NCBI RefSeq assembly: GCF_002355835.1
Contig: NZ_AP017459.1
Location: 496,001-560,000 of the forward strand
Source of the DNA: Candidatus Endomicrobiellum trichonymphae
GTDB lineage: Bacteria > Elusimicrobiota > Endomicrobiia > Endomicrobiales > Endomicrobiaceae
Direction of reading: 5' to 3'
DNA: 64,000 nucleotides
Positions 1 through 64,000 of the stretch are shown here, piece by piece (the stretch's first letter is position 1; the number at the start of each line of letters is the position of its first letter). The translations under genes and the position numbers were made by a program. The notes beneath the pieces were generated by a model, which ran no database searches, was not told where the DNA came from, and saw nothing but the letters and a program-made list of their open reading frames with translations.

Positions 1-1
1 C

Positions 2-454
2 GATGAGTTGACTCCGGCGATGTCAAATTTGATTTTAGTTTCGCATGTCAAAGATGGCGTTACTTTGGCAAAAAAATATAACGTTGATAACGAAATTATT
101 AACATTATCGGGCAGCATCACGGAACGACGTTGATACATACTTTTTATCACAGAGCGTTGGAAGAAAGCCCTGATATTGATATAGAGAATTTCAAATATC
201 CGGGGCCGAAACCAGCTACAAAAATCGCCGCGATAGTGATGATATCCGATTCTTCAGAAGCTGCCTGCCGCAGCATCGAAGAACCGACTGCCGCAAGAAT
301 AAAAGATACCGTCGAAAAAATAATAAACAACAAATTTATTGACGGACAATTTTCAAACTGTCCCATAACTTTAAAAGATTTAGAAACTATAAGAGACAGT
401 ATAATTTCTACAATTATAGGCATTTACCATATAAGAATTGAATACAAAGAATGA
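2..454 (+). CDS. 7TM-HD family phosphohydrolase (PgpH-like), C-terminal fragment
   Basis: The reading frame is open at the left edge, so only the last ~150 residues are visible. They contain the SHVKDG segment, IGQHHGTTL and the AAIVMISDSSEAACRS stretch typical of the C-terminal HD domain of membrane-bound 7TM-HD proteins. In Firmicutes the homologue PgpH degrades cyclic di-AMP. The membrane segments and the first part of the HD site lie outside the window. The stop codon overlaps the ybeY start by 4 bases, the usual arrangement for this pair. Substrate in this organism is inferred from the family only. Confidence 0.85.
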   Translation, partial: DELTPAMSNLILVSHVKDGVTLAKKYNVDNEIINIIGQHHGTTLIHTFYHRALEESPDIDIENFKYPGPKPATKIAAIVMISDSSEAACRSIEEPTAARIKDTVEKIINNKFIDGQFSNCPITLKDLETIRDSIISTIIGIYHIRIEYKE

Positions 455-876
455 AGAAAGATAATAATATTATAAATTTTGTCAATTTCCCTAAACAGCA
501 TGTGCCGCTGCTTAAAATAGCCGCTGCAACTGTTTTAAAATCGGAGAAAATAAAAAGATATCAGGTAAATTTTATAATGGTAGATGACAAAGAGATAAGG
601 AAACTGAATACAAAGTATAGGAAAATAAAACGCATAACTGATGTCATATCTTTTTTGGTAGTTCCGGAGTTTTTTATGGGTGACATTTATATTTCAAAAA
701 CTCGTTCGCAAGAACAAGCGAAAGAATACTCTAATACCTGGCAGCAGGAGCTTGCGTATCTGGTAATACACGGGCTGCTACATCTTTGCGGATATACGGA
801 TTATGATGCCGTAAATAAGATAAAAATGTTTGCCAAACAGGATAAAATATTTAAATGTTTGTTTTATCGACTTTAA
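451..876 (+). CDS. ybeY: Endoribonuclease YbeY (rRNA maturation factor)
   Basis: This 141-residue protein is close to the family's usual length and carries the core DDKEIRKLN...TDVISF and the metal-binding block HGLLHLCGYTDYD. YbeY is a zinc-dependent single-strand endoribonuclease acting in 16S rRNA 3' maturation and ribosome quality control. The canonical site is HGxLHxxGYDH. Here the first two histidines (about residues 107 and 111) are present, but the third ligand position (about 117) is Asp in GYTD. Translation is coupled to the upstream HD gene by a 4-base overlap. The family call is firm; whether metal binding is normal is uncertain. Confidence 0.9.
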   Translation: MKKDNNIINFVNFPKQHVPLLKIAAATVLKSEKIKRYQVNFIMVDDKEIRKLNTKYRKIKRITDVISFLVVPEFFMGDIYISKTRSQEQAKEYSNTWQQELAYLVIHGLLHLCGYTDYDAVNKIKMFAKQDKIFKCLFYRL

Positions 877-1635
877 TTGCTTTTTACTTTTATAAGCTTG
901 GATTTCTGCGGCTGAAATAGGAATTACAAGCTTGTCAAACTACAGTGTAAAAAGCTTATATTTCAAACTCCAAAAATTTGAATATCCTTATTATATCACG
1001 ATTATTTTAACTGTCAACGTTATCGCCGATGTTTTGCATCTCTTATGACGTCTGTTTTCTATATCGTAACAAATATGTTGTGGAAAGCGGTCGCATGGAT
1101 TATAACATCTTTTACTCTTAAATTATATCTAAATTTTATGCAAAGGCAAACTCGGATATCGGTGCCTATTCCTGTAAAATGGAATTTTTTTTAAACCCTT
1201 TTATATCCTTATTATAAAACTCACTGAGTTTTTATCGTTTAAAATAAAACTTCAAGTGTCAATTCTTATGAGCTGAGCAAAGAAGAAATTGAAAGTCTGC
1301 TTCCTGAATGTAATTGCCAACGACGAAATAGATAAAGAGACAAGTATTATACTTAAACGTATACTTAATTTCTGAGATTTGTCTGTAAAGAGAATAATGA
1401 TGCCGTTTAAATATATCGAATCCGCGGATTTGTCTTTTGAGGAAGAATGCTTTTTAGACATAGTCGTTGAAATTTCAAGAAATGATTACGCTTGAATATA
1501 TACTGAAAGAAGTTGTCGGCGAAATTCTTGACGAGTACGAGTTTAAAAAATGATGATTTTAATTGCGTGTAAAGTTATCATCAGATTCCTGTCGGACATT
1601 TAAACAGAATTATTAAATTGTTTAATGTGTAGCAT
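877..1635 (+). pseudogene. CorC/TlyC-type CBS-domain membrane protein, remnant 1
   Basis: No long open frame exists, but pieces in shifting frames follow the order of a DUF21-CBS-CorC_HlyC protein. Hydrophobic debris after 880 resembles the DUF21 membrane part. EEIESLLPE (near 1280) is followed by a linker, an IDKE..ILKRILNF stretch broken by a stop, and IMMPFKYIESADLSFEE (near 1390-1440). Near 1500-1550 comes KEVVGEILDEYEF, the boundary to the C-terminal transporter-associated domain. Several stops and shifts make it non-functional. The family is implicated in Mg/Co efflux or haemolysin-like roles. It lies directly beside a second, similar remnant. Confidence 0.6.
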
Positions 1636-2306
1636 ATAGAGAGCCAGTATATCAAAGCCGATGAAATAGACTTTTTACTTTTAAACGAAAACACCTCACC
1701 TATTCCAGATGGTTCGAGAAAACTTGTAAGCAATATAATGGATTTTGCTGAAAGAAAAATATTGCAGATAATGATGCCGCTTTCTGATATCTTTGCAGTA
1801 GATCTTGATTTGCCGAAAGAAAAACCAAAATATTCAAGAGTTTCGGTTTACAGAGGAAATATAAATAATATTGTCGGAATAATATATACTAAAAATCTTG
1901 CTGTTGCATGTCGCAATTTCGGAATTATAGTGCTTGAAGATTTAATATCCGGTCTATTGTGTGTCTAAGAACGCAAAAATAAGTAAAATACTTAAAGAGT
2001 TTACATCCTCTTCTTGAAGAAATAATTGGAGAAGTCTGGGAGGAATATGATTTAAAAGAGAAAACTGTAATGCCTTTAGGAGATAATTCATATATTATAC
2101 AGGCTTATGAGACAATATCCAATATAAATGTGGAATTGGATATTGATATACGGGTAACAGCTGAATTTTGGAATTATTCAGCAGAATTCCTGAATCCGGA
2201 GAGAAAAAAAAATTGTCAGAATTATTCCGTAGAAATACAAGATGCATACTCGAAGAAAGTAAATCGGATTGCCTTAAGAATGCATTCGTACGCACTGAAA
2301 GGATAA
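1636..2306 (+). pseudogene. CorC/TlyC-type CBS-domain membrane protein, remnant 2
   Basis: A second copy of the same architecture begins abruptly in the linker before the CBS pair (KADEIDFLLLNE near 1660). It continues with ERKILQIMMPLSDIFAVD, YSRVSVYRGNINNIVGI and IYTKNL (1738-1960), then after a shift LEEIIGEVWEEYDL and LGDNSYIIQA of the C-terminal domain (2000-2160). The DUF21 membrane domain is missing altogether. The likely history is a deletion between tandem paralogues that removed the start of this copy, followed by frameshifts near 1960, 2010 and 2180. It ends 6 bases before recO. Confidence 0.65.
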
Positions 2307-2312
2307 AATAGG

Positions 2313-2963
2313 ATGTACTATGCGATAAAGGGACTAGTTCTCAACGCAAAAATACAAGGCGAGAATGATAAACTCATAACTGTTTATTCTTATGAATGGG
2401 GAAAGATTCAGGCGGTTGTTCCAAGCGCCAAAAAAATTGCGGCAAAACTTTCCTCAGCGACCGAACCTTTAACAGAAAGCGAGTTTATGGTTTTTGGCAG
2501 TTATCCTGTCCTGAGACCTAAAGTTACTGGAGCAAACATAATTGAAAATAATACGAAAATAAAAGTGGATTTCAAAAGAAACTTATATGCTTTATATGCT
2601 GCAGAAGTAAGTGATAAATTTGCTCCTTTTAATTTTGAAAATATCGTGAAATATAATTTAATAGTAAGAATTTGGCAAATACTCAGTATCTGTAAATATC
2701 CGAAACGAGCGCTTACTGCATTTATTTTGCGTTTTTTAAAACTTTCTGGATACGCTTTTTCTGATTATTTAAGGAATAATAAGGCTTTTGCTGGCATAGG
2801 AATTGAAAAGAGTATAGAAAGACTTTCAAATTGTTCAGGAGATAATATTGATGTACTTGAAGAAATTGAAGAAGAAAAAATTTGGAACTGTGTTGAGAAT
2901 TATCTTACAAATTACATACGACGACCCGCGTTGAGCGTTTTTTTGGAGAAAATCGGCGAATAA
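2313..2963 (+). CDS. recO: DNA repair protein RecO
   Basis: This 216-residue protein has the RecO N-terminal OB-fold start (AIKGLVLNAKIQGENDKLITVYSYEWGK) and the helical C-terminal part. RecO works with RecR to load RecA on SSB-coated DNA during gap repair. It is somewhat shorter than the typical ~240 residues, and I see no zinc-finger cysteine cluster. The frame is uninterrupted and bounded by pseudogenes on both sides, so its preservation suggests selection. The start ATG lies within an AT-rich leader after the second CBS remnant. Confidence 0.85.
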   Translation: MYYAIKGLVLNAKIQGENDKLITVYSYEWGKIQAVVPSAKKIAAKLSSATEPLTESEFMVFGSYPVLRPKVTGANIIENNTKIKVDFKRNLYALYAAEVSDKFAPFNFENIVKYNLIVRIWQILSICKYPKRALTAFILRFLKLSGYAFSDYLRNNKAFAGIGIEKSIERLSNCSGDNIDVLEEIEEEKIWNCVENYLTNYIRRPALSVFLEKIGE

Positions 2964-3176
2964 CATTTTTTACGGGTCTTGACGAAGTAAAAAAGGTGTT
3001 ATACTTCTAAAAATGAGTAAAGTCATTTTGATATAGGTTTGATTTTTGAATAGAAATGGCAAAAAGCGAGAAAAAGAATAAATTTGACGTATATGGTGCT
3101 TTTTTAATGAGCAGGCAGTAGGAATAGCGTGAATAAATTTAACGTATTACAGATATTTTTGTAAGGAGAAAAGAAG

Positions 3177-4257
3177 ATGCTTAATGACAGGGACACAGCT
3201 TTTATGATCATATGCACTGCGTTTGTGTTTATTATGACACCGGGACAGCCCTTTTTTACGGAAGCTTGGGACGCAGGAAGAATATGGTAAACAACATGAT
3301 GAATTCTGTATTTATCATGGGTCTTGGTATTGTTTTATATATGTTGTGATAGGTTATTCTCTGTTGTTTGTGGATGGGGGCGGCTGAAGTTTTATAGGAT
3401 CTCTTAAGAATTTCTGATTTTTAGACATTACAAAAGATTCTCTTATGGGCTCACTGCCTACATTTGTTTTTATTGCTTTCCAAATGATGTTTGCTTTTAT
3501 AACGCCGGCAATTATAACAGGCTCTGTGGCTGGCAGAATGAAATTTCAAACATTGTTTTTCTTTATAGCTTTGGTCAATCCTTGTATATATCCATTGGCG
3601 CACATGGCATGGTGGTTATCGTCGGTGAAATCGGAGTTCTTGATTTTGCAGTTGGAAATGTGCTACATATCAGTTCAGGCACAACCGGTCTTATTCTTGC
3701 AGTTTTGCTTGGCAAAAGAGTCGATTATGCGACAGACTTCATACCACATACATAATACCCCTCATGTTCTTATATGTATGGGACTTTTATGGTTTGGCTG
3801 GTTCGGTTTTCATGCAGGAAGCGCTCTAGCGGCAAACGGACTTGTGGCTCATGTATTTATGGCAACAGTTGCAATCTGCCGCTTTAGATTTAATTAACGT
3901 TATAGGCATAACCGTAAGTCCTGTCTGTTATTTTGGAATAGTACTTATCAAACGGATATTTAAGATTGACTATGCTTTAGATGCTTTTGGGCGACATGGC
4001 ATCGGCGGTATATGGGGCTGAATATTGAACGGCGTTTTTGTAAATCCTGCAATCAGCAGCGGAAAACCAGGACTTATTTTCGGAGAGACAGTGCAGTTTA
4101 TTTCACAAATTGAAGGCATAGTTATAGAGTACTTTATTATGCTCCGGAATTGCCAGTATATTTATGCCTCTTCTAGCGTCGTGTAGTAGATAAGAGAAGT
4201 GAACTTATGTCAAAACACGGTGAAAATGCGTACCCGTCATTCACCGGTTTGGATTAG
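3177..4257 (+). pseudogene. amtB: Ammonium transporter (Amt family), decayed
   Basis: An ATG with a good ribosome site (AAGGAG at 3163-3168) opens a frame reading NDRDTAFMIICTAFVFIMTPG, the normal Amt start. Stops and shifts soon follow. Later pieces in other frames are FVFIAFQMMFAFITPAIITG (3463 on), MGLLWFGWFGFHAGSAL (about 3778-3830), DALDAFGRHGIGGIWG (near 3975-4017, then a stop) and the C-terminal KHGENAYPSFTGLD ending at 4257. At least five disruptions make it inactive. Amt channels import ammonium under PII control; the PII gene follows in the usual order and is also broken. Confidence 0.9.
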
Positions 4258-4361
4258 TAAAAGCTTTTTTTTCTTGCTGGCTTTCCTCTCTGCTTTTTAT
4301 ATCTTGTGTATGGAGGAATTACGAGGCAGACGGAGGCGAATAAATATAAAGGTGAAGCTTC

Positions 4362-4731
4362 ATGATAGAAATTGAAGCTATTGTTCTCGAAGAAAAACTT
4401 GAAGATATATAAAAGAAGCTCTTAACCAGAGTTGAAATAAAAGGAGTGACTATTTCGCAGGTCATAGGATGCGGAAAACAAAAGGACTATAAAGAATTTG
4501 TGTGCGGAACTGAAATTGCCATAACTATGCTTCCAAAAATTAAGATTGAGATTATAGTCTCTTCCGAAGAATGGAACGATAAAAGCAATTCAGGAAGCGG
4601 CTTATAGCGGACAACTTGGAGATGGAAAAATATTCAGTTATAACTTGCGCAATGTTATGAGAGTACGCACTAAAAAAAACGGGAACATCGGCAATAAACT
4701 GACAGGTAAAATAAAAGAACATATGTTTTAA
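4362..4731 (+). pseudogene. glnB: Nitrogen regulatory protein PII (GlnB/GlnK), decayed
   Basis: The frame starts MIEIEAIVLEEKLEDI, then hits a TAA near 4410. It continues with KGVTISQVIGCGKQK and IAITMLPKIKIEIIVSSEEW, then shifts near 4580. The new frame gives AAYSGQLGDGKIFSYNL and VMRVRTKK to a stop at 4731. These match the PII fold order: N-terminal strand, T-loop region, and the C-terminal GDGKIF nucleotide-site motif. PII normally senses 2-oxoglutarate and ATP/ADP and gates the Amt channel. Together with the preceding amt wreck it shows loss of a complete regulated ammonium-uptake unit. Confidence 0.9.
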
Positions 4732-4809
4732 GATGCAATTTTGAAATGTGCCATGCGTTTTGTTGTTGTTTATCTCTTTTTTTGTAATTTTAGAAGCGGG
4801 AAGATTGCT

Positions 4810-5892
4810 TTATATTATCACTCCGCCACCTAAAACTGTATCATCTTTATAAAATACTATGCTTTGCCCTGCAGTGACAGACATTTGTGGTTGGGCAAAT
4901 TCAACTTTTACCGAGCTGTCTTCTTGCGGAATAATAAATGCTTTTTCAGGTTTGTGCTGTCGGCGGATTTTTGCAGTTGCTTCAATAGTTTTTTTTGGCG
5001 GCAAAATGGAACACCATGATACTTTTTTAGCCGTAAGCGATGAAGAATATAAATCTTCTTTTGTGCCTATCGTTACCATATTTTGTTTAGCTGAAATATT
5101 TATAACATACAATGGATCTTTTGTTCCTCCCAAAAGTCCTAGTCCTTTACGTTTTCCTATAGTATAGTTCCAGATTCCATTATGTTTTCCGAGAACTCTG
5201 CCATTTTTATCCACAATGTTTCCCGGATTTGCTGGAAACTGTAAAATATCATTATAATCTCCACAATAAAAATCCTGACTATCGGGTTTTTCAGCTGACG
5301 GAAGTCCTATTTTCTTTGCAATGTTTCTCACCTGCTCTTTTGTGTAAATGCCAAGCGGAAAAATAGTTTCTGAAAGAGTTTTTTGCGTAAGTCTGTATAA
5401 AAAATAAGTCTGATCTTTATTTAGATCGGCGGCTTTATACAATTTATACATGTTAGTAGAACTATCAAATCTTATATTCGCATAGTGTCCTGTAGCGAAT
5501 TTGTCAAAAGAAAGTCCTGTTTTTTTTACGGCAGCGGGAAGAATGCCGAATTTAATATAAGCGTTGCACCTTATGCAGGGATTTGGCGTACGTCCCTCTT
5601 TATATTCATTTCTGAAATTTTCTAGAACAACTTTTTTATATTCTCCGCTACAGTCTGTTACATATAAAGGAATTGTAAGAAAATCAGCTATTTTATGCGC
5701 CGTTTCAATATTTTCGTTTTCAGGGCCAAGGCAAGAGTCGTTAACTTTAGTTTTCGGTGCTGGCAGAAAATTGTCCCATATAGACATAGTTGTGCCGGTC
5801 ACTTCATATCCCTGCTTTTTTAATAAATAAGCGGCAACTGCAGAATCAACGCCTCCGCTTAACCCTATTAATATTTTCATTTCTGTCTCCAC
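4810..5892 (-). CDS. mnmA: tRNA-specific 2-thiouridylase MnmA
   Basis: MnmA makes 2-thiouridine at the wobble base of Lys, Glu and Gln tRNAs, using ATP and persulfide sulfur. This 360-residue protein has the PP-loop SGGVDS (residues 12-17), the catalytic cysteine in NPCIRC (Cys106), the partner cysteine in DFYCGD (Cys210) and the GHY motif. Length is normal. An internal ATG four codons in (MKILIGLSGG) is an alternative start. It is the only intact gene in a 7.9 kb stretch of dead genes on the other strand, so it is probably essential. Confidence 0.95.
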   Translation of the reverse strand: METEMKILIGLSGGVDSAVAAYLLKKQGYEVTGTTMSIWDNFLPAPKTKVNDSCLGPENENIETAHKIADFLTIPLYVTDCSGEYKKVVLENFRNEYKEGRTPNPCIRCNAYIKFGILPAAVKKTGLSFDKFATGHYANIRFDSSTNMYKLYKAADLNKDQTYFLYRLTQKTLSETIFPLGIYTKEQVRNIAKKIGLPSAEKPDSQDFYCGDYNDILQFPANPGNIVDKNGRVLGKHNGIWNYTIGKRKGLGLLGGTKDPLYVINISAKQNMVTIGTKEDLYSSSLTAKKVSWCSILPPKKTIEATAKIRRQHKPEKAFIIPQEDSSVKVEFAQPQMSVTAGQSIVFYKDDTVLGGGVII

Positions 5893-5969
5893 TTTCTATT
5901 TTTTATGCTTTTATTGTTTGTTTCATGATGCGTATGACTGCTCTTTATATGTATTTGAAAGACAGCTAT

Positions 5970-6471
5970 GACTTATATGAAACCCTTTCCCTGTTGATAT
6001 TTTTCTGTTTATGGATTTAATCTTTTTTTCTATACAAATCCTACAGTGCGACGGCGAATCGCCGAGACAAATTTTGCCGGAATATATTTCGTAATATTAT
6101 ATCTGTAGCCCCGTTTCAGTGACATTTAGCATAACGACGTTTACTCCGCTTTGCAGAGCTTTCTTCGCCTGATTGCAGAATAACCGTTTTGTACCGTAAT
6201 TTTTTGCTTTTCTATTATGTCATGCTTCTATGCGGTAACGCGTTATGTGGGAGTTATATCTCTTCTCAAGACGCAGCACAAGCAGTTTTGCTTACAGTAA
6301 TTAAATCATCCGAAGGTGAACTTTATCTCCGGTATATTTTTTACGTATTTCATCTGCGGCAGAAAGAAGTTTCTTTGTATCTTTTGTTTCAAGAATATAT
6401 AAAACTTCTTTTTCATGTAACGCATTGGATTGAAAGGCTTTGTCTAATATGGATTCAATATTAGTGCGCAT
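5970..6471 (-). pseudogene. hydE: [FeFe]-hydrogenase maturase HydE (radical SAM), internally deleted
   Basis: Reading the minus strand from 6471 gives LHEKEVLYILETKDTKKLL, then ADEIRKKYTGDKVHLR. In another frame comes YCKQNCLCCVLRRD, which keeps the CxxxCxxC cluster of radical SAM enzymes. The QSGEE motif follows, and then the sequence jumps to ALQSGVNVVMLNVTETG, a YEIYSGKIC block and CIEKKIKSINRKI, which match the HydE C-terminus. The middle of the TIM barrel is missing and frames shift several times. HydE builds the H-cluster of [FeFe] hydrogenases. The related biotin synthase is less likely because of the C-terminal block. Confidence 0.7.
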
Positions 6472-6632
6472 ATAACTATTTTATCAAAAAACAGCGGACT
6501 TTCATATTCTAAAATCCCTGCGATAATTGTTAAAAACAAAATAGTTTATTAATACTGACACGGATTTTTCTATAAAGAATTTTTAAAATTATGATAAACT
6601 ATTACAAAATCGACAGGAGTTTAATTGCTGTA

Positions 6633-7180
6633 ATGAACACATGGATAGTGAAATGAATCGGTTGAGAAATATACATCTGTTTAGAATGTATAAGTTATCC
6701 TTTTATAAATTACTCAATTCCATGCGAAGAATGCCTTTACGGCAATAAAGTTTTGGTTATTACGCCGCATCAAGATGATGAAGCCGTAGTCTGTGCCGTA
6801 ACCGCAATAAAGCACGTTAAAACCGGCAGTTATGTAGAAATAGCTTTTTGTTTTGTACGCATGATACTTAAGAAAGAATAAAAGAAGCCAGCCGAGCTGT
6901 TTCCTATAATGGTTTCCAAGAAAAATCATTATATGCAGTTTCCTGTGCAGACTTTATCTGGCAATAAAAATTTTGAGAACGATTTAGCGCTAATTATAAA
7001 TAAAGCAGATTCCGATGCCCATATTTCTTCCTTCTTAGTTTGATAAATACAGCGACCATATAGCGGTTTCAAAAGCTATTATAATAAGTTTATTGTTCTG
7101 TATCTCAAAAGACGATATGCAAGAAACCTCGCAGGTTGTTGTTTTGATGTTGTTGAGTTTTAGTGGTTGTGATAAGTTAC
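6633..7180 (+). pseudogene. LmbE/PIG-L-type N-acetylglucosaminyl deacetylase, decayed
   Basis: Around 6740-6840 the reading NKVLVITPHQDDEAVVCA is followed by TGSYVEI. This matches the zinc-binding PHPDDE motif of LmbE/PIG-L deacetylases, with Gln in place of Pro. Downstream pieces in other frames include KNHYMQFPVQTL, ENDLALIINKADSDA and YSDHIAVSKAI (6920-7085), all in family order. Frameshifts near 6870, 7020 and 7040 prevent a single product. These enzymes remove acetyl groups from GlcNAc-containing glycans or lipids. It begins a run of broken envelope-sugar genes on the same strand. Confidence 0.7.
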
Positions 7181-7200
7181 TAATGACATTTAAATCGGTG

Positions 7201-7959
7201 GTGACAAAGAGAAAAGTTTCAGCTTATATTTTGACAAAAAATGAAGAAAGACATATTAAAGAGTGTGTAGAGAGTATTAAATAGACTGACGAAATTGTCA
7301 TCGTTGATGATTTCAGCGGAGCCGCCATTGGTAGATATTGCTAAAGGAATGGACTGTAAAGTTGTAAAAAATAGATTTGAATACTTCGACAGACAGAGAA
7401 ATTTTGCTTTGTCACAATGTTCTTATGAATGGATTGTATGTCTTGACTCTGATGAAAGAATAACGCCTGCGTTAAAAAAAGAAATATAATATCAACTGCA
7501 GGATTTTCCGAAATATGACGCTTTTGTTGCTTCAAGAAAAAGCAGATTTATAAACAAGTGGATTTTGCATTCGGTCTGGTATCCGGATTATAGACGTCCT
7601 GTATTTTTTAATAAAAATAAAATGCACTATAAAGATCAAATGGGCATGAAGATATTAATTATAAAGGTAAAAAGTTTTATTTTAAAGGCGATATTCTCCA
7701 CTATCCTTACAACAGCATAAAACAGTTTATAAAGAAATCTGATTTCTACACCGATTTACGTTCTAAAGAAATGTTAAAAAAAGGCATTAGGTTCAGAGTT
7801 TTAAATCTTTTTGTAAATCCTTTGGTGATGTTTGTAAAAATGTATTTTATTAAAAAAGGATTTCTTGACGGTTTGAGCGGATTTATACTTGCGCTGTCTT
7901 ATTCCTCGCTTTATACTTTGATGAAATATATAAAACTTTGGGAACTTGAAAATAAATGA
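7201..7959 (+). pseudogene. Family 2 glycosyltransferase (WaaE/KdtX-like), decayed
   Basis: A GTG start at 7201 leads into KVSAYILTKNEERHIKECVE, the nucleotide-sugar binding start of family GT2. A TAG near 7282 stands where related proteins have Trp before DEIVIVDDFS. After a shift the reading runs AKGMDCKVVKNRFEYFDRQ and IVCLDSDERITP (the DxD-like region), then ARSRKSRF-like and YPDYRRPVFFNKNK segments. The C-terminus (7771-7959) has a hydrophobic helix. Related enzymes add sugars to the lipopolysaccharide core. The stop overlaps the lpxK start by 4 bases, so they formed one operon. Confidence 0.75.
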
Positions 7960-8911
7960 GCAGGTTTTTGTATCCACTTTCTTTAATTTACTCTGTCTTG
8001 TATAAAGCAGATAGGAAATTTAGCATCTTGAAAAAACTTTCAAAACCCGCAATAAGCGTGGGCAATCTCGCATGGGGCGGTACAGGCAAGACGACGTTTG
8101 CGATTGAACTTTTAAATCTGCTTGTAAAAAATAATTTAAAGCCTGCTGTTTTAACGCGTGGATACCGCCGAAGAGGTAGATCTTCCGTTATATTAAAAAA
8201 CGGTGCGGTCGGTATCAGCGCATCGGACAGTGGTGACGAGCCGCTTTTAATTGCGGGGAATGTTCCTAAAGCCTGTGTAATTGTTGGAGCTGACAGATAT
8301 AACAATGCTTTAAAACACGAAAGAGAAATAAATCCTGATATATATGTTTTAGATGATGGGTTTCAACATTGGAATATTCAAAGGGATTTAGATATAGTCT
8401 GTATAAATGCGGTAAATCCTTTTGGCAATGGAATGCTTATGCCTGCAGGTATTTTAAGAGAAAGACCTGCAGCTTTAAAAAGAGCAGGATTTGTGATTAT
8501 TACGAATTCCGCGATATGGTTTCAGATGCAGCGCTTGAAAAATTAGAAAAAACGGGGTTTGTTTTATCAGGTCAGAGATCTATTATAACTTATTACGGCG
8601 GATTTAAGTATAAAACTCCTGATTTAAATACGGAGTTTAATATTGAACTTTTGAAAAAATCCAATGTATACTCTTTAAGTGCTATAGGTTTTGCAGAAGG
8701 TTTTAGAAATTCTGTTAAGAAGTCTGGGATAGAGGTAAAAGACAGCATAGCTTTAAGAGATCATAGCGAATACGATAATAATCTGCTTGAGAAGATAATA
8801 AACCAAAACCTCCAAAATTCGTATTTTATTGTCACGGCAAAGGATGCGGTTAAATTTCAAAATATTGATGCGTATATATATTGCGGTTCTTGTTGTAAAG
8901 CTGCAGTTTAA
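7956..8911 (+). pseudogene. lpxK: Tetraacyldisaccharide 4'-kinase LpxK, frameshifted
   Basis: LpxK phosphorylates the 4' position of the lipid A disaccharide at the inner membrane. The first frame (7956 to about 8505) carries SVGNLAWGGTGKTTF (P-loop), LTRGYRRRG, DSGDEPLL, VLDDGFQHW and the LRERP motif, all expected for LpxK. The frame then slips by one base near 8505-8512. The second frame supplies DMVSDAALEKLEKTGF and FIVTAKDAVKF, the normal C-terminal half. The tail may slip again near 8875. Without frameshift rescue the product lacks its C-terminal ~40%, so I call it inactivated. Confidence 0.85.
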
Positions 8912-8926
8912 GGTGGGGAAAGAACA

Positions 8927-9486
8927 ATGGGAGCGGGAAGTATTAAAACGCCTGCCATCTTTTTAGACAGAGATGGGACGGTTATTTTTGACAGAAATTA
9001 CTTGAGTTCACCCGAATAGGTAAAACTTTATTCGTTTGTCGCAGAAAGCATAAATAAATTGCGATCTGCGGGTTTTAAAATAATAGTTGTAACAAATCAG
9101 TCCGGTATGGGCAGAGGAATATTTGCGGAAATTAAATGAAAAATTTTTGTTTCTGCTTAAAACTGCAGGAGCAAGGATAGATGCTCTTTATTATTGTCCG
9201 CACGTTGATTCCGATGAGTGCTGTTGCAGAAAACCCAAGACGGGTATGTATTGCGGGGTGCGACAGATTTTAATGTAGATCTTAAAAAATCTTACACCGT
9301 CGGAGACAGTATAAGAGATTATTTGCTTGGTTTTAATATGAGCGGCAAAAGGGTGTTTTTGTTCTTACGGGACGCGGCAGAAAACAGCAGAAGGACTTAG
9401 TAAAAGAAAAAGTGAAACCGCTTGTAGTATGCAGAACCTTAAAACAAGTCGCAAGTTTTATAATTAAAGATGTAAAATATTACTGA
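8927..9486 (+). pseudogene. gmhB: D-glycero-D-manno-heptose 1,7-bisphosphate phosphatase (GmhB-like), decayed
   Basis: The start reads KTPAIFLDRDGTVIFDRNYL, the DxDxT motif of HAD phosphatases in the GmhB/HisB-N group. A TAG follows at about 9017. Further on come SINKLRSAGFKIIVVTNQSG (motif II), a shift, YYCPHVDSDEC with cysteines typical of the GmhB zinc loop, KKSYTVGDSIRDYL (motif IV) and KDLVKEKVKPLVVCRTL. Frames change near 9135, 9225 and 9350. GmhB acts in ADP-heptose synthesis for the lipopolysaccharide inner core. It sits 16 bases after the lpxK reading and belongs to the same dead operon. Confidence 0.8.
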
Positions 9487-9913
9487 TGTTATTTTGCTTA
9501 TACAGTTTTATATTTGTGCGGAACTCGCACTGCTTTTGTGATGGTTATTTTTGAACGGCAGAAGAAAGGCAGAGTTCTTTTGTTGCTGAAGATACCAGCT
9601 TTTGGAATATGAAAAACTTATACTATATTTGTGGAATTTTTTCCGGCAGGAAATGTAGATGAATATATGCAGGACGTTTTAACGGCGCTATATTATCTTT
9701 GAAAGTAGGAGTTGAATATATTTTGTACGACCGTTACGGAGCTTCGCTTTGTCCTTTAACGGTTAAAGTTTTAAGAAAAGAAGCAGAAATCTAGTCTATG
9801 GTACGAAAAGATGTCTATAACAGCATATTTAAGCGGTAGGATTGTGATGATAAAAGCAGAATTCCCATATCTATAAGAGAGGAAGTTGTTAAAGAAATAG
9901 AGGATGAAAAATG
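9487..9913 (+). pseudogene. Unassigned gene debris after gmhB
   Basis: No frame longer than about 60 codons persists, yet stretches look protein-coding. One is a hydrophobic ELALLLWWLFLNG-like piece near 9520-9555. Others are EYMQDVLTALYYL near 9660-9702, YDRYGASLCPLTVKVLRK near 9722-9780 and a hydrophilic tail ISIREEVVKEIEDEK ending near 9913. The ending overlaps a possible ATG for the next piece. The pattern fits one or two decayed genes of the same operon. I do not recognise the family. Confidence 0.35.
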
Positions 9914-10830
9914 AAAAGATTAATTGCAGGAGCAATGTTAGCACTGATGGTTGGCAGGGACGTCCCTCGCTCATGGACGTAAGACACCACTCACTGGATA
10001 AACAAAAAAGATGGGTTCTGCAGGACTCACAGGGCGAAATAAACGACGATGAATTGGTGCAACACTCACTCTCAATAATTGGGACGATTAAAAACAGCAG
10101 ACTTGCCTTGCCTCTAATTATTTGGCACACTAATTTTAGAAATGGGTAGCTACTATACATCTGACTGCGTAAGGACATAGGCAAAGAGAAAGCTAAATCG
10201 AGGCGTGCTGGATTTAAAATAGAATCAGAAAATCTGCTGGTACTAGTAAACGCTGTATTGAAATCTGCAAATACAAATAAAAAAGATAAGTGCTGTTTTT
10301 AATATTTATTTATTGTTTTATATTATGTACTGTTGTGCTTTTCCGTTGGGAACAGGACATAATAATTTAATTGATGAAATCTATAATTGACTCTCATCTG
10401 TTTTTCCTATCGTCTTTGGCAATCCAAGTCTCGCTTAATAACAATTATCCGAGCTGCTGTAAATAATCTGTATAATTGCTTTTTGAAAATGCTGTTGGAG
10501 TTGGGTGTACAAAACACCCACAGACTGGTAAAGCATTTGGCAAAATACTACAAAGACACACAACCATAAATAAATGGAGTAAGTACAATGAAAAATCACA
10601 TTGTCGCTAAGGTAATGAGTGGATGTAAAAGCTCCTATGATAGAGCGATTTTGAAAGGAGCAGCACACTCCCCTGACATTGCGGAAACGTACTCGAATAT
10701 TAGTAAAGATCAAACCATTAGAGCTTATAGTATCAATGTTCAGAAACGACACAGGACTGCGCAAGGAATTGATGGCAGAATATAACTACTACAAACTCCT
10801 GCTAGAAAAAGTAGACAAGGACTCAAACGA
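9914..10830 (+). other. Degenerate region with short coding-like pieces, no gene assigned
   Basis: A reading from about 9911 starts MKRLIAGAMLALMVG, which looks like a signal peptide, and breaks within 30 codons. A 65-codon frame at 10588-10785 follows a GGAG ribosome-like site and reads KSSYDRAILKGAAHSPDIAETY. Its neighbour frame continues to about 10840 as LRKELMAEYNYYKLLLEK. The pieces may be the ends of one exported protein whose middle has decayed. I recognise no domain. The region ends before the gpmA leader. Confidence 0.3.
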
Positions 10831-10952
10831 AAATAAATAAATTACGATAGTTATTTTTATTAATATTCTGTTTAACAGTTGTCAGCGGTATTGTCGTGCC
10901 TCTTGAAAAAATATAATATAATAAAGAAAGTGAATTTTTAGGAGGAAGCTCA

Positions 10953-11702
10953 ATGTATAAAGTTGTTTTAATCAGGCACGGCGAAAGCGTCTGGAACAAG
11001 GAAAATAAATTTACGGGCTGGTCAGATGTTGATTTATCCGAAAAAGGCAATGAAGAAGCTTTAAAAGCCGGAAAACAGTTGAAAAAAGACGGTTTTACTT
11101 TTGATTTGGCATATACTTCAGTTCTTAAAAGGGCGATTAAAACTCTTTGGAATGTGCTTAATACAATGGATTTGCTATGGACCCCTGTGGTTAAGGATTG
11201 GAGATTAAATGAAAGGCATTATGGTGCTTTACAGGGGTTAAACAAAGCCGAGACAGCCGCAAAATACGGTGAAGAACAGGTAAAAATCTGGAGAAGAAGT
11301 TACGATATTGCGCCGATGGCTTTAGATGAAAATGACGAAAGATATCCGGGGAAAGAGGCAAGATATTCAGGGCTTTTAAAAGGCGAGATTCCCTTAGCGG
11401 AATGTTTAAAAGATACTGTGGCAAGAGTTGTTCCCTATTGGGGAAAAGAGGTTGTTCCGCAGATAAAAGCAGGCAAAAAAATCATTATAGCGGCGCACGG
11501 CAACAGTTTAAGAGCTTTGGTGAAGTATCTTGATAATATAAGTGACAGCAATATAGTGAATTTGAATATACCTACCGCAATGCCGCTTGTTTATGAACTT
11601 GATGAAAATTTAAAAGCTGTTAAGAATTACTATTTAGGCGATCCCGAAGCTGTTAAAAAAGCGATGGAAACGGTAGCAAGTCAGGGTAAAGTTAAAAAGT
11701 AA
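10953..11702 (+). CDS. gpmA: 2,3-bisphosphoglycerate-dependent phosphoglycerate mutase
   Basis: It interconverts 3- and 2-phosphoglycerate in glycolysis and gluconeogenesis. The 249-residue protein has the phospho-acceptor histidine in [10 protein letters not shown] (residues 5-14), [25 protein letters not shown] and the second catalytic histidine in [14 protein letters not shown]. Length matches the dimeric cofactor-dependent family. An AGGAGG ribosome site lies 7 bases before the ATG. It is intact and follows a long dead region, with its own AT-rich leader. Confidence 0.96.
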
Positions 11703-11733
11703 CGACGGATTTGAATATATTTTGGATAAGGTG

Positions 11734-13374
11734 ATGATACGTAAGTTTAAACTGTTGTTAAGAAACAATAAAATATTGCTGATAATAGTTTCAATTGTGC
11801 TTATTCTTATAGTTCTTTCGATATGGGGACTGAGTAAACTTGAATCTTTTTATAGAATTATGACTATTGCAATGTTGCCGGTTAATCTTTTAGTGTCGTT
11901 TACGAACGCTGCTGCTTTTGTTTTTATGTATGTGCTATTTTCTAGAAGTGGTTTTGAGAAATTAAAGAAAAACAAAATTAAGGCCGGAGATATAGCAGTT
12001 TCTTTTAAAGAAGTTATCGGTCTTGAAAGCGCAAAGAGAGAAGCGTTTGAAGTTGTTCAGCTTATCAAAGATAGAAAACAGCTTCAGAAAATAGGCGGAA
12101 AAATTATTAAAGGCATTCTTTTGATAGGACCTCCGGGATGCGGAAAAACTTTGCTTGCAAAAGCTATTGCAACAGAATGCAAAGTGCCTTTTCTTTCAAT
12201 GGCAGGCAGCGAATTTGTCGAAGTGTTTGTTGGCGTAGGTGCAAGCAGGGTAAGAAATCTTTTTAAAAAAGCCAGAGAATACGCTTATGCTGAAGGTGCC
12301 TGTATAATTTTTATCGATGAGATAGAAGTTATAGGAAGAGGAAGGAGTTTTTCTTATATGGGCGGAGGAGAAGAGACAAACAGTACCCAAAATCAGCTTC
12401 TTGTGGAAATGGATGGGCTTGACAACAAGAAAAGCAATGTTATTGTTATAGCGGCGACAAACGCGGATGATAGTGTTTTAGATAAAGCACTGTTGAGGCC
12501 AGGACGTTTTGATAGAAAAATTGCCATTACTCTTCCGAATTTAAAAGAAAGAGAGCGGCTGTTTGGTTTTTATTTAAAAAAAGTAAAAGTTGTACCTGAA
12601 GTAAAAGTATGCAGGCTTGCAAAAAAAGCTGTATATAAGTCACCTGCCGATATTGAAAATATAATAAAAGAAGCGGCGTTGATCGCTGTGAGAAAGAAGA
12701 AAGAAGTTATCGATATAAAAGATTTATCCGAAGCTATGGATAGAATAGATTTGGGTATGGAAACATATATTGATATGACGCCTAAAGAACTTGGGATGAC
12801 GGCATATCATGAAGCAGGACATGCTGTGGCTATATATTTGATGCATCCTACTGACGATGTATTTAAAGTTACGGTAAAATCCCACCATGGATCGCTTGGT
12901 CTTGTCGCTCCGTTTCCTAAAGAGGAACTTCAAATCGAACAGAGGGAAGAATTACTTTCAGATATTATGGTTTCTCTTGCGGGATATGTCGCTGAAAAAA
13001 TAAAATACAATACAACTACAACCGGAGTTTCTATGGATTTTAGTCACGCTATGACTACGGCAAATAACATGGTATGGAAAGTTGGAATGGGCAATGGCGG
13101 CTTTGTCGGCGATTTTTCTGTTATACCGCGGAAAGAGATGTCACAGAGTCTTAAAGAAAAGCTCAATAATGAGACAATATCAATAATAAATTCATGTTAT
13201 GCTAAAATTGAAGAGTTTTTAAAAACAAATTGGGATGCTGTTGATGCTGTCGCTAAAAAACTTATATCCGAAAAAGAACTGGATTTTGACGAGTTGGAAG
13301 AGGTAATGGAGACCGTCGGGAAAAGGAAACCTAAACCGTCCGAGTATAACGCTCTGGTAGGATGTGCAGAATAA
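11734..13374 (+). CDS. ftsH: FtsH-type membrane AAA+ zinc protease
   Basis: FtsH extracts and degrades membrane and short-lived cytosolic proteins. Two hydrophobic segments near the N-terminus flank a very short outer loop. The AAA+ part has Walker A GPPGCGKT, Walker [10 protein letters not shown], and the second region of homology around [11 protein letters not shown]. The protease part has HEAGH (nt about 12809-12823) and a later Asp in [10 protein letters not shown] as third zinc ligand. At ~546 residues it is shorter than the usual 600-650, mainly from the periplasmic domain and tail. Upstream TTG (11722) or GTG (11731) starts are possible. It could be a paralogue rather than the only FtsH. 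Confidence 0.9.
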
Positions 13375-13389
13375 AGGATTACAGTTATT

Positions 13390-14139
13390 GTGAAAATGTT
13401 AAAATATATAATATTTTTACTTGTAATTGTTTTTTTCTTTAACGACTGTAGCGTAAGTTATCCAAAAAATTATATTGTGCGGAGTTTAGAAAAACTTGTA
13501 AAAAAAGAATGTAACCAAGATTCAAAAGCATATCTTGTCGGTAGGACTTTGTATCTTGATATGGAGTTTGACGAAATTACGTCTGCAGATGATAAAACGG
13601 CTTTACAGGCAATACGTAAAATGAACCTTGCGATATTTACCGCGGGAAGGATTGTTTTAAGTAGTGATTCGGACATAAAATATATAGTTGTAACGACTTA
13701 TGATTCCTATAAAAATCTTGCTTTCAGAATAGCCCATAATATCGATGATATAAAAAATTATTTTTATATGCGTATATCGCATTCTAATTTTAACTCTAGA
13801 AAGCTTTTAGAAATAGAAGGACCGCTGACTGCCGCAAATATGATAGAGGATAGACACTGTATAGCAGATCAGGAATATATAGGAAGGCTTATTGTCTCGC
13901 AGATAAATATGCTCTCTGCAGCGGATGTAGTTTTAGTGCAAATGCCGCGTCTTCAATATGTTGCTGTAGAAAATGAAACTCTGATTTTTTCGGTTTCTGA
14001 TATTGTTGACAGCAAAAATATTTATTTAGTTAAAAATATTCTGCTTGAAAAAACTAAAGATTATTCAAAAAAATACAATATATATTTTAAAGGTATAAAA
14101 GTTGTTGCATTTGGTGGCGAAGCTCTATTGATAGAGTGA
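13390..14139 (+). CDS. Unknown secreted or membrane-anchored protein
   Basis: I do not recognise this 249-residue protein. It starts with a hydrophobic stretch (YIIFLLVIVFFF) followed by NDCS, which could be a poor lipoprotein cleavage site or a simple anchor. The rest is mixed alpha/beta with no repeat and no obvious catalytic motif. A GTG start at 13390 or ATG at 13396 are both possible. It begins 15 bases after the FtsH stop, so it is probably co-transcribed. The frame is clean across 750 bases in a decay-prone region, which argues that it is a real gene. Confidence 0.65.
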   Translation: MKMLKYIIFLLVIVFFFNDCSVSYPKNYIVRSLEKLVKKECNQDSKAYLVGRTLYLDMEFDEITSADDKTALQAIRKMNLAIFTAGRIVLSSDSDIKYIVVTTYDSYKNLAFRIAHNIDDIKNYFYMRISHSNFNSRKLLEIEGPLTAANMIEDRHCIADQEYIGRLIVSQINMLSAADVVLVQMPRLQYVAVENETLIFSVSDIVDSKNIYLVKNILLEKTKDYSKKYNIYFKGIKVVAFGGEALLIE

Positions 14140-14183
14140 TTGTCTTCAAAGTTTATGCCATATTTTATACCGTATGAGGGAAA

Positions 14184-14706
14184 ATGTCAGAAATATTGAA
14201 ACAGATAGGAATACGAATAAAAGTAATCAGAGGAATATAAAATTTATCGGCGGAAGAATTTGCAAAAAGCATTAATTTAGAGACTGCGGGATATTTAAAA
14301 TATGAGACAGGCAAGGCTGATATTCCTATAAGCGTGCTTTCTCTGCTATTTCAGTCAAGTACAATATTGGAATAACGGCGCTTCTTACGGGTGACGGAAT
14401 GCTGTGATAAAGAAAGACAAAGGATTGGTAGAAGAAAAGAATACAAATACGCAGGATTTATGCATAAGAAAACTGAAGTTTTCTTAGTTACGGTGGTAGA
14501 TCCTTAAAAAAATAAGTCATAACACGCACACTCACATTTGGGGCAAGAATTTAATTATATTTTGGAAGGAACTCTTAAACTTTATTTTTGACTGGAAAGA
14601 ATATATTTTAGAATCTGGCGATTCAGTCTATTTTGATTCAAAATACAATCATGAAATTTTTGCAGTTAATGGCAAACCTGTAAAGTTTGTAGCCGTAGTT
14701 CTTTAG
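14184..14706 (+). pseudogene. XRE-family regulator with C-terminal cupin domain, decayed
   Basis: The frame opens SEILKQIGIRIKVIRGI, stops, and continues LSAEEFAKSINLETAGYLKYE, then GKADIPISVLSLL. This is the helix-turn-helix of HipB/XRE-type regulators. After shifts come KKTEVFLVTVVDP, HSHLGQEFNYILEGTLKL (the cupin metal-site region), SGDSVYFDSKYNH-like and NGKPVKFVAVVL at the end. The family is commonly found directly upstream of an AMP-forming acyl-CoA ligase, which is exactly what follows here in broken form. At least four disruptions are visible. Confidence 0.8.
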
Positions 14707-14863
14707 TAGTGTCGTAGTAGGTTGACGGCAGAAACTTGCAGAGTGTGTCGTTGACGAAAGAGACCATGATGGCAACAAATTTAGTCTCTGCTCAACTACG
14801 AGTTTGTGAATTTTGTCGTTCCGTATAAAGCAGTTGTTAAAAAATTATTAAAAAGGGGAAATA

Positions 14864-16424
14864 ATGCTGGCGGATAGATATGTAAAAATCGATTATAAGT
14901 CGTATGAAGATTTTATAGAAAACTGTAAAATAAACGTTCCCGAAAATTTTAATTTTGCTTTTGATGTGGTTGATGAAACTGCATATATTTCGCCTGATAA
15001 AAAAGCAATGGTGTGGTGTAATCCTGAAGGAGAAGAAAAAGTATTTACTTCCAATGATATCAGAAGAGAAAGCAACCGTGTTGCAAACTTTTTAAATCTC
15101 TTGGGTTAAAGAAAGGTGATGCTTATGTTAAAAAGGCGTTATGAATATTGGCATTGTGCGGTTATAAGTTGGGTGCTTTGAGATGAGCTCTGCAACACAT
15201 CTTTTAACTGTAAAAGACGTAAAATATAGGGTAAAAACTGCTAGTATAAATGATTATTGCAGTGGCAGACGAAAGAATTGCTGATGTCATTGACGAGGCA
15301 AAAAAATTGAAAACTGTGATTTCTGTAAGCGGATATACGAAAGACTGGGTTGAATATTATAAAGAAATTAAAAAATTTTCTGCCATCTTTGAAAGACCGT
15401 CCGGTAACGAAGCAACTAAAGTAAACGATAGTTCTTTATTATATTTTACTTCAGGCACTACTCCTTTGGGTCATATTATTACCGCTAGGTTCTGGCAGAA
15501 TTTAAATGATGAAAGCTTGCATCTTACGGTAGCCGCCGATAAGCTGCATGGGGAAAGATATACGGATAGTGGTTGTGCGAAGCCTGCATTTTTACTTATG
15601 CTTATGAAAGGTTTAGCCCTAACGATTTAATAGAAAAAATATCAAAATACGGAGTTACTTTGTTTTGTGCTCCACCTACGGTTTACAGACGTATAATAAA
15701 AAGAGATTTTTTCAAGTTGAAATATGTCGAAACTGCAGGCGAACCGTTAAATCCCGAAGTTTTTTATCAATTTTAAAAAATGACGGGACTTGAGTAAAAG
15801 AGGGCTTTGGTCAGATCGAAACAGTTGTTTTTGCAGTAACTTTCCCATGGAGGCAGGTAAAACATGGTTCTCCGAGAAAACCGTCCGCCGGATGCTGTGT
15901 TGTGATATTGTCGACGGCGAAGATAATTCCTGCGATCCACAGGACAAGAGGGGTGGCTTATAATAAGAACAGACAAACATAGACCGGCGGGTTTGTTTTC
16001 AGGATATTACAGAGATGAAGCGCTGACAAGAAGTTTTTGGAACAACGTCGTATATGATACCGTGGGGAGATGTGGTGTACATGGATGAAGACGGTTATCT
16101 TTGGCTTGTCGGACGTTCTGACGACGTTGTAAAAAGCTCAGAATACAGAATCGGACCTTTTGAAGTTGAAAGTGCTTAATGGATCACCCATGTGTGCTTG
16201 AATGCGTGGAGTGCCGGGGGTATAAGGAAAGAGGTGCCGTGATAAAAATACTTGCGAAAGGATATAAAGCGTCTCCTGAACTTATAACAGAACTTCAAAA
16301 TCACGTTAAAAAAGTAACGGCTCCTTATAAATATCCCATAATTATTGAATTTGTAAAAGAAATTTCTAAAACAATAAGTGGGAATATAAAGAGAATAGAA
16401 ATAAGGGAAAGCGATAAAAAATAG
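14864..16424 (+). pseudogene. AMP-forming acyl-CoA synthetase, decayed
   Basis: The start at 14864 has a GGGGAAAT leader and reads through DKKAMVWCNPEGEEKVFT, then breaks at 15107. Later pieces in other frames are MLMLKRRYEYWHCAV, VADERIADVIDEAKKLKT, SSLLYFTSGTT (the AMP-binding P-loop, truncated), LFCAPPTVYRR, the VETAGEPLNPEVF and EGFGQIET adenylation motifs, [21 protein letters not shown] and a C-terminal [11 protein letters not shown]. The last normally contains the catalytic lysine of SGK; here it reads SGN. The enzyme would activate acetate or a medium-chain acid. It lies 30 bases upstream of intact pta. Confidence 0.85.
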
Positions 16425-16453
16425 TTAGTTTGTTATCTTGAGGAGAATGAGCA

Positions 16454-17455
16454 ATGAACATAAGAGAGCGCATTTTGGAATTGGCCAAAAAAACAAAAAG
16501 TAAAATAATTCTACCTGAGAGTTTTGATATAAGAATTTTAAAAGCCGCGCAAATTCTTACAAAAGATGGCATAGCTTCGGTTATTCTGCTTGCTGAAGAT
16601 ATAAAAGAAGTTGAAAAGATTGCTTCAGCGGTAGGGGTAGATTTAAACGCTGTTGAAATAATTAAAATAGATATAAATCTTCTTAATAAAAAGAAAGTTG
16701 AAGAATTTGTTGATGCGAGAATGAAAAAGGGTATGACTTTGCAGGATGCCTCAGATCTTTTAAAAAAACCTTTATACTTTTCAATGATGTATTTAAAAAG
16801 CGGAAAATGCGATGCGTGCGTCGCCGGTGCTGTTTATGATACATCAGATGTTTTAAGAGCTAGTATTCAAGTAGCAGGCTTTACCGAATGCACAAAACTG
16901 GTTTCTTCGTATTTTCTTATGATACCGCCGGATGGGCATAATATTGCAAAAGAACCCGTATTATTTGCAGATTGTGGCGTAAATCCAGATCCACAGGTTT
17001 TGGGTTTAAAAGATATTGCGGTTGCAACGGTAGAGAATTTTAAAAAGCTTTTCCCGGGAAGACAGGTAAATGTCGCAATGCTTTCGTTTTCAACGAAAGG
17101 AAGCGCAAATAGCAAAGTCTTATCAAAAGTAATAGAAGCGACAGAACTTGTCAAAAGTCATTTTGCAGGATACAGCGACATAAATGTTGACGGTGAATTT
17201 CAATTTGATGCCGCTGTTGTGCAAAGTGTCGGAAAGAAAAAAGCTTCTGGCTCTTCTGTTGCCGGCAATGCAAATATTTTAATTTTCCCAGACTTAAATG
17301 CCGGAAATATCGGTTATAAAATTGCGGAAAGATACGGTGGATTTCAAGCTCTCGGTCCTATAATTCAGGGACTTGCGCTGCCAATAAGCGATTTAAGCAG
17401 AGGTTCCAGCGTTGATGATATCTGTCTCATCTGCGCAATTATGCTTTTGAAGTAA
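16454..17455 (+). CDS. pta: Phosphate acetyltransferase
   Basis: It converts acetyl-CoA and phosphate to acetyl phosphate, the first step of acetate fermentation yielding ATP with acetate kinase. The 333-residue protein is the short PTA_PTB form. Visible motifs include KIILPESFDIRILKAA, CDACVAGAVYDTSDVLRA, FADCGVNPDP, SFSTKGSAN and LIFPDLNAGNIGYK. An AGGAG site precedes the ATG by 8 bases. No acetate kinase lies in the window. The gene stayed intact beside a dead acyl-CoA ligase, suggesting that acetate production was kept while acid uptake and activation was lost. Confidence 0.95.
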   Translation: MNIRERILELAKKTKSKIILPESFDIRILKAAQILTKDGIASVILLAEDIKEVEKIASAVGVDLNAVEIIKIDINLLNKKKVEEFVDARMKKGMTLQDASDLLKKPLYFSMMYLKSGKCDACVAGAVYDTSDVLRASIQVAGFTECTKLVSSYFLMIPPDGHNIAKEPVLFADCGVNPDPQVLGLKDIAVATVENFKKLFPGRQVNVAMLSFSTKGSANSKVLSKVIEATELVKSHFAGYSDINVDGEFQFDAAVVQSVGKKKASGSSVAGNANILIFPDLNAGNIGYKIAERYGGFQALGPIIQGLALPISDLSRGSSVDDICLICAIMLLK

Positions 17456-17777
17456 GTCATGCGGAATTATTGATAATAATCTCTCTTTAGTCGTTCGGTC
17501 GTTCGTATGCCTGCGCAGTTAATTTTCGATAAACAGACGGTTTTTCTCTTAGTTATTATCTAAAAAGTTTAAAATTCTTGTACTATTTTATTGTGTGTTA
17601 GATTTGACTTCTCCGATCAAAATCTGTTCTTGTCTTTAAAAAATTAAATTCTTTGAGAACTGCGGGTTCAATGAAAAATAATTTACGGCCTAAAAATTCG
17701 AAAGAAAGAATTGTTCCATATATCTAAAGATAATAAACGAGAAATTCTTTTTCTCAATATAAAAAATTTGTTCGGCA
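17456..17777. other. Intergenic, nothing recognised
   Basis: This is the 320-base gap between convergent pta and the minus-strand WalJ-like gene. It is AT-rich with no reading frame of note. I see no clear hairpin with a T-run, no tRNA and no repeat. Confidence 0.5.
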
Positions 17778-18602
17778 TCATCTGATTCTTATTACCGGAC
17801 ATCTATGTTTTCTTCTGGCGGTAAAAAGCTTTATATCTGAAATTCCTTTACTTATAAGTATCTCTTTTGTTGTTTTCAGAGCAATCTCAGGCGTGTTATG
17901 ATGACTGCTTATATGTGCAAGAAAAACATATTTTAAACTATCTCTGCCCGCGGAAAGCATTTTGATTTCAGCAATGGCACTGGCAGCGTCTTCGTTTGCC
18001 AGATGTCCCCAGTCGCTCAACACCCATTTCTTATTGTCGTAAGATCTGAAACTTGAATCCAACATCATTCTATTGTAATTTGATTCCAATACCAAAATGT
18101 TGCTGTCAATTAAATTTCTTATAATCTTTCTGCAGATTCTGCCGGTATCTGTTACATAACCTATTTTATACTTTCTTGCATTTATTTCAGATGAAAAAGT
18201 AAATCCAAACGTACGAGAAACATTTTCATCCTTGTGGTAAACCTCAAAAGATTCGACGAAAATATCTTTAATTTTAAAATTTTCGTACAAAGGTATGCTA
18301 GCGCACTCTTCAATTTTCTGACCGTATTTTCTGAATGCATCTTCAAAAGCATCTTCATGGAGATAAACAGGGATGTTGTTTTTATGCAGAAAACCAAGCC
18401 CCGATGTGCTTATATGATCTCTATGCGCATGCGTTATGAGTGCTGCCGTTAAATTTTGGGGAACAATGCCTAAAGCGCCGAGGTTTTCGATTATATATTT
18501 AGCGCTGCATCCGCAGTCAATTAGGGCGGTCGCTTTTTCAGTCCAAATTACTGAACAATTGCCGCTTGATCCGCTTGCAAGAATACAAAAATTCAAACTC
18601 AA
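17778..18602 (-). CDS. MBL-fold metallohydrolase, WalJ/YycJ-like
   Basis: The 274-residue protein begins NFCILASGSSGNCSVIW, the hallmark of the YycJ/WalJ branch of the metallo-beta-lactamase fold. It has the metal motif THAHRDH, a later GYVTDTG aspartate segment and LAHISSHHN. Relatives are proposed to be exonucleases that influence DNA repair or cell-wall regulation. Its start overlaps the stop of the upstream M42 peptidase gene by 4 bases, so the two are translated together. Catalytic residues look complete; the substrate is unknown. Confidence 0.85.
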   Translation of the reverse strand: MSLNFCILASGSSGNCSVIWTEKATALIDCGCSAKYIIENLGALGIVPQNLTAALITHAHRDHISTSGLGFLHKNNIPVYLHEDAFEDAFRKYGQKIEECASIPLYENFKIKDIFVESFEVYHKDENVSRTFGFTFSSEINARKYKIGYVTDTGRICRKIIRNLIDSNILVLESNYNRMMLDSSFRSYDNKKWVLSDWGHLANEDAASAIAEIKMLSAGRDSLKYVFLAHISSHHNTPEIALKTTKEILISKGISDIKLFTARRKHRCPVIRIR

Positions 18603-19648
18603 AGTTTTCCCGCTGCTTTTTCTATTGTTTTAACTGCCAAATCAACCGCAGAATTTACATCTTTAATATTGAAAACAGATGTCGGAGCGTGAATGTATCT
18701 TGTGGGAATGCTTAAGATTCCAGTAAGGATTCCTTCTCTGTTTGTGTATATTACAGCGCCGTCTGTCATACCGACGTCAATTATGTCTATTTGATGTGGA
18801 ATGTTGTTTTCATGCGCGGCTTCAAGCATAAGTTTGCGCACTTTTTGAGGAACAATAGTTCCTCTACCGGAAGCTTCTATCATTGTTATGGCAACGCCTT
18901 TCCCTAGTTTTAATGCAGAAACTTTTTCCTCAATTCCCGGCATATCGCCCGCTACTGTAGTGTCTATAATAAGTGCAAAATCGGGATTTACTTTAAAAGA
19001 TGAGGTTTTACCGCCTTTTAGACCGACTTCTTCTTGCACTGTGGCGCATGCATAAATTTCGGCATTCAAATCTCTTAATTTTGCCAGCATTTCCATAACT
19101 TTTACCATAGTGTAACAGCTTATTCTGTTATCTGCAGCTTTCCCGTAATAAAAATTGCCGTTTAAAATACCTGCGACGGGTTCAAAAATTATCTGATCGC
19201 CGATATCTGCGACTTTCAATACTTCGTTCCTTGAAGATAATCCGATATCTATAAACATACTGTCATGCTTAAGTGGCTGCTTTACATCTTCGGAAGTCAT
19301 TAAATGCGGCGGCTTTGTGCCTATTATTCCGGTTATATGCTCACCTTTTTTATTTATAATTTCCACTGTTTTACCGGGGAGAATAGAATCGTTTATTCCG
19401 CCGATTTTGATAAAGTATATAAATCCTTTTTCATTAATGTGTTTTACGGTCATTCCTATTTCATCCATATGCGCAGCAATCATTATTTTCTTTTTTCCTC
19501 TGCCTGATTTTCCGATGACATTTCCGAAATTGTCGATTTCAACACTCTCGCACGACTTAGAAAGAGCGGCAGTCATAATTTTTGCGACATTTTCTTCATA
19601 ACCCGAAATTCCGTCAGATATTAATAGATCTTTAAGTAGTTTTTCCAT
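18599..19648 (-). CDS. M42 family aminopeptidase
   Basis: This 349-residue enzyme belongs to the dinuclear metal M42 family (tetrahedral aminopeptidase; some members annotated as FrvX or endoglucanase). It shows AAHMDEIGMTVKHI (first metal histidine and aspartate), KAADNRIS (bridging Asp), ATVQEEVGLKGGK (catalytic Glu pair) and IPTRYIHAPTS (final histidine). It trims peptides in the cytosol. Length and all metal ligands look normal. It heads a two-gene minus-strand unit with the WalJ-like gene. Confidence 0.92.
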   Translation of the reverse strand: MEKLLKDLLISDGISGYEENVAKIMTAALSKSCESVEIDNFGNVIGKSGRGKKKIMIAAHMDEIGMTVKHINEKGFIYFIKIGGINDSILPGKTVEIINKKGEHITGIIGTKPPHLMTSEDVKQPLKHDSMFIDIGLSSRNEVLKVADIGDQIIFEPVAGILNGNFYYGKAADNRISCYTMVKVMEMLAKLRDLNAEIYACATVQEEVGLKGGKTSSFKVNPDFALIIDTTVAGDMPGIEEKVSALKLGKGVAITMIEASGRGTIVPQKVRKLMLEAAHENNIPHQIDIIDVGMTDGAVIYTNREGILTGILSIPTRYIHAPTSVFNIKDVNSAVDLAVKTIEKAAGKL

Positions 19649-19845
19649 TTTATTTCTCCGTCGTGTAGTCTTTTAACTTAGCATATCGACAAAGTTAAAA
19701 GTCAGTACGATATTAAAGTTTACTTCTATCCCATCAGTCTGCGTATTATATTTTGCTGAAATTCTGTAATTGAATTTTGAATAATCTATGTTCTCGGAAA
19801 CTCTGTATCTGCATAGTGTTTATCCGCAGTCGTTCATAGATATCG

Positions 19846-21087
19846 TTATCCCAATTTGATTCTGTTTATTGCTTTAATTCTTTCCAGAACAGGCGGATGC
19901 GAATATTCCAAAAATACTTTAAATTTGTGCGGATATAAATTTGACATATTATCAACTGAGAGTTTTTTTAAGGCATTTATCATGGCTTGCGGTTTTCTGT
20001 AGGTTGTTATCGAGTAAAGATCGGCTTCATACTCATGCTTACGCGAAAAATAATTTAATATCGGCGAAATTATTAGAGAAACAGGTGCATAGAGAAATGA
20101 AAAAAATATTATTCCGGCATATATATCCTGCGTCCGCATAAAGAAAGCGTCGTAAAGCCATGCCTTATCTATAAGAAGCGAAAAAATAAACAGCATTATT
20201 CCGCTTAAAGCGGATGAAAAAATTATATGTTTTACTATATGTCCGAGTTTAAAGTGCCCCATTTCGTGAGCTAAAATGCTTGTCAGTCCATCAACGGTAT
20301 GCTTCTGTATAAGAGTGTCAAACAAAACTATCCTGCGGAATTTCCCAAATCCCGTGAAAAATGCATTTGATTTTGTCGAACGTTTTGAACCGTCCATTTT
20401 GAACAGACCTTTCATCTTGAAATTTTCTTTTTTTGCATATTCTTCAATGGAATTTTTGAGTTCGCCGTCCTCCAAAGAAGTGTATTTGTTAAACAGCGGC
20501 ATTATGGTTACGGGTGCAATAAAAGTTATAAAAAGTTCAAATATGACAATAGCAGCAAAAGCGTACAGCCACGCGTATCTATAGACGTTTGCAAAGAGCC
20601 ATAGTATTGCAGCAAAAATAACGGCTCCGATTATGGCGGTTATAATCCACGATTTTAGTAAATCTGAAATAAAAGTTTTCACATTCATTTTGTTAAACCC
20701 AAAATTTTCTTCTATTATAAATACGGAATAAACCGAGAAAGGTATTTTTAGAATTTCAAAGGCAGAAAAAACTATGCCGGCAAAAACAAGACCTGTTAAA
20801 ATAGTTCCGAAACTGAAAGATACGGCTATCGTATTCACATAATTAAATCCCTTTAAGACTATAAAAATAATCTGCGCAGCTAAGAAGAAAGTAGATGAAA
20901 TTACGGATAGTTTTGTATTTGCTTTAAGATATTCCTGCGCTTTTGAATATTTTTCTCTGTCAAAATATCCGTCGAATTCGGGAGGAATATTATTTGAAAT
21001 GTTTTTAACGTTGAGCAAGTTTGCTACTGTTTCAACAAGATATACGGCAATAATAAAAAAAAGTATTATAAGAGTGTAAATATTCAT
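19846..21087 (-). CDS. M48 family CAAX-type (Ste24-like) membrane protease
   Basis: The 413-residue protein has several hydrophobic segments and the zinc motif LAHEMGHFKLGH, with a later glutamate in HEYEADLYS. That order matches Ste24/FACE-1 M48 proteases. The N-terminal half with EEIFGFNK-like NFGFNKMNVKTF and the KRSTKSNAFFTGFG segment support the Ste24 branch over the smaller HtpX. In bacteria such proteins are thought to act in membrane-protein quality control. The frame is intact. It is separated from the M42 gene by about 200 unassigned bases. Confidence 0.9.
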   Translation of the reverse strand: MNIYTLIILFFIIAVYLVETVANLLNVKNISNNIPPEFDGYFDREKYSKAQEYLKANTKLSVISSTFFLAAQIIFIVLKGFNYVNTIAVSFSFGTILTGLVFAGIVFSAFEILKIPFSVYSVFIIEENFGFNKMNVKTFISDLLKSWIITAIIGAVIFAAILWLFANVYRYAWLYAFAAIVIFELFITFIAPVTIMPLFNKYTSLEDGELKNSIEEYAKKENFKMKGLFKMDGSKRSTKSNAFFTGFGKFRRIVLFDTLIQKHTVDGLTSILAHEMGHFKLGHIVKHIIFSSALSGIMLFIFSLLIDKAWLYDAFFMRTQDIYAGIIFFSFLYAPVSLIISPILNYFSRKHEYEADLYSITTYRKPQAMINALKKLSVDNMSNLYPHKFKVFLEYSHPPVLERIKAINRIKLG

Positions 21088-21265
21088 TTTCGTTCCTTTA
21101 TTTGATTTAAGTGCATTATATATTATTTTTATACTGTCAAGATTATATTATGATATAATAAACTTGTTTATTATTGTATAAATTGTGCGGTGTGTGCGCT
21201 CTGCCAAAAAATATTTGCAGATAGAGAGAATGAATATGAATATTTTATTGAGTAAACGTTAAAAA

Positions 21266-21901
21266 ATGAAAAAAAATCTTTTTATTACTTTTGAAGGCGG
21301 AGAAGGTTCCGGCAAAACAACACACTCTTTGCTTTTGAAAAAATATCTTGAAAAAAGAGGTTATGAAGTGTTGCTTACAAGAGAACCGGGCGGTACTATT
21401 TTGGCGGAAGCCGTAAGACGCATTCTTTTAAATCCAGATTCAAATATTGTTCCGTTGAGCGAACTTTTTCTCTATGAAGCCGCGCGGGCTCAACATGTTG
21501 AAGAATTTGTTTTTCCTGCTTTAAATGCCGGAAAAGCTGTAATTTGCGACAGATTTACCGATGCTACTGTTGCATATCAGGGATATGGCAGGAAATTGAA
21601 CTTGCAGCTTATAGACAGTCTCAACTCGACTACATCTTTTGGATTAACGCCGGTTTTGACGATATATCTTGATATATTGCCGTCTGAAGGTTTAAGTAGG
21701 GCAAAAAGGGCAAAAAAATTAAACAGAAAAATTTACAGCGACAAAATTGAAAGAGAATCCTTGCAGTTCCATGAGAGTGTAAGAGAAGGATATCTCAGTC
21801 AGGCAGAAAAATATCCCGAAAGAATAAAAGTCGTTAAGACACAGGAGACAGTTGAAAAAACAGAAGTTTGTATAAGAGAAATTATAGATTTGGTATTGTA
21901 A
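21266..21901 (+). CDS. tmk: Thymidylate kinase
   Basis: It phosphorylates dTMP to dTDP. The 211-residue protein has the P-loop FEGGEGSGKTTH (residues 8-19), the LTREPGG motif, the DRFTDATVAYQGYGR motif and a basic lid near residues 150-158. Length is typical. It opens a dense block tmk-holB-PSP1-metG on the plus strand, a conserved bacterial gene order. The holB ATG directly follows the tmk stop. Confidence 0.96.
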   Translation: MKKNLFITFEGGEGSGKTTHSLLLKKYLEKRGYEVLLTREPGGTILAEAVRRILLNPDSNIVPLSELFLYEAARAQHVEEFVFPALNAGKAVICDRFTDATVAYQGYGRKLNLQLIDSLNSTTSFGLTPVLTIYLDILPSEGLSRAKRAKKLNRKIYSDKIERESLQFHESVREGYLSQAEKYPERIKVVKTQETVEKTEVCIREIIDLVL

Positions 21902-22861
21902 ATGTTTGAAAGTATATTAGGTCAGAAAAAAATAAAGAAAATAATTTCAAATCAGGTAAAAAGCGGTAAAATTGCGCATGCTTATATCTTTGTGGGGCAG
22001 GATGGGGTGGGAAAACGTCTTACAGCCGTTGAATTTGCTAAAATTTTAAACTGCAATGTGGACGATTTTATTAAAACAGATGCCGGCACTTGCGGAAAAT
22101 GTATATCTTGCAAAAAGATAGAAAAAAATATTCATCCCGATTTACATTTTATAGATTTTGCCAGACAAGCTGAACTTGAAGAAGAATGTTTAGAAAAACA
22201 AAGGACGTTAAAAATTGAAACAATAAGATATATGCAGAAAGAAGTTGCTACGAAAATACACGAGGGGAAATGGAAAATTTTCATTATAGAGCCTGCTGAA
22301 AGGATGAATGCTGCCGCGGCAAATTCTCTGCTTAAAACGCTTGAAGAACCGCCTGAAAATACAATTATAATTTTAATTGCAAAACATAAAGAAACAATAC
22401 CTCAGACAATACTTTCACGGGTGCAGACGCTGTTTTTTCAGCCTTTAGGGCAGAATGAGATTTCAAGCTGGCTTATGTTGAACTGTTCAGTGGATGCCGC
22501 AAAAGCCCGAGATATAGCGGAATTGAGCGAAGGATCTTTAGAAAATGCCAACAAACTCGTTGGCAAAAATGAAAAAGAGGAATTTTCTTTATGGCTCAAA
22601 TTTAAAACTCGAAATTTTTATATTTCAGATATTTTGGAATTGTCAAAAAATATTGCCGCTGCCGGCGCTTTAGAATGCGTTGACGCAATGATAGCGGAAG
22701 CAAAAAAAGATTTCAGAATGTATCCCCAAAGGACCGCGCCGGCGCTTGACCTGTTAAGCGCTTCAAGAGTTTTACTTCTTAAAAACGTAAATGCCATGAC
22801 GGTTTTGGATAACTTATTTTTTGATTTGTCAGATTTAAAAAAAATGTCGGGACTTTTATAG
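21902..22861 (+). CDS. holB: DNA polymerase III delta' subunit
   Basis: Delta' is the stator of the clamp loader. This 319-residue protein has the AAA+ fold start FESILGQKKIKKIISNQVKSG, a P-loop-like VGQDGVGKR, the four-cysteine zinc module CGKCISCKKIEKNIHPD, the AANSLLKTLEEPPE motif and ILSRVQTL (SRC-like sensor, with Val in place of Cys). It starts immediately after tmk. The partner holA lies about 27 kb downstream in this window. Confidence 0.93.
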   Translation: MFESILGQKKIKKIISNQVKSGKIAHAYIFVGQDGVGKRLTAVEFAKILNCNVDDFIKTDAGTCGKCISCKKIEKNIHPDLHFIDFARQAELEEECLEKQRTLKIETIRYMQKEVATKIHEGKWKIFIIEPAERMNAAAANSLLKTLEEPPENTIIILIAKHKETIPQTILSRVQTLFFQPLGQNEISSWLMLNCSVDAAKARDIAELSEGSLENANKLVGKNEKEEFSLWLKFKTRNFYISDILELSKNIAAAGALECVDAMIAEAKKDFRMYPQRTAPALDLLSASRVLLLKNVNAMTVLDNLFFDLSDLKKMSGLL

Positions 22862-22904
22862 AACAGAGCATTCATTTATGATTTATTATTAAGGATATAT
22901 AATT

Positions 22905-23711
22905 ATGCCAATGGTTATAGGAGTAGCGCTTAGAAAAACTAAAGATAAAATTTATGCTGACGTGGGATATTTTGATTTAAAACTGAATGACAAAATTATA
23001 CTTGAAACCGAGCACGGAGTTGAAGTTGGAACAGTATGCGAAAAAGAAAAAGTTATGCAGGAAAGCAAGGATCCGATAGGGAAAGTTTTAAGGGAAATTA
23101 CTGAAGAAGATAAAAAAAGGCTTACTGAAAATGAAAGAAAAAATTTAAGAGCGTGGAACATAGTATTGCAAAAAGTAGTCAAATACAAGCTTGATATGAA
23201 ATTAATATGCGTTCAGTATATTTTTGACCGGTCAAAGCTGTTTGTGTATTATATTTCGGGAACAAGAGTTGATTTCAGAGAGCTTGTCAAAGAGTTGGGG
23301 CGTATTTTAAGAACAAGAATACAGATGGTTCAAATAGGCGTAAGAGACGAATCAAAAATGGTCGGCGGAATAGGAATATGCGGACACGTTTTATGCTGCC
23401 AGACTTTTTTAAAAGATTTTAGTTCTGTAACCATAGATATGGCTAAAGAACAAGATTTGTTGCTAAATACTGCAAAACTTTCAGGGCTTTGCGGCAGACT
23501 TATGTGCTGTATTTCTTATGAAAACGACATATATAGAGCTGTAAAGAAAGAATTGCCTGAAATAGGAAAAACAGTTTTAACTCCTGAAGGCAGAGCAAAA
23601 ATTACGGCGATTGATTGCATAAGAGAAAACGTGACCGTTGATTTCGGCGATAAGTCGTTTAAAGTTTTTAGTATAAAACAAATCAATGAAAGTAGTAGAA
23701 AAGGAAAGTAA
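22905..23711 (+). CDS. PSP1 domain protein (RicT/YaaT-like)
   Basis: The 268-residue protein has the PSP1 domain with the conserved cysteine-rich GICGHVLCCQTFL segment and SGLCGRLMCCISYE. In Bacillus the homologue RicT (YaaT) works with RicA and RicF in RNase Y-dependent mRNA maturation and carries Fe-S clusters. Its position between holB and metG is conserved across many phyla. All expected cysteines are visible. The metG start abuts its stop codon, so the two are co-translated. Confidence 0.9.
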   Translation: MPMVIGVALRKTKDKIYADVGYFDLKLNDKIILETEHGVEVGTVCEKEKVMQESKDPIGKVLREITEEDKKRLTENERKNLRAWNIVLQKVVKYKLDMKLICVQYIFDRSKLFVYYISGTRVDFRELVKELGRILRTRIQMVQIGVRDESKMVGGIGICGHVLCCQTFLKDFSSVTIDMAKEQDLLLNTAKLSGLCGRLMCCISYENDIYRAVKKELPEIGKTVLTPEGRAKITAIDCIRENVTVDFGDKSFKVFSIKQINESSRKGK

Positions 23712-25250
23712 ATGAAATTTTATATTACGACGCCGATATATTATGCAAACGATATTCCTCATATAGGACATTCTTATACGACTATAGCTTCTGATATTAT
23801 GGCCAGATGGAAAAGATTAAAGGGTTTTGACGTTTTTTTTCTCACCGGAACAGACGAACACGGCGCAAAAATTGTTGCAGCTGCAAAGAAAAAAGGGGAA
23901 ATACCGCAAAAACTTTGCGATAAGATGAGTGCAAAATTCAAAGAAGCATGGGAACTTTTGAACATTTCATATACGGACTTTATACGCACTACGGAACGGA
24001 AACACTTTGTTTCTGTTGAAAAGATATTGAGTATTCTGTTTGATAAAGGTTTTATATTTAAAAAGAAATATGAAGAGCTTTACTGTATAGGCTGCGAAAG
24101 ATTTTACGCTCAAAAAGATTTGGACGAAAACGGATGTTGTCCTTTCCATAAAACAAAGCCTGTACTGCAATCTGAAGAAAATTATTTTTTCAGACTGTCG
24201 TCTTTTCAAAATGCCCTTATTGATAGAATAGTGGACGCAAATCATAGAGAACATATAGAAATACAGCCTGAAGAAAGAAGAAACGAAATTATAGGGAAAC
24301 TAAAACTCGGACTTGAAGATGTAAGTTTTTCAAGAAGCGCCGTTGAATGGGGCATACCGCTTCCTTTTGACGGAGGGCAAACCGCATACGTTTGGGTTGA
24401 CGCTCTGATAAATTACATAACCGGAGTGGGTTATCAAGAAAATGAAACAAAATTTCAAAAATACTGGCCTGCGGACATACATCTAATGGCTAAAGACATT
24501 TTGTGGTTTCATTCTGTAATCTGGCCTGCAATTTTAATGGGTGCTGGACTTCCGCTTCCTAAAAAATTGTATTCTCACGGATTCTTTACCTTGAACGGAA
24601 ATAAAATGTCAAAGTCTTTAGGCAATGTTGTATCTCCGCGTGAACTTGTTGACAAATACGGCGTTGACGCCGCGCGATACCTTGCGGCAACCATTATTCC
24701 TTTTGGTCCTGACGGCGATATTTCGTGGCAGAGACTGACATTAAAATATAACACTGATTTGGCAAATAATTTGGGTAACTTAATTTCAAGAACACTGAAA
24801 ATGGCTGAAAAGTATTTTAATCTTTATGTGCCGCAAACCATTCCTGATTTAGAGCTTGTAAGAAAAGTAGTTACGGTTCTTAAAAAAAAATTTGCTTTGA
24901 ATATGGACAATATGCAGTTTCATAAAGCCGCTGAAACACTGCAAAGCGCTATAACGCTTGTAAACAGACAGATTGAAATAGATGCTCCGTGGAAACTTGC
25001 AAAAACAGATACTGATAAACTTGCATCCTGTATTTATGCTTATTTACAGTCGGCAGATATCATAATAATGCATTTGCTGCCGTTTATGCCGACAATGGCT
25101 GAAAAAATATGGCAGATAACAGGGGCGGGGTGTGATATAAACTTGACCGCAAAAAAATATTTTAAAGATGCTGTAATTCCCGAAAATGGTTTTTCGATTC
25201 CAAATGCAAAGCTACAGTCTCCGGGTATTCTGTTCCCACGCATTGCCTAA
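23712..25250 (+). CDS. metG: Methionyl-tRNA synthetase
   Basis: A class I synthetase of 512 residues that charges tRNA-Met. It has the HIGH motif (NDIPHIGHSY, residues 14-23), a CIGCERFYAQKDL zinc-like connective peptide and the KMSKS motif (LNGNKMSKSLGN), followed by the anticodon-binding helices. It lacks the C-terminal tRNA-binding EMAP-type extension found in longer forms. The gene closes the tmk block, and the next region is a dead restriction-modification gene. Confidence 0.96.
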   Translation: MKFYITTPIYYANDIPHIGHSYTTIASDIMARWKRLKGFDVFFLTGTDEHGAKIVAAAKKKGEIPQKLCDKMSAKFKEAWELLNISYTDFIRTTERKHFVSVEKILSILFDKGFIFKKKYEELYCIGCERFYAQKDLDENGCCPFHKTKPVLQSEENYFFRLSSFQNALIDRIVDANHREHIEIQPEERRNEIIGKLKLGLEDVSFSRSAVEWGIPLPFDGGQTAYVWVDALINYITGVGYQENETKFQKYWPADIHLMAKDILWFHSVIWPAILMGAGLPLPKKLYSHGFFTLNGNKMSKSLGNVVSPRELVDKYGVDAARYLAATIIPFGPDGDISWQRLTLKYNTDLANNLGNLISRTLKMAEKYFNLYVPQTIPDLELVRKVVTVLKKKFALNMDNMQFHKAAETLQSAITLVNRQIEIDAPWKLAKTDTDKLASCIYAYLQSADIIIMHLLPFMPTMAEKIWQITGAGCDINLTAKKYFKDAVIPENGFSIPNAKLQSPGILFPRIA

Positions 25251-25379
25251 AATTAAAATAAGATACTCATTAATTAATTAATGCTTCAGCACAAAATAGT
25301 CCGACTTGGATGTTAAAAGTTTTTTTATTATATAGAGCGGAGTCACTAAAAGCGGATAATAGTCAAATCATAAAAAGAG

Positions 25380-27726
25380 AATGATGAAAACTGAAAAAAT
25401 TGAAATACAAGAATATCTAATGATTTTTTCATATATCGAAAAGTTTCCAAATCGCTTGTAGGTTTTGTGGGATGCAAAAAAATTACAGCTGATTTAAAAG
25501 AAATACAACAAAGCGAGCAGATAAAAAAAATATTCTGAGACAATAAAAAACATTATTATTACAAATTATAGGCAGTTTATTTTGTTACAGGAAGGAAAGA
25601 TAAAAGCGCAGGCGTCATTATTAAAAAATAATTTGGAAATAAGTGAAGCTCCAAACAGCAAGCAAAATTTAATAAATCTTTTTATGGATTTTTTAAGTTG
25701 CGATTACCCGCATATAAAGACAAAAAAAGAATTAGTAAATGCTTTAGCTAAACAAAGTTTTTATTATTCTGGTGAGTTGAAAAGATATATGTCCAATGCT
25801 GGTAACGAAAGTGAAAATTTCTATCGTAAATTCAATGAGCTGTTTAAAGATTTCCAAGTCTCAATGCAGTATCGCTATGATATTGCAGATTTTTGCGGTG
25901 TCTATGCTCAAAGTTTAGTGTATGGTTTACTGCTTACAAGGTTAACGAAATCCACTGAATTTGATGAAACAAAATTGGACTATTTGTCTGAGATGCCTTA
26001 CGAATACAGATTGTTATATGAATTTTTAAATACGGGCTGTGGTGAATCGAAGTATTTACCTGGTATTGTAGTAGTAGCATTAAAAAATATAGCAAAAAAC
26101 ATAAATTTGATTAATATAGCAGAAATAAACCATGAGTTTGAGAAAGAAGGCAAGGGAGAAAGCGGAATAGCCGTTTATCTGTATGAGGATTTTTTAAAAG
26201 AATACGATAAATTAAAAAGAACGGGAGAGCGCAAAGAGAGCGGAGTGTATTTAATAAAAACAAAATTCAATAAATCCTACGGTTGCTTAGATAAAGATGT
26301 AAAAGTACTGGATTTTGCCTGCGGCACGGGAACGTTTATAAACAGTGTATATGAGTTAATGTTATGTAAAAGTCAAAGTCCGCTCGAAAGACAATCAGTT
26401 AAAAAAAGATAATAAAGAATATATACGGATTTGAACTGCTTTTCACACCTTATATACTGTCTCATATAATTTTGACTAAATACTTAAAAGACAACGGCAT
26501 AGAAATAACGCAAGAGGAAAGATTGCCCATATATCTAACTAACGTATTTTAGTGGAAAAAGTAGAGCAGAAAAAGGTAAATTGATACGCTTTTAGATGAT
26601 TATAAAAAAGGACTTAACGATAAGAGAATAAGTTTAAGCGATTTATATATAAAGTTTATGAGATTTGCCCAGTGGAAAATAGTAGAGCACGGTTGGGGAG
26701 TGGTGGGAATAATAACTAATAACAGTTGGTTAAATGGAATAACGCACAGACAAATGCGCAAGTCTTTGATGGAAACGTTTGACGAGATTTATATATTGAA
26801 TTTGCACGGAAACACAAGAAAAGGTGAAAATGACAAAAATATTTCGGTACTCGCAGACAATATTGTTACGGGAAACGAAAAATTAAATCTCTTGGAAACA
26901 AAAACTCTATCTTCTTTAAAATGGAAAAAACTTAATCCTCAAGAAACAGGAAATTATTTTTTTATCCCTCATGATTTGAAAGAAGAAAATATATATAATA
27001 GTTTTTTTTAAATAATAAATATTTTGTATAATTATAACAGCGGGGTTGGAATGGGAAATTATAAAATTGTAATACATTATCGTGAAAAAGATTTGCTTGA
27101 TTTAAAGAAAAATTTTTCTATTTTAAACGACGAAAACTTAAGAAAAAAAATATAAAATTACAGATAAAACAAATTGGAAATTAAAAGAAGCGCGTGAAGA
27201 TTTAATTAAAAATTATAATCAAAGGCTTATTCAGCATAGAATTTTTGATTTTAGATTTTCATCGTTAAGTAAAAAATCAAATGCTTTCATGGGCAGGCCT
27301 CGCTATAGAACAATGGAACACTTCGATGGTAAAAATAATATCGGATTATGTTTTACGAGAGTTTTCAACGCAAATACAGATATTTATAACAGAATCTTTA
27401 TAGGCAGGAATATAATAGACCGTCATTTACATAGCGATGCAGTTTATATCGTTCCGCTTTTTATTTATAAATACAATATGTTACAAGAAGCAGAAACACC
27501 GACACCGAATTTTACAAAAAAGTTTTATAAAGAATATTTAGATACACTTTCATTTAAGCCCGCCCCTGAATATATATTAAATTATATTTATGCCGTGCTG
27601 CATTGTCCCAAATATCGCAAGACTTATATAGAATTTTTAAAAACAGGTTTTCCATCTGTTCCAATGACGAAAAATAAGTGGTACGATAAAGAAGAAACAA
27701 ATGTTTTTGAGGAAGAGGTAAGTTGA
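25380..27726 (+). pseudogene. Type IIG/ISP-like restriction-modification enzyme, decayed
   Basis: Pieces in changing frames reconstruct an adenine methyltransferase-nuclease fusion. An N-terminal part reads NYRQFILLQEGKIKAQASLL, and an open frame at 25582-26412 ends with VLDFACGTGTF (SAM-binding motif I). After a break come YGFELLFTPYILSHI and ERLPIYLTNVF, then RFAQWKIVEHG and VVGIITNNSWLNGITHRQMR. The NPPY catalytic motif itself should lie in the broken stretch near 26550 and is not visible. The C-terminal target-recognition part (MGRPRYRTMEHF to EEEVS) closes at 27726. At least four disruptions are present. The GITHRQMRKSL segment is typical of type ISP enzymes. Confidence 0.82.
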
Positions 27727-27738
27727 ACAAAAGAAAAA

Positions 27739-28503
27739 ATGATTATTGACACCCACGCTCATATGTCAGATTCAAGATTTGACAACGACAGAGAGATCGT
27801 TATACAAAAAGCTTTTGATTGCGGTATAGAGAAAATTTTTGAAATAGCTTGTGAAATGCGTTATTGGGATAGAGCTTTAGAACTTTCAAAGCGAGATAAT
27901 ATTTTTTTATCGGTCGGCGTTCATCCTATTGAAACGACTAAAGCAACGCGAGAGGATTATTATAAACTTCAAGTTTTAATTCAAGATAAAAAATGTATAG
28001 CTATTGGCGAAATAGGTTTAGATTATCATTATGACTCTTCGTTGCAAAATACTAATACTCAAAAAGAATCTTTTTTTAAACAAATTGATATTGCAGTTAA
28101 ATATAACAAGGCGGTTATCATTCACTGTCGAGATGCTTATGATGAAATGATTGATTTTTTTAAAAAATATAAAAATGTTCCCAAAGGAGTTATCCACTGT
28201 TTTTCAGGTACTCCTAAACAGGCAAAAATGTTTATTGAAATGGGATTTTTACTCGGCATTAACGGCCCTGTAACATACAAGAAATCAGATAATTTAAAAC
28301 AGGTTGTTTTTGAGACTGATTTAAACAAATTATTAGTTGAAACTGATTGTCCGTATCTTGCTCCTCAAAAATACAGAGGACAAAGAAATGAGCCGTCTTA
28401 TATAGCTGAGACTTTAAAAGAAATTGCGGCAATAAAAAATATATTAATTAATGAAGTGGTGCAGATAACAACGCAGAATGCACTGAAACTTTTTGGCATT
28501 TAA
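27739..28503 (+). CDS. tatD: TatD family metal-dependent DNase
   Basis: The 254-residue protein starts IDTHAHMSDSRFDNDRE with the HxH metal pair. It has IGEIGLDYH, VIIHCRDA, VIHCFSG and LVETDCPYLAP, the full set of TatD metal ligands. TatD enzymes are 3'-5' exonucleases acting on DNA and sometimes RNA, in repair and degradation. It directly follows the dead restriction gene and precedes the radical SAM gene that is named for its link with TatD. Confidence 0.94.
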   Translation: MIIDTHAHMSDSRFDNDREIVIQKAFDCGIEKIFEIACEMRYWDRALELSKRDNIFLSVGVHPIETTKATREDYYKLQVLIQDKKCIAIGEIGLDYHYDSSLQNTNTQKESFFKQIDIAVKYNKAVIIHCRDAYDEMIDFFKKYKNVPKGVIHCFSGTPKQAKMFIEMGFLLGINGPVTYKKSDNLKQVVFETDLNKLLVETDCPYLAPQKYRGQRNEPSYIAETLKEIAAIKNILINEVVQITTQNALKLFGI

Positions 28504-28749
28504 CTTATAGCTCTGTCATTCTGAATAAATAAATTTAGTTTGGAATTTGATTCAGAAGTGTCGTTTGAAAGGGCATACGGCAAAAGACAGATTTCTAAAA
28601 CCAAATCCGGAAAACGACATTCTATTAATTTTTCCTGTGGGATTATATGTCTGCCGGCAGGCATAAGAGTTATGCAGTTTTTTATCCTCACAAAAATAAA
28701 GCATTGATTTTTCAATAAAATGTTTATAAGTAGCCGCAGGACTTTAATC

Positions 28750-29361
28750 ATGGAATTTATTATGAATACTGTTTCTTATGTCTTTGGAGATAATCTTTAT
28801 TTAAATATAACCAACAGGTGTATGATGGCATGCCCGTACTGCATAAAACACAAGTGGGCTAACAAATTCAAAGGTAACGATTTAAAACTTGAAAAAGAGC
28901 CGTCATGTGAAGAAGTTATAGAAGCTATAGGAGATCCTAAAAAATATAACGAAGTAATTTTTTGCGGATACGGCGATTCTTTGATTAATCTTGAATCGGT
29001 AAAAGAAATTTCAAAATGGATAAAAGAAAACAGCGGGAAAGTGAGAATTAATACTGCCGGTCTTGCAAACCGTTATTACGGTAAAAATATTCTGCCTGAA
29101 TTAAAAGGGCTTGTCGAGGTTATTTCGATAAGTTTAAACGGCTCAAATCCCAAAGAACATAACGAACTCAATCATCCTATGTTTAAGGAAGAGTCGTTTA
29201 ATGAAATAATAAAGTTTGCCGAAGAAGCAAAAAACCATATCCCCGAAGTTGTCATAACTGCTGTAGAGTTTCCGGGATTTGATATTTCAAAAGTTGAGAA
29301 AATCGCAAAAGAAGTCTGCGTACGGTTCAAAATGCGACCCTATTTGAATAATGAATATTAG
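28750..29361 (+). CDS. TatD-associated radical SAM protein
   Basis: The ~203-residue protein has the radical SAM cluster as NRCMMACPYCIKH (CxxxCxxC), followed by VIFCGYGDSLINLESV, RINTAGLANRYYG and LVEVISISLNGSN. These match the small radical SAM family repeatedly found beside tatD. Its reaction is unknown to me. Starts at 28720, 28750 or 28762 are possible; the ATG at 28762 (MNTVSYVFGDN) fits the family best. The last codons overlap the start of the 3D-domain gene by 11 bases, so expression is coupled. Confidence 0.85.
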   Translation: MEFIMNTVSYVFGDNLYLNITNRCMMACPYCIKHKWANKFKGNDLKLEKEPSCEEVIEAIGDPKKYNEVIFCGYGDSLINLESVKEISKWIKENSGKVRINTAGLANRYYGKNILPELKGLVEVISISLNGSNPKEHNELNHPMFKEESFNEIIKFAEEAKNHIPEVVITAVEFPGFDISKVEKIAKEVCVRFKMRPYLNNEY

Positions 29362-30184
29362 ATTTTTTGTAAATATCTTAAAATTATCGTTTATCGCGCT
29401 TGGGATTTTAGTACTGGCAAGTATTTTTTCGGCAATAACACTTATGTTCACGCGGGCTTATATCAATACCGGCGAAAAAACTTACACCGTAAAGCCTTAT
29501 AAAAACATATCTTTAAAAACTGTTTTAGATAAAAATGGTATTTTTCTTAATGATGACGATATAGTCTCGCATGATATCAGTAAACCCATAAAGCCTTTGC
29601 AAACAGTAAAAATTATTCATGTTACAAAAGAACAAAAAAAAATCATTGAAAATACGCCTTTTAAAGTGACGTGGAGCAGAAAGTATAATTCTAATCTAAG
29701 AAAAGTTGAACTTCAAAAAGGTAAAGAAAAGAACATAATAAAAACCATTAATAAAATTTCTTATAACGGCATTTTATATAATACAAATGTTGTAAATGAA
29801 CAGACTATGGCAAGAGAATATTCCCGTCTTGTATTGTTTAAAGCAAATAACGCAATAGAAAAGATTTATGATTTGTCAAAAGCAAAAAAAATCAAAATGG
29901 TTGCCACAGCATATTATCCGGGCGATCCTCTTGCATGGAAAGACGGAACAATAACTTTTCTCGGACAAAAAATGCAAAGAGGAATAGTAGCTGTTGATCC
30001 TAATGTCATACCTTTAAAAACACGCTTATTTATTCCAGGATATGGTTACGGATATGCCGGTGACAAGGGATCTCTTATAAGAGGAAAACGTATAGATTTA
30101 GGCGTAAATAATGCAAAGGAAGAGAAGTCTTGGAGGTTTAAAGATGTGAATGTTTATATTTTAGAAAAGTCAGATAAATATTAA
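29351..30184 (+). CDS. Exported 3D-domain protein (G5/DUF348-like, YabE-type)
   Basis: The 277-residue protein starts with one hydrophobic anchor (residues ~10-33). A DUF348-like ubiquitin fold follows (KTYTVKPYKNISLKTVLD), then a G5-like strand region. The C-terminal 3D domain reads ATAYYPGDP, GIVAVDPNVIPLKTRLFIPGYG and GKRIDLGVNN, with the three aspartates that name the domain. The 3D fold is shared with MltA and resuscitation factors and suggests cell-wall glycan cleavage. Acting outside the inner membrane is inferred from the anchor. It overlaps the radical SAM gene. Confidence 0.85.
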   Translation: MNIRFFVNILKLSFIALGILVLASIFSAITLMFTRAYINTGEKTYTVKPYKNISLKTVLDKNGIFLNDDDIVSHDISKPIKPLQTVKIIHVTKEQKKIIENTPFKVTWSRKYNSNLRKVELQKGKEKNIIKTINKISYNGILYNTNVVNEQTMAREYSRLVLFKANNAIEKIYDLSKAKKIKMVATAYYPGDPLAWKDGTITFLGQKMQRGIVAVDPNVIPLKTRLFIPGYGYGYAGDKGSLIRGKRIDLGVNNAKEEKSWRFKDVNVYILEKSDKY

Positions 30185-30195
30185 TTGCAGATTTA

Positions 30196-30237
30196 TAAAA
30201 AAAAAACTTAAAATAGCGAGAATAAGGTTTTTTTGTT
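30196..30237. terminator. Possible terminator after 3D-domain gene
   Basis: An A-run, an imperfect stem (ACTTA with TAAGG) and a T-run of seven follow the stop by about 12 bases. The stem is weak and wobble-containing, so this is only a candidate, possibly bidirectional. Confidence 0.35.
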
Positions 30238-30369
30238 TTATATCTGGTTTCAGGAGATTTTTTCTCATCATCATCAGAATTTTAGCATATAGACAAATAT
30301 TTTCACTTCATTCTCGCAGGAATTGTCTTTAAATACTTATAAAAGGTATAAAAATAAAATTTATATTAA

Positions 30370-30455
30370 TGCCGAGGGCGGGACTTGAACCCGCACGCCG
30401 CCTAAGCAACTTGAGATTTTGAGTCTCACGTGTCTGCCAATTCCACCACCCCGGC
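30370..30455 (-). tRNA. tRNA-Leu (anticodon CAA)
   Basis: On the minus strand a class II tRNA begins GCCGGGGTGGTGGAATTGG and ends CCCTCGGC plus discriminator A. The acceptor stem is 7 pairs with one G-T. The anticodon stem is TGAGA/TCTCA with loop CTCAAAA, giving anticodon CAA. A long variable arm follows (TTGCTTAGGCGGC region), as expected for leucine. The T-loop is GGTTCAAGTCC. The 3' CCA is not encoded. Confidence 0.95.
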
Positions 30456-30609
30456 TTAAAGATCTCTAAGCTTTACATATATTTTGTAAAAAAACAGTTC
30501 TTAATGTTTTGATATTTTTTCAGTTCACCATGTTTACACTTTTTTGTCAAACTCAAGTGTTGTATTATCGCCAGTTTGAGAAATCATTATACTATAATAG
30601 GAATAATTT

Positions 30610-31065
30610 TTATTTAAGCGTTATTAATAACGGAACTTCGCCGCACTCTGAAAATAAGTGACAGTTAATGCATTCGCTCCATATTTTGTGCGGAAGAGTT
30701 TCTTTAGGAATTATTTCGTATCCTAACTTTATAAAAAATTTAGGTTTAAAACTCAAGGCAAAAACCCTGCTTACTCCCAGATTTTTGGCATTATCTTGAA
30801 GTATTTTGACTATTTTTCTGCCAAATCCCTGTCCTTTATATTTGTCAGATACTGCTAAAGCTTTTATTTCTGCAAGATTTTCCCACGAAACATGCAACGC
30901 TCCGCAACCGACTATGTTATCTTCGCTTTCAAGAACGACAAACTCTTGAATATTTTCATATATTGCGCTTAGAGATCTGTGTAGCATTTCTTTATTGTTT
31001 GCGTGATATTCAACAAGTTTGTGTATTTCTTTTACATCCATAACTCTTGCTGATCTTATATTCAT
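30610..31065 (-). CDS. GNAT acetyltransferase, short N-acetylglutamate synthase-like
   Basis: The 151-residue protein has a GNAT fold with SDKYKGQGFGRKIVKIL, the acetyl-CoA pyrophosphate loop (Q/RxxGxG/A). The C-terminal IWSECINCHLFSECGEVPL block is typical of short ArgA-like N-acetylglutamate synthases. Such enzymes start arginine synthesis from glutamate. Context gives no arginine genes, so the substrate is inferred from family resemblance alone. The frame is clean. Confidence 0.75.
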   Translation of the reverse strand: MNIRSARVMDVKEIHKLVEYHANNKEMLHRSLSAIYENIQEFVVLESEDNIVGCGALHVSWENLAEIKALAVSDKYKGQGFGRKIVKILQDNAKNLGVSRVFALSFKPKFFIKLGYEIIPKETLPHKIWSECINCHLFSECGEVPLLITLK

Positions 31066-31212
31066 TTTATCCTCTTAACTCATCATGGCTAAATGAAGTA
31101 CTTGAGATTTTGTTTCTTGCTTTTCAGTGTCTGGCAGATAAATAAAAAATATAAAAACTACTTAATTAAGTTATAAATTAAGTTTGTTTGTTAATAACCA
31201 AAAAATTATAGA

Positions 31213-31786
31213 TTATTTTATAAAATCATATCCTGCTTGAATTGCTTTTTTTGTTTGTTTCAATAAGCTGCGGTTTTGAAGCAAAAATCTTTTCGCACGC
31301 AGACAGCACGCTTTTTAGAGTAATACCTTTTTCATCAGTATTTTGTTGAATATTAAAGCGGTGTAGTTCAAGAATTCTTATCAACGTTCCCACTGCAACT
31401 GTGTTTGCAGTTCTCAAGTTTTTGATTTCTTTATCTGCAATATCGGTTACAGGTATGAAGTAAGGTTTTACTTTATATTCCATATTCTGTGGTATAATTG
31501 AAGAATTGGCAATTACTATGGCATTGTCAATAACTCTGGATATAAATTTGTTTAATGACGGCTCGTTCAATGCTATCAGAGTGTCTGGATTGAAAGCAAG
31601 AGGGGAACCTATTTCATCGCTTGATACGACGACTGTAGAATTTGCTGTACCTCCGCGCATTTCGGCCCCGTAAGACGGGAACCACGTTGTATGTAATCCC
31701 TGTTCTATTGCTGCCTGTGCAATTAAAGTTCCGGCCAAGAGAACACCTTGCCCGCCGAAACCAGCTATTACTATTTCATTTTGCAT
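31213..31786 (-). CDS. 2-oxoacid:ferredoxin oxidoreductase gamma subunit, frameshifted tail
   Basis: The protein starts EIVIAGFGGQGVLLAGTL and has SYGAEMRGGTANSTVVVS, the signature of the gamma (KorC/PorG/VorC-like) subunit. This subunit works with alpha and beta subunits in ferredoxin-linked oxidation of pyruvate, 2-oxoglutarate or branched keto acids. In the present frame it stops at 31226 after NKKSNSSRI. One base fewer in a run of seven A (complement of 31246-31252) would give NKKAIQAGYDFIK ending at 31213, which fits the family tail. The change affects only about nine residues, so the product may still work. No alpha or beta subunit is nearby. Confidence 0.82.
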
Positions 31787-31877
31787 CTCGATACCCTGAT
31801 ATAGAAAAATACTTCATATATAATACGATATTATTATCTATTTCGTCAATATTCCCACAATTGGCTAAAATGCGCTC

Positions 31878-31906
31878 TTGACATAATTCAATGTTAGTGC
31901 TAAAAT
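31878..31906 (+). promoter_or_regulatory. Sigma-70-type promoter of hrcA operon
   Basis: TTGACA at 31878-31883 and TAAAAT at 31901-31906 are separated by 17 bases. The -10 box lies three bases upstream of the CIRCE operator, so HrcA binding would cover the transcription start. Confidence 0.8.
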
Positions 31907-31908
31907 TA

Positions 31909-31935
31909 TTAGCACTTTACCATTGTGAGTGCTAA
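31909..31935 (+). promoter_or_regulatory. CIRCE operator (HrcA-binding site)
   Basis: The inverted repeat TTAGCACTT-N9-GAGTGCTAA matches the consensus TTAGCACTC-N9-GAGTGCTAA with one change in the left arm. It lies 38 bases before the hrcA start. HrcA represses its own heat-shock operon here, and GroE-dependent folding of HrcA normally sets the level. Confidence 0.95.
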
Positions 31936-31973
31936 GATGTGATGATTGCTAAAATAAATTTTAAAGGGACAAA

Positions 31974-33011
31974 ATGCGGCATACAGCGTTGGAAGTTTTG
32001 AAAGAGAGAAAAACTAAGATACTGAATGCCGTTATACATCATTATATTAGGATAGGAAAACCTGTAGGATCAGATGTTTTAATAAAAGAGTATAACATTT
32101 CTCTTTCCCCGGCGACAGTCAGAAATTTGATGGCAGAACTTGAAGAAGACGGATACTTGACACATCCTCACACATCTTCAGGTAGAATTCCTACTGACAA
32201 AGGGTACAGATCTTATGTCGATAGTCTTGTCAAGCTCCAAAGTTATGCCATTGAAGAAGAAGAAAGGATAAAAAGAGAGTATGAGGGAAAACACAATGAA
32301 ATAGAAGATATCCTTTCGGAAACTTCCCGTATTTTGTCAGGACTTTCTCAATATACAGGTTTTGTTATGACTCCTAAAGCGCAGTATGACAAAATAAAAA
32401 ATATCGAGCTTGTTCAGATTTCAGAAGAAGATCTTTTAGTTATACTACTTACTCAAAGCGGTATGGTAAAACATAAAAAAGTAAAAGCTTATCTTGCCTA
32501 TGTGCAGCTGGGTAAGTTAAGAAATTTTTTAAATGAAAAATTAAGAGGCATATCGATTGCGCAGGCAAATAGAAAAATTATTTCAGAAATAAAAGATTTC
32601 AGACAGAATGAATCCGAAATTTTAAAAATTGCTGAAAAAATAAGCTACGTTTTTTACAATGTACAGGACGATATTTATATAGATGGTACGTCAAATGTAG
32701 TTGCTGCTCCGGATTTCAGCGATTTTGAACCGGTAAAGCTTCTTATAAAATTTAATGAAGATAAAGAAAAATTTATAGAGATAATAAATAAGGATTTTAA
32801 CAGCGGCGGAATAAATGTAAAGATAGGTTCGGAAAATACGCTTGACGGACTTAAAGATTTAAGCATGATAACAACAACATACAAAAACCGAGAGCGGGCA
32901 GTTGGCGTTTTGGGAATTATCGGGCCTAAACGTATGGAGTATGAAAAAATGATGTTGCTTGTGAATCGTATTTCTGAAATGTTAAACAGGTTTTTTAAAG
33001 AAATGAGTTAA
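31974..33011 (+). CDS. hrcA: Heat-inducible transcription repressor HrcA
   Basis: HrcA binds CIRCE and represses chaperone genes. The 345-residue protein has an N-terminal winged helix (VIHHYIRIGKPVGSDVLI, SLSPATVRNLMAELEEDGYL, HTSSGRIPTDKGYRSYVD) and the GAF-like C-terminal domain ending in VGVLGIIGPKRMEYEKM. Length is standard. It is the first gene of hrcA-grpE-dnaK under its own operator, so it is autoregulated. Confidence 0.96.
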   Translation: MRHTALEVLKERKTKILNAVIHHYIRIGKPVGSDVLIKEYNISLSPATVRNLMAELEEDGYLTHPHTSSGRIPTDKGYRSYVDSLVKLQSYAIEEEERIKREYEGKHNEIEDILSETSRILSGLSQYTGFVMTPKAQYDKIKNIELVQISEEDLLVILLTQSGMVKHKKVKAYLAYVQLGKLRNFLNEKLRGISIAQANRKIISEIKDFRQNESEILKIAEKISYVFYNVQDDIYIDGTSNVVAAPDFSDFEPVKLLIKFNEDKEKFIEIINKDFNSGGINVKIGSENTLDGLKDLSMITTTYKNRERAVGVLGIIGPKRMEYEKMMLLVNRISEMLNRFFKEMS

Positions 33012-33086
33012 ATAACGTACTGGTAATATGCGTCTGCATAAGATTATTCAGACACAGACAGTTACTAAGAAGGGGGGAGGGGCAAT

Positions 33087-33659
33087 TTGGAAAACAAGAA
33101 ACAAAGAATTCTAATCGAACAGGAAATACATGACTGTAACTACAATAAAGCAAGAGACGAAAAGATTTGTGAGCTTGAAATTTTAAAACAGTCTATTGAA
33201 GAGAAAAAAAAGCAAGCGCAAGATTATTACGATCAGCTTTTAAGGCTCAAAGCTGATTTTGAAAATTACATAAGGCGCTCCGAAAAAGAAAAAAAAGATT
33301 ATTTAGAATGGGGAAAAGAGAAAATTCTTCTTAAACAAATCAGCATTGACGACGTTTTAAGACAGGCTTTAAAAAGTGCGAAATTAGGAAACAATATAGA
33401 AAGCATAGTGCTCGGTCTTGAAATGATAAGCAAGGAATTTTCAAAAATGCTGAAGGAAGAAGGTGTTAAAGAAATAGAATGCGATAAGTTTGACCCGAAT
33501 ATATGCGAAGCTTTAGAATATATTGGAAGCGAAGAAGAAGACGGAAAAATTTTAGAGGTTTACCAAAAAGGATATAAAATGAACGAAAAGTTAATTAGAG
33601 CGGCAAAAGTTAAAGTAGCAAAAAACAATAAGGAGAACATAGTGGGGAATGAAAAATAA
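33087..33659 (+). CDS. grpE: Nucleotide exchange factor GrpE
   Basis: GrpE releases ADP from DnaK. The 190-residue protein has the long coiled coil (about residues 20-70, with LLRLKADFENYIRRSEKEK) and the beta domain with VKEIECDKFDPNICEAL and VYQKGYKMNEKLIRAAKVKV. The best start is TTG at 33087, preceded by a strong GGGGGAGG site; no ATG in frame gives a full N-terminus. It lies between hrcA and dnaK in the usual order. Confidence 0.94.
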   Translation: MENKKQRILIEQEIHDCNYNKARDEKICELEILKQSIEEKKKQAQDYYDQLLRLKADFENYIRRSEKEKKDYLEWGKEKILLKQISIDDVLRQALKSAKLGNNIESIVLGLEMISKEFSKMLKEEGVKEIECDKFDPNICEALEYIGSEEEDGKILEVYQKGYKMNEKLIRAAKVKVAKNNKENIVGNEK

Positions 33660-33766
33660 GAAACGGAAAGAAAAAGAAAATAAGTGTCTACTATTAAAAA
33701 GCTGCTGCTTTAGAGGCAAAGTATTCTTACTTTACGACAAAAAGGGATTGATATAGGAGGAGTATT

Positions 33767-35632
33767 ATGGCAAAGATTATTGGCATAGATTTAGGGACAT
33801 CAAATTCGGCAGCGGCTGTTATGGAAGGCGGAAAAACCACTCTTATTCCTTCGGCTGAAGGAACAACACTGGGTGGCAAGGCATTTCCATCTTATGTTGC
33901 TTTTACAAAGGATGGGCAACTTTTAGTCGGTGAACCTGCAAGAAGACAAGCAGTTACAAATCCAGAAGGAACGATAAATGCTTTTAAGAGAAAGATGGGA
34001 ACGAATTATAAATACAAAGTAAACGGCAAAGAATTTACTCCACAGCAGCTTTCGGCTTTTATTCTTCAAAAGATTAAAAAGGATTCAGAGGCTTATCTGG
34101 GCGAAACAATAACAAAAGCCGTTATCACAGTTCCCGCTTATTTTAACGACGATCAGAGGCAGGCTACAAAAGACGCGGGTGCAATTGCCGGTCTTGAAGT
34201 TGTAAGACTTGTAAACGAACCTACGGCGGCATCGCTCGCTTATGGCATAGACAAGGTTGGCAAAGAACAGAAGATATTGGTTTTTGATCTCGGCGGCGGA
34301 ACTCTTGACGTAACAATTATGGAAATGGGAGCGGAGGGTACGTTTGAAGTTCTCTCAACTTCAGGCGATACGCAGCTGGGCGGAACCGATATGGACAATG
34401 CTTTAATTGACTATATTGCTGAAGATTTTAAGAAAACAAACGGGATAGATTTGCGCAATGACAAAATGGCGGTTCAGCGTTTAAAAGAAGCTGCCGAAAA
34501 AGCAAAAATCGAACTTTCAAATGTTTTGGAAACTGATATCAATCTTCCGTTTATTACGGCTGATGCCTCAGGTCCTAAGCATTTGGCGATGAAATTTACG
34601 AGAGCAACGCTTGAAAATCTTGTAAGACATATAGTTGAAAGATGTAAAGCTTCAATCGATCAGGCTGTAAAAGATGCGAAGCTTACGGCTGAAACGGTCA
34701 CAAAAATAATTTTGGTGGGAGGACCTACCAGAATGCCAATCGTTCAGAAATTTGCGGAAGATCATGTCGGCAAAAAGGCAGAACGTGGAATAGATCCTAT
34801 GGAATGCGTATGCTTTGGGGCAGCCGTTCAGGCAGCAGTATTGACAGGCGATGTCAAAGACATTCTTCTTTTAGATGTTACTCCGCTTACGCTCGGACTC
34901 GAAACTATGGGAGGCGTGAGAACTTCTTTGATAGACAGAAATACAACTGTTCCTGCAAAACGTTCCCAGGTATTTTCAACAGCTGCTGACAATCAGCCGA
35001 GCGTTGAAATTAATGTTCTGCAGGGCGAGAGAGCTATGGCAAAAGACAATTTATCGCTCGGCAGATTTATGCTTGACGGAATACCGCCGGCGCCTAGAGG
35101 AGTTCCTCAGATTGAAGTTACTTTTGATATAGATGCAAACGGCATTTTGCACGTTTCGGCAAAAGATAAAGGAACAGGCAAAGAACAGTCTATTAAAATA
35201 TCATCGTCAACAAAACTTTCAAAAGACGATATAGACAAATACGTAAAAGAAGCGGAACAATATGCTTCCGAAGACGTAAAACGCAAAGAAGAGATTGAAG
35301 TTAGAAACGAAGCCGACAATCTTATTTATTCAGTTGAGAAAAGTTTGAAAGATCACGGCGATAAAGTTTCTGCCGATGAGCGGCTTATAATCGAACAGTC
35401 ACTGACTGCAGCAAAAGACGCTTTAAAAGGCAGCGATGTTGCGACAATTAAATCGGCAAAAGAGGCATTGACAACAGCTTCTCACAAACTCGCCGAAGTA
35501 GTGTATAAAGCTTCGCAAGTGCAAGACACTCAAGGTGCAGCGCAGGGACAGTCTCAAGGCAATTCGCAGCAGACTGCCGATAACAGAGGGAAAGTGGTTG
35601 ATGCAGAAATTGTGGATGAGAATAAAGAATAA
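33767..35632 (+). CDS. dnaK: Chaperone DnaK (Hsp70)
   Basis: The 621-residue Hsp70 starts [20 protein letters not shown]. It shows [48 protein letters not shown] and the linker [17 protein letters not shown] before the substrate-binding domain. The tail is glutamine- and serine-rich (Q-rich stretch about residues 585-605) and ends [10 protein letters not shown]. An AGGAGG site precedes the ATG. It is co-transcribed with hrcA and grpE and thus under CIRCE control. Confidence 0.98.
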
Positions 35633-35650
35633 CAAGTAAGCTTTCTGTTT

Positions 35651-35689
35651 CATAATATCCATCCCCGCTTGACGGGGATGGATATTATG
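35651..35689. repeat. Perfect 17-bp inverted repeat with 5-base loop
   Basis: CATAATATCCATCCCCG (35651-35667) pairs perfectly with 35673-35689 around the loop CTTGA. It starts 18 bases after the dnaK stop. The stem is stronger and more GC-rich in its core than surrounding DNA. No T-run follows on either strand, so it is not a classical intrinsic terminator, though it could stabilise the dnaK mRNA 3' end. It may also be a dispersed palindromic repeat. Confidence 0.8.
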
Positions 35690-36208
35690 AATGAAAGAAA
35701 TACTTTAATTTTTCAAAATGTTCCAACTGTTACAATTATGACAAATAAACTTAGTAATGTTCCTGTAATTTTAAAATATGAAAAATATCAATTTAATAGA
35801 AATTGTTAGAACTGAAAGTTTATCCATACGCAACAAAGATTCCGATTTATTATTCTGATGGAACATTAGCAGTTGCAAACGGAAATAGGAGAACAAGGTA
35901 AGAAAATTGAGTTAAAAATGAACGAATATGCTAATTTATGGGTTTGTAAATTAGACAATAATACATTATTTGAAATAAGACAACAATCGGGATAATCTTT
36001 TAAAACGATAGCGGATATATACACTCCTGCCGGAGAGTTTATTAAATGTGTAGATGAAGGTACTAGTTTTTATAAAACATATGGTAATGAATTTAAAATT
36101 GGCAGAATTAGGTTAACAAATTGTACTTTTGAAAATTACTCGGTTGAAATTTTATTGAAAAAGAGTGGTTCTATTTCTATTGATAATAATGGGAAGCAAA
36201 TACTTTGA
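35686..36208 (+). pseudogene. Decayed gene of unknown family between dnaK and dnaJ
   Basis: Starting at the ATG at 35687 the reading is MNERNTLIFQNVPTVTIMTN, broken near 35785. A shifted frame gives LIEIVRTESLSIRNKDSDLLF, and then a clean stretch runs from about 35885 to 36208 with one TAA near 35995. That part includes NEYANLWVCKLDNNTLFEIR, FKTIADIYTPAGEF and YGNEFKIGRIRLTN. The pieces look like one hydrophilic protein of about 170 residues. I do not recognise it. It interrupts the usual dnaK-dnaJ adjacency and its start lies within the right arm of the palindrome. Confidence 0.5.
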
Positions 36209-36392
36209 GTGGGTTGGGAAAGTAAATGGCGAAAAGTAGTAAGAGCTTTTAAATGAAACATTTCTACAGAATTATTGAAGTAATAAAATAACTAAAATGG
36301 ATTGCCGATAACTCTAAACTGGGACATATTATTTTTGGATTATAGTTCGGTTTGCTGATTTCAGAATGGATAAACTGAGGAAAAAAAACAAA

Positions 36393-37544
36393 ATGAAACG
36401 TGATTATTATGAAGTGCTTGAAGTTAGTAAAACCGCTTCGGTGGATGAAATAAAGTCAGCTTACAGAAAGCTGGCTTTAAAATATCATCCCGACAAAAAT
36501 CAAGGAGATAAAGAAGCCGAAGAAAAGTTTAAAGAGATAAACGAAGCTTACGAAATGCTTTCAGATGTTCAAAAAAGACAACAATACGATACCTTTGGAC
36601 ATGATGCAGCGGGAGGAATGCCCGACGGCAGGAATCCTTTTGGCGGAAAGGGTAGCTATACGCAGTATAGTGGAGACTTTTCAAGTGTGGGCGATATATT
36701 CGGCGATATTTTTGGTGATATTTTCAGCGGCGGTTCCAGTCGCGCTAAAAATAGAGCTTCGCAAAGACGCGGTGAAGATTTGCGTTATGATGTCGAAGTT
36801 TCTTACCTTGACGCGATGAAAGGGACGAAAATCTCCATTGACATACCTAAGAGAGAAATCTGTTTTGTTTGTCGCGGAACTGGCAGTAAAGACGGTTCCG
36901 TACCAAAACAGTGTCCTCAATGTAAAGGTAAAGGTCAAGTAAAGTATTCGCAAGGTTTTTTCTCATTCAGTCAGGAATGTTCTCAATGTAAAGGCAATGG
37001 AATTATTATAAATAACCCCTGTCCCGAATGCAGAGGTGAAGGCACTGCAAATAAGAGAAAACCTATTAAGGTGAGAGTTCCCGCTGGTGTTGACGAAGGC
37101 ACTTCTTTAAAAATTGCGGGGTCCGGCAATGCAGGTTCTAACGGATCTCTATCAGGCGACTTATATGTTATAGTGCATATGAAACAAACTGCTGGTTTTG
37201 AAAGAAAAGGCGATGATTTATATACGGAAATTTCTGTCTCTTTTTCACAGGCGGCAATGGGGATTGAATATGAAGTGCCTGTTATAGAAGGTCATATAAA
37301 GGTGAAAATCCCGCCATCAACGCAGCCAGGAACTATTTTAAGAGTGCGGAAACAGGGATTCCCTAAACTCGGGAGAAAAAACAAAGGTGATCTTTACGTT
37401 AAAATAAATATTTCTGTTCCTAAATCTATGAACGATGAGCAGAAACTAGCGCTTTTTGAATACGCAAAATCTATGGGCGAAGTTCCAAAAGACTCTAAAT
37501 ACCAAAGCGATAATTTTTTTAGTAAAATTTTTGGAAATAAATGA
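36393..37544 (+). CDS. dnaJ: Chaperone DnaJ (Hsp40)
   Basis: DnaJ delivers substrates to DnaK and stimulates its ATPase. The J domain reads [11 protein letters not shown]...[28 protein letters not shown] with the HPD motif. A Gly/Phe-rich region follows (about residues 75-120). Four zinc motifs of CxxCxGxG type are complete ([32 protein letters not shown]), and the substrate domain follows. I prefer the ATG at 36393 because family members start M-K/A-RDYYE; an in-frame ATG at 36366 would add nine residues. Confidence 0.96.
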
Positions 37545-37842
37545 AGATATATAAAAAAGATATTGATACAAAATAGTTTAACAGCAATAACCTGCACTTT
37601 TGTTTTTATCATGTAGCTATTTTTTTTAAAACAGAGAAGCAGACTATAGAACCCATCTAATTTTTTAGTTATAGAAAAAATCTTATTTTTGGGAAAAGAA
37701 AGCTTTGAACTTTTGCAAATTTTTAAAAACACCTTTGGAAACAATATTTATGAAAAGTTCTGTCATTTTCTATTCTTTTGTTATTTAATTTCAAAATGAC
37801 GAAAATATTGAAAATTTTGCCAGATTCTGATTTAACATGTTA
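37545..37842. other. Intergenic, nothing recognised
   Basis: About 300 AT-rich bases follow dnaJ before the rpsF promoter. Short T-runs occur near 37620 and 37665, but I find no convincing stem before them. No coding pattern is evident. Confidence 0.45.
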
Positions 37843-37871
37843 TTGAAAAAACTATTTATTTTGTATATAAT
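37843..37871 (+). promoter_or_regulatory. Sigma-70-type promoter of the rpsF operon
   Basis: TTGAAA (37843-37848) and a perfect TATAAT (37866-37871) are spaced by 17 bases. A ~109-base leader precedes rpsF, long enough for autoregulatory binding of the S6-S18 pair, though I cannot identify the structure. Confidence 0.75.
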
Positions 37872-37979
37872 AGTGGGTAAACTTTGCTTTGCGTATATTG
37901 CGTAAGGCTAAATCCCAAAGAACAGAGGTTTTATTTGAGGATAAATTCTTAAGGGAATTCCAAAAAGGAGCTGTAAAGT

Positions 37980-38342
37980 ATGAATTACGAGAGCATATTT
38001 ATTATTTCTCCCGAAGTGCCAGCAGAAAAAATTGAAGAACTCACCACAAAAGCAGTAAAAATCATTGAAGACTCGAAAGGAACCTTTAAAATGTCGCAGC
38101 AGTTTGGAAAGAAAAGATTTGCTTATCCGATTAACAAACTCCGTGAAGGAAGTTATGTTTATACGGAATTTAGCGGTAACGGCGAGGCGGTAAACGCGCT
38201 TGAAAGCTTTTTCAAATTTAACGATTTAATCGTAAGATTCCTGACGGTTAAAATTGAAAAAAAGAAAGTTGTTGCAAAAAAGACTGCCAAGTCAGAACCG
38301 CAGGCGGCAAAAACTACAAATGACAAAGGTGAAATAAAATGA
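37980..38342 (+). CDS. rpsF: 30S ribosomal protein S6
   Basis: The 120-residue protein starts NYESIFIISPEVPAEKIEEL, contains QQFGKKRFAYPINKLREGSYVY and has a Lys/Ala-rich tail. S6 binds S18 on the 30S platform. It heads the conserved unit rpsF-ssb-rpsR-rplI-dnaB, has an AAAAAGGAG ribosome site, and its stop overlaps the ssb ATG by 4 bases. Confidence 0.96.
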   Translation: MNYESIFIISPEVPAEKIEELTTKAVKIIEDSKGTFKMSQQFGKKRFAYPINKLREGSYVYTEFSGNGEAVNALESFFKFNDLIVRFLTVKIEKKKVVAKKTAKSEPQAAKTTNDKGEIK

Positions 38343-38806
38343 GCCAGGAGCAAAACAGTTTCCGCTTGCCTGAACAAAACAGCGTTATTATTGTGGGTAG
38401 ACTTACAAGAGATCCGGAATTGAGACGCACAGTCACGGGAAAAGCTGTCTGCTCTTTTGATATAGCTATCAGCGGAAGAATGAAAGATCCAGTTACCGGC
38501 GATTGGAAAGATGCCGAGCCGACGTTTGTTCCAATTATTGTTTGGAACAATCAGGCGGAAAGATGCGGCGAGCGTTTGAAAAAGGGACTTCCTGTGTATG
38601 TGGAAGGAAGACTTAAGACAAATAAATGGGAAGGAAAAGACGGTATAAAAAGAAGTCGTCTGGAAGTTGTGGCTTCAAGAGTTCAGTTTCTTTTCACAAT
38701 AAAACAGGAATCCTCAGCTATAGACGCAAAACCTATTGATAGTATAAATGAATTACAGGAACAGTCTGATAACACCGTCGATGATGATGAAAATATACCG
38801 TTTTAA
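38339..38806 (+). CDS. ssb: Single-stranded DNA-binding protein
   Basis: The 155-residue protein has an OB fold (NSVIIVGRLTRDPELRRT, CSFDIAISG, VYVEGRLKTNKWEGKDG) and ends in DDDENIPF. That acidic DDxxPF tip recruits partner proteins such as RecO, HolC-type subunits and PriA. It coats single-stranded DNA in replication and repair. Position between the S6 and S18 genes is the common bacterial arrangement. Confidence 0.95.
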   Translation: MSQEQNSFRLPEQNSVIIVGRLTRDPELRRTVTGKAVCSFDIAISGRMKDPVTGDWKDAEPTFVPIIVWNNQAERCGERLKKGLPVYVEGRLKTNKWEGKDGIKRSRLEVVASRVQFLFTIKQESSAIDAKPIDSINELQEQSDNTVDDDENIPF

Positions 38807-38824
38807 AATATTGGAGGGGGAAAT

Positions 38825-39127
38825 ATGACATTTATAAGAAAACCTGCAGGGCAGGCAAAACCTCAAAAGTATTCGACTGACGCTTATGGTCGTCCTGCCG
38901 GAAAGTTTAGAAGAAACGGACCGATAAGGAAAAAAGTTTGCCGTTTCTGTGCTGATAAAGTTGAGATAGATTACAAGAATTTAAGCCTGCTTCACACGTT
39001 TGTAACTGAAAAGGGCAAAATACTTTCGGGACGTATGACCGGCACATGTGCAAAACATCAAAGAGAACTTGATACAGCAATTAAAAGAGCAAGAATGATT
39101 GCGCTTTTGCCTTTTACAGTAAATTGA
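38825..39127 (+). CDS. rpsR: 30S ribosomal protein S18
   Basis: The 100-residue protein has the S18 core [21 protein letters not shown] and the end [20 protein letters not shown]. The CRFC pair is kept, so it is the zinc-type form. The N-terminal ~35 residues are a basic extension. A GGAGGGGG site precedes the ATG. Confidence 0.95.
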
Positions 39128-39166
39128 CGCTTTGTGCCCGCGATGAATTTAGGTGCCGGAGGAAAA

Positions 39167-39616
39167 ATGAAAGTTATATTGAAGTCCGACATTGCCAATG
39201 TCGGACGGCAGGGCGAAATAAAAGAAGTCTCGGCGGGATTTGCTAGAAATTATCTTATTCCGCAAAGTCTTGTTATGGAAGCCAACGACCTCAACCTTAA
39301 AATTTGGAAAAGGGAAAGAGGAATACTGGAAAAACATAGAGAAGAAATAATCAATTCTGCAAGAGAAATTGCTTCTAAAATGGAAGCTTCGAAATTTACT
39401 GCAAAAGTTAAAATAGGTGAAAACGGCAAGATTTTCGGTTCAATAACAACTGCAACTCTCGTAAAAATTTTTGAAGATAACGGTTTTAAAGTAAATAAAC
39501 GCGATATTATTCTTTCGGATAATATAAAAGAAATCGGCGATCACGAAATAAGCGTAAGGTTTCATCCAGAAGTTGTTGCAAAGATAAAGCTTTCTGTTAT
39601 AAATGAAAAAGAATAA
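39167..39616 (+). CDS. rplI: 50S ribosomal protein L9
   Basis: The 149-residue protein starts MKVILKSDIANVGRQGEIKE and contains VSAGFARNYLIPQ, the L9 signature. A GGAGG site at 39158-39162 places the start at 39167 rather than at upstream in-frame GTG or ATG codons. L9 binds 23S rRNA near the L1 stalk and links two domains by a long helix, seen here as the Lys/Glu-rich middle. Confidence 0.95.
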   Translation: MKVILKSDIANVGRQGEIKEVSAGFARNYLIPQSLVMEANDLNLKIWKRERGILEKHREEIINSAREIASKMEASKFTAKVKIGENGKIFGSITTATLVKIFEDNGFKVNKRDIILSDNIKEIGDHEISVRFHPEVVAKIKLSVINEKE

Positions 39617-39645
39617 TATTATTTTCATTATTATTGGAATAAAAA

Positions 39646-41016
39646 ATGGCAAATATAATTGAAAAAGTTTCACCTCAGGCTGTAGATGTAGAAATGTCGG
39701 TATTAGGTGCAATGCTTATAGAAAAAGAAGCCATTTTGAAAGTTATGGATATAATAAACGAAAATGATTTTTACAAAGAGATACACAGACAAATCTTTTT
39801 AGTCATCAACGATCTTTATATTGGGAACCATCCGGTTGATTTGCTTATAGTATCTGAAGCTCTGAAAAAGAACGCTATGTTTTCTAAAGTAGGAGGCACA
39901 CATTATCTTACAGAATTGATTGATTCCGTACATACTGCCGCAAACGCAGAACATTATGCTTCGATTATACGCGACAAATCAATTTCAAGACAGCTTATCA
40001 ACATAGGTTCTGCAATGGTAAGTAATGCATTCAACGAACAAAACACTCCAGATGAAATATTAGATAAATTTCAGGCTGCTTTGTTTAATGTTTCTCAGCA
40101 GAAAGGAAGAAAAGGGTTTTCAAGCGTTTCTAAGCTTGTAAGACCTATGCTTCAAAAACTTGAAAAACTGCATTCAAATCCAAAGGAAATTTCAGGACTC
40201 TCGACAGGTTTTGCCGATTTTGATTCCAAAACGACTGGATTTCATCCGTCGGAACTTGTAATCATAGCAGCACGTCCGTCTATGGGTAAAACTGCTTTTG
40301 CCTTAAATATTGCAGAACACGTAGCTGTTGTAAAAAAGAATCCTGTTGCTATTTTTTCGCTCGAAATGAAACAGGAAGCATTGATGATCAGATTCCTTGC
40401 TTCTTTGGCAAGAGTTAATATCGGAAGATTAAGAAACGGGCAATATAACAGTACAGATTGGCCAAGACTAACCGGCGCAGCAGAAAAAATTGCGGGAGCT
40501 CCCATTTTTATTGACGACGATTCTAATATAAGCGTTATAGAACTCAGAATAAGGGCGAGAAAGCTTGCAACAGAACTTAAAACTAAAGGGGAGCGGCTCG
40601 CTTTGATAATAATAGATTATATTCAATTTATACACGGTTCAGGCAGAAAATTTGAGTCACGCCAGCAGGAAGTTTCCGATATTTCCAGATCCCTTAAAGC
40701 TTTGGCAAAAGATTTGGATGTACCGGTCGTCGTTTTATCACAGCTTTCGAGGAGAACGGAAGACAGAGGAAGAAAAGACAATAAACCACAGCTTTCTGAT
40801 TTAAGAGATTCCGGCGCTATAGAACAGGATGCCGACGTGGTTGCAATGCTTTACAGAGAAGGATATTACAACAGAGAAGATCCTGATTTACAAAGAAAAG
40901 CTATTCTTATAATAGGTAAACAGAGAAACGGTCCGACGGGCGACATAAATTTGATTTTTGAAGGCGAATATACTAAATTCTCTGACGAATCCAAAGTGCA
41001 AGATGATTATCAATGA
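39646..41016 (+). CDS. dnaB: Replicative DNA helicase DnaB
   Basis: The 456-residue hexameric helicase has the N-terminal SPQAVDVEMSVLGAMLIE domain. The RecA-like domain has Walker A ARPSMGKTAFALN, VAIFSLEMKQEALMIR, LIIIDYIQFIHG (Walker B) and the C-terminal SQLSRRTEDR and DSGAIEQDADVV motifs. No intein is present. Its stop overlaps the alr start by 4 bases, which couples helicase and alanine racemase expression as in several phyla. Confidence 0.97.
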   Translation: MANIIEKVSPQAVDVEMSVLGAMLIEKEAILKVMDIINENDFYKEIHRQIFLVINDLYIGNHPVDLLIVSEALKKNAMFSKVGGTHYLTELIDSVHTAANAEHYASIIRDKSISRQLINIGSAMVSNAFNEQNTPDEILDKFQAALFNVSQQKGRKGFSSVSKLVRPMLQKLEKLHSNPKEISGLSTGFADFDSKTTGFHPSELVIIAARPSMGKTAFALNIAEHVAVVKKNPVAIFSLEMKQEALMIRFLASLARVNIGRLRNGQYNSTDWPRLTGAAEKIAGAPIFIDDDSNISVIELRIRARKLATELKTKGERLALIIIDYIQFIHGSGRKFESRQQEVSDISRSLKALAKDLDVPVVVLSQLSRRTEDRGRKDNKPQLSDLRDSGAIEQDADVVAMLYREGYYNREDPDLQRKAILIIGKQRNGPTGDINLIFEGEYTKFSDESKVQDDYQ

Positions 41017-42182
41017 AGAAAAAAATGCCCTCTGTAGTAGCCGTAACGAATAAAACAAGACAAACGGTTTTTTTTAGACAAAACTGGGTTGAAATTGATA
41101 GAAGTGATTTTCATTTTAATTTAAAAAAAATAAAAGAATATATTGCGAAAGATACTAAAATTATGGTTGTTATAAAAGCTAATGCTTACGGACACGGCGG
41201 AGTTGCGCTTGCAAAAGAAACTCAGAGAGCCGGAGTAGCTTGGATTGGTATTTCTTCGCTTGAAGAGGGAATACAGTTTAGGGAAGCCGGAATAAAGAGC
41301 AATATTTTGATTTTAGGGAATATTTTTCCTTTTGAAAATTTTCAGGTTGCGGTAGCCCATTCCCTAACTCCTACAATTTCCACGATGTCAGGACTTGCGG
41401 CTTTAGAATATTGGGCAGTAAGGTTAAATAAAAAAATTAATTTTCATTTAAAGATAGACAGTGGTATGGGAAGAATTGGAGTGGTACCCGAAGCCTCGTA
41501 TCCCATACTACAAAAAATTGTGCAGATGCCCAAAACGAACATGACCGGCATGTACACTCATTTTGCTGTCGCGGATACTGACCCTGTTTTTACACAACAG
41601 CAGCTTGATATTTTTACAAATATTGTTAAATTTGCGCGCATAAATCTCGGATTAAAATTTATTGCACATGCCGCAAATTCGGCGGCATTATTTAGAAATA
41701 AGCGCACACATCTCGATATGGTGCGTCCGGGAATAAGCATTTATGGACTTACGCCTTTTAAACATGCAGAGAGATTTTTAAAACTTAAGTCCGTTCTCTC
41801 ATGGAAAACAAAAATAATATTTTTAAAGAAAGTTCCAGCTGGATTTTGCGTAAGTTACGGAAGGACTTTTGTTACAAACAGAGCTTCGGTTATTGCTACG
41901 ATTCCCGTAGGATATGCTGACGGCTATAACAGATTGCTGTCTAATAAGTGTGATGTCTTGGTGCGCGGAAAACGCTGTCCGATTGCTGGAAGAATTACAA
42001 TGGATATGACAATGATAGATGTAACCGATGTAAAAGGAGTCACGCTTGGAGACGAAGTGGTTTTGATAGGAGTGCAAGGCAAGGAACATATAAAAGTGGA
42101 TGAACTTGCAAAAATACAAAACACGATAAATTATGAAGTTACGTCCTCCATATCCGTTCGCGTGCCGAGAATTGTTGTTTAA
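41013..42182 (+). CDS. alr: Alanine racemase
   Basis: It makes D-alanine for peptidoglycan. The 389-residue fold-III enzyme has the PLP lysine in VVIKANAYGHGG, DSGMGRIGV, HAANSAAL and the catalytic tyrosine in SYGRTF (nt ~41850). An N-terminal extension of about 25 residues precedes the first conserved strand; an internal start is conceivable, but the ATG overlapping the dnaB stop is natural. Retention shows that the cell still makes a wall. Confidence 0.95.
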   Translation: MKKKMPSVVAVTNKTRQTVFFRQNWVEIDRSDFHFNLKKIKEYIAKDTKIMVVIKANAYGHGGVALAKETQRAGVAWIGISSLEEGIQFREAGIKSNILILGNIFPFENFQVAVAHSLTPTISTMSGLAALEYWAVRLNKKINFHLKIDSGMGRIGVVPEASYPILQKIVQMPKTNMTGMYTHFAVADTDPVFTQQQLDIFTNIVKFARINLGLKFIAHAANSAALFRNKRTHLDMVRPGISIYGLTPFKHAERFLKLKSVLSWKTKIIFLKKVPAGFCVSYGRTFVTNRASVIATIPVGYADGYNRLLSNKCDVLVRGKRCPIAGRITMDMTMIDVTDVKGVTLGDEVVLIGVQGKEHIKVDELAKIQNTINYEVTSSISVRVPRIVV

Positions 42183-42239
42183 TAAAAAAGATAGAGCAGG
42201 TGCGGACAAAGTCAGCAGTGTATTATTGGGGAATTGATA

Positions 42240-42918
42240 TGAACAACGGCGCAATATATAAATTTTATATGTTTTTTAACAGATTCTCTGCGCAAAACAG
42301 ATATAGTTCTACGCTGTTCTGGCAGTACAGTACATTAATAATACTTACGTCTTTTTTCATCGGAATGGTTTTTTCTCTTCAGACTGGTTCTGCAACTACA
42401 AATATTTTTAACCAATTTTTTCTTGACTATGGAATTATGTCCCGTTCTTACGGCGATAGTTATAACCGGAAGAATCGGAGCCGCAATTACGGCAGAACTC
42501 GGCACAATGAAAATTACAGAACAACTTGACGCTTTATATATGCTTGGGATAAGTCCTGTGAGATTTCTTGCCGTCCCAAGACTCTTAGCCTGTTTTTTAT
42601 GGCGCTTACGGCGGTTGCCAATATAATCGGAATATGCGGCGGTATGATTCTTACAACAAGTTTATGGGAAGTTTCTTCAAGTTCATACTGGTCTGAAGTT
42701 TTGGATTTTATGAGGGTGTCAACTTTTTTTCATGGTTTTATAAAATCGGTTTTTTCGCTTTGATTATCGCAATAATTTTGGCATGCATGCTACACACAAA
42801 AGGAGGGTCAGAAGGCGTCAGAAGAGCAGCCACAAGTTCTGTTATGTATTCAATGCTATTTATTTTGATTTCAGATTATTTTTTAACATTGCTGTTAATA
42901 ACATTAATTATAAAATAA
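42240..42918 (+). pseudogene. mlaE: MlaE-type ABC permease (phospholipid transport), frameshifted
   Basis: The first frame gives TLIILTSFFIGMVFSLQTGS, then slips at a run of six T (near 42417). The second frame gives CPVLTAIVITGRIGAAITAE and LGTMKITEQLDALYMLGIS, the diagnostic MlaE core, then slips near 42590. The third gives ALTAVANIIGICGGMILTT to the stop at 42918. MlaE is the inner-membrane permease of the Mla system, which moves phospholipids between the membranes. No MlaF ATPase or MlaD follows. Two frameshifts make it non-functional unless rescued. Confidence 0.85.
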
Positions 42919-43655
42919 ATTGAAAAAGAGCGGAGATGGGAATTAGAAAGGGAGTAAGTGGAAAAAGGCAGAGCGGCGAAAGAAAAAAAGTGTAATTGAT
43001 ATTTAACAGTTTATACCGGATAGACAAAGATGACAAAGTGGTGAAAAATTTATAATATAACTGAAGTAAATTGATGTTAAAATAAATTTAATATCCTAAA
43101 AATAGTATTTAGTACATAGAAACTAAAGTTGGATAATCTTCCGAAAAAAAGTTGTGTGCGAAACCAGTTTTTGTTGGATATTCAACACCTGACTTGTCTC
43201 TCAAAGTTAGCGAACTAAAAAATTTTTCTGTCTAATTTGAGGACAAAGAGTCTTGGTATTTATTTTAAGCGACCTAACTCGTTTCAATTACGATTAACAT
43301 AGTCCGATCCGGTTGAAAAGTCTAAAAAGGATACGTCCATTCCTAGTTTATTACCAGTATCCTACCATGAATAAACACTTAATTTGACTATTAATAGCAC
43401 AATCACTCACTAATGGATTGACAAAACCATACACGGGTTTAAAGTGTTAGCTACAACAAGTGATATACAAATGCTTAAAAACCAGATACTATATCAAATT
43501 TTTAATTCTTTTTGACAATCACAGGAAGCGGAATGTAATTTACGGAAAAACTAAGCAAGAAAAAAGTAATAAAAAAGCGAAGAAACAATATGCCGCTGTG
43601 CGCACATTATATCTTGCCGGATATAAGCAAGTAGTAAATATAGAATTTAATTAAT
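42919..43655. other. Long non-coding gap, content unexplained
   Basis: No frame here resembles a known protein. A 64-codon open frame at 43460-43654 (QEKSNKKAKKQYAAVRTLYL) ends one base before hemW. It has no clear ribosome site and I do not trust it. The stretch 43140-43440 is less AT-rich than typical spacers here and may be a decayed gene, such as the missing MlaF. I saw no tRNA or tmRNA fold. Confidence 0.4.
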
Positions 43656-44783
43656 ATGACATGCTTATACATACACATTCCATTCTGTAAACAAAAATGC
43701 CTTTACTGCAGTTTCTTTTCTGTAAAATATGATAATGTTTTGGCAAACAGATATGTTGATGCTTTAATAGAGCATGTAGGACAATTTAAAAATGAAAATA
43801 TACTTTCAATATATGTCGGCGGAGGAACGCCGTCAGTGTTATCTTCAGAGCAAATACAAAAGCTTCTGCAAGCGCTAAGTGATATTTTAAACTTGTCGAC
43901 AATAAAAGAATTCACATTCGAGTTAAACCCCGAATCGGTTTCAAAAGAAAAATTGCATATTCTTAAACAGCTCGGAGTAAACAGATTAAGCATAGGACTC
44001 CAATCAGTAGAAGATAAATCTCTTAAATTTTTGGGCAGACTACACAGTTTTAAAACTTTTTGTTATGTTTATGACACGGCAAGGAAAGAAGGATTTACTA
44101 ATATCAATATTGATTTAATATACGGTCTGCCAAAGCAAACGTTGGAAGATTGGGAACAAGTTCTAAAAAAAACTTTGCTATTTAACAGCGAACATTTATC
44201 TCTCTATCCCTTCTCGGTGGAAGAGAATACTCCTTTTTACAAAAACGGCATAATTACAAACGACGATATTCAAAGAGATATATATGACGAAAGTATGAAA
44301 ATTTTGACAAATAATGGATACAATCATTACGAGATTTCAAACTGGTCTAAAAAAGAAAGAGAATCTTTTCACAATACAAATTACTGGCGTAATCTTGAAT
44401 ACATAGGTCTAGGGGCGGGAGCCTCAGGATATTTAAAAAGAAGAAGATATAAAAATATTGAAAATATTGAAAAATATATTGAGTTATGTTCATCATTGCA
44501 AGTGGTGAAAGGAGATTGTTTCAGACAGTACAGCAATCTGTCATTTTTAGAAACAGAGAATGAATATATAGACAGTAAACTTTATAAAACAGAAACCATT
44601 ATGCTCGGATTAAGACTTTTAGACGAAGGGATAAATATTAGTTGTTTTAATAATCCTAAACATTACTACATACTCTTAGAATGTTTAAAAAACAAAATGC
44701 TGAATAGAAAAGGTGGCAGAATAAAGCTTGCCAAAGAATATATTTTTGTTTTCAATCAAATCGTTTTAAAATTTATGGAGTAA
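43656..44783 (+). CDS. hemW: HemW-like radical SAM heme chaperone
   Basis: The 375-residue protein starts CLYIHIPFCKQKCLYCSFFS with CxxxCxxC followed by Phe, and has SIYVGGGTPS, SIGLQSVEDKSLKFLGR, DLIYGLPKQTLEDW and LSLYPFSVEENTPF. These mark the HemW/HemN-like family. HemW inserts heme; true coproporphyrinogen oxidase HemN is longer and has an extra N-terminal segment. No other heme gene is nearby, so the physiological role here is open. Confidence 0.88.
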   Translation: MTCLYIHIPFCKQKCLYCSFFSVKYDNVLANRYVDALIEHVGQFKNENILSIYVGGGTPSVLSSEQIQKLLQALSDILNLSTIKEFTFELNPESVSKEKLHILKQLGVNRLSIGLQSVEDKSLKFLGRLHSFKTFCYVYDTARKEGFTNINIDLIYGLPKQTLEDWEQVLKKTLLFNSEHLSLYPFSVEENTPFYKNGIITNDDIQRDIYDESMKILTNNGYNHYEISNWSKKERESFHNTNYWRNLEYIGLGAGASGYLKRRRYKNIENIEKYIELCSSLQVVKGDCFRQYSNLSFLETENEYIDSKLYKTETIMLGLRLLDEGINISCFNNPKHYYILLECLKNKMLNRKGGRIKLAKEYIFVFNQIVLKFME

Positions 44784-44909
44784 AACGCATAAAGTTAAAA
44801 GACAAAAGATTTCGATTTCTACAAGTATTCATCCACAAATGATTTTGTAATGACAATGTCTGCATTTTTCATATAAAAAAGCCTAAATTTATATCATTAT
44901 ATTGATAAA

Positions 44910-44939
44910 TTGTGAAAGCAGTCAACTAAATTATATAAT
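44910..44939 (+). promoter_or_regulatory. Candidate promoter of secA
   Basis: TTGTGA (44910-44915) and TATAAT (44934-44939) are 18 bases apart. They lie about 48 bases before the secA start, in otherwise AT-rich spacer. Confidence 0.45.
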
Positions 44940-44986
44940 TAATAAAACAAACAACATATAAAAAAATATAAAGGACAGGTTAAGAT

Positions 44987-47569
44987 ATGTTAAAAACTAT
45001 CTTAGTTGCAATCTTTGGCTCTCAAAACGATAGAGATATAAAAGCTATACAACCGGTAATTGAAAAAATCAATGCTTTAGAGCCTTACATAAAAAAACTT
45101 ACGGATGTCGAGTTAAAAGAAAAAACCGTGGAATTCAGAGAGCGCCTTTCAAAAGGAGAAACACTAGATGATGTTCTACCTGAAGCTTTTGCATGTGTAA
45201 GAGAAGCTTCGGTAAGGACGATAGGGTTAAGGCATTTTGACGTACAGCTCATAGGAGGGTACATACTCCATAAAGGCAAAATTGCAGAGATGAAAACTGG
45301 AGAAGGTAAAACTTTGGTTGCTACACTTGCTGCCTATCTCAATGCTCTGCCTCAAACCGGTGTCCATATAGTAACCGTTAATGACTATCTTGCGAAAAGA
45401 GATAAAGAATGGATGGGCGTAGTTTATGAAAAACTCGGACTTACAGTCGGCAATGTGGGAAACGAAACAAAAAATGAAGAGAGAAGAATGGCTTATAACT
45501 GCGATATAACTTACATCACAAACAATGAGATCGGCTTTGATTACTTAAGAGATAACATGGTTATTGCAAAGGAGGACAGAGTCCTCCGTCCTCTAAACTA
45601 TGCAATTATAGATGAAGTCGATTCAATTTTAATCGACGAAGCAAGAACGCCGCTTATTATTTCAGGCGCATGCGCAGAGTCAACCGATAAATATTATATT
45701 TCAGACAGAATTGTCCCCAGGCTTAAAGGAAGAATAATTACCGAGAATGAAGAAATAAAAGCGAAGTATGCTGATGTTGATTTGGCAAAAGGCTACGATT
45801 ATCTTATTGATGAAAAAAATCATTCGGCAGTTTTAACGGAACAGGGTGTTCAAAAAGCCGAAAAAATGTTGGGGGTAAAAAATATTTATGATGATTTACA
45901 GTCCGAGTGGGTGCATCATTTAACACAGGCTATAAAAGCCCACAATCTTTATCGCAGAGATATCGAATATGTAGTGAAAGACGGCAAAGTTATTATTGTT
46001 GACGAATTTACTGGGAGACTTATGCCGGGAAGAAGATGGTCTGACGGGCTTCATCAGTCGATTGAAGTAAAAGAAAACTTAAAAATTGCCGATGAAAACC
46101 AGACACTTGCAACAATAACGTTTCAGAATTTTTTCAGAATGTATAAAAAAATTGCAGGTATGACCGGAACCGCAACGACAGAATCTGAGGAGTTCTGGGA
46201 AATTTACAAACTCGGTGTCATTGAAGTGCCGACAAATAATCCGATGATAAGGAAGGATTACCATGATGTTATATACAGAACTGAAAGAGAAAAAGACAAT
46301 GCCGTAGTAAATGAAATTGAATCTTTGTGGAAAAAAGGACAGCCTGTTCTTGTTGGAACAAGGTCAATCGAAAAGTCCGAAAAAATTTCGACAATGCTTC
46401 GAATAAAAGGCATCCCGCATAAGGTTTTAAACGCTAAGTATCATGAACTTGAAGCTCAGATTATTGCAGGTGCCGGCACAAAAAGCGCGGTCACAATAGC
46501 TACAAATATGGCCGGTAGAGGAACTGATATTCTTCTTGGAGCAGGCGATGCTGTTCAAAACGAAGAGGTTAAAAAATCCGGTGGGCTTCACATAATAGGC
46601 ACGGAAAGACATGAATCGCGAAGAATAGACAATCAGTTGAGAGGACGCTCAGGCAGACAGGGAGATCCTGGATCTTCAAAATTCTTTCTTTCTATGGAAG
46701 ACGAGCTTATGCGTCTTTTTGGTTCCGATAAAATGTCTGTGATAATGCAAAAACTAGGTTTAAAAGAAAATGAAGATATACAACATCTGTGGATATCAAA
46801 AGCCGTGGAAAATGCTCAGAAAAAAGTCGAAGGAATGAATTTTGACATAAGAAAACGGCTTATAGATTTTGACAATGTTATGAACAAGCAGAGAGAAGCT
46901 GTTTACAAATTAAGAAACGAGATTCTTGAAGGGCAAGATATAACAGACACTATTAAAGATATGATAAGCGAGTCGATAGAAGAAAAAATCACTGCATGGG
47001 CAGTCGGGAAATATACGGAAGAATGGGATTGGGCAAGTATAGATGTGTGGCTTCTTAGAACTTTTGGAATTAAATATGAAACCGGGAATAAAGACGAAAT
47101 AAGCAATCTGTCGAGAGAATCCGCTCAGTCCGCTATTTCCGGGAAAGTTTTTGAAGCGTATGAACATAGAAAGGAGCAACTTACGCCGGAGTTAATGTTA
47201 AATATGCAGAGAATAGTACTTTTGCAAATGATAGATTCTTCATGGCGGGATCACCTGTATGAACTTGATCAGTTAAGACACGATATCGGTTTTAGAGCCT
47301 ATGCACAGAAAGATCCTAAAGTTGAATATCAGAAAGAATCTTTTGCTTTGTTTGAATCTATGATGAATAGAGTAAGGGACAATACGATAGAATATATATT
47401 TAAAGTTCAAATTGATGCAAAATTACAGAAAATGGCTATTCAGACAACAAATTCTGATTTCAGAAAGAATGATGGCAAGAAAATAAATAAAGGATCAAAT
47501 AAGATAGGAAGAAATGATCAATGTCCGTGCGGAAGTGGAAAGAAGTTTAAGAAATGCTGCGGCGCTTAA
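44987..47569 (+). CDS. secA: Preprotein translocase ATPase SecA
   Basis: SecA drives proteins through SecYEG. The 860-residue protein has Walker A AEMKTGEGKTLVA, VTVNDYLAKRD, IIDEVDSILIDEARTPLIISG (Walker B), ITFQNFFRMYKKIAGMTGTA, ATNMAGRGTDI and QLRGRSGRQGDPGSS. It ends in the SEC-C zinc motif CPCGSGKKFKKCC. The full length and all helicase motifs are intact. An AAAGGA ribosome site precedes the ATG. Confidence 0.98.
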   Translation: MLKTILVAIFGSQNDRDIKAIQPVIEKINALEPYIKKLTDVELKEKTVEFRERLSKGETLDDVLPEAFACVREASVRTIGLRHFDVQLIGGYILHKGKIAEMKTGEGKTLVATLAAYLNALPQTGVHIVTVNDYLAKRDKEWMGVVYEKLGLTVGNVGNETKNEERRMAYNCDITYITNNEIGFDYLRDNMVIAKEDRVLRPLNYAIIDEVDSILIDEARTPLIISGACAESTDKYYISDRIVPRLKGRIITENEEIKAKYADVDLAKGYDYLIDEKNHSAVLTEQGVQKAEKMLGVKNIYDDLQSEWVHHLTQAIKAHNLYRRDIEYVVKDGKVIIVDEFTGRLMPGRRWSDGLHQSIEVKENLKIADENQTLATITFQNFFRMYKKIAGMTGTATTESEEFWEIYKLGVIEVPTNNPMIRKDYHDVIYRTEREKDNAVVNEIESLWKKGQPVLVGTRSIEKSEKISTMLRIKGIPHKVLNAKYHELEAQIIAGAGTKSAVTIATNMAGRGTDILLGAGDAVQNEEVKKSGGLHIIGTERHESRRIDNQLRGRSGRQGDPGSSKFFLSMEDELMRLFGSDKMSVIMQKLGLKENEDIQHLWISKAVENAQKKVEGMNFDIRKRLIDFDNVMNKQREAVYKLRNEILEGQDITDTIKDMISESIEEKITAWAVGKYTEEWDWASIDVWLLRTFGIKYETGNKDEISNLSRESAQSAISGKVFEAYEHRKEQLTPELMLNMQRIVLLQMIDSSWRDHLYELDQLRHDIGFRAYAQKDPKVEYQKESFALFESMMNRVRDNTIEYIFKVQIDAKLQKMAIQTTNSDFRKNDGKKINKGSNKIGRNDQCPCGSGKKFKKCCGA

Positions 47570-47725
47570 AGGGTATAAAATGATTTTTGCCACTCCTACA
47601 GCAGAACTGCTAAAAGCAAACACAAAATAAGTGGAGCAAGTCTCTCAACTTTCGGTTGTTTGATTACAAATCAACTAATTTATTCAGGATGATGGCACGG
47701 ATATTGAAGATGTAACTTGAAAACG

Positions 47726-49273
47726 ATGTCAAGACTTGCAAAATTTAAAATTTCCATGAATCTAAAAAAAATTATATTATGCATAATAACCGCTCTATTG
47801 GCAGTTTGTTCATTTCCTAAAATAAATCTGTTTTTCTTAGCGTGGGTGGCATTTATCCCGCTTATTTTCGTAATAACCAGATCCGGATTAAAAGATTCTT
47901 TCTTTTATGGACTTATTTCTGGATTTGTTTTTAATGCGGCGGGACTTTACTGGCTTATTCCAATGCTTAAGTTTAACACCGGTTCTTATGTACAGGCAGT
48001 AACAGCGGCTTGCACTTTGTGGATATATCTTGCGCTTTACTGGGGAATATGGTGTTTATATTTAAATTTCTCACAAAATATCCTGAGTAATACTTTAAAA
48101 AATTATTTGTATTCGAACACTCTTATAATTCTTTTTGGCTCGTGTATATGGGTTTTACTTGAATATATTAGGACGTATTTTCTTACCGGTTTCCCATGGA
48201 TGCTTATCGGGTACTCTCAGTTTAAATTTACTGAAATTATACAAATAGCCGAATTTACTGGCGTATACGGCGTATCTTTTCTTATAATATTTTGTAATTT
48301 GTGTTTCTATTTTTGGATTTCAACCCAAAAAGGAAATAAATATTTATATACGGCTCTGGTTCTTACCGTCGCGATCTCAATATTTGGAGCAGTTAGAGCA
48401 TATAAATTCAGATTTTTCGGAGATCAGGAATTTACCGTTTCTATTGTACAACCCAATGTCGATCAGGATAAAAAATGGGATCAGTTTTATAAAAGCGACA
48501 TATTATCTAATCTCAAAGAATATGCTTTTAAAATTGCCGAAAATAAAACCGATTTGATTATATGGCCAGAAACCGTGCTTCCGGGTTCGATCCCCGAAGA
48601 TAAGCAGTCGTATGAAAGTATAAAATATATGGTAAAAACAGCAGGCGGGTTTAATATTATCGGCTCTGCGTATAATAATGATTTTAACGCTGCTTTGGCT
48701 TTTACTGAAAGTGACGGTGAATATAAAGCGGTACATAAAAAAAATCATCTAGTGCCTTTTGGGGAGTATATTCCGTTTAGAAATTTATTTTCAAGGTTTT
48801 TTGGCATTTTAAATCAGATGGGCGATTCTAAGAAAGGGCAAGACACGAATGTTTTTGACAACGGTAAAATATATGCTGGAGCAGTTATTTGTTCTGAGAA
48901 TTTCTTTCCGGATATTTCAAGAAACTTCATTCTTTCCGGAGCGAAAGTTCTTACAAACCATACAAACGATGCGTGGTTTTTTAATACTGCTGCACCGCAT
49001 CAACATTTTATTATGAATATATTCCGAGCAGTTGAGAATCGCAAAGCTGTTATAGTGTCTGCAAATTCTGGGATTTCTGGAATCATTGAAGCATCAGGGG
49101 TAATCGCTGAAAAAACTGCATCATCAGAAAGTATAATACTTACAGGCAAATTTCTTCAAAATAATTTTAAAACTTTCTATACTAAATACGGCGATTTATT
49201 TGTAAATATGTGCGCTGGATTACTTTTGGCGTTAGTATTGCTGGAGCTGTGCGTCAGAATCCGTAAAATCTAA
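47726..49273 (+). CDS. lnt: Apolipoprotein N-acyltransferase
   Basis: Lnt adds the third acyl chain to lipoproteins in the inner membrane. The protein (~515 residues) has several N-terminal hydrophobic segments and a nitrilase-like domain with the Glu-Lys-Cys triad: Glu in IWPETVLPG, Lys in HKKNHLVPFGEYIPF and Cys in AGAVICSENFFP. ATG at 47726 or 47756 are both plausible starts, and a TTG lies at 47717. Its survival implies continued triacyl lipoprotein sorting even though nearby lipid A genes are dead. Confidence 0.93.
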   Translation: MSRLAKFKISMNLKKIILCIITALLAVCSFPKINLFFLAWVAFIPLIFVITRSGLKDSFFYGLISGFVFNAAGLYWLIPMLKFNTGSYVQAVTAACTLWIYLALYWGIWCLYLNFSQNILSNTLKNYLYSNTLIILFGSCIWVLLEYIRTYFLTGFPWMLIGYSQFKFTEIIQIAEFTGVYGVSFLIIFCNLCFYFWISTQKGNKYLYTALVLTVAISIFGAVRAYKFRFFGDQEFTVSIVQPNVDQDKKWDQFYKSDILSNLKEYAFKIAENKTDLIIWPETVLPGSIPEDKQSYESIKYMVKTAGGFNIIGSAYNNDFNAALAFTESDGEYKAVHKKNHLVPFGEYIPFRNLFSRFFGILNQMGDSKKGQDTNVFDNGKIYAGAVICSENFFPDISRNFILSGAKVLTNHTNDAWFFNTAAPHQHFIMNIFRAVENRKAVIVSANSGISGIIEASGVIAEKTASSESIILTGKFLQNNFKTFYTKYGDLFVNMCAGLLLALVLLELCVRIRKI

Positions 49274-49385
49274 AATAATTTCTATTCATTTGACGGTCGT
49301 AGAGCTCGGCGGTGGCATTCAGAAACGACGTCTGCCAGCAGACGGCAGCAATGACTGCAATAACTCTTAAAGAGTGATATATTTT

Positions 49386-50405
49386 ATGAATATCTTAAAA
49401 ATGCATGATTTTAACAAATTGATATCTCTCCAGAAAATATCATCCGTTTATTTACTTGCAGGCGAAGAATCTTATTTTATAAATATGTGTCTTAATAAAA
49501 TAGAAAAATTCACCGCCACAGACGATTTAAACAGAGATGTTTTTTACGCCTCAGAATCTTCGGCAGATGATATTCTAAATGCTCTTCAGACACTTCCTTT
49601 TTTAAGCGAGATAAGAGTGGTTATCGTTAAAGGTGTCAATAAGATGAAAGCGATTGATGCCGAGAGGCTTACTGATTATTTGTCAAACACTATTGAAACG
49701 TCATGTCTTATACTTTTGTACTTTGATAATTATAAGAAAGAAACAGTCGCAAAAAGGAGAGAATTTATCAATAAATGCATTGCTTCAAAAAACTGTGTTT
49801 CTGTAAACTGTAGGAAACAATATGAAAACGAAGTAAAAGAATTTATAAAAAATGAATTTGCACAGAAAGGCAAAGAGGTTTCGTATGACGTAATTTCAAG
49901 AATTATTGAAGAAAACGGCAACGATTTGTTAAACATTTCAAACGAGATAGAAAAGTTGTCATTATTTGCAGGAAAAAATAAAAAAGATATAACGCAAGAG
50001 GATTTAGAAAAAATCAGCGGATATACAAAAGAAACAAGTATATACGCTTTGTCCTCTGAAATAGAAGCAAGAGATTTAAAAAAGACTATGTTTGTTTTAG
50101 AAAAACTTTTAAATGAAAGGGAAGAACCCGTGATAATTCTTTCCGCAATTTCTTCAGTCGTAAGAAAAATGCTTAATGCAAAAAGCATGATTGAAGAACA
50201 AGGACTATCTACCGCTGAAATTGCTTCCGCACTCAGAATACATGATTTTTATGCAGAAACTTTTTTTACAAATTTAAAAAAGTATAGTACAGATACATTG
50301 AAAGAAAGTCTAAAAACTATATTAAAAACCGATACCGCAATCAAAACCGGAAGTAATGACGCAGCGTCGGCATTGGAGAAAACCATATTATCTATCTGTA
50401 AATAA
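49386..50405 (+). CDS. holA: DNA polymerase III delta subunit
   Basis: Delta opens the sliding clamp. The ~339-residue protein reads SSVYLLAGEESYFINMCLNK at the start (degenerate P-loop region), then TLPFLSEIRVVIVKG, and has the C-terminal collar helices (SAISSVVRKMLNAK...KSLKTILKTDTAIK-like end). This order is typical of HolA, whose AAA+ domain does not bind ATP. A GTG at 49374 is an alternative start. Convergent rpsT lies downstream beyond a terminator. Confidence 0.9.
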   Translation: MNILKMHDFNKLISLQKISSVYLLAGEESYFINMCLNKIEKFTATDDLNRDVFYASESSADDILNALQTLPFLSEIRVVIVKGVNKMKAIDAERLTDYLSNTIETSCLILLYFDNYKKETVAKRREFINKCIASKNCVSVNCRKQYENEVKEFIKNEFAQKGKEVSYDVISRIIEENGNDLLNISNEIEKLSLFAGKNKKDITQEDLEKISGYTKETSIYALSSEIEARDLKKTMFVLEKLLNEREEPVIILSAISSVVRKMLNAKSMIEEQGLSTAEIASALRIHDFYAETFFTNLKKYSTDTLKESLKTILKTDTAIKTGSNDAASALEKTILSICK

Positions 50406-50501
50406 GCGCCTCGGTCTTGATTATCTTGAGATCGATTTATACGTCTGCAAATTTCTCGGTGATGTCTATGGTTCTTTTTCGTTCATTATTAGGGAATAAA
50501 T

Positions 50502-50541
50502 AAAAAAACCCTGCTTTATTTTAAATAAAAGGTGTTTTTTT
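50502..50541. terminator. Bidirectional intrinsic terminator between holA and rpsT
   Basis: An A-run, the arms TTTATTT and AAATAAA with flanking CC/GG pairs, and a T-run of seven form a symmetrical hairpin. It lies between two convergent genes and can end transcription from both sides. Confidence 0.7.
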
Positions 50542-50555
50542 GATTTTATTGAAAA

Positions 50556-50840
50556 CTACTTCGTTATTATTCCTGCTACAAGTTTAGACAGTCTTGCTTT
50601 CTTATTTGAAGCTGCTTTATAATGCACTATGTTTTTCTTTGCCGCTTTATCCCATTCTGAAAAAACCACGCTTAAATGTTCCTGAGCGACTTTTACATTA
50701 TTATTTTTGACAGCTTCTTCAACTTTTTTTATTGAAGTTCTTATTTTGCTCTTTATTGCCTTATTTCTTTCAGTTCTTTTTTTTGTTTTCCTTGCTTCTT
50801 TAAGAGTAGATGTATGTCTGCCAGTTTTAAGCTTTGCCAT
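50556..50840 (-). CDS. rpsT: 30S ribosomal protein S20
   Basis: The start at 50840 (MAKLKTGRHTSTLKEARKT) is set by a GGAGGAA site 8 bases upstream; upstream in-frame codons are leader. The 94-residue helical protein has RTSIKKVEEAVKNN and IVHYKAASNKKARLSKLVAG, the S20 core. S20 binds 16S rRNA early in 30S assembly. It stands alone on the minus strand. Confidence 0.95.
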   Translation of the reverse strand: MAKLKTGRHTSTLKEARKTKKRTERNKAIKSKIRTSIKKVEEAVKNNNVKVAQEHLSVVFSEWDKAAKKNIVHYKAASNKKARLSKLVAGIITK

Positions 50841-50900
50841 TACAAATTCCTCCGACACTTTTTGTAAATTATACACTAAAACTCTTAGTATAGTCAAATT

Positions 50901-51644
50901 TTACTCAACGCTTATATGGCAAGCTTTACAGTTTTTTCTTTTTATAACTTCTTTAACCCTGTATATATTTTCAATACCGTTAAAGATTAAAATCTTATTT
51001 TTAAGACAATGAAGCCCCAAAATAAGTTTTACTGTTTCTAAAGCCTGCATAGTCCCTATTATTCCTGCTATTGCACCAAGTATTCCGAATGTTTTTGATG
51101 TCAGATCAGTCGACGGCTTAAAAGGATATATACATTGGAAACAGCTTGTATTTTCTTTCGGCACTATTGTAGTTAAAATTCCTTCAAATTCGCATACTGC
51201 GCCGCATATCAGTGGCACGGAATTTTTATAAGCTGCCGTATTTATCAAATACCTACTTGGAAAGTTGTCGGTGGCATCTATTAAAACATCGTAATTTTTA
51301 AAAATGTCGCCAGTAGTATCTTCCGTAAGTCTTTCTGAATATGCCCTGACTTTAACATCTGGATTAAATTTTTCAAGTTTTTCTTTTGCAATTTGTGCTT
51401 TTTGTTTTCCCATTTCTGCCTGAGTATAAAGAATTTGTCTGTTTAAGTTGCTTATCGATACAATGTTAAAATCACACAGACCGATATATCCTATACCTGC
51501 CGCCGCAAGATATGTAAGAGCGGGACTTCCAAGTCCTCCCGCTCCGCACACAAGAACTCTTGCATTGAAAAGTTTTTTCTGTCCCGCTTCTCCTACATCT
51601 TTAAGCAGAAGCTGCCTTTGGTATCTTTCAATATCATTTTGCAT
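50901..51644 (-). CDS. thiF: ThiF/MoeB-type adenylyltransferase
   Basis: The 247-residue E1-like enzyme has VLVCGAGGLGSPALTYLAAAG (nucleotide site), DFNIVSISNLNRQILYT, DATDNFPSRYLIN and zinc pairs CFQC and CKAC. It adenylates the C-terminal glycine of a sulfur carrier. Its place directly after thiS (1-base gap) at the end of the thi operon identifies ThiF rather than MoeB. Confidence 0.92.
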   Translation of the reverse strand: MQNDIERYQRQLLLKDVGEAGQKKLFNARVLVCGAGGLGSPALTYLAAAGIGYIGLCDFNIVSISNLNRQILYTQAEMGKQKAQIAKEKLEKFNPDVKVRAYSERLTEDTTGDIFKNYDVLIDATDNFPSRYLINTAAYKNSVPLICGAVCEFEGILTTIVPKENTSCFQCIYPFKPSTDLTSKTFGILGAIAGIIGTMQALETVKLILGLHCLKNKILIFNGIENIYRVKEVIKRKNCKACHISVE

Positions 51645-51645
51645 T

Positions 51646-51849
51646 TTATCCGCCTCCTACAAATCTCAATACTTCAAGCGTATCCCCATCTTTAAGCATA
51701 ATTTCTGCAATGCTTCCTGGATTTATAACCTCTAAGTTGTGTTCTACTGTTACACCTATCGGATCAATGTTATTGCTTTTAAGAAAATCAGCTATGCTCG
51801 CATTTTCTTTCACTTCTTTGTTTTTGCCGTTGACTTTAACAGTAATCAT
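51646..51849 (-). CDS. thiS: Sulfur carrier protein ThiS
   Basis: The 67-residue ubiquitin-like protein ends in VGGG, giving the required C-terminal di-glycine for adenylation and thiocarboxylate formation. It carries sulfur to ThiG for thiazole synthesis. Its start overlaps the thiE end by 14 bases, which helps keep stoichiometry. Confidence 0.93.
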   Translation of the reverse strand: MITVKVNGKNKEVKENASIADFLKSNNIDPIGVTVEHNLEVINPGSIAEIMLKDGDTLEVLRFVGGG

Positions 51850-52471
51850 TCATTGCCTCCTTTACTTTTTTGACGGTAAATTCTATATTTTCTGATGCTG
51901 TTATCTCAGTTACCATACATATGTTTTCGGGATTATATCTGTAAATTTCTAAAAGGTTTGAGAATTTAATACCGCCTATTGCAACTTTTGGAATGTTAAT
52001 ATTTTTTACGCAAAAATCCAAATACCCAAGCCCTACGGGATCTACAACGTTATCTTTTGTAAAAGTTTTGTATATAGGACCTACACCTATATAATCGGCT
52101 CCATGTTCTGCGGCAAGCAGCGCTTGTTTCGGCAAATGAGTCGATATTCCTATAGTTATGTCAGGTCCGGCAATTCCCCTAGCCTTTGCAAGCGGCAAAT
52201 CGTCTTGTCCCAAATGAATACCTTCGCTTTGAATAGATAAAGCTATGTCAATATCATCGTTTATTATAAAAAACACATTATAATCTAGAGTCAGTCTGCG
52301 TATAATTTCGCACTGTTTGAATTTTTCAAGTTTTGTTTTATATTTATCGCGATACTGAAGAATTTTTATTCCTGCGTCAAGCATTTCTTTTACTACGGAA
52401 ATATTATCTTTTCCGTTCGAAAAGTTTTCCGCTGTTATTGCATATAATCCTTTTGGTATTTGTTTTTTCAT
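51836..52471 (-). CDS. thiE: Thiamine-phosphate synthase
   Basis: ThiE joins the pyrimidine and thiazole phosphates. The 211-residue TIM barrel has LQYRDKYKTKLEKF, FFIINDDIDIAL, GIHLGQDDLPL, IGISTHLPKQAL and YIGVGPIYKTFTK, all family motifs. It overlaps thiH by 4 bases and thiS by 14. The pyrimidine partner enzymes (ThiC, ThiD) are not in the window. Confidence 0.95.
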   Translation of the reverse strand: MKKQIPKGLYAITAENFSNGKDNISVVKEMLDAGIKILQYRDKYKTKLEKFKQCEIIRRLTLDYNVFFIINDDIDIALSIQSEGIHLGQDDLPLAKARGIAGPDITIGISTHLPKQALLAAEHGADYIGVGPIYKTFTKDNVVDPVGLGYLDFCVKNINIPKVAIGGIKFSNLLEIYRYNPENICMVTEITASENIEFTVKKVKEAMNDYC

Positions 52472-53574
52472 AGTATAGTCCAGTCTTTCATTAACGGTTG
52501 ATAATCTTTTTTGTATATCATTTTTTTTACTTCATCAACCGTAGCGGTATCGTTTATTTTAAATTGTCCGTCAGAGCATTTCCTTTTCTCAGCGTAACCG
52601 CCGACTTCAGTGCTTGATCCTGCTGACATTTTTGTAATGCCCAAAGGTATCAGATTACTTCTCAACTCTTTACTCTCGCGGGTAGATACCGCTATGCTTA
52701 TACGGTTTATAAAAAGTCTTACCGCACAAATTGCCTGAATAAGATTCTTATCGGATATCACAGTCTTAGGCTTATACGTTCCCACAGCAGGACGAAGTCT
52801 TGGGAAAGACATACCGATTTCTGCCGATGAGAAACTTTTTTGAAGATATTTCGCGTGAATACCCGCAAAAAATATTTCGCTTACAAAATCATTTAATCCA
52901 AGCAACACTCCAACATTTAAATTCCTGTAGTTTGCTTTGCCCGCTCTTTTGCATGTATCCAAACGATATTTGTAATCCGACTTCGCACCTTGCGTATGAA
53001 GCAGTTTGTAAAGTTCTTCATTATAAGTTTCCTGATAAATCGTAAGTCCGTCAGCTCCGGCGTCGGCAAGTTCTTTATATCCTGATTCCTCTAAAGGATA
53101 GATTTCTATATCAACAACATCAAAATAATTTTTTAATATTTCAACACATTTTTTTAAATAACTCAGCGGAGTTTTTACGCTGCTTTCTCCAGTAACAAGA
53201 AGTATGTGCCGTATGCCGTATTCTGAAACTATTTTACAGTTTTCTTCAATTTCTTCAAAAGAAAGAACTTTTCGTTTTATTTTATTTTTTGTTGAAAAAC
53301 CGCAGTAAATGCAGTTATTTATACAAAAATTTGAAACGTATAAAGGAGCGTACAAGAGTATGCCTTTGCCGAAATGTTTTATCGATGTTTCATGCGCTTT
53401 TTGCGCCATTTCTTCAATATGGTTTAGAGCCTTTGGGGAAAGAAGATTTAAAAAATCCATATCATTCAAAATTTCTTTTTGCATAGAACTTTCAACCATT
53501 TTATCGGAAACGCCGGTGGTATAATTTTCAAAATCAAATGTATTGTATTGTCGTTTGATGTCGTAAAAAGTCAT
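52468..53574 (-). CDS. thiH: 2-iminoacetate synthase ThiH (radical SAM)
   Basis: ThiH cleaves tyrosine to dehydroglycine, the anaerobic source of the thiazole C-N unit; aerobes use ThiO. The 368-residue protein has the cluster CINNCIYCGF, then ILLVTGES, IEIYPLEESGYKELADAG and the C-terminal radical SAM partner region KMSAGSSTEVGGY. Choosing ThiH over ThiO fits an anaerobic life. It follows thiG by a 135-base gap. Confidence 0.94.
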   Translation of the reverse strand: MTFYDIKRQYNTFDFENYTTGVSDKMVESSMQKEILNDMDFLNLLSPKALNHIEEMAQKAHETSIKHFGKGILLYAPLYVSNFCINNCIYCGFSTKNKIKRKVLSFEEIEENCKIVSEYGIRHILLVTGESSVKTPLSYLKKCVEILKNYFDVVDIEIYPLEESGYKELADAGADGLTIYQETYNEELYKLLHTQGAKSDYKYRLDTCKRAGKANYRNLNVGVLLGLNDFVSEIFFAGIHAKYLQKSFSSAEIGMSFPRLRPAVGTYKPKTVISDKNLIQAICAVRLFINRISIAVSTRESKELRSNLIPLGITKMSAGSSTEVGGYAEKRKCSDGQFKINDTATVDEVKKMIYKKDYQPLMKDWTIL

Positions 53575-53709
53575 AATTATCCTCTATTCTTCAAATCAAG
53601 TATTATACAGAACCGCACAAAAAAACTGAATGCTTTGAAACACACCCGACTTAAGTAAGCATACCAAACAAAAACTGATTCTAGCCGAAAGCGGCGACAA
53701 CACAACAGG

Positions 53710-54480
53710 TCAATTCAAAAAATCTGTTAGCGGCGATGAGGCTTTCGCTCTATCTGATACTGCTCCGAGTTTTGCCAAAAACGCTTTTCTTCCGGCATTA
53801 ACTGCGTCTTTAAAAGCTTCAGCCATTAAAACCGGATTTTGACTTGAAGAAATTGAAGTATTTATCATAACTGCGGCACATCCCATTTCCATACATTCGC
53901 AGGCATCAGACGGTTTGCCTATCCCTGCGTCAACTATTATCGGAGCGATAATTTCTTCAGTTAAAATTCTTATCATTTCCTTTGTTTTTAATCCTTTATT
54001 TGTTCCAATAGGTGATCCTAAAGGCATAACTGCCGCCACTCCGGCATTTTGCATATCTCTTGCAGCATATAAATCCGCATTCATATACGCAAAAACTTTA
54101 AAGCCTTCTTTTGCAAGTATTTCGCACGCTTTTGCGGTTTGGTAATTATCAGGCAGAAGATACTTATTGTCATTTATTATTTCTATTTTAATTAAATCTG
54201 TTTTAGCGGCATTTTTTGCAATATGCGCAATACGCACTGCTTCGTCAGCATTTCTTGCTCCTGAAGTGTTCGGCATTACATGTATGTTTTCAGGTATGTA
54301 ACTTAAAATATTTTCTTTCGGGTTTTGAAAATCAAATCTTCTCACGGCAACAGTCATAACTTGTGCCTGCGAAGACTTTATTATTTCAGGTATCAGTTTA
54401 TTATTTGAAAACTTGCCGCTCCCTATGAAAATTCTACTTTTAAGTTCTATGCCTGCAATATTAAAAAAGTCTTTGTTCAT
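53710..54480 (-). CDS. thiG: Thiazole synthase ThiG
   Basis: ThiG makes thiazole phosphate from deoxyxylulose phosphate, dehydroglycine and ThiS thiocarboxylate. The 256-residue barrel has [30 protein letters not shown]-like [34 protein letters not shown] and the [14 protein letters not shown] end. A GGAGG site 5 bases upstream fixes the start at 54480; an in-frame start at 54504 is less likely because it falls near the terminator. First gene after the TPP switch. Confidence 0.95.
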
Positions 54481-54502
54481 ATAGCCTCCCAATAAAATCG
54501 GC

Positions 54503-54537
54503 AATAAAAAACCCTTTAGGAAATTTTACCTAAAGGG
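54503..54537 (-). terminator. Intrinsic terminator arm of the TPP riboswitch
   Basis: On the minus strand CCCTTTAGG and CCTAAAGGG form a perfect 9-bp stem around an 8-base AT loop, followed by a T-run. It sits between the TPP aptamer and thiG, so ligand binding would favour this hairpin and stop transcription. Confidence 0.9.
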
Positions 54538-54558
54538 ATTATAAAGTACAATTTTTAT

Positions 54559-54657
54559 ATTCCCTGACGGTATTATCCATATCAGGTTCAAATGGTTAAA
54601 GAATTCAATCCTTCTCTCAGCCTTATGCGGATTAAAAAATCCGGCGAAGCACCCACA
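54559..54657 (-). promoter_or_regulatory. TPP riboswitch (THI element)
   Basis: Minus-strand reading shows GGGTGC, the conserved CTGAGA, ACCATTTGAACCTGAT and GGATAATACCGTCAGGGA in the canonical order, with a short variable P3 stem (CCGGATTTTTTAATCCG). All key aptamer bases appear. It controls thiG-thiH-thiE-thiS-thiF by thiamine pyrophosphate, through the terminator just downstream. Confidence 0.97.
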
Positions 54658-54892
54658 AAGTATCAAAAATCTCAAATCTGCCTTTACCATAATATCATAA
54701 AAGTTTCATATATACAATTCTATTTATAATTGTAGATTTCAGCAAAAGCAATATTGATTTTTCAAGCTACAGTAGGCTGAATAACCGTTAAGAATAATTA
54801 AAAAATACCAGTTTCTAACAACTTTTATTATAAAAGACCGGATTTTACGAAAATGAAAGCGAAAGGTTTTTTATCAATTTTGAATTTACTTA

Positions 54893-54922
54893 AATTAAGA
54901 ATATTCTTATTGCTATTTTTAG
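54893..54922 (+). repeat. 30-bp direct repeat, copy 1
   Basis: AATTAAGAATATTCTTATTG followed by CTATTTTTAG. It contains the 12-base palindrome AAGAATATTCTT. A second copy with one mismatch lies 280 bases downstream. Confidence 0.8.
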
Positions 54923-55172
54923 ATCAAAATGATAAAATAAAAGTGTATAATAGTAAAATAGTTTAAAACAGTCGTTTATATTTCAAAGTTTCTTTCATAC
55001 CTCTCTGATTTTTTTGAAAGAAACAAAAACTCATATATGCGATTTTCAAATAAAATATATCAGTGGATAATGTTTTTTGAATGAACTTATTTCCCCGTAC
55101 GGGTAGGACATATCATAATGACGTTGTCTGCTATAAGAATTTTTTCTGTTATCACTTTTCTGCCTAAACAAT
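54923..55172. other. Spacer between repeats, nothing recognised
   Basis: About 250 AT-rich bases separate the two direct repeats; the whole gap from the riboswitch to the next gene is about 570 bases. A TATAAT at 54946-54951 could be a -10 box, but I find no matching -35. No gene fragment is evident. Confidence 0.45.
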
Positions 55173-55202
55173 AATTAAGAATATTCTTATTGCTGTTTTT
55201 AG
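55173..55202 (+). repeat. 30-bp direct repeat, copy 2
   Basis: The same 30 bases as copy 1 with G for A at one position (TTGCTG for TTGCTA). It ends 23 bases before the BatE-like gene, so it may carry a promoter or regulator site. Confidence 0.8.
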
Positions 55203-55225
55203 CGTAAAATATTAGCGAATATTCC

Positions 55226-55981
55226 ATGATTAAAATAGATATGAAAAAAAATTTAGGGCTTATCGTTGTTTGTTTGTGTTTTAGCGCTTGTTTTGCCGAA
55301 AACAGGTATAAAACTCAGATAGCCAATGCTGAAGAGAGCTTTAAAAAAAGCAATTTTTCTAAAACTATTGAAATATATGAAAGTCTTGTACAAATAGAAA
55401 AAGTAAACAATCCATATATTTATTACAATCTTTCAAATGCATACTACAGAAACGGAAATCTCGGCAAATCAATTTTAAATATGGAAAAAGCATTGAGACT
55501 TGCCCCGCGCGATAGAGAAATAAAGAACAATGCGGAATACCTTAATACTGTTGCTGGACAAGTCCGGCGAAAAAATTTTCCAGATACTTTTTTACGATAT
55601 TTTTCTCTAAATGAAATAACAACAGCATTCGCCGTTATCACAATTTTGTTTCTTACGGCACTGTCTTTATTTATTATAAAAAGAAAATTAATATTAAAAA
55701 AAGCTGTGGCAGTTTCAGTTGTTTTCTTAATTATATGTATACCGCTTTTTGCTTTAAAAGTTTACAGTGAAGTCGCGACAAAAGAAGCGGTTGTTCTTTC
55801 TGCTTCAAATATCAAAAGCGGTCCCGGTGAAAACAATCCTGACATTTTTATAATTCCGGAAGGTAAAATTGTATCGGTAATATTCGAGAACGGAAACTGG
55901 AACAATATAAAAACCGAATCCAAAAATAAAAGTCTTACAGGATGGATTGAAAAGAGTGCTTTAGGAAATATCAATGCATAA
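55226..55981 (+). CDS. BatE-like TPR and SH3-domain protein
   Basis: The 251-residue protein has a signal-like N-terminus (LGLIVVCLCFSACFA), two to three TPR units (SFKKSNFSKTIEIYESLV, PYIYYNLSNAYYRNGNLGKSI), two hydrophobic helices (about residues 133-175) and a C-terminal SH3-like domain (GPGENNPDIFIIPEGKIVSVI). This order matches BatE of the Bat aerotolerance-type operons. No BatA-D genes are visible. ATG at 55241 is an alternative start. The end overlaps nadD by 8 bases. Confidence 0.75.
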   Translation: MIKIDMKKNLGLIVVCLCFSACFAENRYKTQIANAEESFKKSNFSKTIEIYESLVQIEKVNNPYIYYNLSNAYYRNGNLGKSILNMEKALRLAPRDREIKNNAEYLNTVAGQVRRKNFPDTFLRYFSLNEITTAFAVITILFLTALSLFIIKRKLILKKAVAVSVVFLIICIPLFALKVYSEVATKEAVVLSASNIKSGPGENNPDIFIIPEGKIVSVIFENGNWNNIKTESKNKSLTGWIEKSALGNINA

Positions 55982-56555
55982 AGTAGCAATTTTCGGCGGA
56001 TCTTTCGATCCCGTTCATAAATCGCACATTCAAATTGCGAAACTTGCATTTAAATCCCTTGATTTAAAAAAGATGATTTTTGTTATAGCCTATACTCCGC
56101 CGCACAAGACAAAACAATACGCATATATTGAAGACAGGATTTCCATGTTAAAACTTGCGACGGGAAATATGCAAAAAACTGAAATCAGTCTTTATGAAGC
56201 CCAGAAACTTGAAACGGTATATTCATATCAGACATTGGACTATTTTAATAGCTTATACCCTGAAGATGAAATATACATGGTCATAGGTTCGGATTCTCTT
56301 TTGGATTTACCGATTTGGAATAATATAGATTATATGGCAGGTCGTTATAAATTTATAGTGGCAAAGAGACATGGATTTGATGAAGTAAATAAAAACGTAA
56401 AATATTTAGACAGATGCGTTTTCATAGATAAGGAAACGGAAGATATTTCTTCCACGGAAATAAGAAGACTTGTAAAAGAAGATTATAAAAAAGCAGTTTC
56501 GATGCTTAATAAAAAGGTTTATAACTACATAATTCAAAACGGACTATACAAATAA
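55974..56555 (+). CDS. nadD: Nicotinate-nucleotide adenylyltransferase
   Basis: It makes deamido-NAD from nicotinate mononucleotide and ATP. The 193-residue protein has AIFGGSFDPVHKSHIQIAK (the GxFDPxHxGH motif with Ser for the usual Gly before the last His), AYTPPHKT, VIGSDSLLDLPIW and the ISSTEIRRL end motif. It opens the conserved nadD-yqeK-lytR-rsfS cluster. Confidence 0.94.
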   Translation: MHKVAIFGGSFDPVHKSHIQIAKLAFKSLDLKKMIFVIAYTPPHKTKQYAYIEDRISMLKLATGNMQKTEISLYEAQKLETVYSYQTLDYFNSLYPEDEIYMVIGSDSLLDLPIWNNIDYMAGRYKFIVAKRHGFDEVNKNVKYLDRCVFIDKETEDISSTEIRRLVKEDYKKAVSMLNKKVYNYIIQNGLYK

Positions 56556-56718
56556 AAATTTTTATCAGCTATATATAGTTTGTTCAGGAAAAGCCTAATT
56601 GCAGACCAAAACAGTAACACCGTACATCCGCGTGCTCGGTTCCAAACTGGTTTATCCACGCTGATGCCATGCGTCGATCTTAGTATGATGAAATATGATT
56701 TAAAACAAGAAAATAAAT

Positions 56719-57315
56719 ATGTGCAAAAACGCTGAAAAACAAATATTTGATTATTTATCTGAAAATTTAAGTCCTAAAAAACTCGAACATTCTTATAACG
56801 TCGCAATACTTGCCGCAGAACTTGCATCAAAACACAATCTGGATATAGTAAGGGTACGGACAGCAGGACTTCTGCATGATTGCGCAAAATTTATGACTGA
56901 CGAAGAATTTATTGATTTTTTTAAAAAGCGTGACAAAACCTTAAAATATTTTAAAAAAGATGTAATTAAATTTTCGCCTCACCTTTTACACTCTTTTGCG
57001 GGAGAAATTATTGCGAAAGAAAAATTTAAAATAAAAAACAGAGATACTTTAAATGCGATAAAGAATCACACTCTCGGAAGAAAAAATATGCGCGCCATTG
57101 AGAAAATAATCTTTGTTGCGGATTGTGTTTCATACGACAGAAAATTGGAAGATGCGAAAAGAATACGAAATCTGGCAAAAAATGATCTAAATAAAGCTTT
57201 TTTTGAAGTGCTTACAAAAAAAATAGAACATATTATTGACAAGGGCATGTGGTTATGCCCGAAGATTATAGATACATGGAATTGGTATGTTTCAAACAAT
57301 AAAAAAGATAATTAA
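56719..57315 (+). CDS. yqeK: HD-domain hydrolase YqeK
   Basis: The 198-residue protein has LEHSYNVAILAAELA, GLLHDCAKFM (HD), SFAGEIIAKEKF and IKNHTLGRKNM, then FVADCVSYDR. YqeK-type enzymes split diadenosine tetraphosphate symmetrically. Its position between nadD and the LytR_C gene is the usual one. The end overlaps the next gene by 29 bases. Confidence 0.9.
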   Translation: MCKNAEKQIFDYLSENLSPKKLEHSYNVAILAAELASKHNLDIVRVRTAGLLHDCAKFMTDEEFIDFFKKRDKTLKYFKKDVIKFSPHLLHSFAGEIIAKEKFKIKNRDTLNAIKNHTLGRKNMRAIEKIIFVADCVSYDRKLEDAKRIRNLAKNDLNKAFFEVLTKKIEHIIDKGMWLCPKIIDTWNWYVSNNKKDN

Positions 57316-58324
57316 AATATTAGCTCTTATTCTTCTTGTATTGATAACTGTAGCTGTATCTGCATATATCTATATCGATAAAAACGACGTAGTTACAAAA
57401 AAACTTAAAGGAAAAGATTATACCAGTTTTTCGATTTTACTGTACGGCACGGAAAAAATATTTCCCGGCCGCCTAGATGTATATACCGCTTTATATGACA
57501 AAAGAACTAATATTTTAAAAGTTTTGTCCGTAAACACTGATGCTGTCGTTCTTAAGAAAAGAGAAAAGGCAAGAAGCTTAAAAACGATGTTTAACGAAAA
57601 TTCAAAAAAAGACATAAATGCCGCAATAAAAAAACTCTATCTGGATTTGTATGAAATCATAGGTAACGCCGCTGCAGCCGATTTTTATATTAACACAACT
57701 TTTGAAATGTTCGATATTGCTGCCGGGCGAAATAAAAAATTTTTAAAAGATAATTTTGAAAACAGAGATTTAGAGTCTTTAAACCGACTTGAAACAGTGG
57801 AATATTTTATGCATTTGCCATCTCCTGCAATAATGAAAATATACAAAAATTACGGCTTTTTTGATACAAACATTCCCAAATTGTCTTTTATGTCGTCAGC
57901 TTTAAGAACAAAATCTTTAAAACCGATACTTATGTTTTGCGAAATGCCCGTAAAATACACAAAAGCAAGAGTTGAATTTGACAAACAAAACATTGAAGAA
58001 TTCTTAAATAAAATATATTATGCTGTCTCAGTTCCATATACAAATACAAAAGATGTGCTTATTGACATTAAAAACGCTTCAAAAAAACCGCGTATGGCAG
58101 AAAAAGCGGCATGGCTTCTAAGAAAAAATAAGCTTGATGTTTTGGAATGGAGCAATCTATATGCAACTTATGATAAGACTTTGATAAAAGATTATAAAGG
58201 AAATTTTATGCAAGCCTTAATAATTGCAGAAATCCTAAAGACAGGGAAAGTGATAGTTTCATATAATAATCGTATTTTTTCCGATATAGACATATTCATA
58301 GGCAAAGATTGTATAATAACATAA
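57287..58324 (+). CDS. LytR_C/LCP-like membrane-anchored protein
   Basis: The 345-residue protein has one N-terminal hydrophobic anchor (residues 8-29). A region reads SFSILLYGTEKIFPGRLDVYTALYD and VLSVNTDAVVL, recalling the start of the LytR-CpsA-Psr domain. The C-terminal LytR_C domain includes LIDIKNASKKPRMAEKAAWLL and FMQALIIAEIL. The middle does not show the arginine and aspartate pattern expected for an active LCP transferase. Placement between yqeK and rsfS supports the family. Its role in envelope polymer attachment is inferred. Confidence 0.7.
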   Translation: MFQTIKKIIKILALILLVLITVAVSAYIYIDKNDVVTKKLKGKDYTSFSILLYGTEKIFPGRLDVYTALYDKRTNILKVLSVNTDAVVLKKREKARSLKTMFNENSKKDINAAIKKLYLDLYEIIGNAAAADFYINTTFEMFDIAAGRNKKFLKDNFENRDLESLNRLETVEYFMHLPSPAIMKIYKNYGFFDTNIPKLSFMSSALRTKSLKPILMFCEMPVKYTKARVEFDKQNIEEFLNKIYYAVSVPYTNTKDVLIDIKNASKKPRMAEKAAWLLRKNKLDVLEWSNLYATYDKTLIKDYKGNFMQALIIAEILKTGKVIVSYNNRIFSDIDIFIGKDCIIT

Positions 58325-58350
58325 CAACATTGATAAAAAAGAAGAATAAA

Positions 58351-58803
58351 ATGGCAAAAATTAATTTTCTTGCATTGGCAGTTAAAGCGGCAGAAATAGC
58401 AGACGATAAGAAAGCAATTGATACGATTATTTTGGATATACGCGGCGTGACTGCTATTGCGAATTATTTTGTTATAACTACAGCACTCTCAACGCCGCAG
58501 ATAAATGCAATATCGATTGGGATTGAAAAAATCTTTAAAGAACAGGATATAAAATCGCTTAGAAAAGACGGCGTATCCTCATCATCATGGAGAGTTATAG
58601 ATTACGGCGGTATTGTCATACACGTTATGTCGACTGAAATAAGAGAATCGTATAAACTTGAAAAACTTTGGAAGAATTCAAAAGTCATTGAATCGAAAAT
58701 ATTAAAAGTTAAGTCTGAAAAACAGCTTGCGGACATTGAAAGTAAATCTGCAAAAACAAAAAAAGAATTAAAAAAACTGAAAAATCAATTAAGGATGAAA
58801 TAG
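58351..58803 (+). CDS. rsfS: Ribosomal silencing factor RsfS
   Basis: RsfS binds L14 and blocks subunit joining in starvation. The core FLALAVKAAEIADDKKAIDTIILDI, IANYFVITTALSTPQINAI, RKDGVSSSSWRVIDYGGIVIHVM is complete. The ~150-residue protein has an extra Lys-rich C-terminal coil of about 35 residues. The start at 58351 (MAKINFL) is preferred over upstream in-frame codons inside the previous gene. Confidence 0.93.
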   Translation: MAKINFLALAVKAAEIADDKKAIDTIILDIRGVTAIANYFVITTALSTPQINAISIGIEKIFKEQDIKSLRKDGVSSSSWRVIDYGGIVIHVMSTEIRESYKLEKLWKNSKVIESKILKVKSEKQLADIESKSAKTKKELKKLKNQLRMK

Positions 58804-59115
58804 AGAAAAAAATAAGAATTTGTTTAGCAGTGAAATGGGCATCACTGTCAATACAAACGGGTTGGATTGACAATAAATTTGAACAAATAATAATATCGCT
58901 TATTCTGTTCGGTATATTTGGAAATCCAAATGGCATTTGCAATATTTATATTATTCCTTGAACACGAACAAGCGTCATGATTGACAAAAGTATCCGGCAA
59001 ACATATATTATACAATATTATACAAATCTTTGCTTCTAGAGTTCTATTTACCAATTGAACTCGTTGTATTATTTTGTTTCAAGAAGTACATCAGCGTGTT
59101 ATAAAAGCAAAAGAT
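58804..59115. other. Intergenic, nothing recognised
   Basis: About 310 AT-rich bases separate rsfS from the restriction endonuclease gene. One plus-strand reading (IDNKFEQIIISLILFGIFG) looks slightly protein-like, but I cannot place it. No hairpin terminator is obvious. Confidence 0.4.
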
Positions 59116-59799
59116 ATGAAATTAGAAGAATTTAAAACTAAATTTATAAAGTTAAAAGAAGAAGGATATATACTTTCTAAAAGAAGTGGTCCCACTGGTA
59201 TAGGATATACTTTAGAATCCTCTTTGGGAATTTTGGAAAATAATAATGCTAAACCGGATATAGAAGGTGCTGAACTAAAAGCTCATCGTACGAAAGAAAA
59301 ATCTCTTATCACGCTGTTTACTTTCAATAATAAAGTTTGGGAAATGCCGCCTTTGGAAGCAATTAAGAAATATGGCAGTCTTGATACAAATGGAAGAAAA
59401 GGATTATATTATACAATGTCTTTAAAACCTAATAGTACAGGATTGTTTCTTGAAGTTACAAAAGCAGCAATTTCAGTAAGGCATATATCTGGAGAGATAG
59501 TTGCTTCATGGAGTTTACAAAACTTAGCTGATAGATTTATTCAAAAAATACCGTCATTAATTTTTGTTTCAGCACATACGGAAGAAAGGGCAGGAAAAGA
59601 ATATTTCCATTTTTATCGTGCGCAATTAATGAAAGGGACTTCGTCGGAGTTATTAGAAAATCAATTTAAAGAAGAAAATATTTTAGTAGACTTAAGACTG
59701 CATGACAAAGGAACAAGCGCGCGAAATCATGGTACAGGCTTTAGGATTTATGAGCATAAAATGCCGGAGTTATTTAAGAGTATAGAGGACATAGTATGA
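59116..59799 (+). CDS. MvaI/BcnI-family type II restriction endonuclease
   Basis: The 227-residue protein starts KLEEFKTKFIKLKEEGYILS and has GPTGIGYTLESSLGI, typical for this family. The catalytic PD-(D/E)xK set is Asp48, Glu53 and Lys55 in KPDIEGAELKAH. MvaI and BcnI cut CCWGG and CCSGG as monomers; the exact site here cannot be read from sequence. ATG at 59116 fits the family start; a TTG at 59074 would add 14 residues. The stop overlaps the methyltransferase start by 4 bases. No disruption is visible. Confidence 0.9.
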   Translation: MKLEEFKTKFIKLKEEGYILSKRSGPTGIGYTLESSLGILENNNAKPDIEGAELKAHRTKEKSLITLFTFNNKVWEMPPLEAIKKYGSLDTNGRKGLYYTMSLKPNSTGLFLEVTKAAISVRHISGEIVASWSLQNLADRFIQKIPSLIFVSAHTEERAGKEYFHFYRAQLMKGTSSELLENQFKEENILVDLRLHDKGTSARNHGTGFRIYEHKMPELFKSIEDIV

Positions 59800-61022
59800 A
59801 ATATCTGATAACGAGAAATGAAAAATATGATTTTTTAGGACAGTCCTATGCTACGCAGTACCCGAATATTCATAAATATCCTGCTACTATGATTCCTCAA
59901 ATAGGAATAGAATTATTGAAAGAAATGAATATAGATAACGACAAACTTCTTGATCCGTATTGTGGTTCAGGTTCTTCTTTTACTGCAGGATTAGAAAATG
60001 GCTTTTCAGAAATGGATGGGTTTGATATTAATCCCTTAGCTGTTCTTATTTCAAGAACAAAATTCTCGAAAATAGATATAGATAAAGTTGAGATTATAAA
60101 ACAGAATTTACGAGGTGATATATATGATTTTATAAGACGGGAATATAATATAAGTAATATTCAAATTACGCAGTATGCCAATATTGATTATTGGTTTTCA
60201 AAGCCGGTTCTGCAAAACTTATCAGTATTGAAATGTTTTATAAATAAAATTGATAAAGATATTCAACAAATATTTTTGGTTCCATTTTCTGAAACAATAA
60301 GGGAATGTTCTTATACAAAAAACAATGAGTTCAAATTATATAGAATTAAACCGGAAGAGGTTTTACGATTTAATCCCGACGTATTTAGCGTTTTCTTTAA
60401 TAAATTAAATAAAATTATTGAAATATATAAGAAGTATTATCTGCCTAAAGTAAATAACTTAAAAGTTAATATACATTGCTCAGAGTTTGTAAATGCAAAT
60501 AGGAAATATGGTGTTGTATTGACAAGTCCGCCGTATGGCGATAGTTTTACAACTGTTGCTTATGGTCAGTTTTCTATGTTCAGCAATCAATGGCTTGGTT
60601 TTAAAAATGCAAGACAAATAGACAATATGCTTATGGGCGGACGCAATGTCAAACAAATATATAATAATAGTATTATAACTGACTATGTAAAAGAAATTTC
60701 AATAAAATCCTCTAAACGGGCATTAGAGGTTTCATCATTTTATTTTGACTTAGGCAGGTCAATAACAAATGTTGCCAAAAGCGTTAAAAAGAAAGGAGTT
60801 GTTTTTTACATAACTGGAAATAGAAGAGTGCAAGATGTTCAATTGCCGACGGATCAATTTATAGCTGAACAATTTGAACAAAATGGTTTTAATCATCTCT
60901 TTACCTATGAAAGGCTTTTATCAAATAAGTCAATGCCGTTAAAAAACTCGCCGTCTAATAAAGCAGGTTATACAAGAGACACTATGATGAAAGAATACAT
61001 TGTCGCAATGTCAAAACAATAA
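59796..61022 (+). CDS. Cognate DNA methyltransferase (probably N4-cytosine)
   Basis: The 408-residue enzyme has motif X-like residues ~28-40, motif I LLDPYCGSGSS (51-61), FDINPLAVLISRTKF (motif II region) and the catalytic TSPPYGDS (243-250), then YITGNRRVQ. SPPY is typical of N4-cytosine methylases, and MvaI/BcnI systems are known to use N4-methylcytosine; the base modified here is inferred. Motif I precedes motif IV, with the presumed target-recognition part between them. It protects host DNA from the overlapping endonuclease gene. Confidence 0.88.
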   Translation: MKYLITRNEKYDFLGQSYATQYPNIHKYPATMIPQIGIELLKEMNIDNDKLLDPYCGSGSSFTAGLENGFSEMDGFDINPLAVLISRTKFSKIDIDKVEIIKQNLRGDIYDFIRREYNISNIQITQYANIDYWFSKPVLQNLSVLKCFINKIDKDIQQIFLVPFSETIRECSYTKNNEFKLYRIKPEEVLRFNPDVFSVFFNKLNKIIEIYKKYYLPKVNNLKVNIHCSEFVNANRKYGVVLTSPPYGDSFTTVAYGQFSMFSNQWLGFKNARQIDNMLMGGRNVKQIYNNSIITDYVKEISIKSSKRALEVSSFYFDLGRSITNVAKSVKKKGVVFYITGNRRVQDVQLPTDQFIAEQFEQNGFNHLFTYERLLSNKSMPLKNSPSNKAGYTRDTMMKEYIVAMSKQ

Positions 61023-61036
61023 ATATATCTGGTTTA

Positions 61037-62465
61037 TTATAATACTAGATTATCTTTTAGTTCATTAACGTAGTTATTAATATTACCTTCAGGAATATCG
61101 TACATATCTTTTATCCTTGTACAAACAAATCTAAACTCATCGCTAAATCTCCTTTGAAAACCAATCCGTTCAAACAAACTAAAGTATTCCAAAATTTTAA
61201 TTTTTTCTTTTGTTTCTTTGGAATCAATCAGTTTTTCATCACTTACGTATTTAAGCCAGATATCGTCAAGATTTTCTAAATATTGTTCCGGATTTTTTAA
61301 AATATTCTCTGCAACAATTATTGCTGCCCTGGCAAATCCTTCGCAAAGTCTTACTATTTTATTACAAGTGTTATTCGGCAGGGTTGGAGAATCCTCTTTA
61401 ATAAGTCCCAAAAGAGCAGATTCTGTATAAATACTTTATCTTCATCAACTCTTCTTGTATCAACAAAATTAGAATTATATATAGTAATAAGTTTTAAATT
61501 ACTCACATTGTACTCAACATCATTAAATATTTGTTTTGCATTTTTACTATCACATTCGTCAATAACCAAAATCAAAGACACATTTTTATTTATATTAATA
61601 TAGTTTTTCAATCTTGAATTATTATATTCTTCAGGGGATTTAAAAAAGATACAATTACGCTTTAAATCATTGTCGCTTAATATTTGAATAACTGTCTTTG
61701 TTTTACCTATTCCCGATGCTCCTAATATTCTTATATGCATAGCTATATTGCTTTTGTTTTGAGCTTTCAATAATTTTAGAGCGCTGGAAATAATATTTGT
61801 TCTATGCTCATCTTCAAAATATTTGTTTTTCAAATCGCTCTGTTGAGATATAGTTTTATATAAAGTATAAGCTGAACTTATTAGTTCTGTCTTTATATTT
61901 AACAATAAGCATGGATAATTTTTTTCATAACGCTATTTATATGTTCATATCCCCACACATGTACCTTACAATTAGAATAACCGCATTGATTAAAGTATTC
62001 TTTAAGAAAATTAATCGCGGCAATTCGATCTTTTTCTACGAATGTATGTTTAAATGTCACATAAACATAAGCAGCCTCATTATCTAAACAGTCTCTAATA
62101 GCAGGTTTTAGTTTATTTTTTATCTCATGTGTCCGTTTGGGGGGATCTCTCGTTAATTTATCAATTTCTTCAATATTGCAGCCAAATAATTCGTTTACAA
62201 TAGTACTTTTATTCCAAGGCTTGCTACCAGATTCTGTCTTTATTTGAAAACGAACATCATCAGCAATAATAATATCGCTTCTTATACCATTCATGCTTTT
62301 TATAACAGCATCAATGCCGCCATCAGGACATGTTATATCTTGGGAGCAATTAATGTAAGTCAGCGGAATGCCATTTTTGACTGCTTCCAAACGAAGAAGT
62401 TCTTTAAATAAATTAACAGCTTCTTCAGGTTTATAATTTGACAACTCTTTGCTTAACTTGAACAT
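61037..62465 (-). pseudogene. Nuclease-STAND ATPase defence gene, 5' part (inverted)
   Basis: On the minus strand a start at 62465 (MFKLSKEL), with AAGGAG 7 bases upstream, opens a nuclease-like domain with DGGIDA and FQIKTES, a PD-(D/E)xK pattern. The frame slips at a run of seven A (61919-61925) into an ATPase part with IRILGASGIGKTKT (Walker A) and LILVIDECDS (Walker B). It slips again near 61420 into helical and winged-helix sequence RLCEGFARAAI and NNYVNELKDNL, and ends at 61037. The order nuclease-NTPase-winged helix matches STAND/Avs-like anti-phage proteins. The sensor part is missing here and appears on the other strand. Confidence 0.75.
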
Positions 62466-62505
62466 ACAAATGCTCCTTGTTCCATACTATCTGTTTATGC
62501 ATATA

Positions 62506-64000
62506 CTGCAAGGAGAAACCACTTTATATATTTCTTCAAGAATTTTCCAAAACTGGCTCAAAAAAAATTGGTGGAAGAAAAATGTTCATGCATTTAAATA
62601 TGAAGGATTTGCAGAAAATATGCCAGAAACTTTAGTAGAATTTTTTAATAAAGAATTGCCAGAATGCCCGACGGATGTTAAAGATAACATACTTCAAAAC
62701 CAATTTGATAATTACAATGACATAAATAACAAAAAAAATTATTTCAAAGTATAGCTTGTCAACGAAATAACAATGTTTTTGAGAAACTAAAAAAAAAAAA
62801 AACGAGAATTTAAATGAAGAAACTCTTTCTAGTGTAGATGGAGACATACAAGCTTTACTTACATATTATGCTAAGAGTACTGTTTATTTTACAAAAAGTT
62901 GCGATTTACTATTTAAAATTGCAGTCTTTGAAAATGGAAATACAGCAGAATCATTTTTTGCAGATTTGTTCACTATTTTTTATAACTCAGTGGATATGGC
63001 AAATACATACGCTTCATTGCCGGACAAGATTGATTATTTGAATAGTTTAATTAAATTAAAAAAAACGAAAAGAGAAATACTAATAATATTAAAAGCTATT
63101 GAGCAAGGCATACAAAATCCTTTGCATAATAGCAAACACGAATATGACTCTAATAAATTTATTGTTAAAATTTTAAGACAATTCAGTTTTAAAGATGCAG
63201 AATTGAGATATATAGATGATTTATTTAAATTAACATTAACAATTTTAGGACAAAGCCCTGATGCTGAGATTATAAAAAAATGTAATTATATATTTAATAG
63301 AATTGCTTTTTATTTATTACAAAATAACGAAACATTCAAAGTTGCTTTAAATCGGTATAAAGAACTAATAAATACTAAAAAGTATGATGTTTTTGAATTT
63401 ATAAGAAGTCTTGACGATGCGTGCAGATATAATTGGATTAAAGAGTTGAATGAAGAAAATATTAGTAAACTGCGTATATTTTATGAAGATTTAAAAAACA
63501 CAAATAAACTTACAGATTTGAAGATTTTTTGTATGCAATATCCGCCTCTTCGTCAAGACGAAGAGAATGAGATATTTAATAATTTAGTGAATATTACAGA
63601 TTTAGAAGAAAATAAAATGCTTGAGTTTTTGTTTTCCGACAAATCTAATTTATCATTTGATGTCGGTATGAAAAAAGCAGCAGGCGACAACGATTTGAGT
63701 ATATTCAAAAAAATTGTAGATAAATATATAGAGTTAAAAGCTCCTAAAAACATAGATTTAATAATCGGGTACTTTCGCGGTTTATATGAAAAAAATCAAG
63801 ATACTTTTGATGATACAGTACTCAGAATTGATTGTAAGTCGCCACTATATACAATTTTGCCGGATATTATTAATACAATACCTACAGATAAAACTGTAAA
63901 ACATTTATTTAATTTGATTAAAAGCAATAAATTTTCTATTACTGATTTAAAATCAAGAATAAGTCGATGTTCAAAACAATTATTGACTGAAGTTATTGAA
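62506..64000 (+). pseudogene. Nuclease-STAND ATPase defence gene, 3' part (sensor repeats)
   Basis: Plus-strand reading from 62506 gives LQGETTLYISSRIFQNWLKK, which looks like the continuation of the winged helix that ends at 61037 on the other strand. NWWKK and ENMPETLVEFFNKELPE follow. Frames then change at a run of eight A (62731-62738) and a run of 14 A (62789-62802). From about 62803 a single frame stays open to the right edge (over 390 codons), with helical repeat-like sequence such as KSCDLLFKIAVFENGNTAESFF. Such helical arrays form the sensor of STAND proteins. The gene continues beyond the window. Not functional as arranged. Confidence 0.65.

What the first reader, a model, noticed from the sequence alone, without database searches (positions are those of the whole stretch)
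61023..64000. A defence gene split by an apparent 1.46-kb inversion, head on minus, tail on plus
The minus-strand reading (62465 to 61037) carries nuclease, ATPase and winged-helix parts and ends ELKDNLV. The plus-strand reading from 62506 starts LQGETTLYISSR and continues as winged helix plus helical repeats. Joining 61043 (complement) to 62506 gives one sensible protein. Flipping 61043-62505 back would place the start, with a good ribosome site, about 60 bases downstream of the methyltransferase stop, on the same strand. A three-gene defence operon (endonuclease, methyltransferase, nuclease-STAND ATPase) with an inverted 5' segment is unusual. It could be a relic of decay, or a switchable locus.
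Basis: partly seen in the sequence, partly recalled or inferred. Interest (0 to 1): 0.8.

Follow-up and report, generated by a model that had tools for sequence, protein, structure and literature searches.

The report
Inverted, decayed symbiont defence gene
A bacterial anti-virus gene in a termite-gut protist symbiont really was cut in two by a flipped 1.4-kb segment, but it also carries five frame-breaking changes, so it is a dead gene and not a genetic switch.

Summary
The closest relative found, Ca. Endomicrobiellum agilis TA26, has an unbroken 1223-aa gene at the same place, between the same MvaI/BcnI-type methyltransferase and the same tsaB-like gene. Its residues 4-470 match the window's minus strand (62465-61040) and 468-1220 match the plus strand (62500 to about 64767). 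A 1.43-1.46 kb inversion inside one ancestral gene is well supported; the ends fall in 61036-61052 and 62479-62500. Distant homologues on plasmids are single ORFs of 1233-1302 aa, several matching continuously across the break.

The 'switch' reading is not supported. Besides the inversion, the frame is broken five times (two in the inverted head, three in the tail), four at A/T runs of 7 or more. dN/dS is 0.35, against 0.10-0.17 for five flanking genes. No inverted repeat above chance lies at the ends, and no serine recombinase was found in the genome. Flipping the segment back would not give a working protein.

The gene is a pseudogene of a PD-(D/E)XK nuclease-STAND ATPase, distantly related to PD-Lambda-4_A, beside a conserved R-M pair. 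Decay of defence systems is already published for this lineage. I could not test whether orientation varies between strains or is an assembly error.

The parts
59119..59799 (+). MvaI/BcnI-family restriction endonuclease (type II), intact
   Evidence: Pfam PF15515 E 1.4e-40; dN/dS 0.13 against the relative; the ORF listing gives 59074 as the first possible start
59796..61022 (+). Type II DNA methyltransferase, intact; left flank of the inversion
   Evidence: PADLOC MTase_II PDLC03322 E 1.3e-97; 86% aa identity to the relative, dN/dS 0.10
61036..61052 (.). Interval that holds the left inversion breakpoint
   Evidence: Collinear match to the relative ends at 61035 on plus; inverted match ends at 61053
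61040..62465 (-). Inverted 5' part of the nuclease-STAND ATPase pseudogene (relative's residues 4-470), in three reading frames
   Evidence: tblastn 63-67% identity; frames change at about 61925 and about 61430
62237..62320 (-). PD-(D/E)XK-type nuclease motif region (DGGIDA ... FQIKT), catalytic-type residues kept
   Evidence: D51 G52 G53 D55 Q77 K79 invariant in six homologues; same residues in the window translation
61690..61735 (-). Walker A (GASGIGKT) of the ATPase part; Walker B (LILVIDEC) follows at about 61552-61578
   Evidence: Weak Pfam AAA / nSTAND_NTPase5 matches; G244 G247 G249 K250 T251 and D298 invariant
62472..62478 (-). Ribosome-site-like CAAGGAG upstream of the ATG at 62465
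   Evidence: Read directly
62479..62500 (.). Interval that holds the right inversion breakpoint
   Evidence: The start with its ribosome site lies left of it; the collinear match restarts at 62500/62501
62500..64000 (+). 3' part of the same pseudogene (relative's residues 468 onward), in the ancestral orientation; continues about 770 bases past the window's end (to L003:4767), then a tsaB-like gene on the other strand
   Evidence: tblastn; L003 ORFs
62789..62802 (+). A14 run at one of the frame breaks in the tail

Best explanation
An ancestor of this Endomicrobium-type symbiont and of Ca. E. agilis carried a type II R-M pair followed by a gene of about 1220 codons for a PD-(D/E)XK nuclease fused to a STAND-type ATPase and a long C-terminal region (inferred function: an NTP-gated sensor-effector that cuts nucleic acid on infection). 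In the window's lineage that third gene was inactivated. It picked up five frame-breaking indels, mostly by slippage at A/T runs, and its 5' 1.43-1.46 kb was inverted by a rare repeat-independent event between the end of the methyltransferase gene and codon ~470. It is now a pseudogene. The R-M pair next to it is still under selection. Shown: the inversion relative to an intact ortholog, the five frame breaks, the raised dN/dS, and the lack of switch hardware at the ends. Inferred: the order of inversion and frameshifts, the mechanism of the inversion, and the ancestral function.
For: Intact syntenic ortholog with both flanks matching. Head and tail map to opposite strands in register. Distant plasmid-borne homologues are single ORFs of 1233-1302 aa, with tblastn matches continuous over the break, query 9-958 and 1-637. 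Conserved columns lie on both sides of residue 470. Five net frame changes, four at A/T runs of 7 or more, although sites near such runs make up 4.8% of the gene. dN/dS is 0.35 over 1148 codons, against 0.10-0.17 for the REase, MTase, tsaB, tsaE and thiL-like neighbours. Best inverted match between the ends is no better than random pairs (P 0.64) and the direct match is not significant (P 0.11). No PF00239 recombinase in the genome, although the same search finds it in 10 of 14 controls; the two PF00589 hits, in open frames of 296 and 317 aa, lie 400 kb away and are of XerC/XerD size.
Against: The polarisation rests on one close relative plus distant homologues. STAND defence proteins may evolve faster than housekeeping genes even when alive, which could explain part of the raised dN/dS; rsfS in this region is also at 0.30. 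No second strain or read data could be inspected.
Confidence: 0.92

Rival explanations
1. Phase-variable switch: the 5' segment flips back and forth, turning the defence gene on and off.
For: A clean inversion with little or no loss at either end; the start codon and ribosome site travel inside the segment.
Against: The restored gene would still be out of frame at five places. No inverted repeats at the ends. No serine invertase found in the genome; only two XerC/D-sized tyrosine recombinases, far away.
Confidence: 0.02
2. Assembly or amplification artefact: the inverted orientation is a chimera (whole-genome amplification often makes inverted chimeras; own knowledge) and the real chromosome is collinear but still frameshifted.
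For: Genomes of such symbionts are often made from amplified DNA of few cells (own knowledge); only one assembly of this species is held.
Against: Two independent joins, one at each end, both without detectable loss, would be needed. The genome is 99.6% complete in 4 contigs, so the place is assembled through.
Confidence: 0.06
3. Two separate divergent genes, head and tail each a protein in its own right.
For: The head keeps ATG, ribosome site and nuclease motifs.
Against: The relative and distant homologues have them as one protein. Head and tail are each broken in frame. The tail has no start of its own at the break.
Confidence: 0.01
4. Frame breaks at A runs are partly bridged by transcriptional slippage, so fragments are still made, as proposed for some insect symbionts (own knowledge).
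For: Four of five breaks lie at A/T runs of 7 to 14.
Against: Slippage cannot join the inverted head to the tail; one break is not at a run; dN/dS is raised in every segment.
Confidence: 0.03

Closest known systems
Unbroken ortholog in Ca. Endomicrobiellum agilis TA26 (L004:5992-9663)
   Same: Same locus, same neighbours (RsfS, MvaI/BcnI REase, MTase, tsaB-like), 67% aa identity in aligned codons
   Different: Single 1223-codon frame, no inversion
PD-Lambda-4_A (PADLOC PDLC03991/PDLC03990)
   Same: All six homologues aligned match the model; the E. agilis protein matches with residues 30-385 to model 30-389 at E 1.3e-13, and one homologue reaches 5.8e-111
   Different: The Endomicrobium protein matches only the N-terminal third of the model; no neighbouring gene scanned matched a second PD-Lambda-4 component; the window copy is broken
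STAND/Avs-like sensor-effectors
   Same: Nuclease domain followed by P-loop ATPase with weak nSTAND_NTPase5 and AAA matches, then a long C-terminal region
   Different: No Pfam STAND model above its cut-off; no solved structure matched by the single sequence, and only weak NB-ARC-type hits by the profile, E 0.075 or worse; the C-terminal region was not shown to be a repeat sensor
Decaying defence systems of Ca. Endomicrobium trichonymphae (Izawa et al. 2016, cited in PMC11257099)
   Same: Broken defence genes in this group of symbionts are a published theme (title seen)
   Different: I could not read that paper, so whether this locus is listed there is unknown

Membership tests
PD-Lambda-4_A-like nuclease-ATPase (ancestral protein) | Sequence match to the PADLOC model over its length | tested here: inconclusive
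   Intact ortholog matches model 30-389 of 1283 only, E 1.3e-13
PD-Lambda-4_A-like nuclease-ATPase (ancestral protein) | PD-(D/E)XK-type residues and Walker A/B in order | tested here: met
   Invariant D51 G52 G53 D55 Q77 K79, G244-T251, D298 over six proteins
PD-Lambda-4 system | Second component beside the A protein (PADLOC naming, own knowledge) | tested here: not met
   Neighbouring REase and MTase match R-M models only, and the downstream neighbour is a housekeeping tsaB-like gene
STAND/Avs | STAND NTPase domain above the curated cut-off | tested here: not met
   nSTAND_NTPase5 15-16 bits against a cut-off of 34
Invertible (phase-variable) element | Inverted repeats at both ends of the segment | tested here: not met
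   Best inverted match between the ends no better than chance, P 0.64
Invertible (phase-variable) element | Site-specific invertase in the genome or nearby | tested here: not met
   No PF00239 hit; two XerC/D-sized PF00589 hits about 400 kb away
Invertible (phase-variable) element | One orientation encodes a full protein | tested here: not met
   Five frame breaks besides the inversion
Invertible (phase-variable) element | Both orientations present in the population | not testable with these tools
   No reads or second strain held
Pseudogene | Disrupted frame with an intact ortholog at the same locus | tested here: met
Pseudogene | Relaxed constraint relative to neighbours | tested here: met
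   dN/dS 0.35 against 0.10-0.17 for five neighbours; rsfS is at 0.30

The most novel reading that the evidence does not exclude
The segment's orientation is polymorphic in the symbiont population, with a minority of cells or sister strains carrying the uninverted and perhaps unbroken gene, so that the inversion captures the loss of a defence gene in progress.
Probability: 0.04. Interest if true: 0.4.

Novelty: new member of a known kind. Interest (0 to 1): 0.17.

Why it matters
It is a clear example, set against an intact ortholog, of how a reduced symbiont genome loses a large defence gene while the adjoining restriction-modification pair stays conserved, which fits the idea that R-M pairs are harder to lose. 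It also corrects the switch reading: a gene split over two strands is not evidence of regulation when the rest of the frame is already broken.

Tried and rejected
Phase variation: tested by repeat search at the ends, comparison with random pairs, recombinase search and frame analysis; rejected. Divergent two-gene arrangement: rejected by the intact ortholog. A short direct match at the two ends (TATCTGGTTTAT.TATAATACT against TATCTG-TTTATGCAT-ATACT) looked like a repeat by eye but is not significant (P 0.11). Viral contigs gave no close relative. PDB by sequence and by profile gave nothing significant. Pfam names the ATPase only weakly. The two papers most likely to list this locus (PMC5174739, PMC4760077) are not held. 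No structure prediction was run, because the identity of the gene was already clear from the ortholog.

Full report
What was claimed.

Is it there? Yes. A scan of bacterial and archaeal genomes with the first 188 residues of the head found one relative, Ca. Endomicrobiellum agilis TA26 (locus L004; the same gene sequence is in genome G025). There the gene is a single frame of 1223 codons, 46 bp after the same methyltransferase and followed by the same tsaB-like gene on the other strand (for the window side). tblastn of that protein on the window's chromosome puts residues 4-470 on the minus strand and 468-1220 on the plus strand at 63-67% identity. At DNA level there are three blocks: plus to 61035, minus 62465 to 61053, plus from 62501. 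The breakpoints are therefore in 61036-61052 and 62479-62500, and the segment is 1.43-1.46 kb.

Independent check that head and tail are one protein. tblastn of the relative's protein on plasmids finds distant homologues in haloarchaea, cyanobacteria, rhizobia and others. Five that I fetched are single ORFs of 1233-1302 aa, and several match continuously over residue 470 (query 9-958 and 1-637). An alignment of six proteins has invariant columns on both sides of the break.

What kind of protein. The N-terminal part has the invariant pattern D51-G-G-x-D55 ... Q77-x-K79, as in PD-(D/E)XK nucleases (motif reading, own knowledge). It is followed by GxxGxGKT and a VDEC Walker B, with weak AAA and nSTAND_NTPase5 matches. 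PADLOC names all six homologues PD-Lambda-4_A, one at E 5.8e-111; the Endomicrobium protein matches only the first third of the model. A review lists a P-loop NTPase for PD-lambda-4 (PMC10952713). Nothing solved matches significantly.

Is it alive? No. Apart from the inversion there are five net frame changes: near 61925 and 61430 in the head, and near 62730, 62800 and 64135 (bases past the window's end counted on) in the tail. Four of the five lie at A/T runs of 7 or more, whereas positions within 6 nt of such runs make up 4.8% of the gene. That is what slippage indels in an A+T-rich symbiont would look like. Nei-Gojobori dN/dS against the relative is 0.35 over 1148 codons, similar in the inverted and uninverted parts, against 0.13 (REase), 0.10 (MTase), 0.17 (tsaB), 0.14 (tsaE) and 0.13 (thiL-like); rsfS is at 0.30. 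If a living copy had dN/dS of about 0.13, the value corresponds to the window's gene having been unconstrained for roughly half of its branch (simple average, inference).

Is it a switch? The ends carry no inverted repeat better than chance (P 0.64) and no significant direct one (P 0.11). The genome gave no serine recombinase, although the same search finds one in 10 of 14 controls. Its two tyrosine recombinases are of XerC/XerD size and lie 400 kb away. Flipping the segment back would leave five frame breaks. The switch reading therefore fails on three separate counts. What remains untested is whether the orientation varies between strains; no second strain or reads are held here.

How common is the third gene? 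Of 77 genomes of the family, only the window's genome and the E. agilis one carry it; a third genome gave only a 47-position match to the ATPase part. R-M pairs of the same MvaI/BcnI family occur in several other genomes of the genus, but where the flanks could be read they lie at other places and without this gene, in one case beside a HATPase-type protein. The three genes are therefore a local combination seen in two related lineages, not a conserved operon.

Where it fits. The window's genome (1.13 Mb, 4 contigs, 99.6% complete) and its relatives point to an Endomicrobium/Endomicrobiellum symbiont of termite-gut flagellates, probably Ca. Endomicrobium trichonymphae (inference; record names are withheld). 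[quoted passage not shown] Those 2016 papers are not held, so I cannot say whether this locus is already listed. A dead defence gene beside a conserved R-M pair fits that published picture.

Verdict. The decay reading is supported at about 0.92, the switch reading at about 0.02, and an assembly artefact of the orientation cannot be excluded (about 0.06). Ordinary in kind, well documented by an intact ortholog; low interest.

Noticed in passing
L004:1234-2634: In E. agilis a plasmid-type replication initiator gene (Rep3_N, E 3.1e-7) lies about 0.8 kb upstream of rsfS and the R-M block. It is followed by a 148-aa piece (2770-3216) that resembles part of the window's 345-aa gene at 57287-58324, which suggests that a plasmid fragment integrated there.
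   Followed up: partly
L024:4763-6697: In another genome of the genus (G005) the same R-M family is followed about 200 bp downstream on the same strand by a 644-aa HATPase-type protein (PF13589), a possible alternative defence partner.
   Followed up: no
L025:10477-11164: The REase of the same R-M family is frameshifted in G010 (two frames) while its MTase is intact, so restriction appears to be lost before methylation there.
   Followed up: no
window 59796-59799: REase stop and MTase start overlap (ATGA) in the window, as is common for a coupled R-M pair.
   Followed up: no
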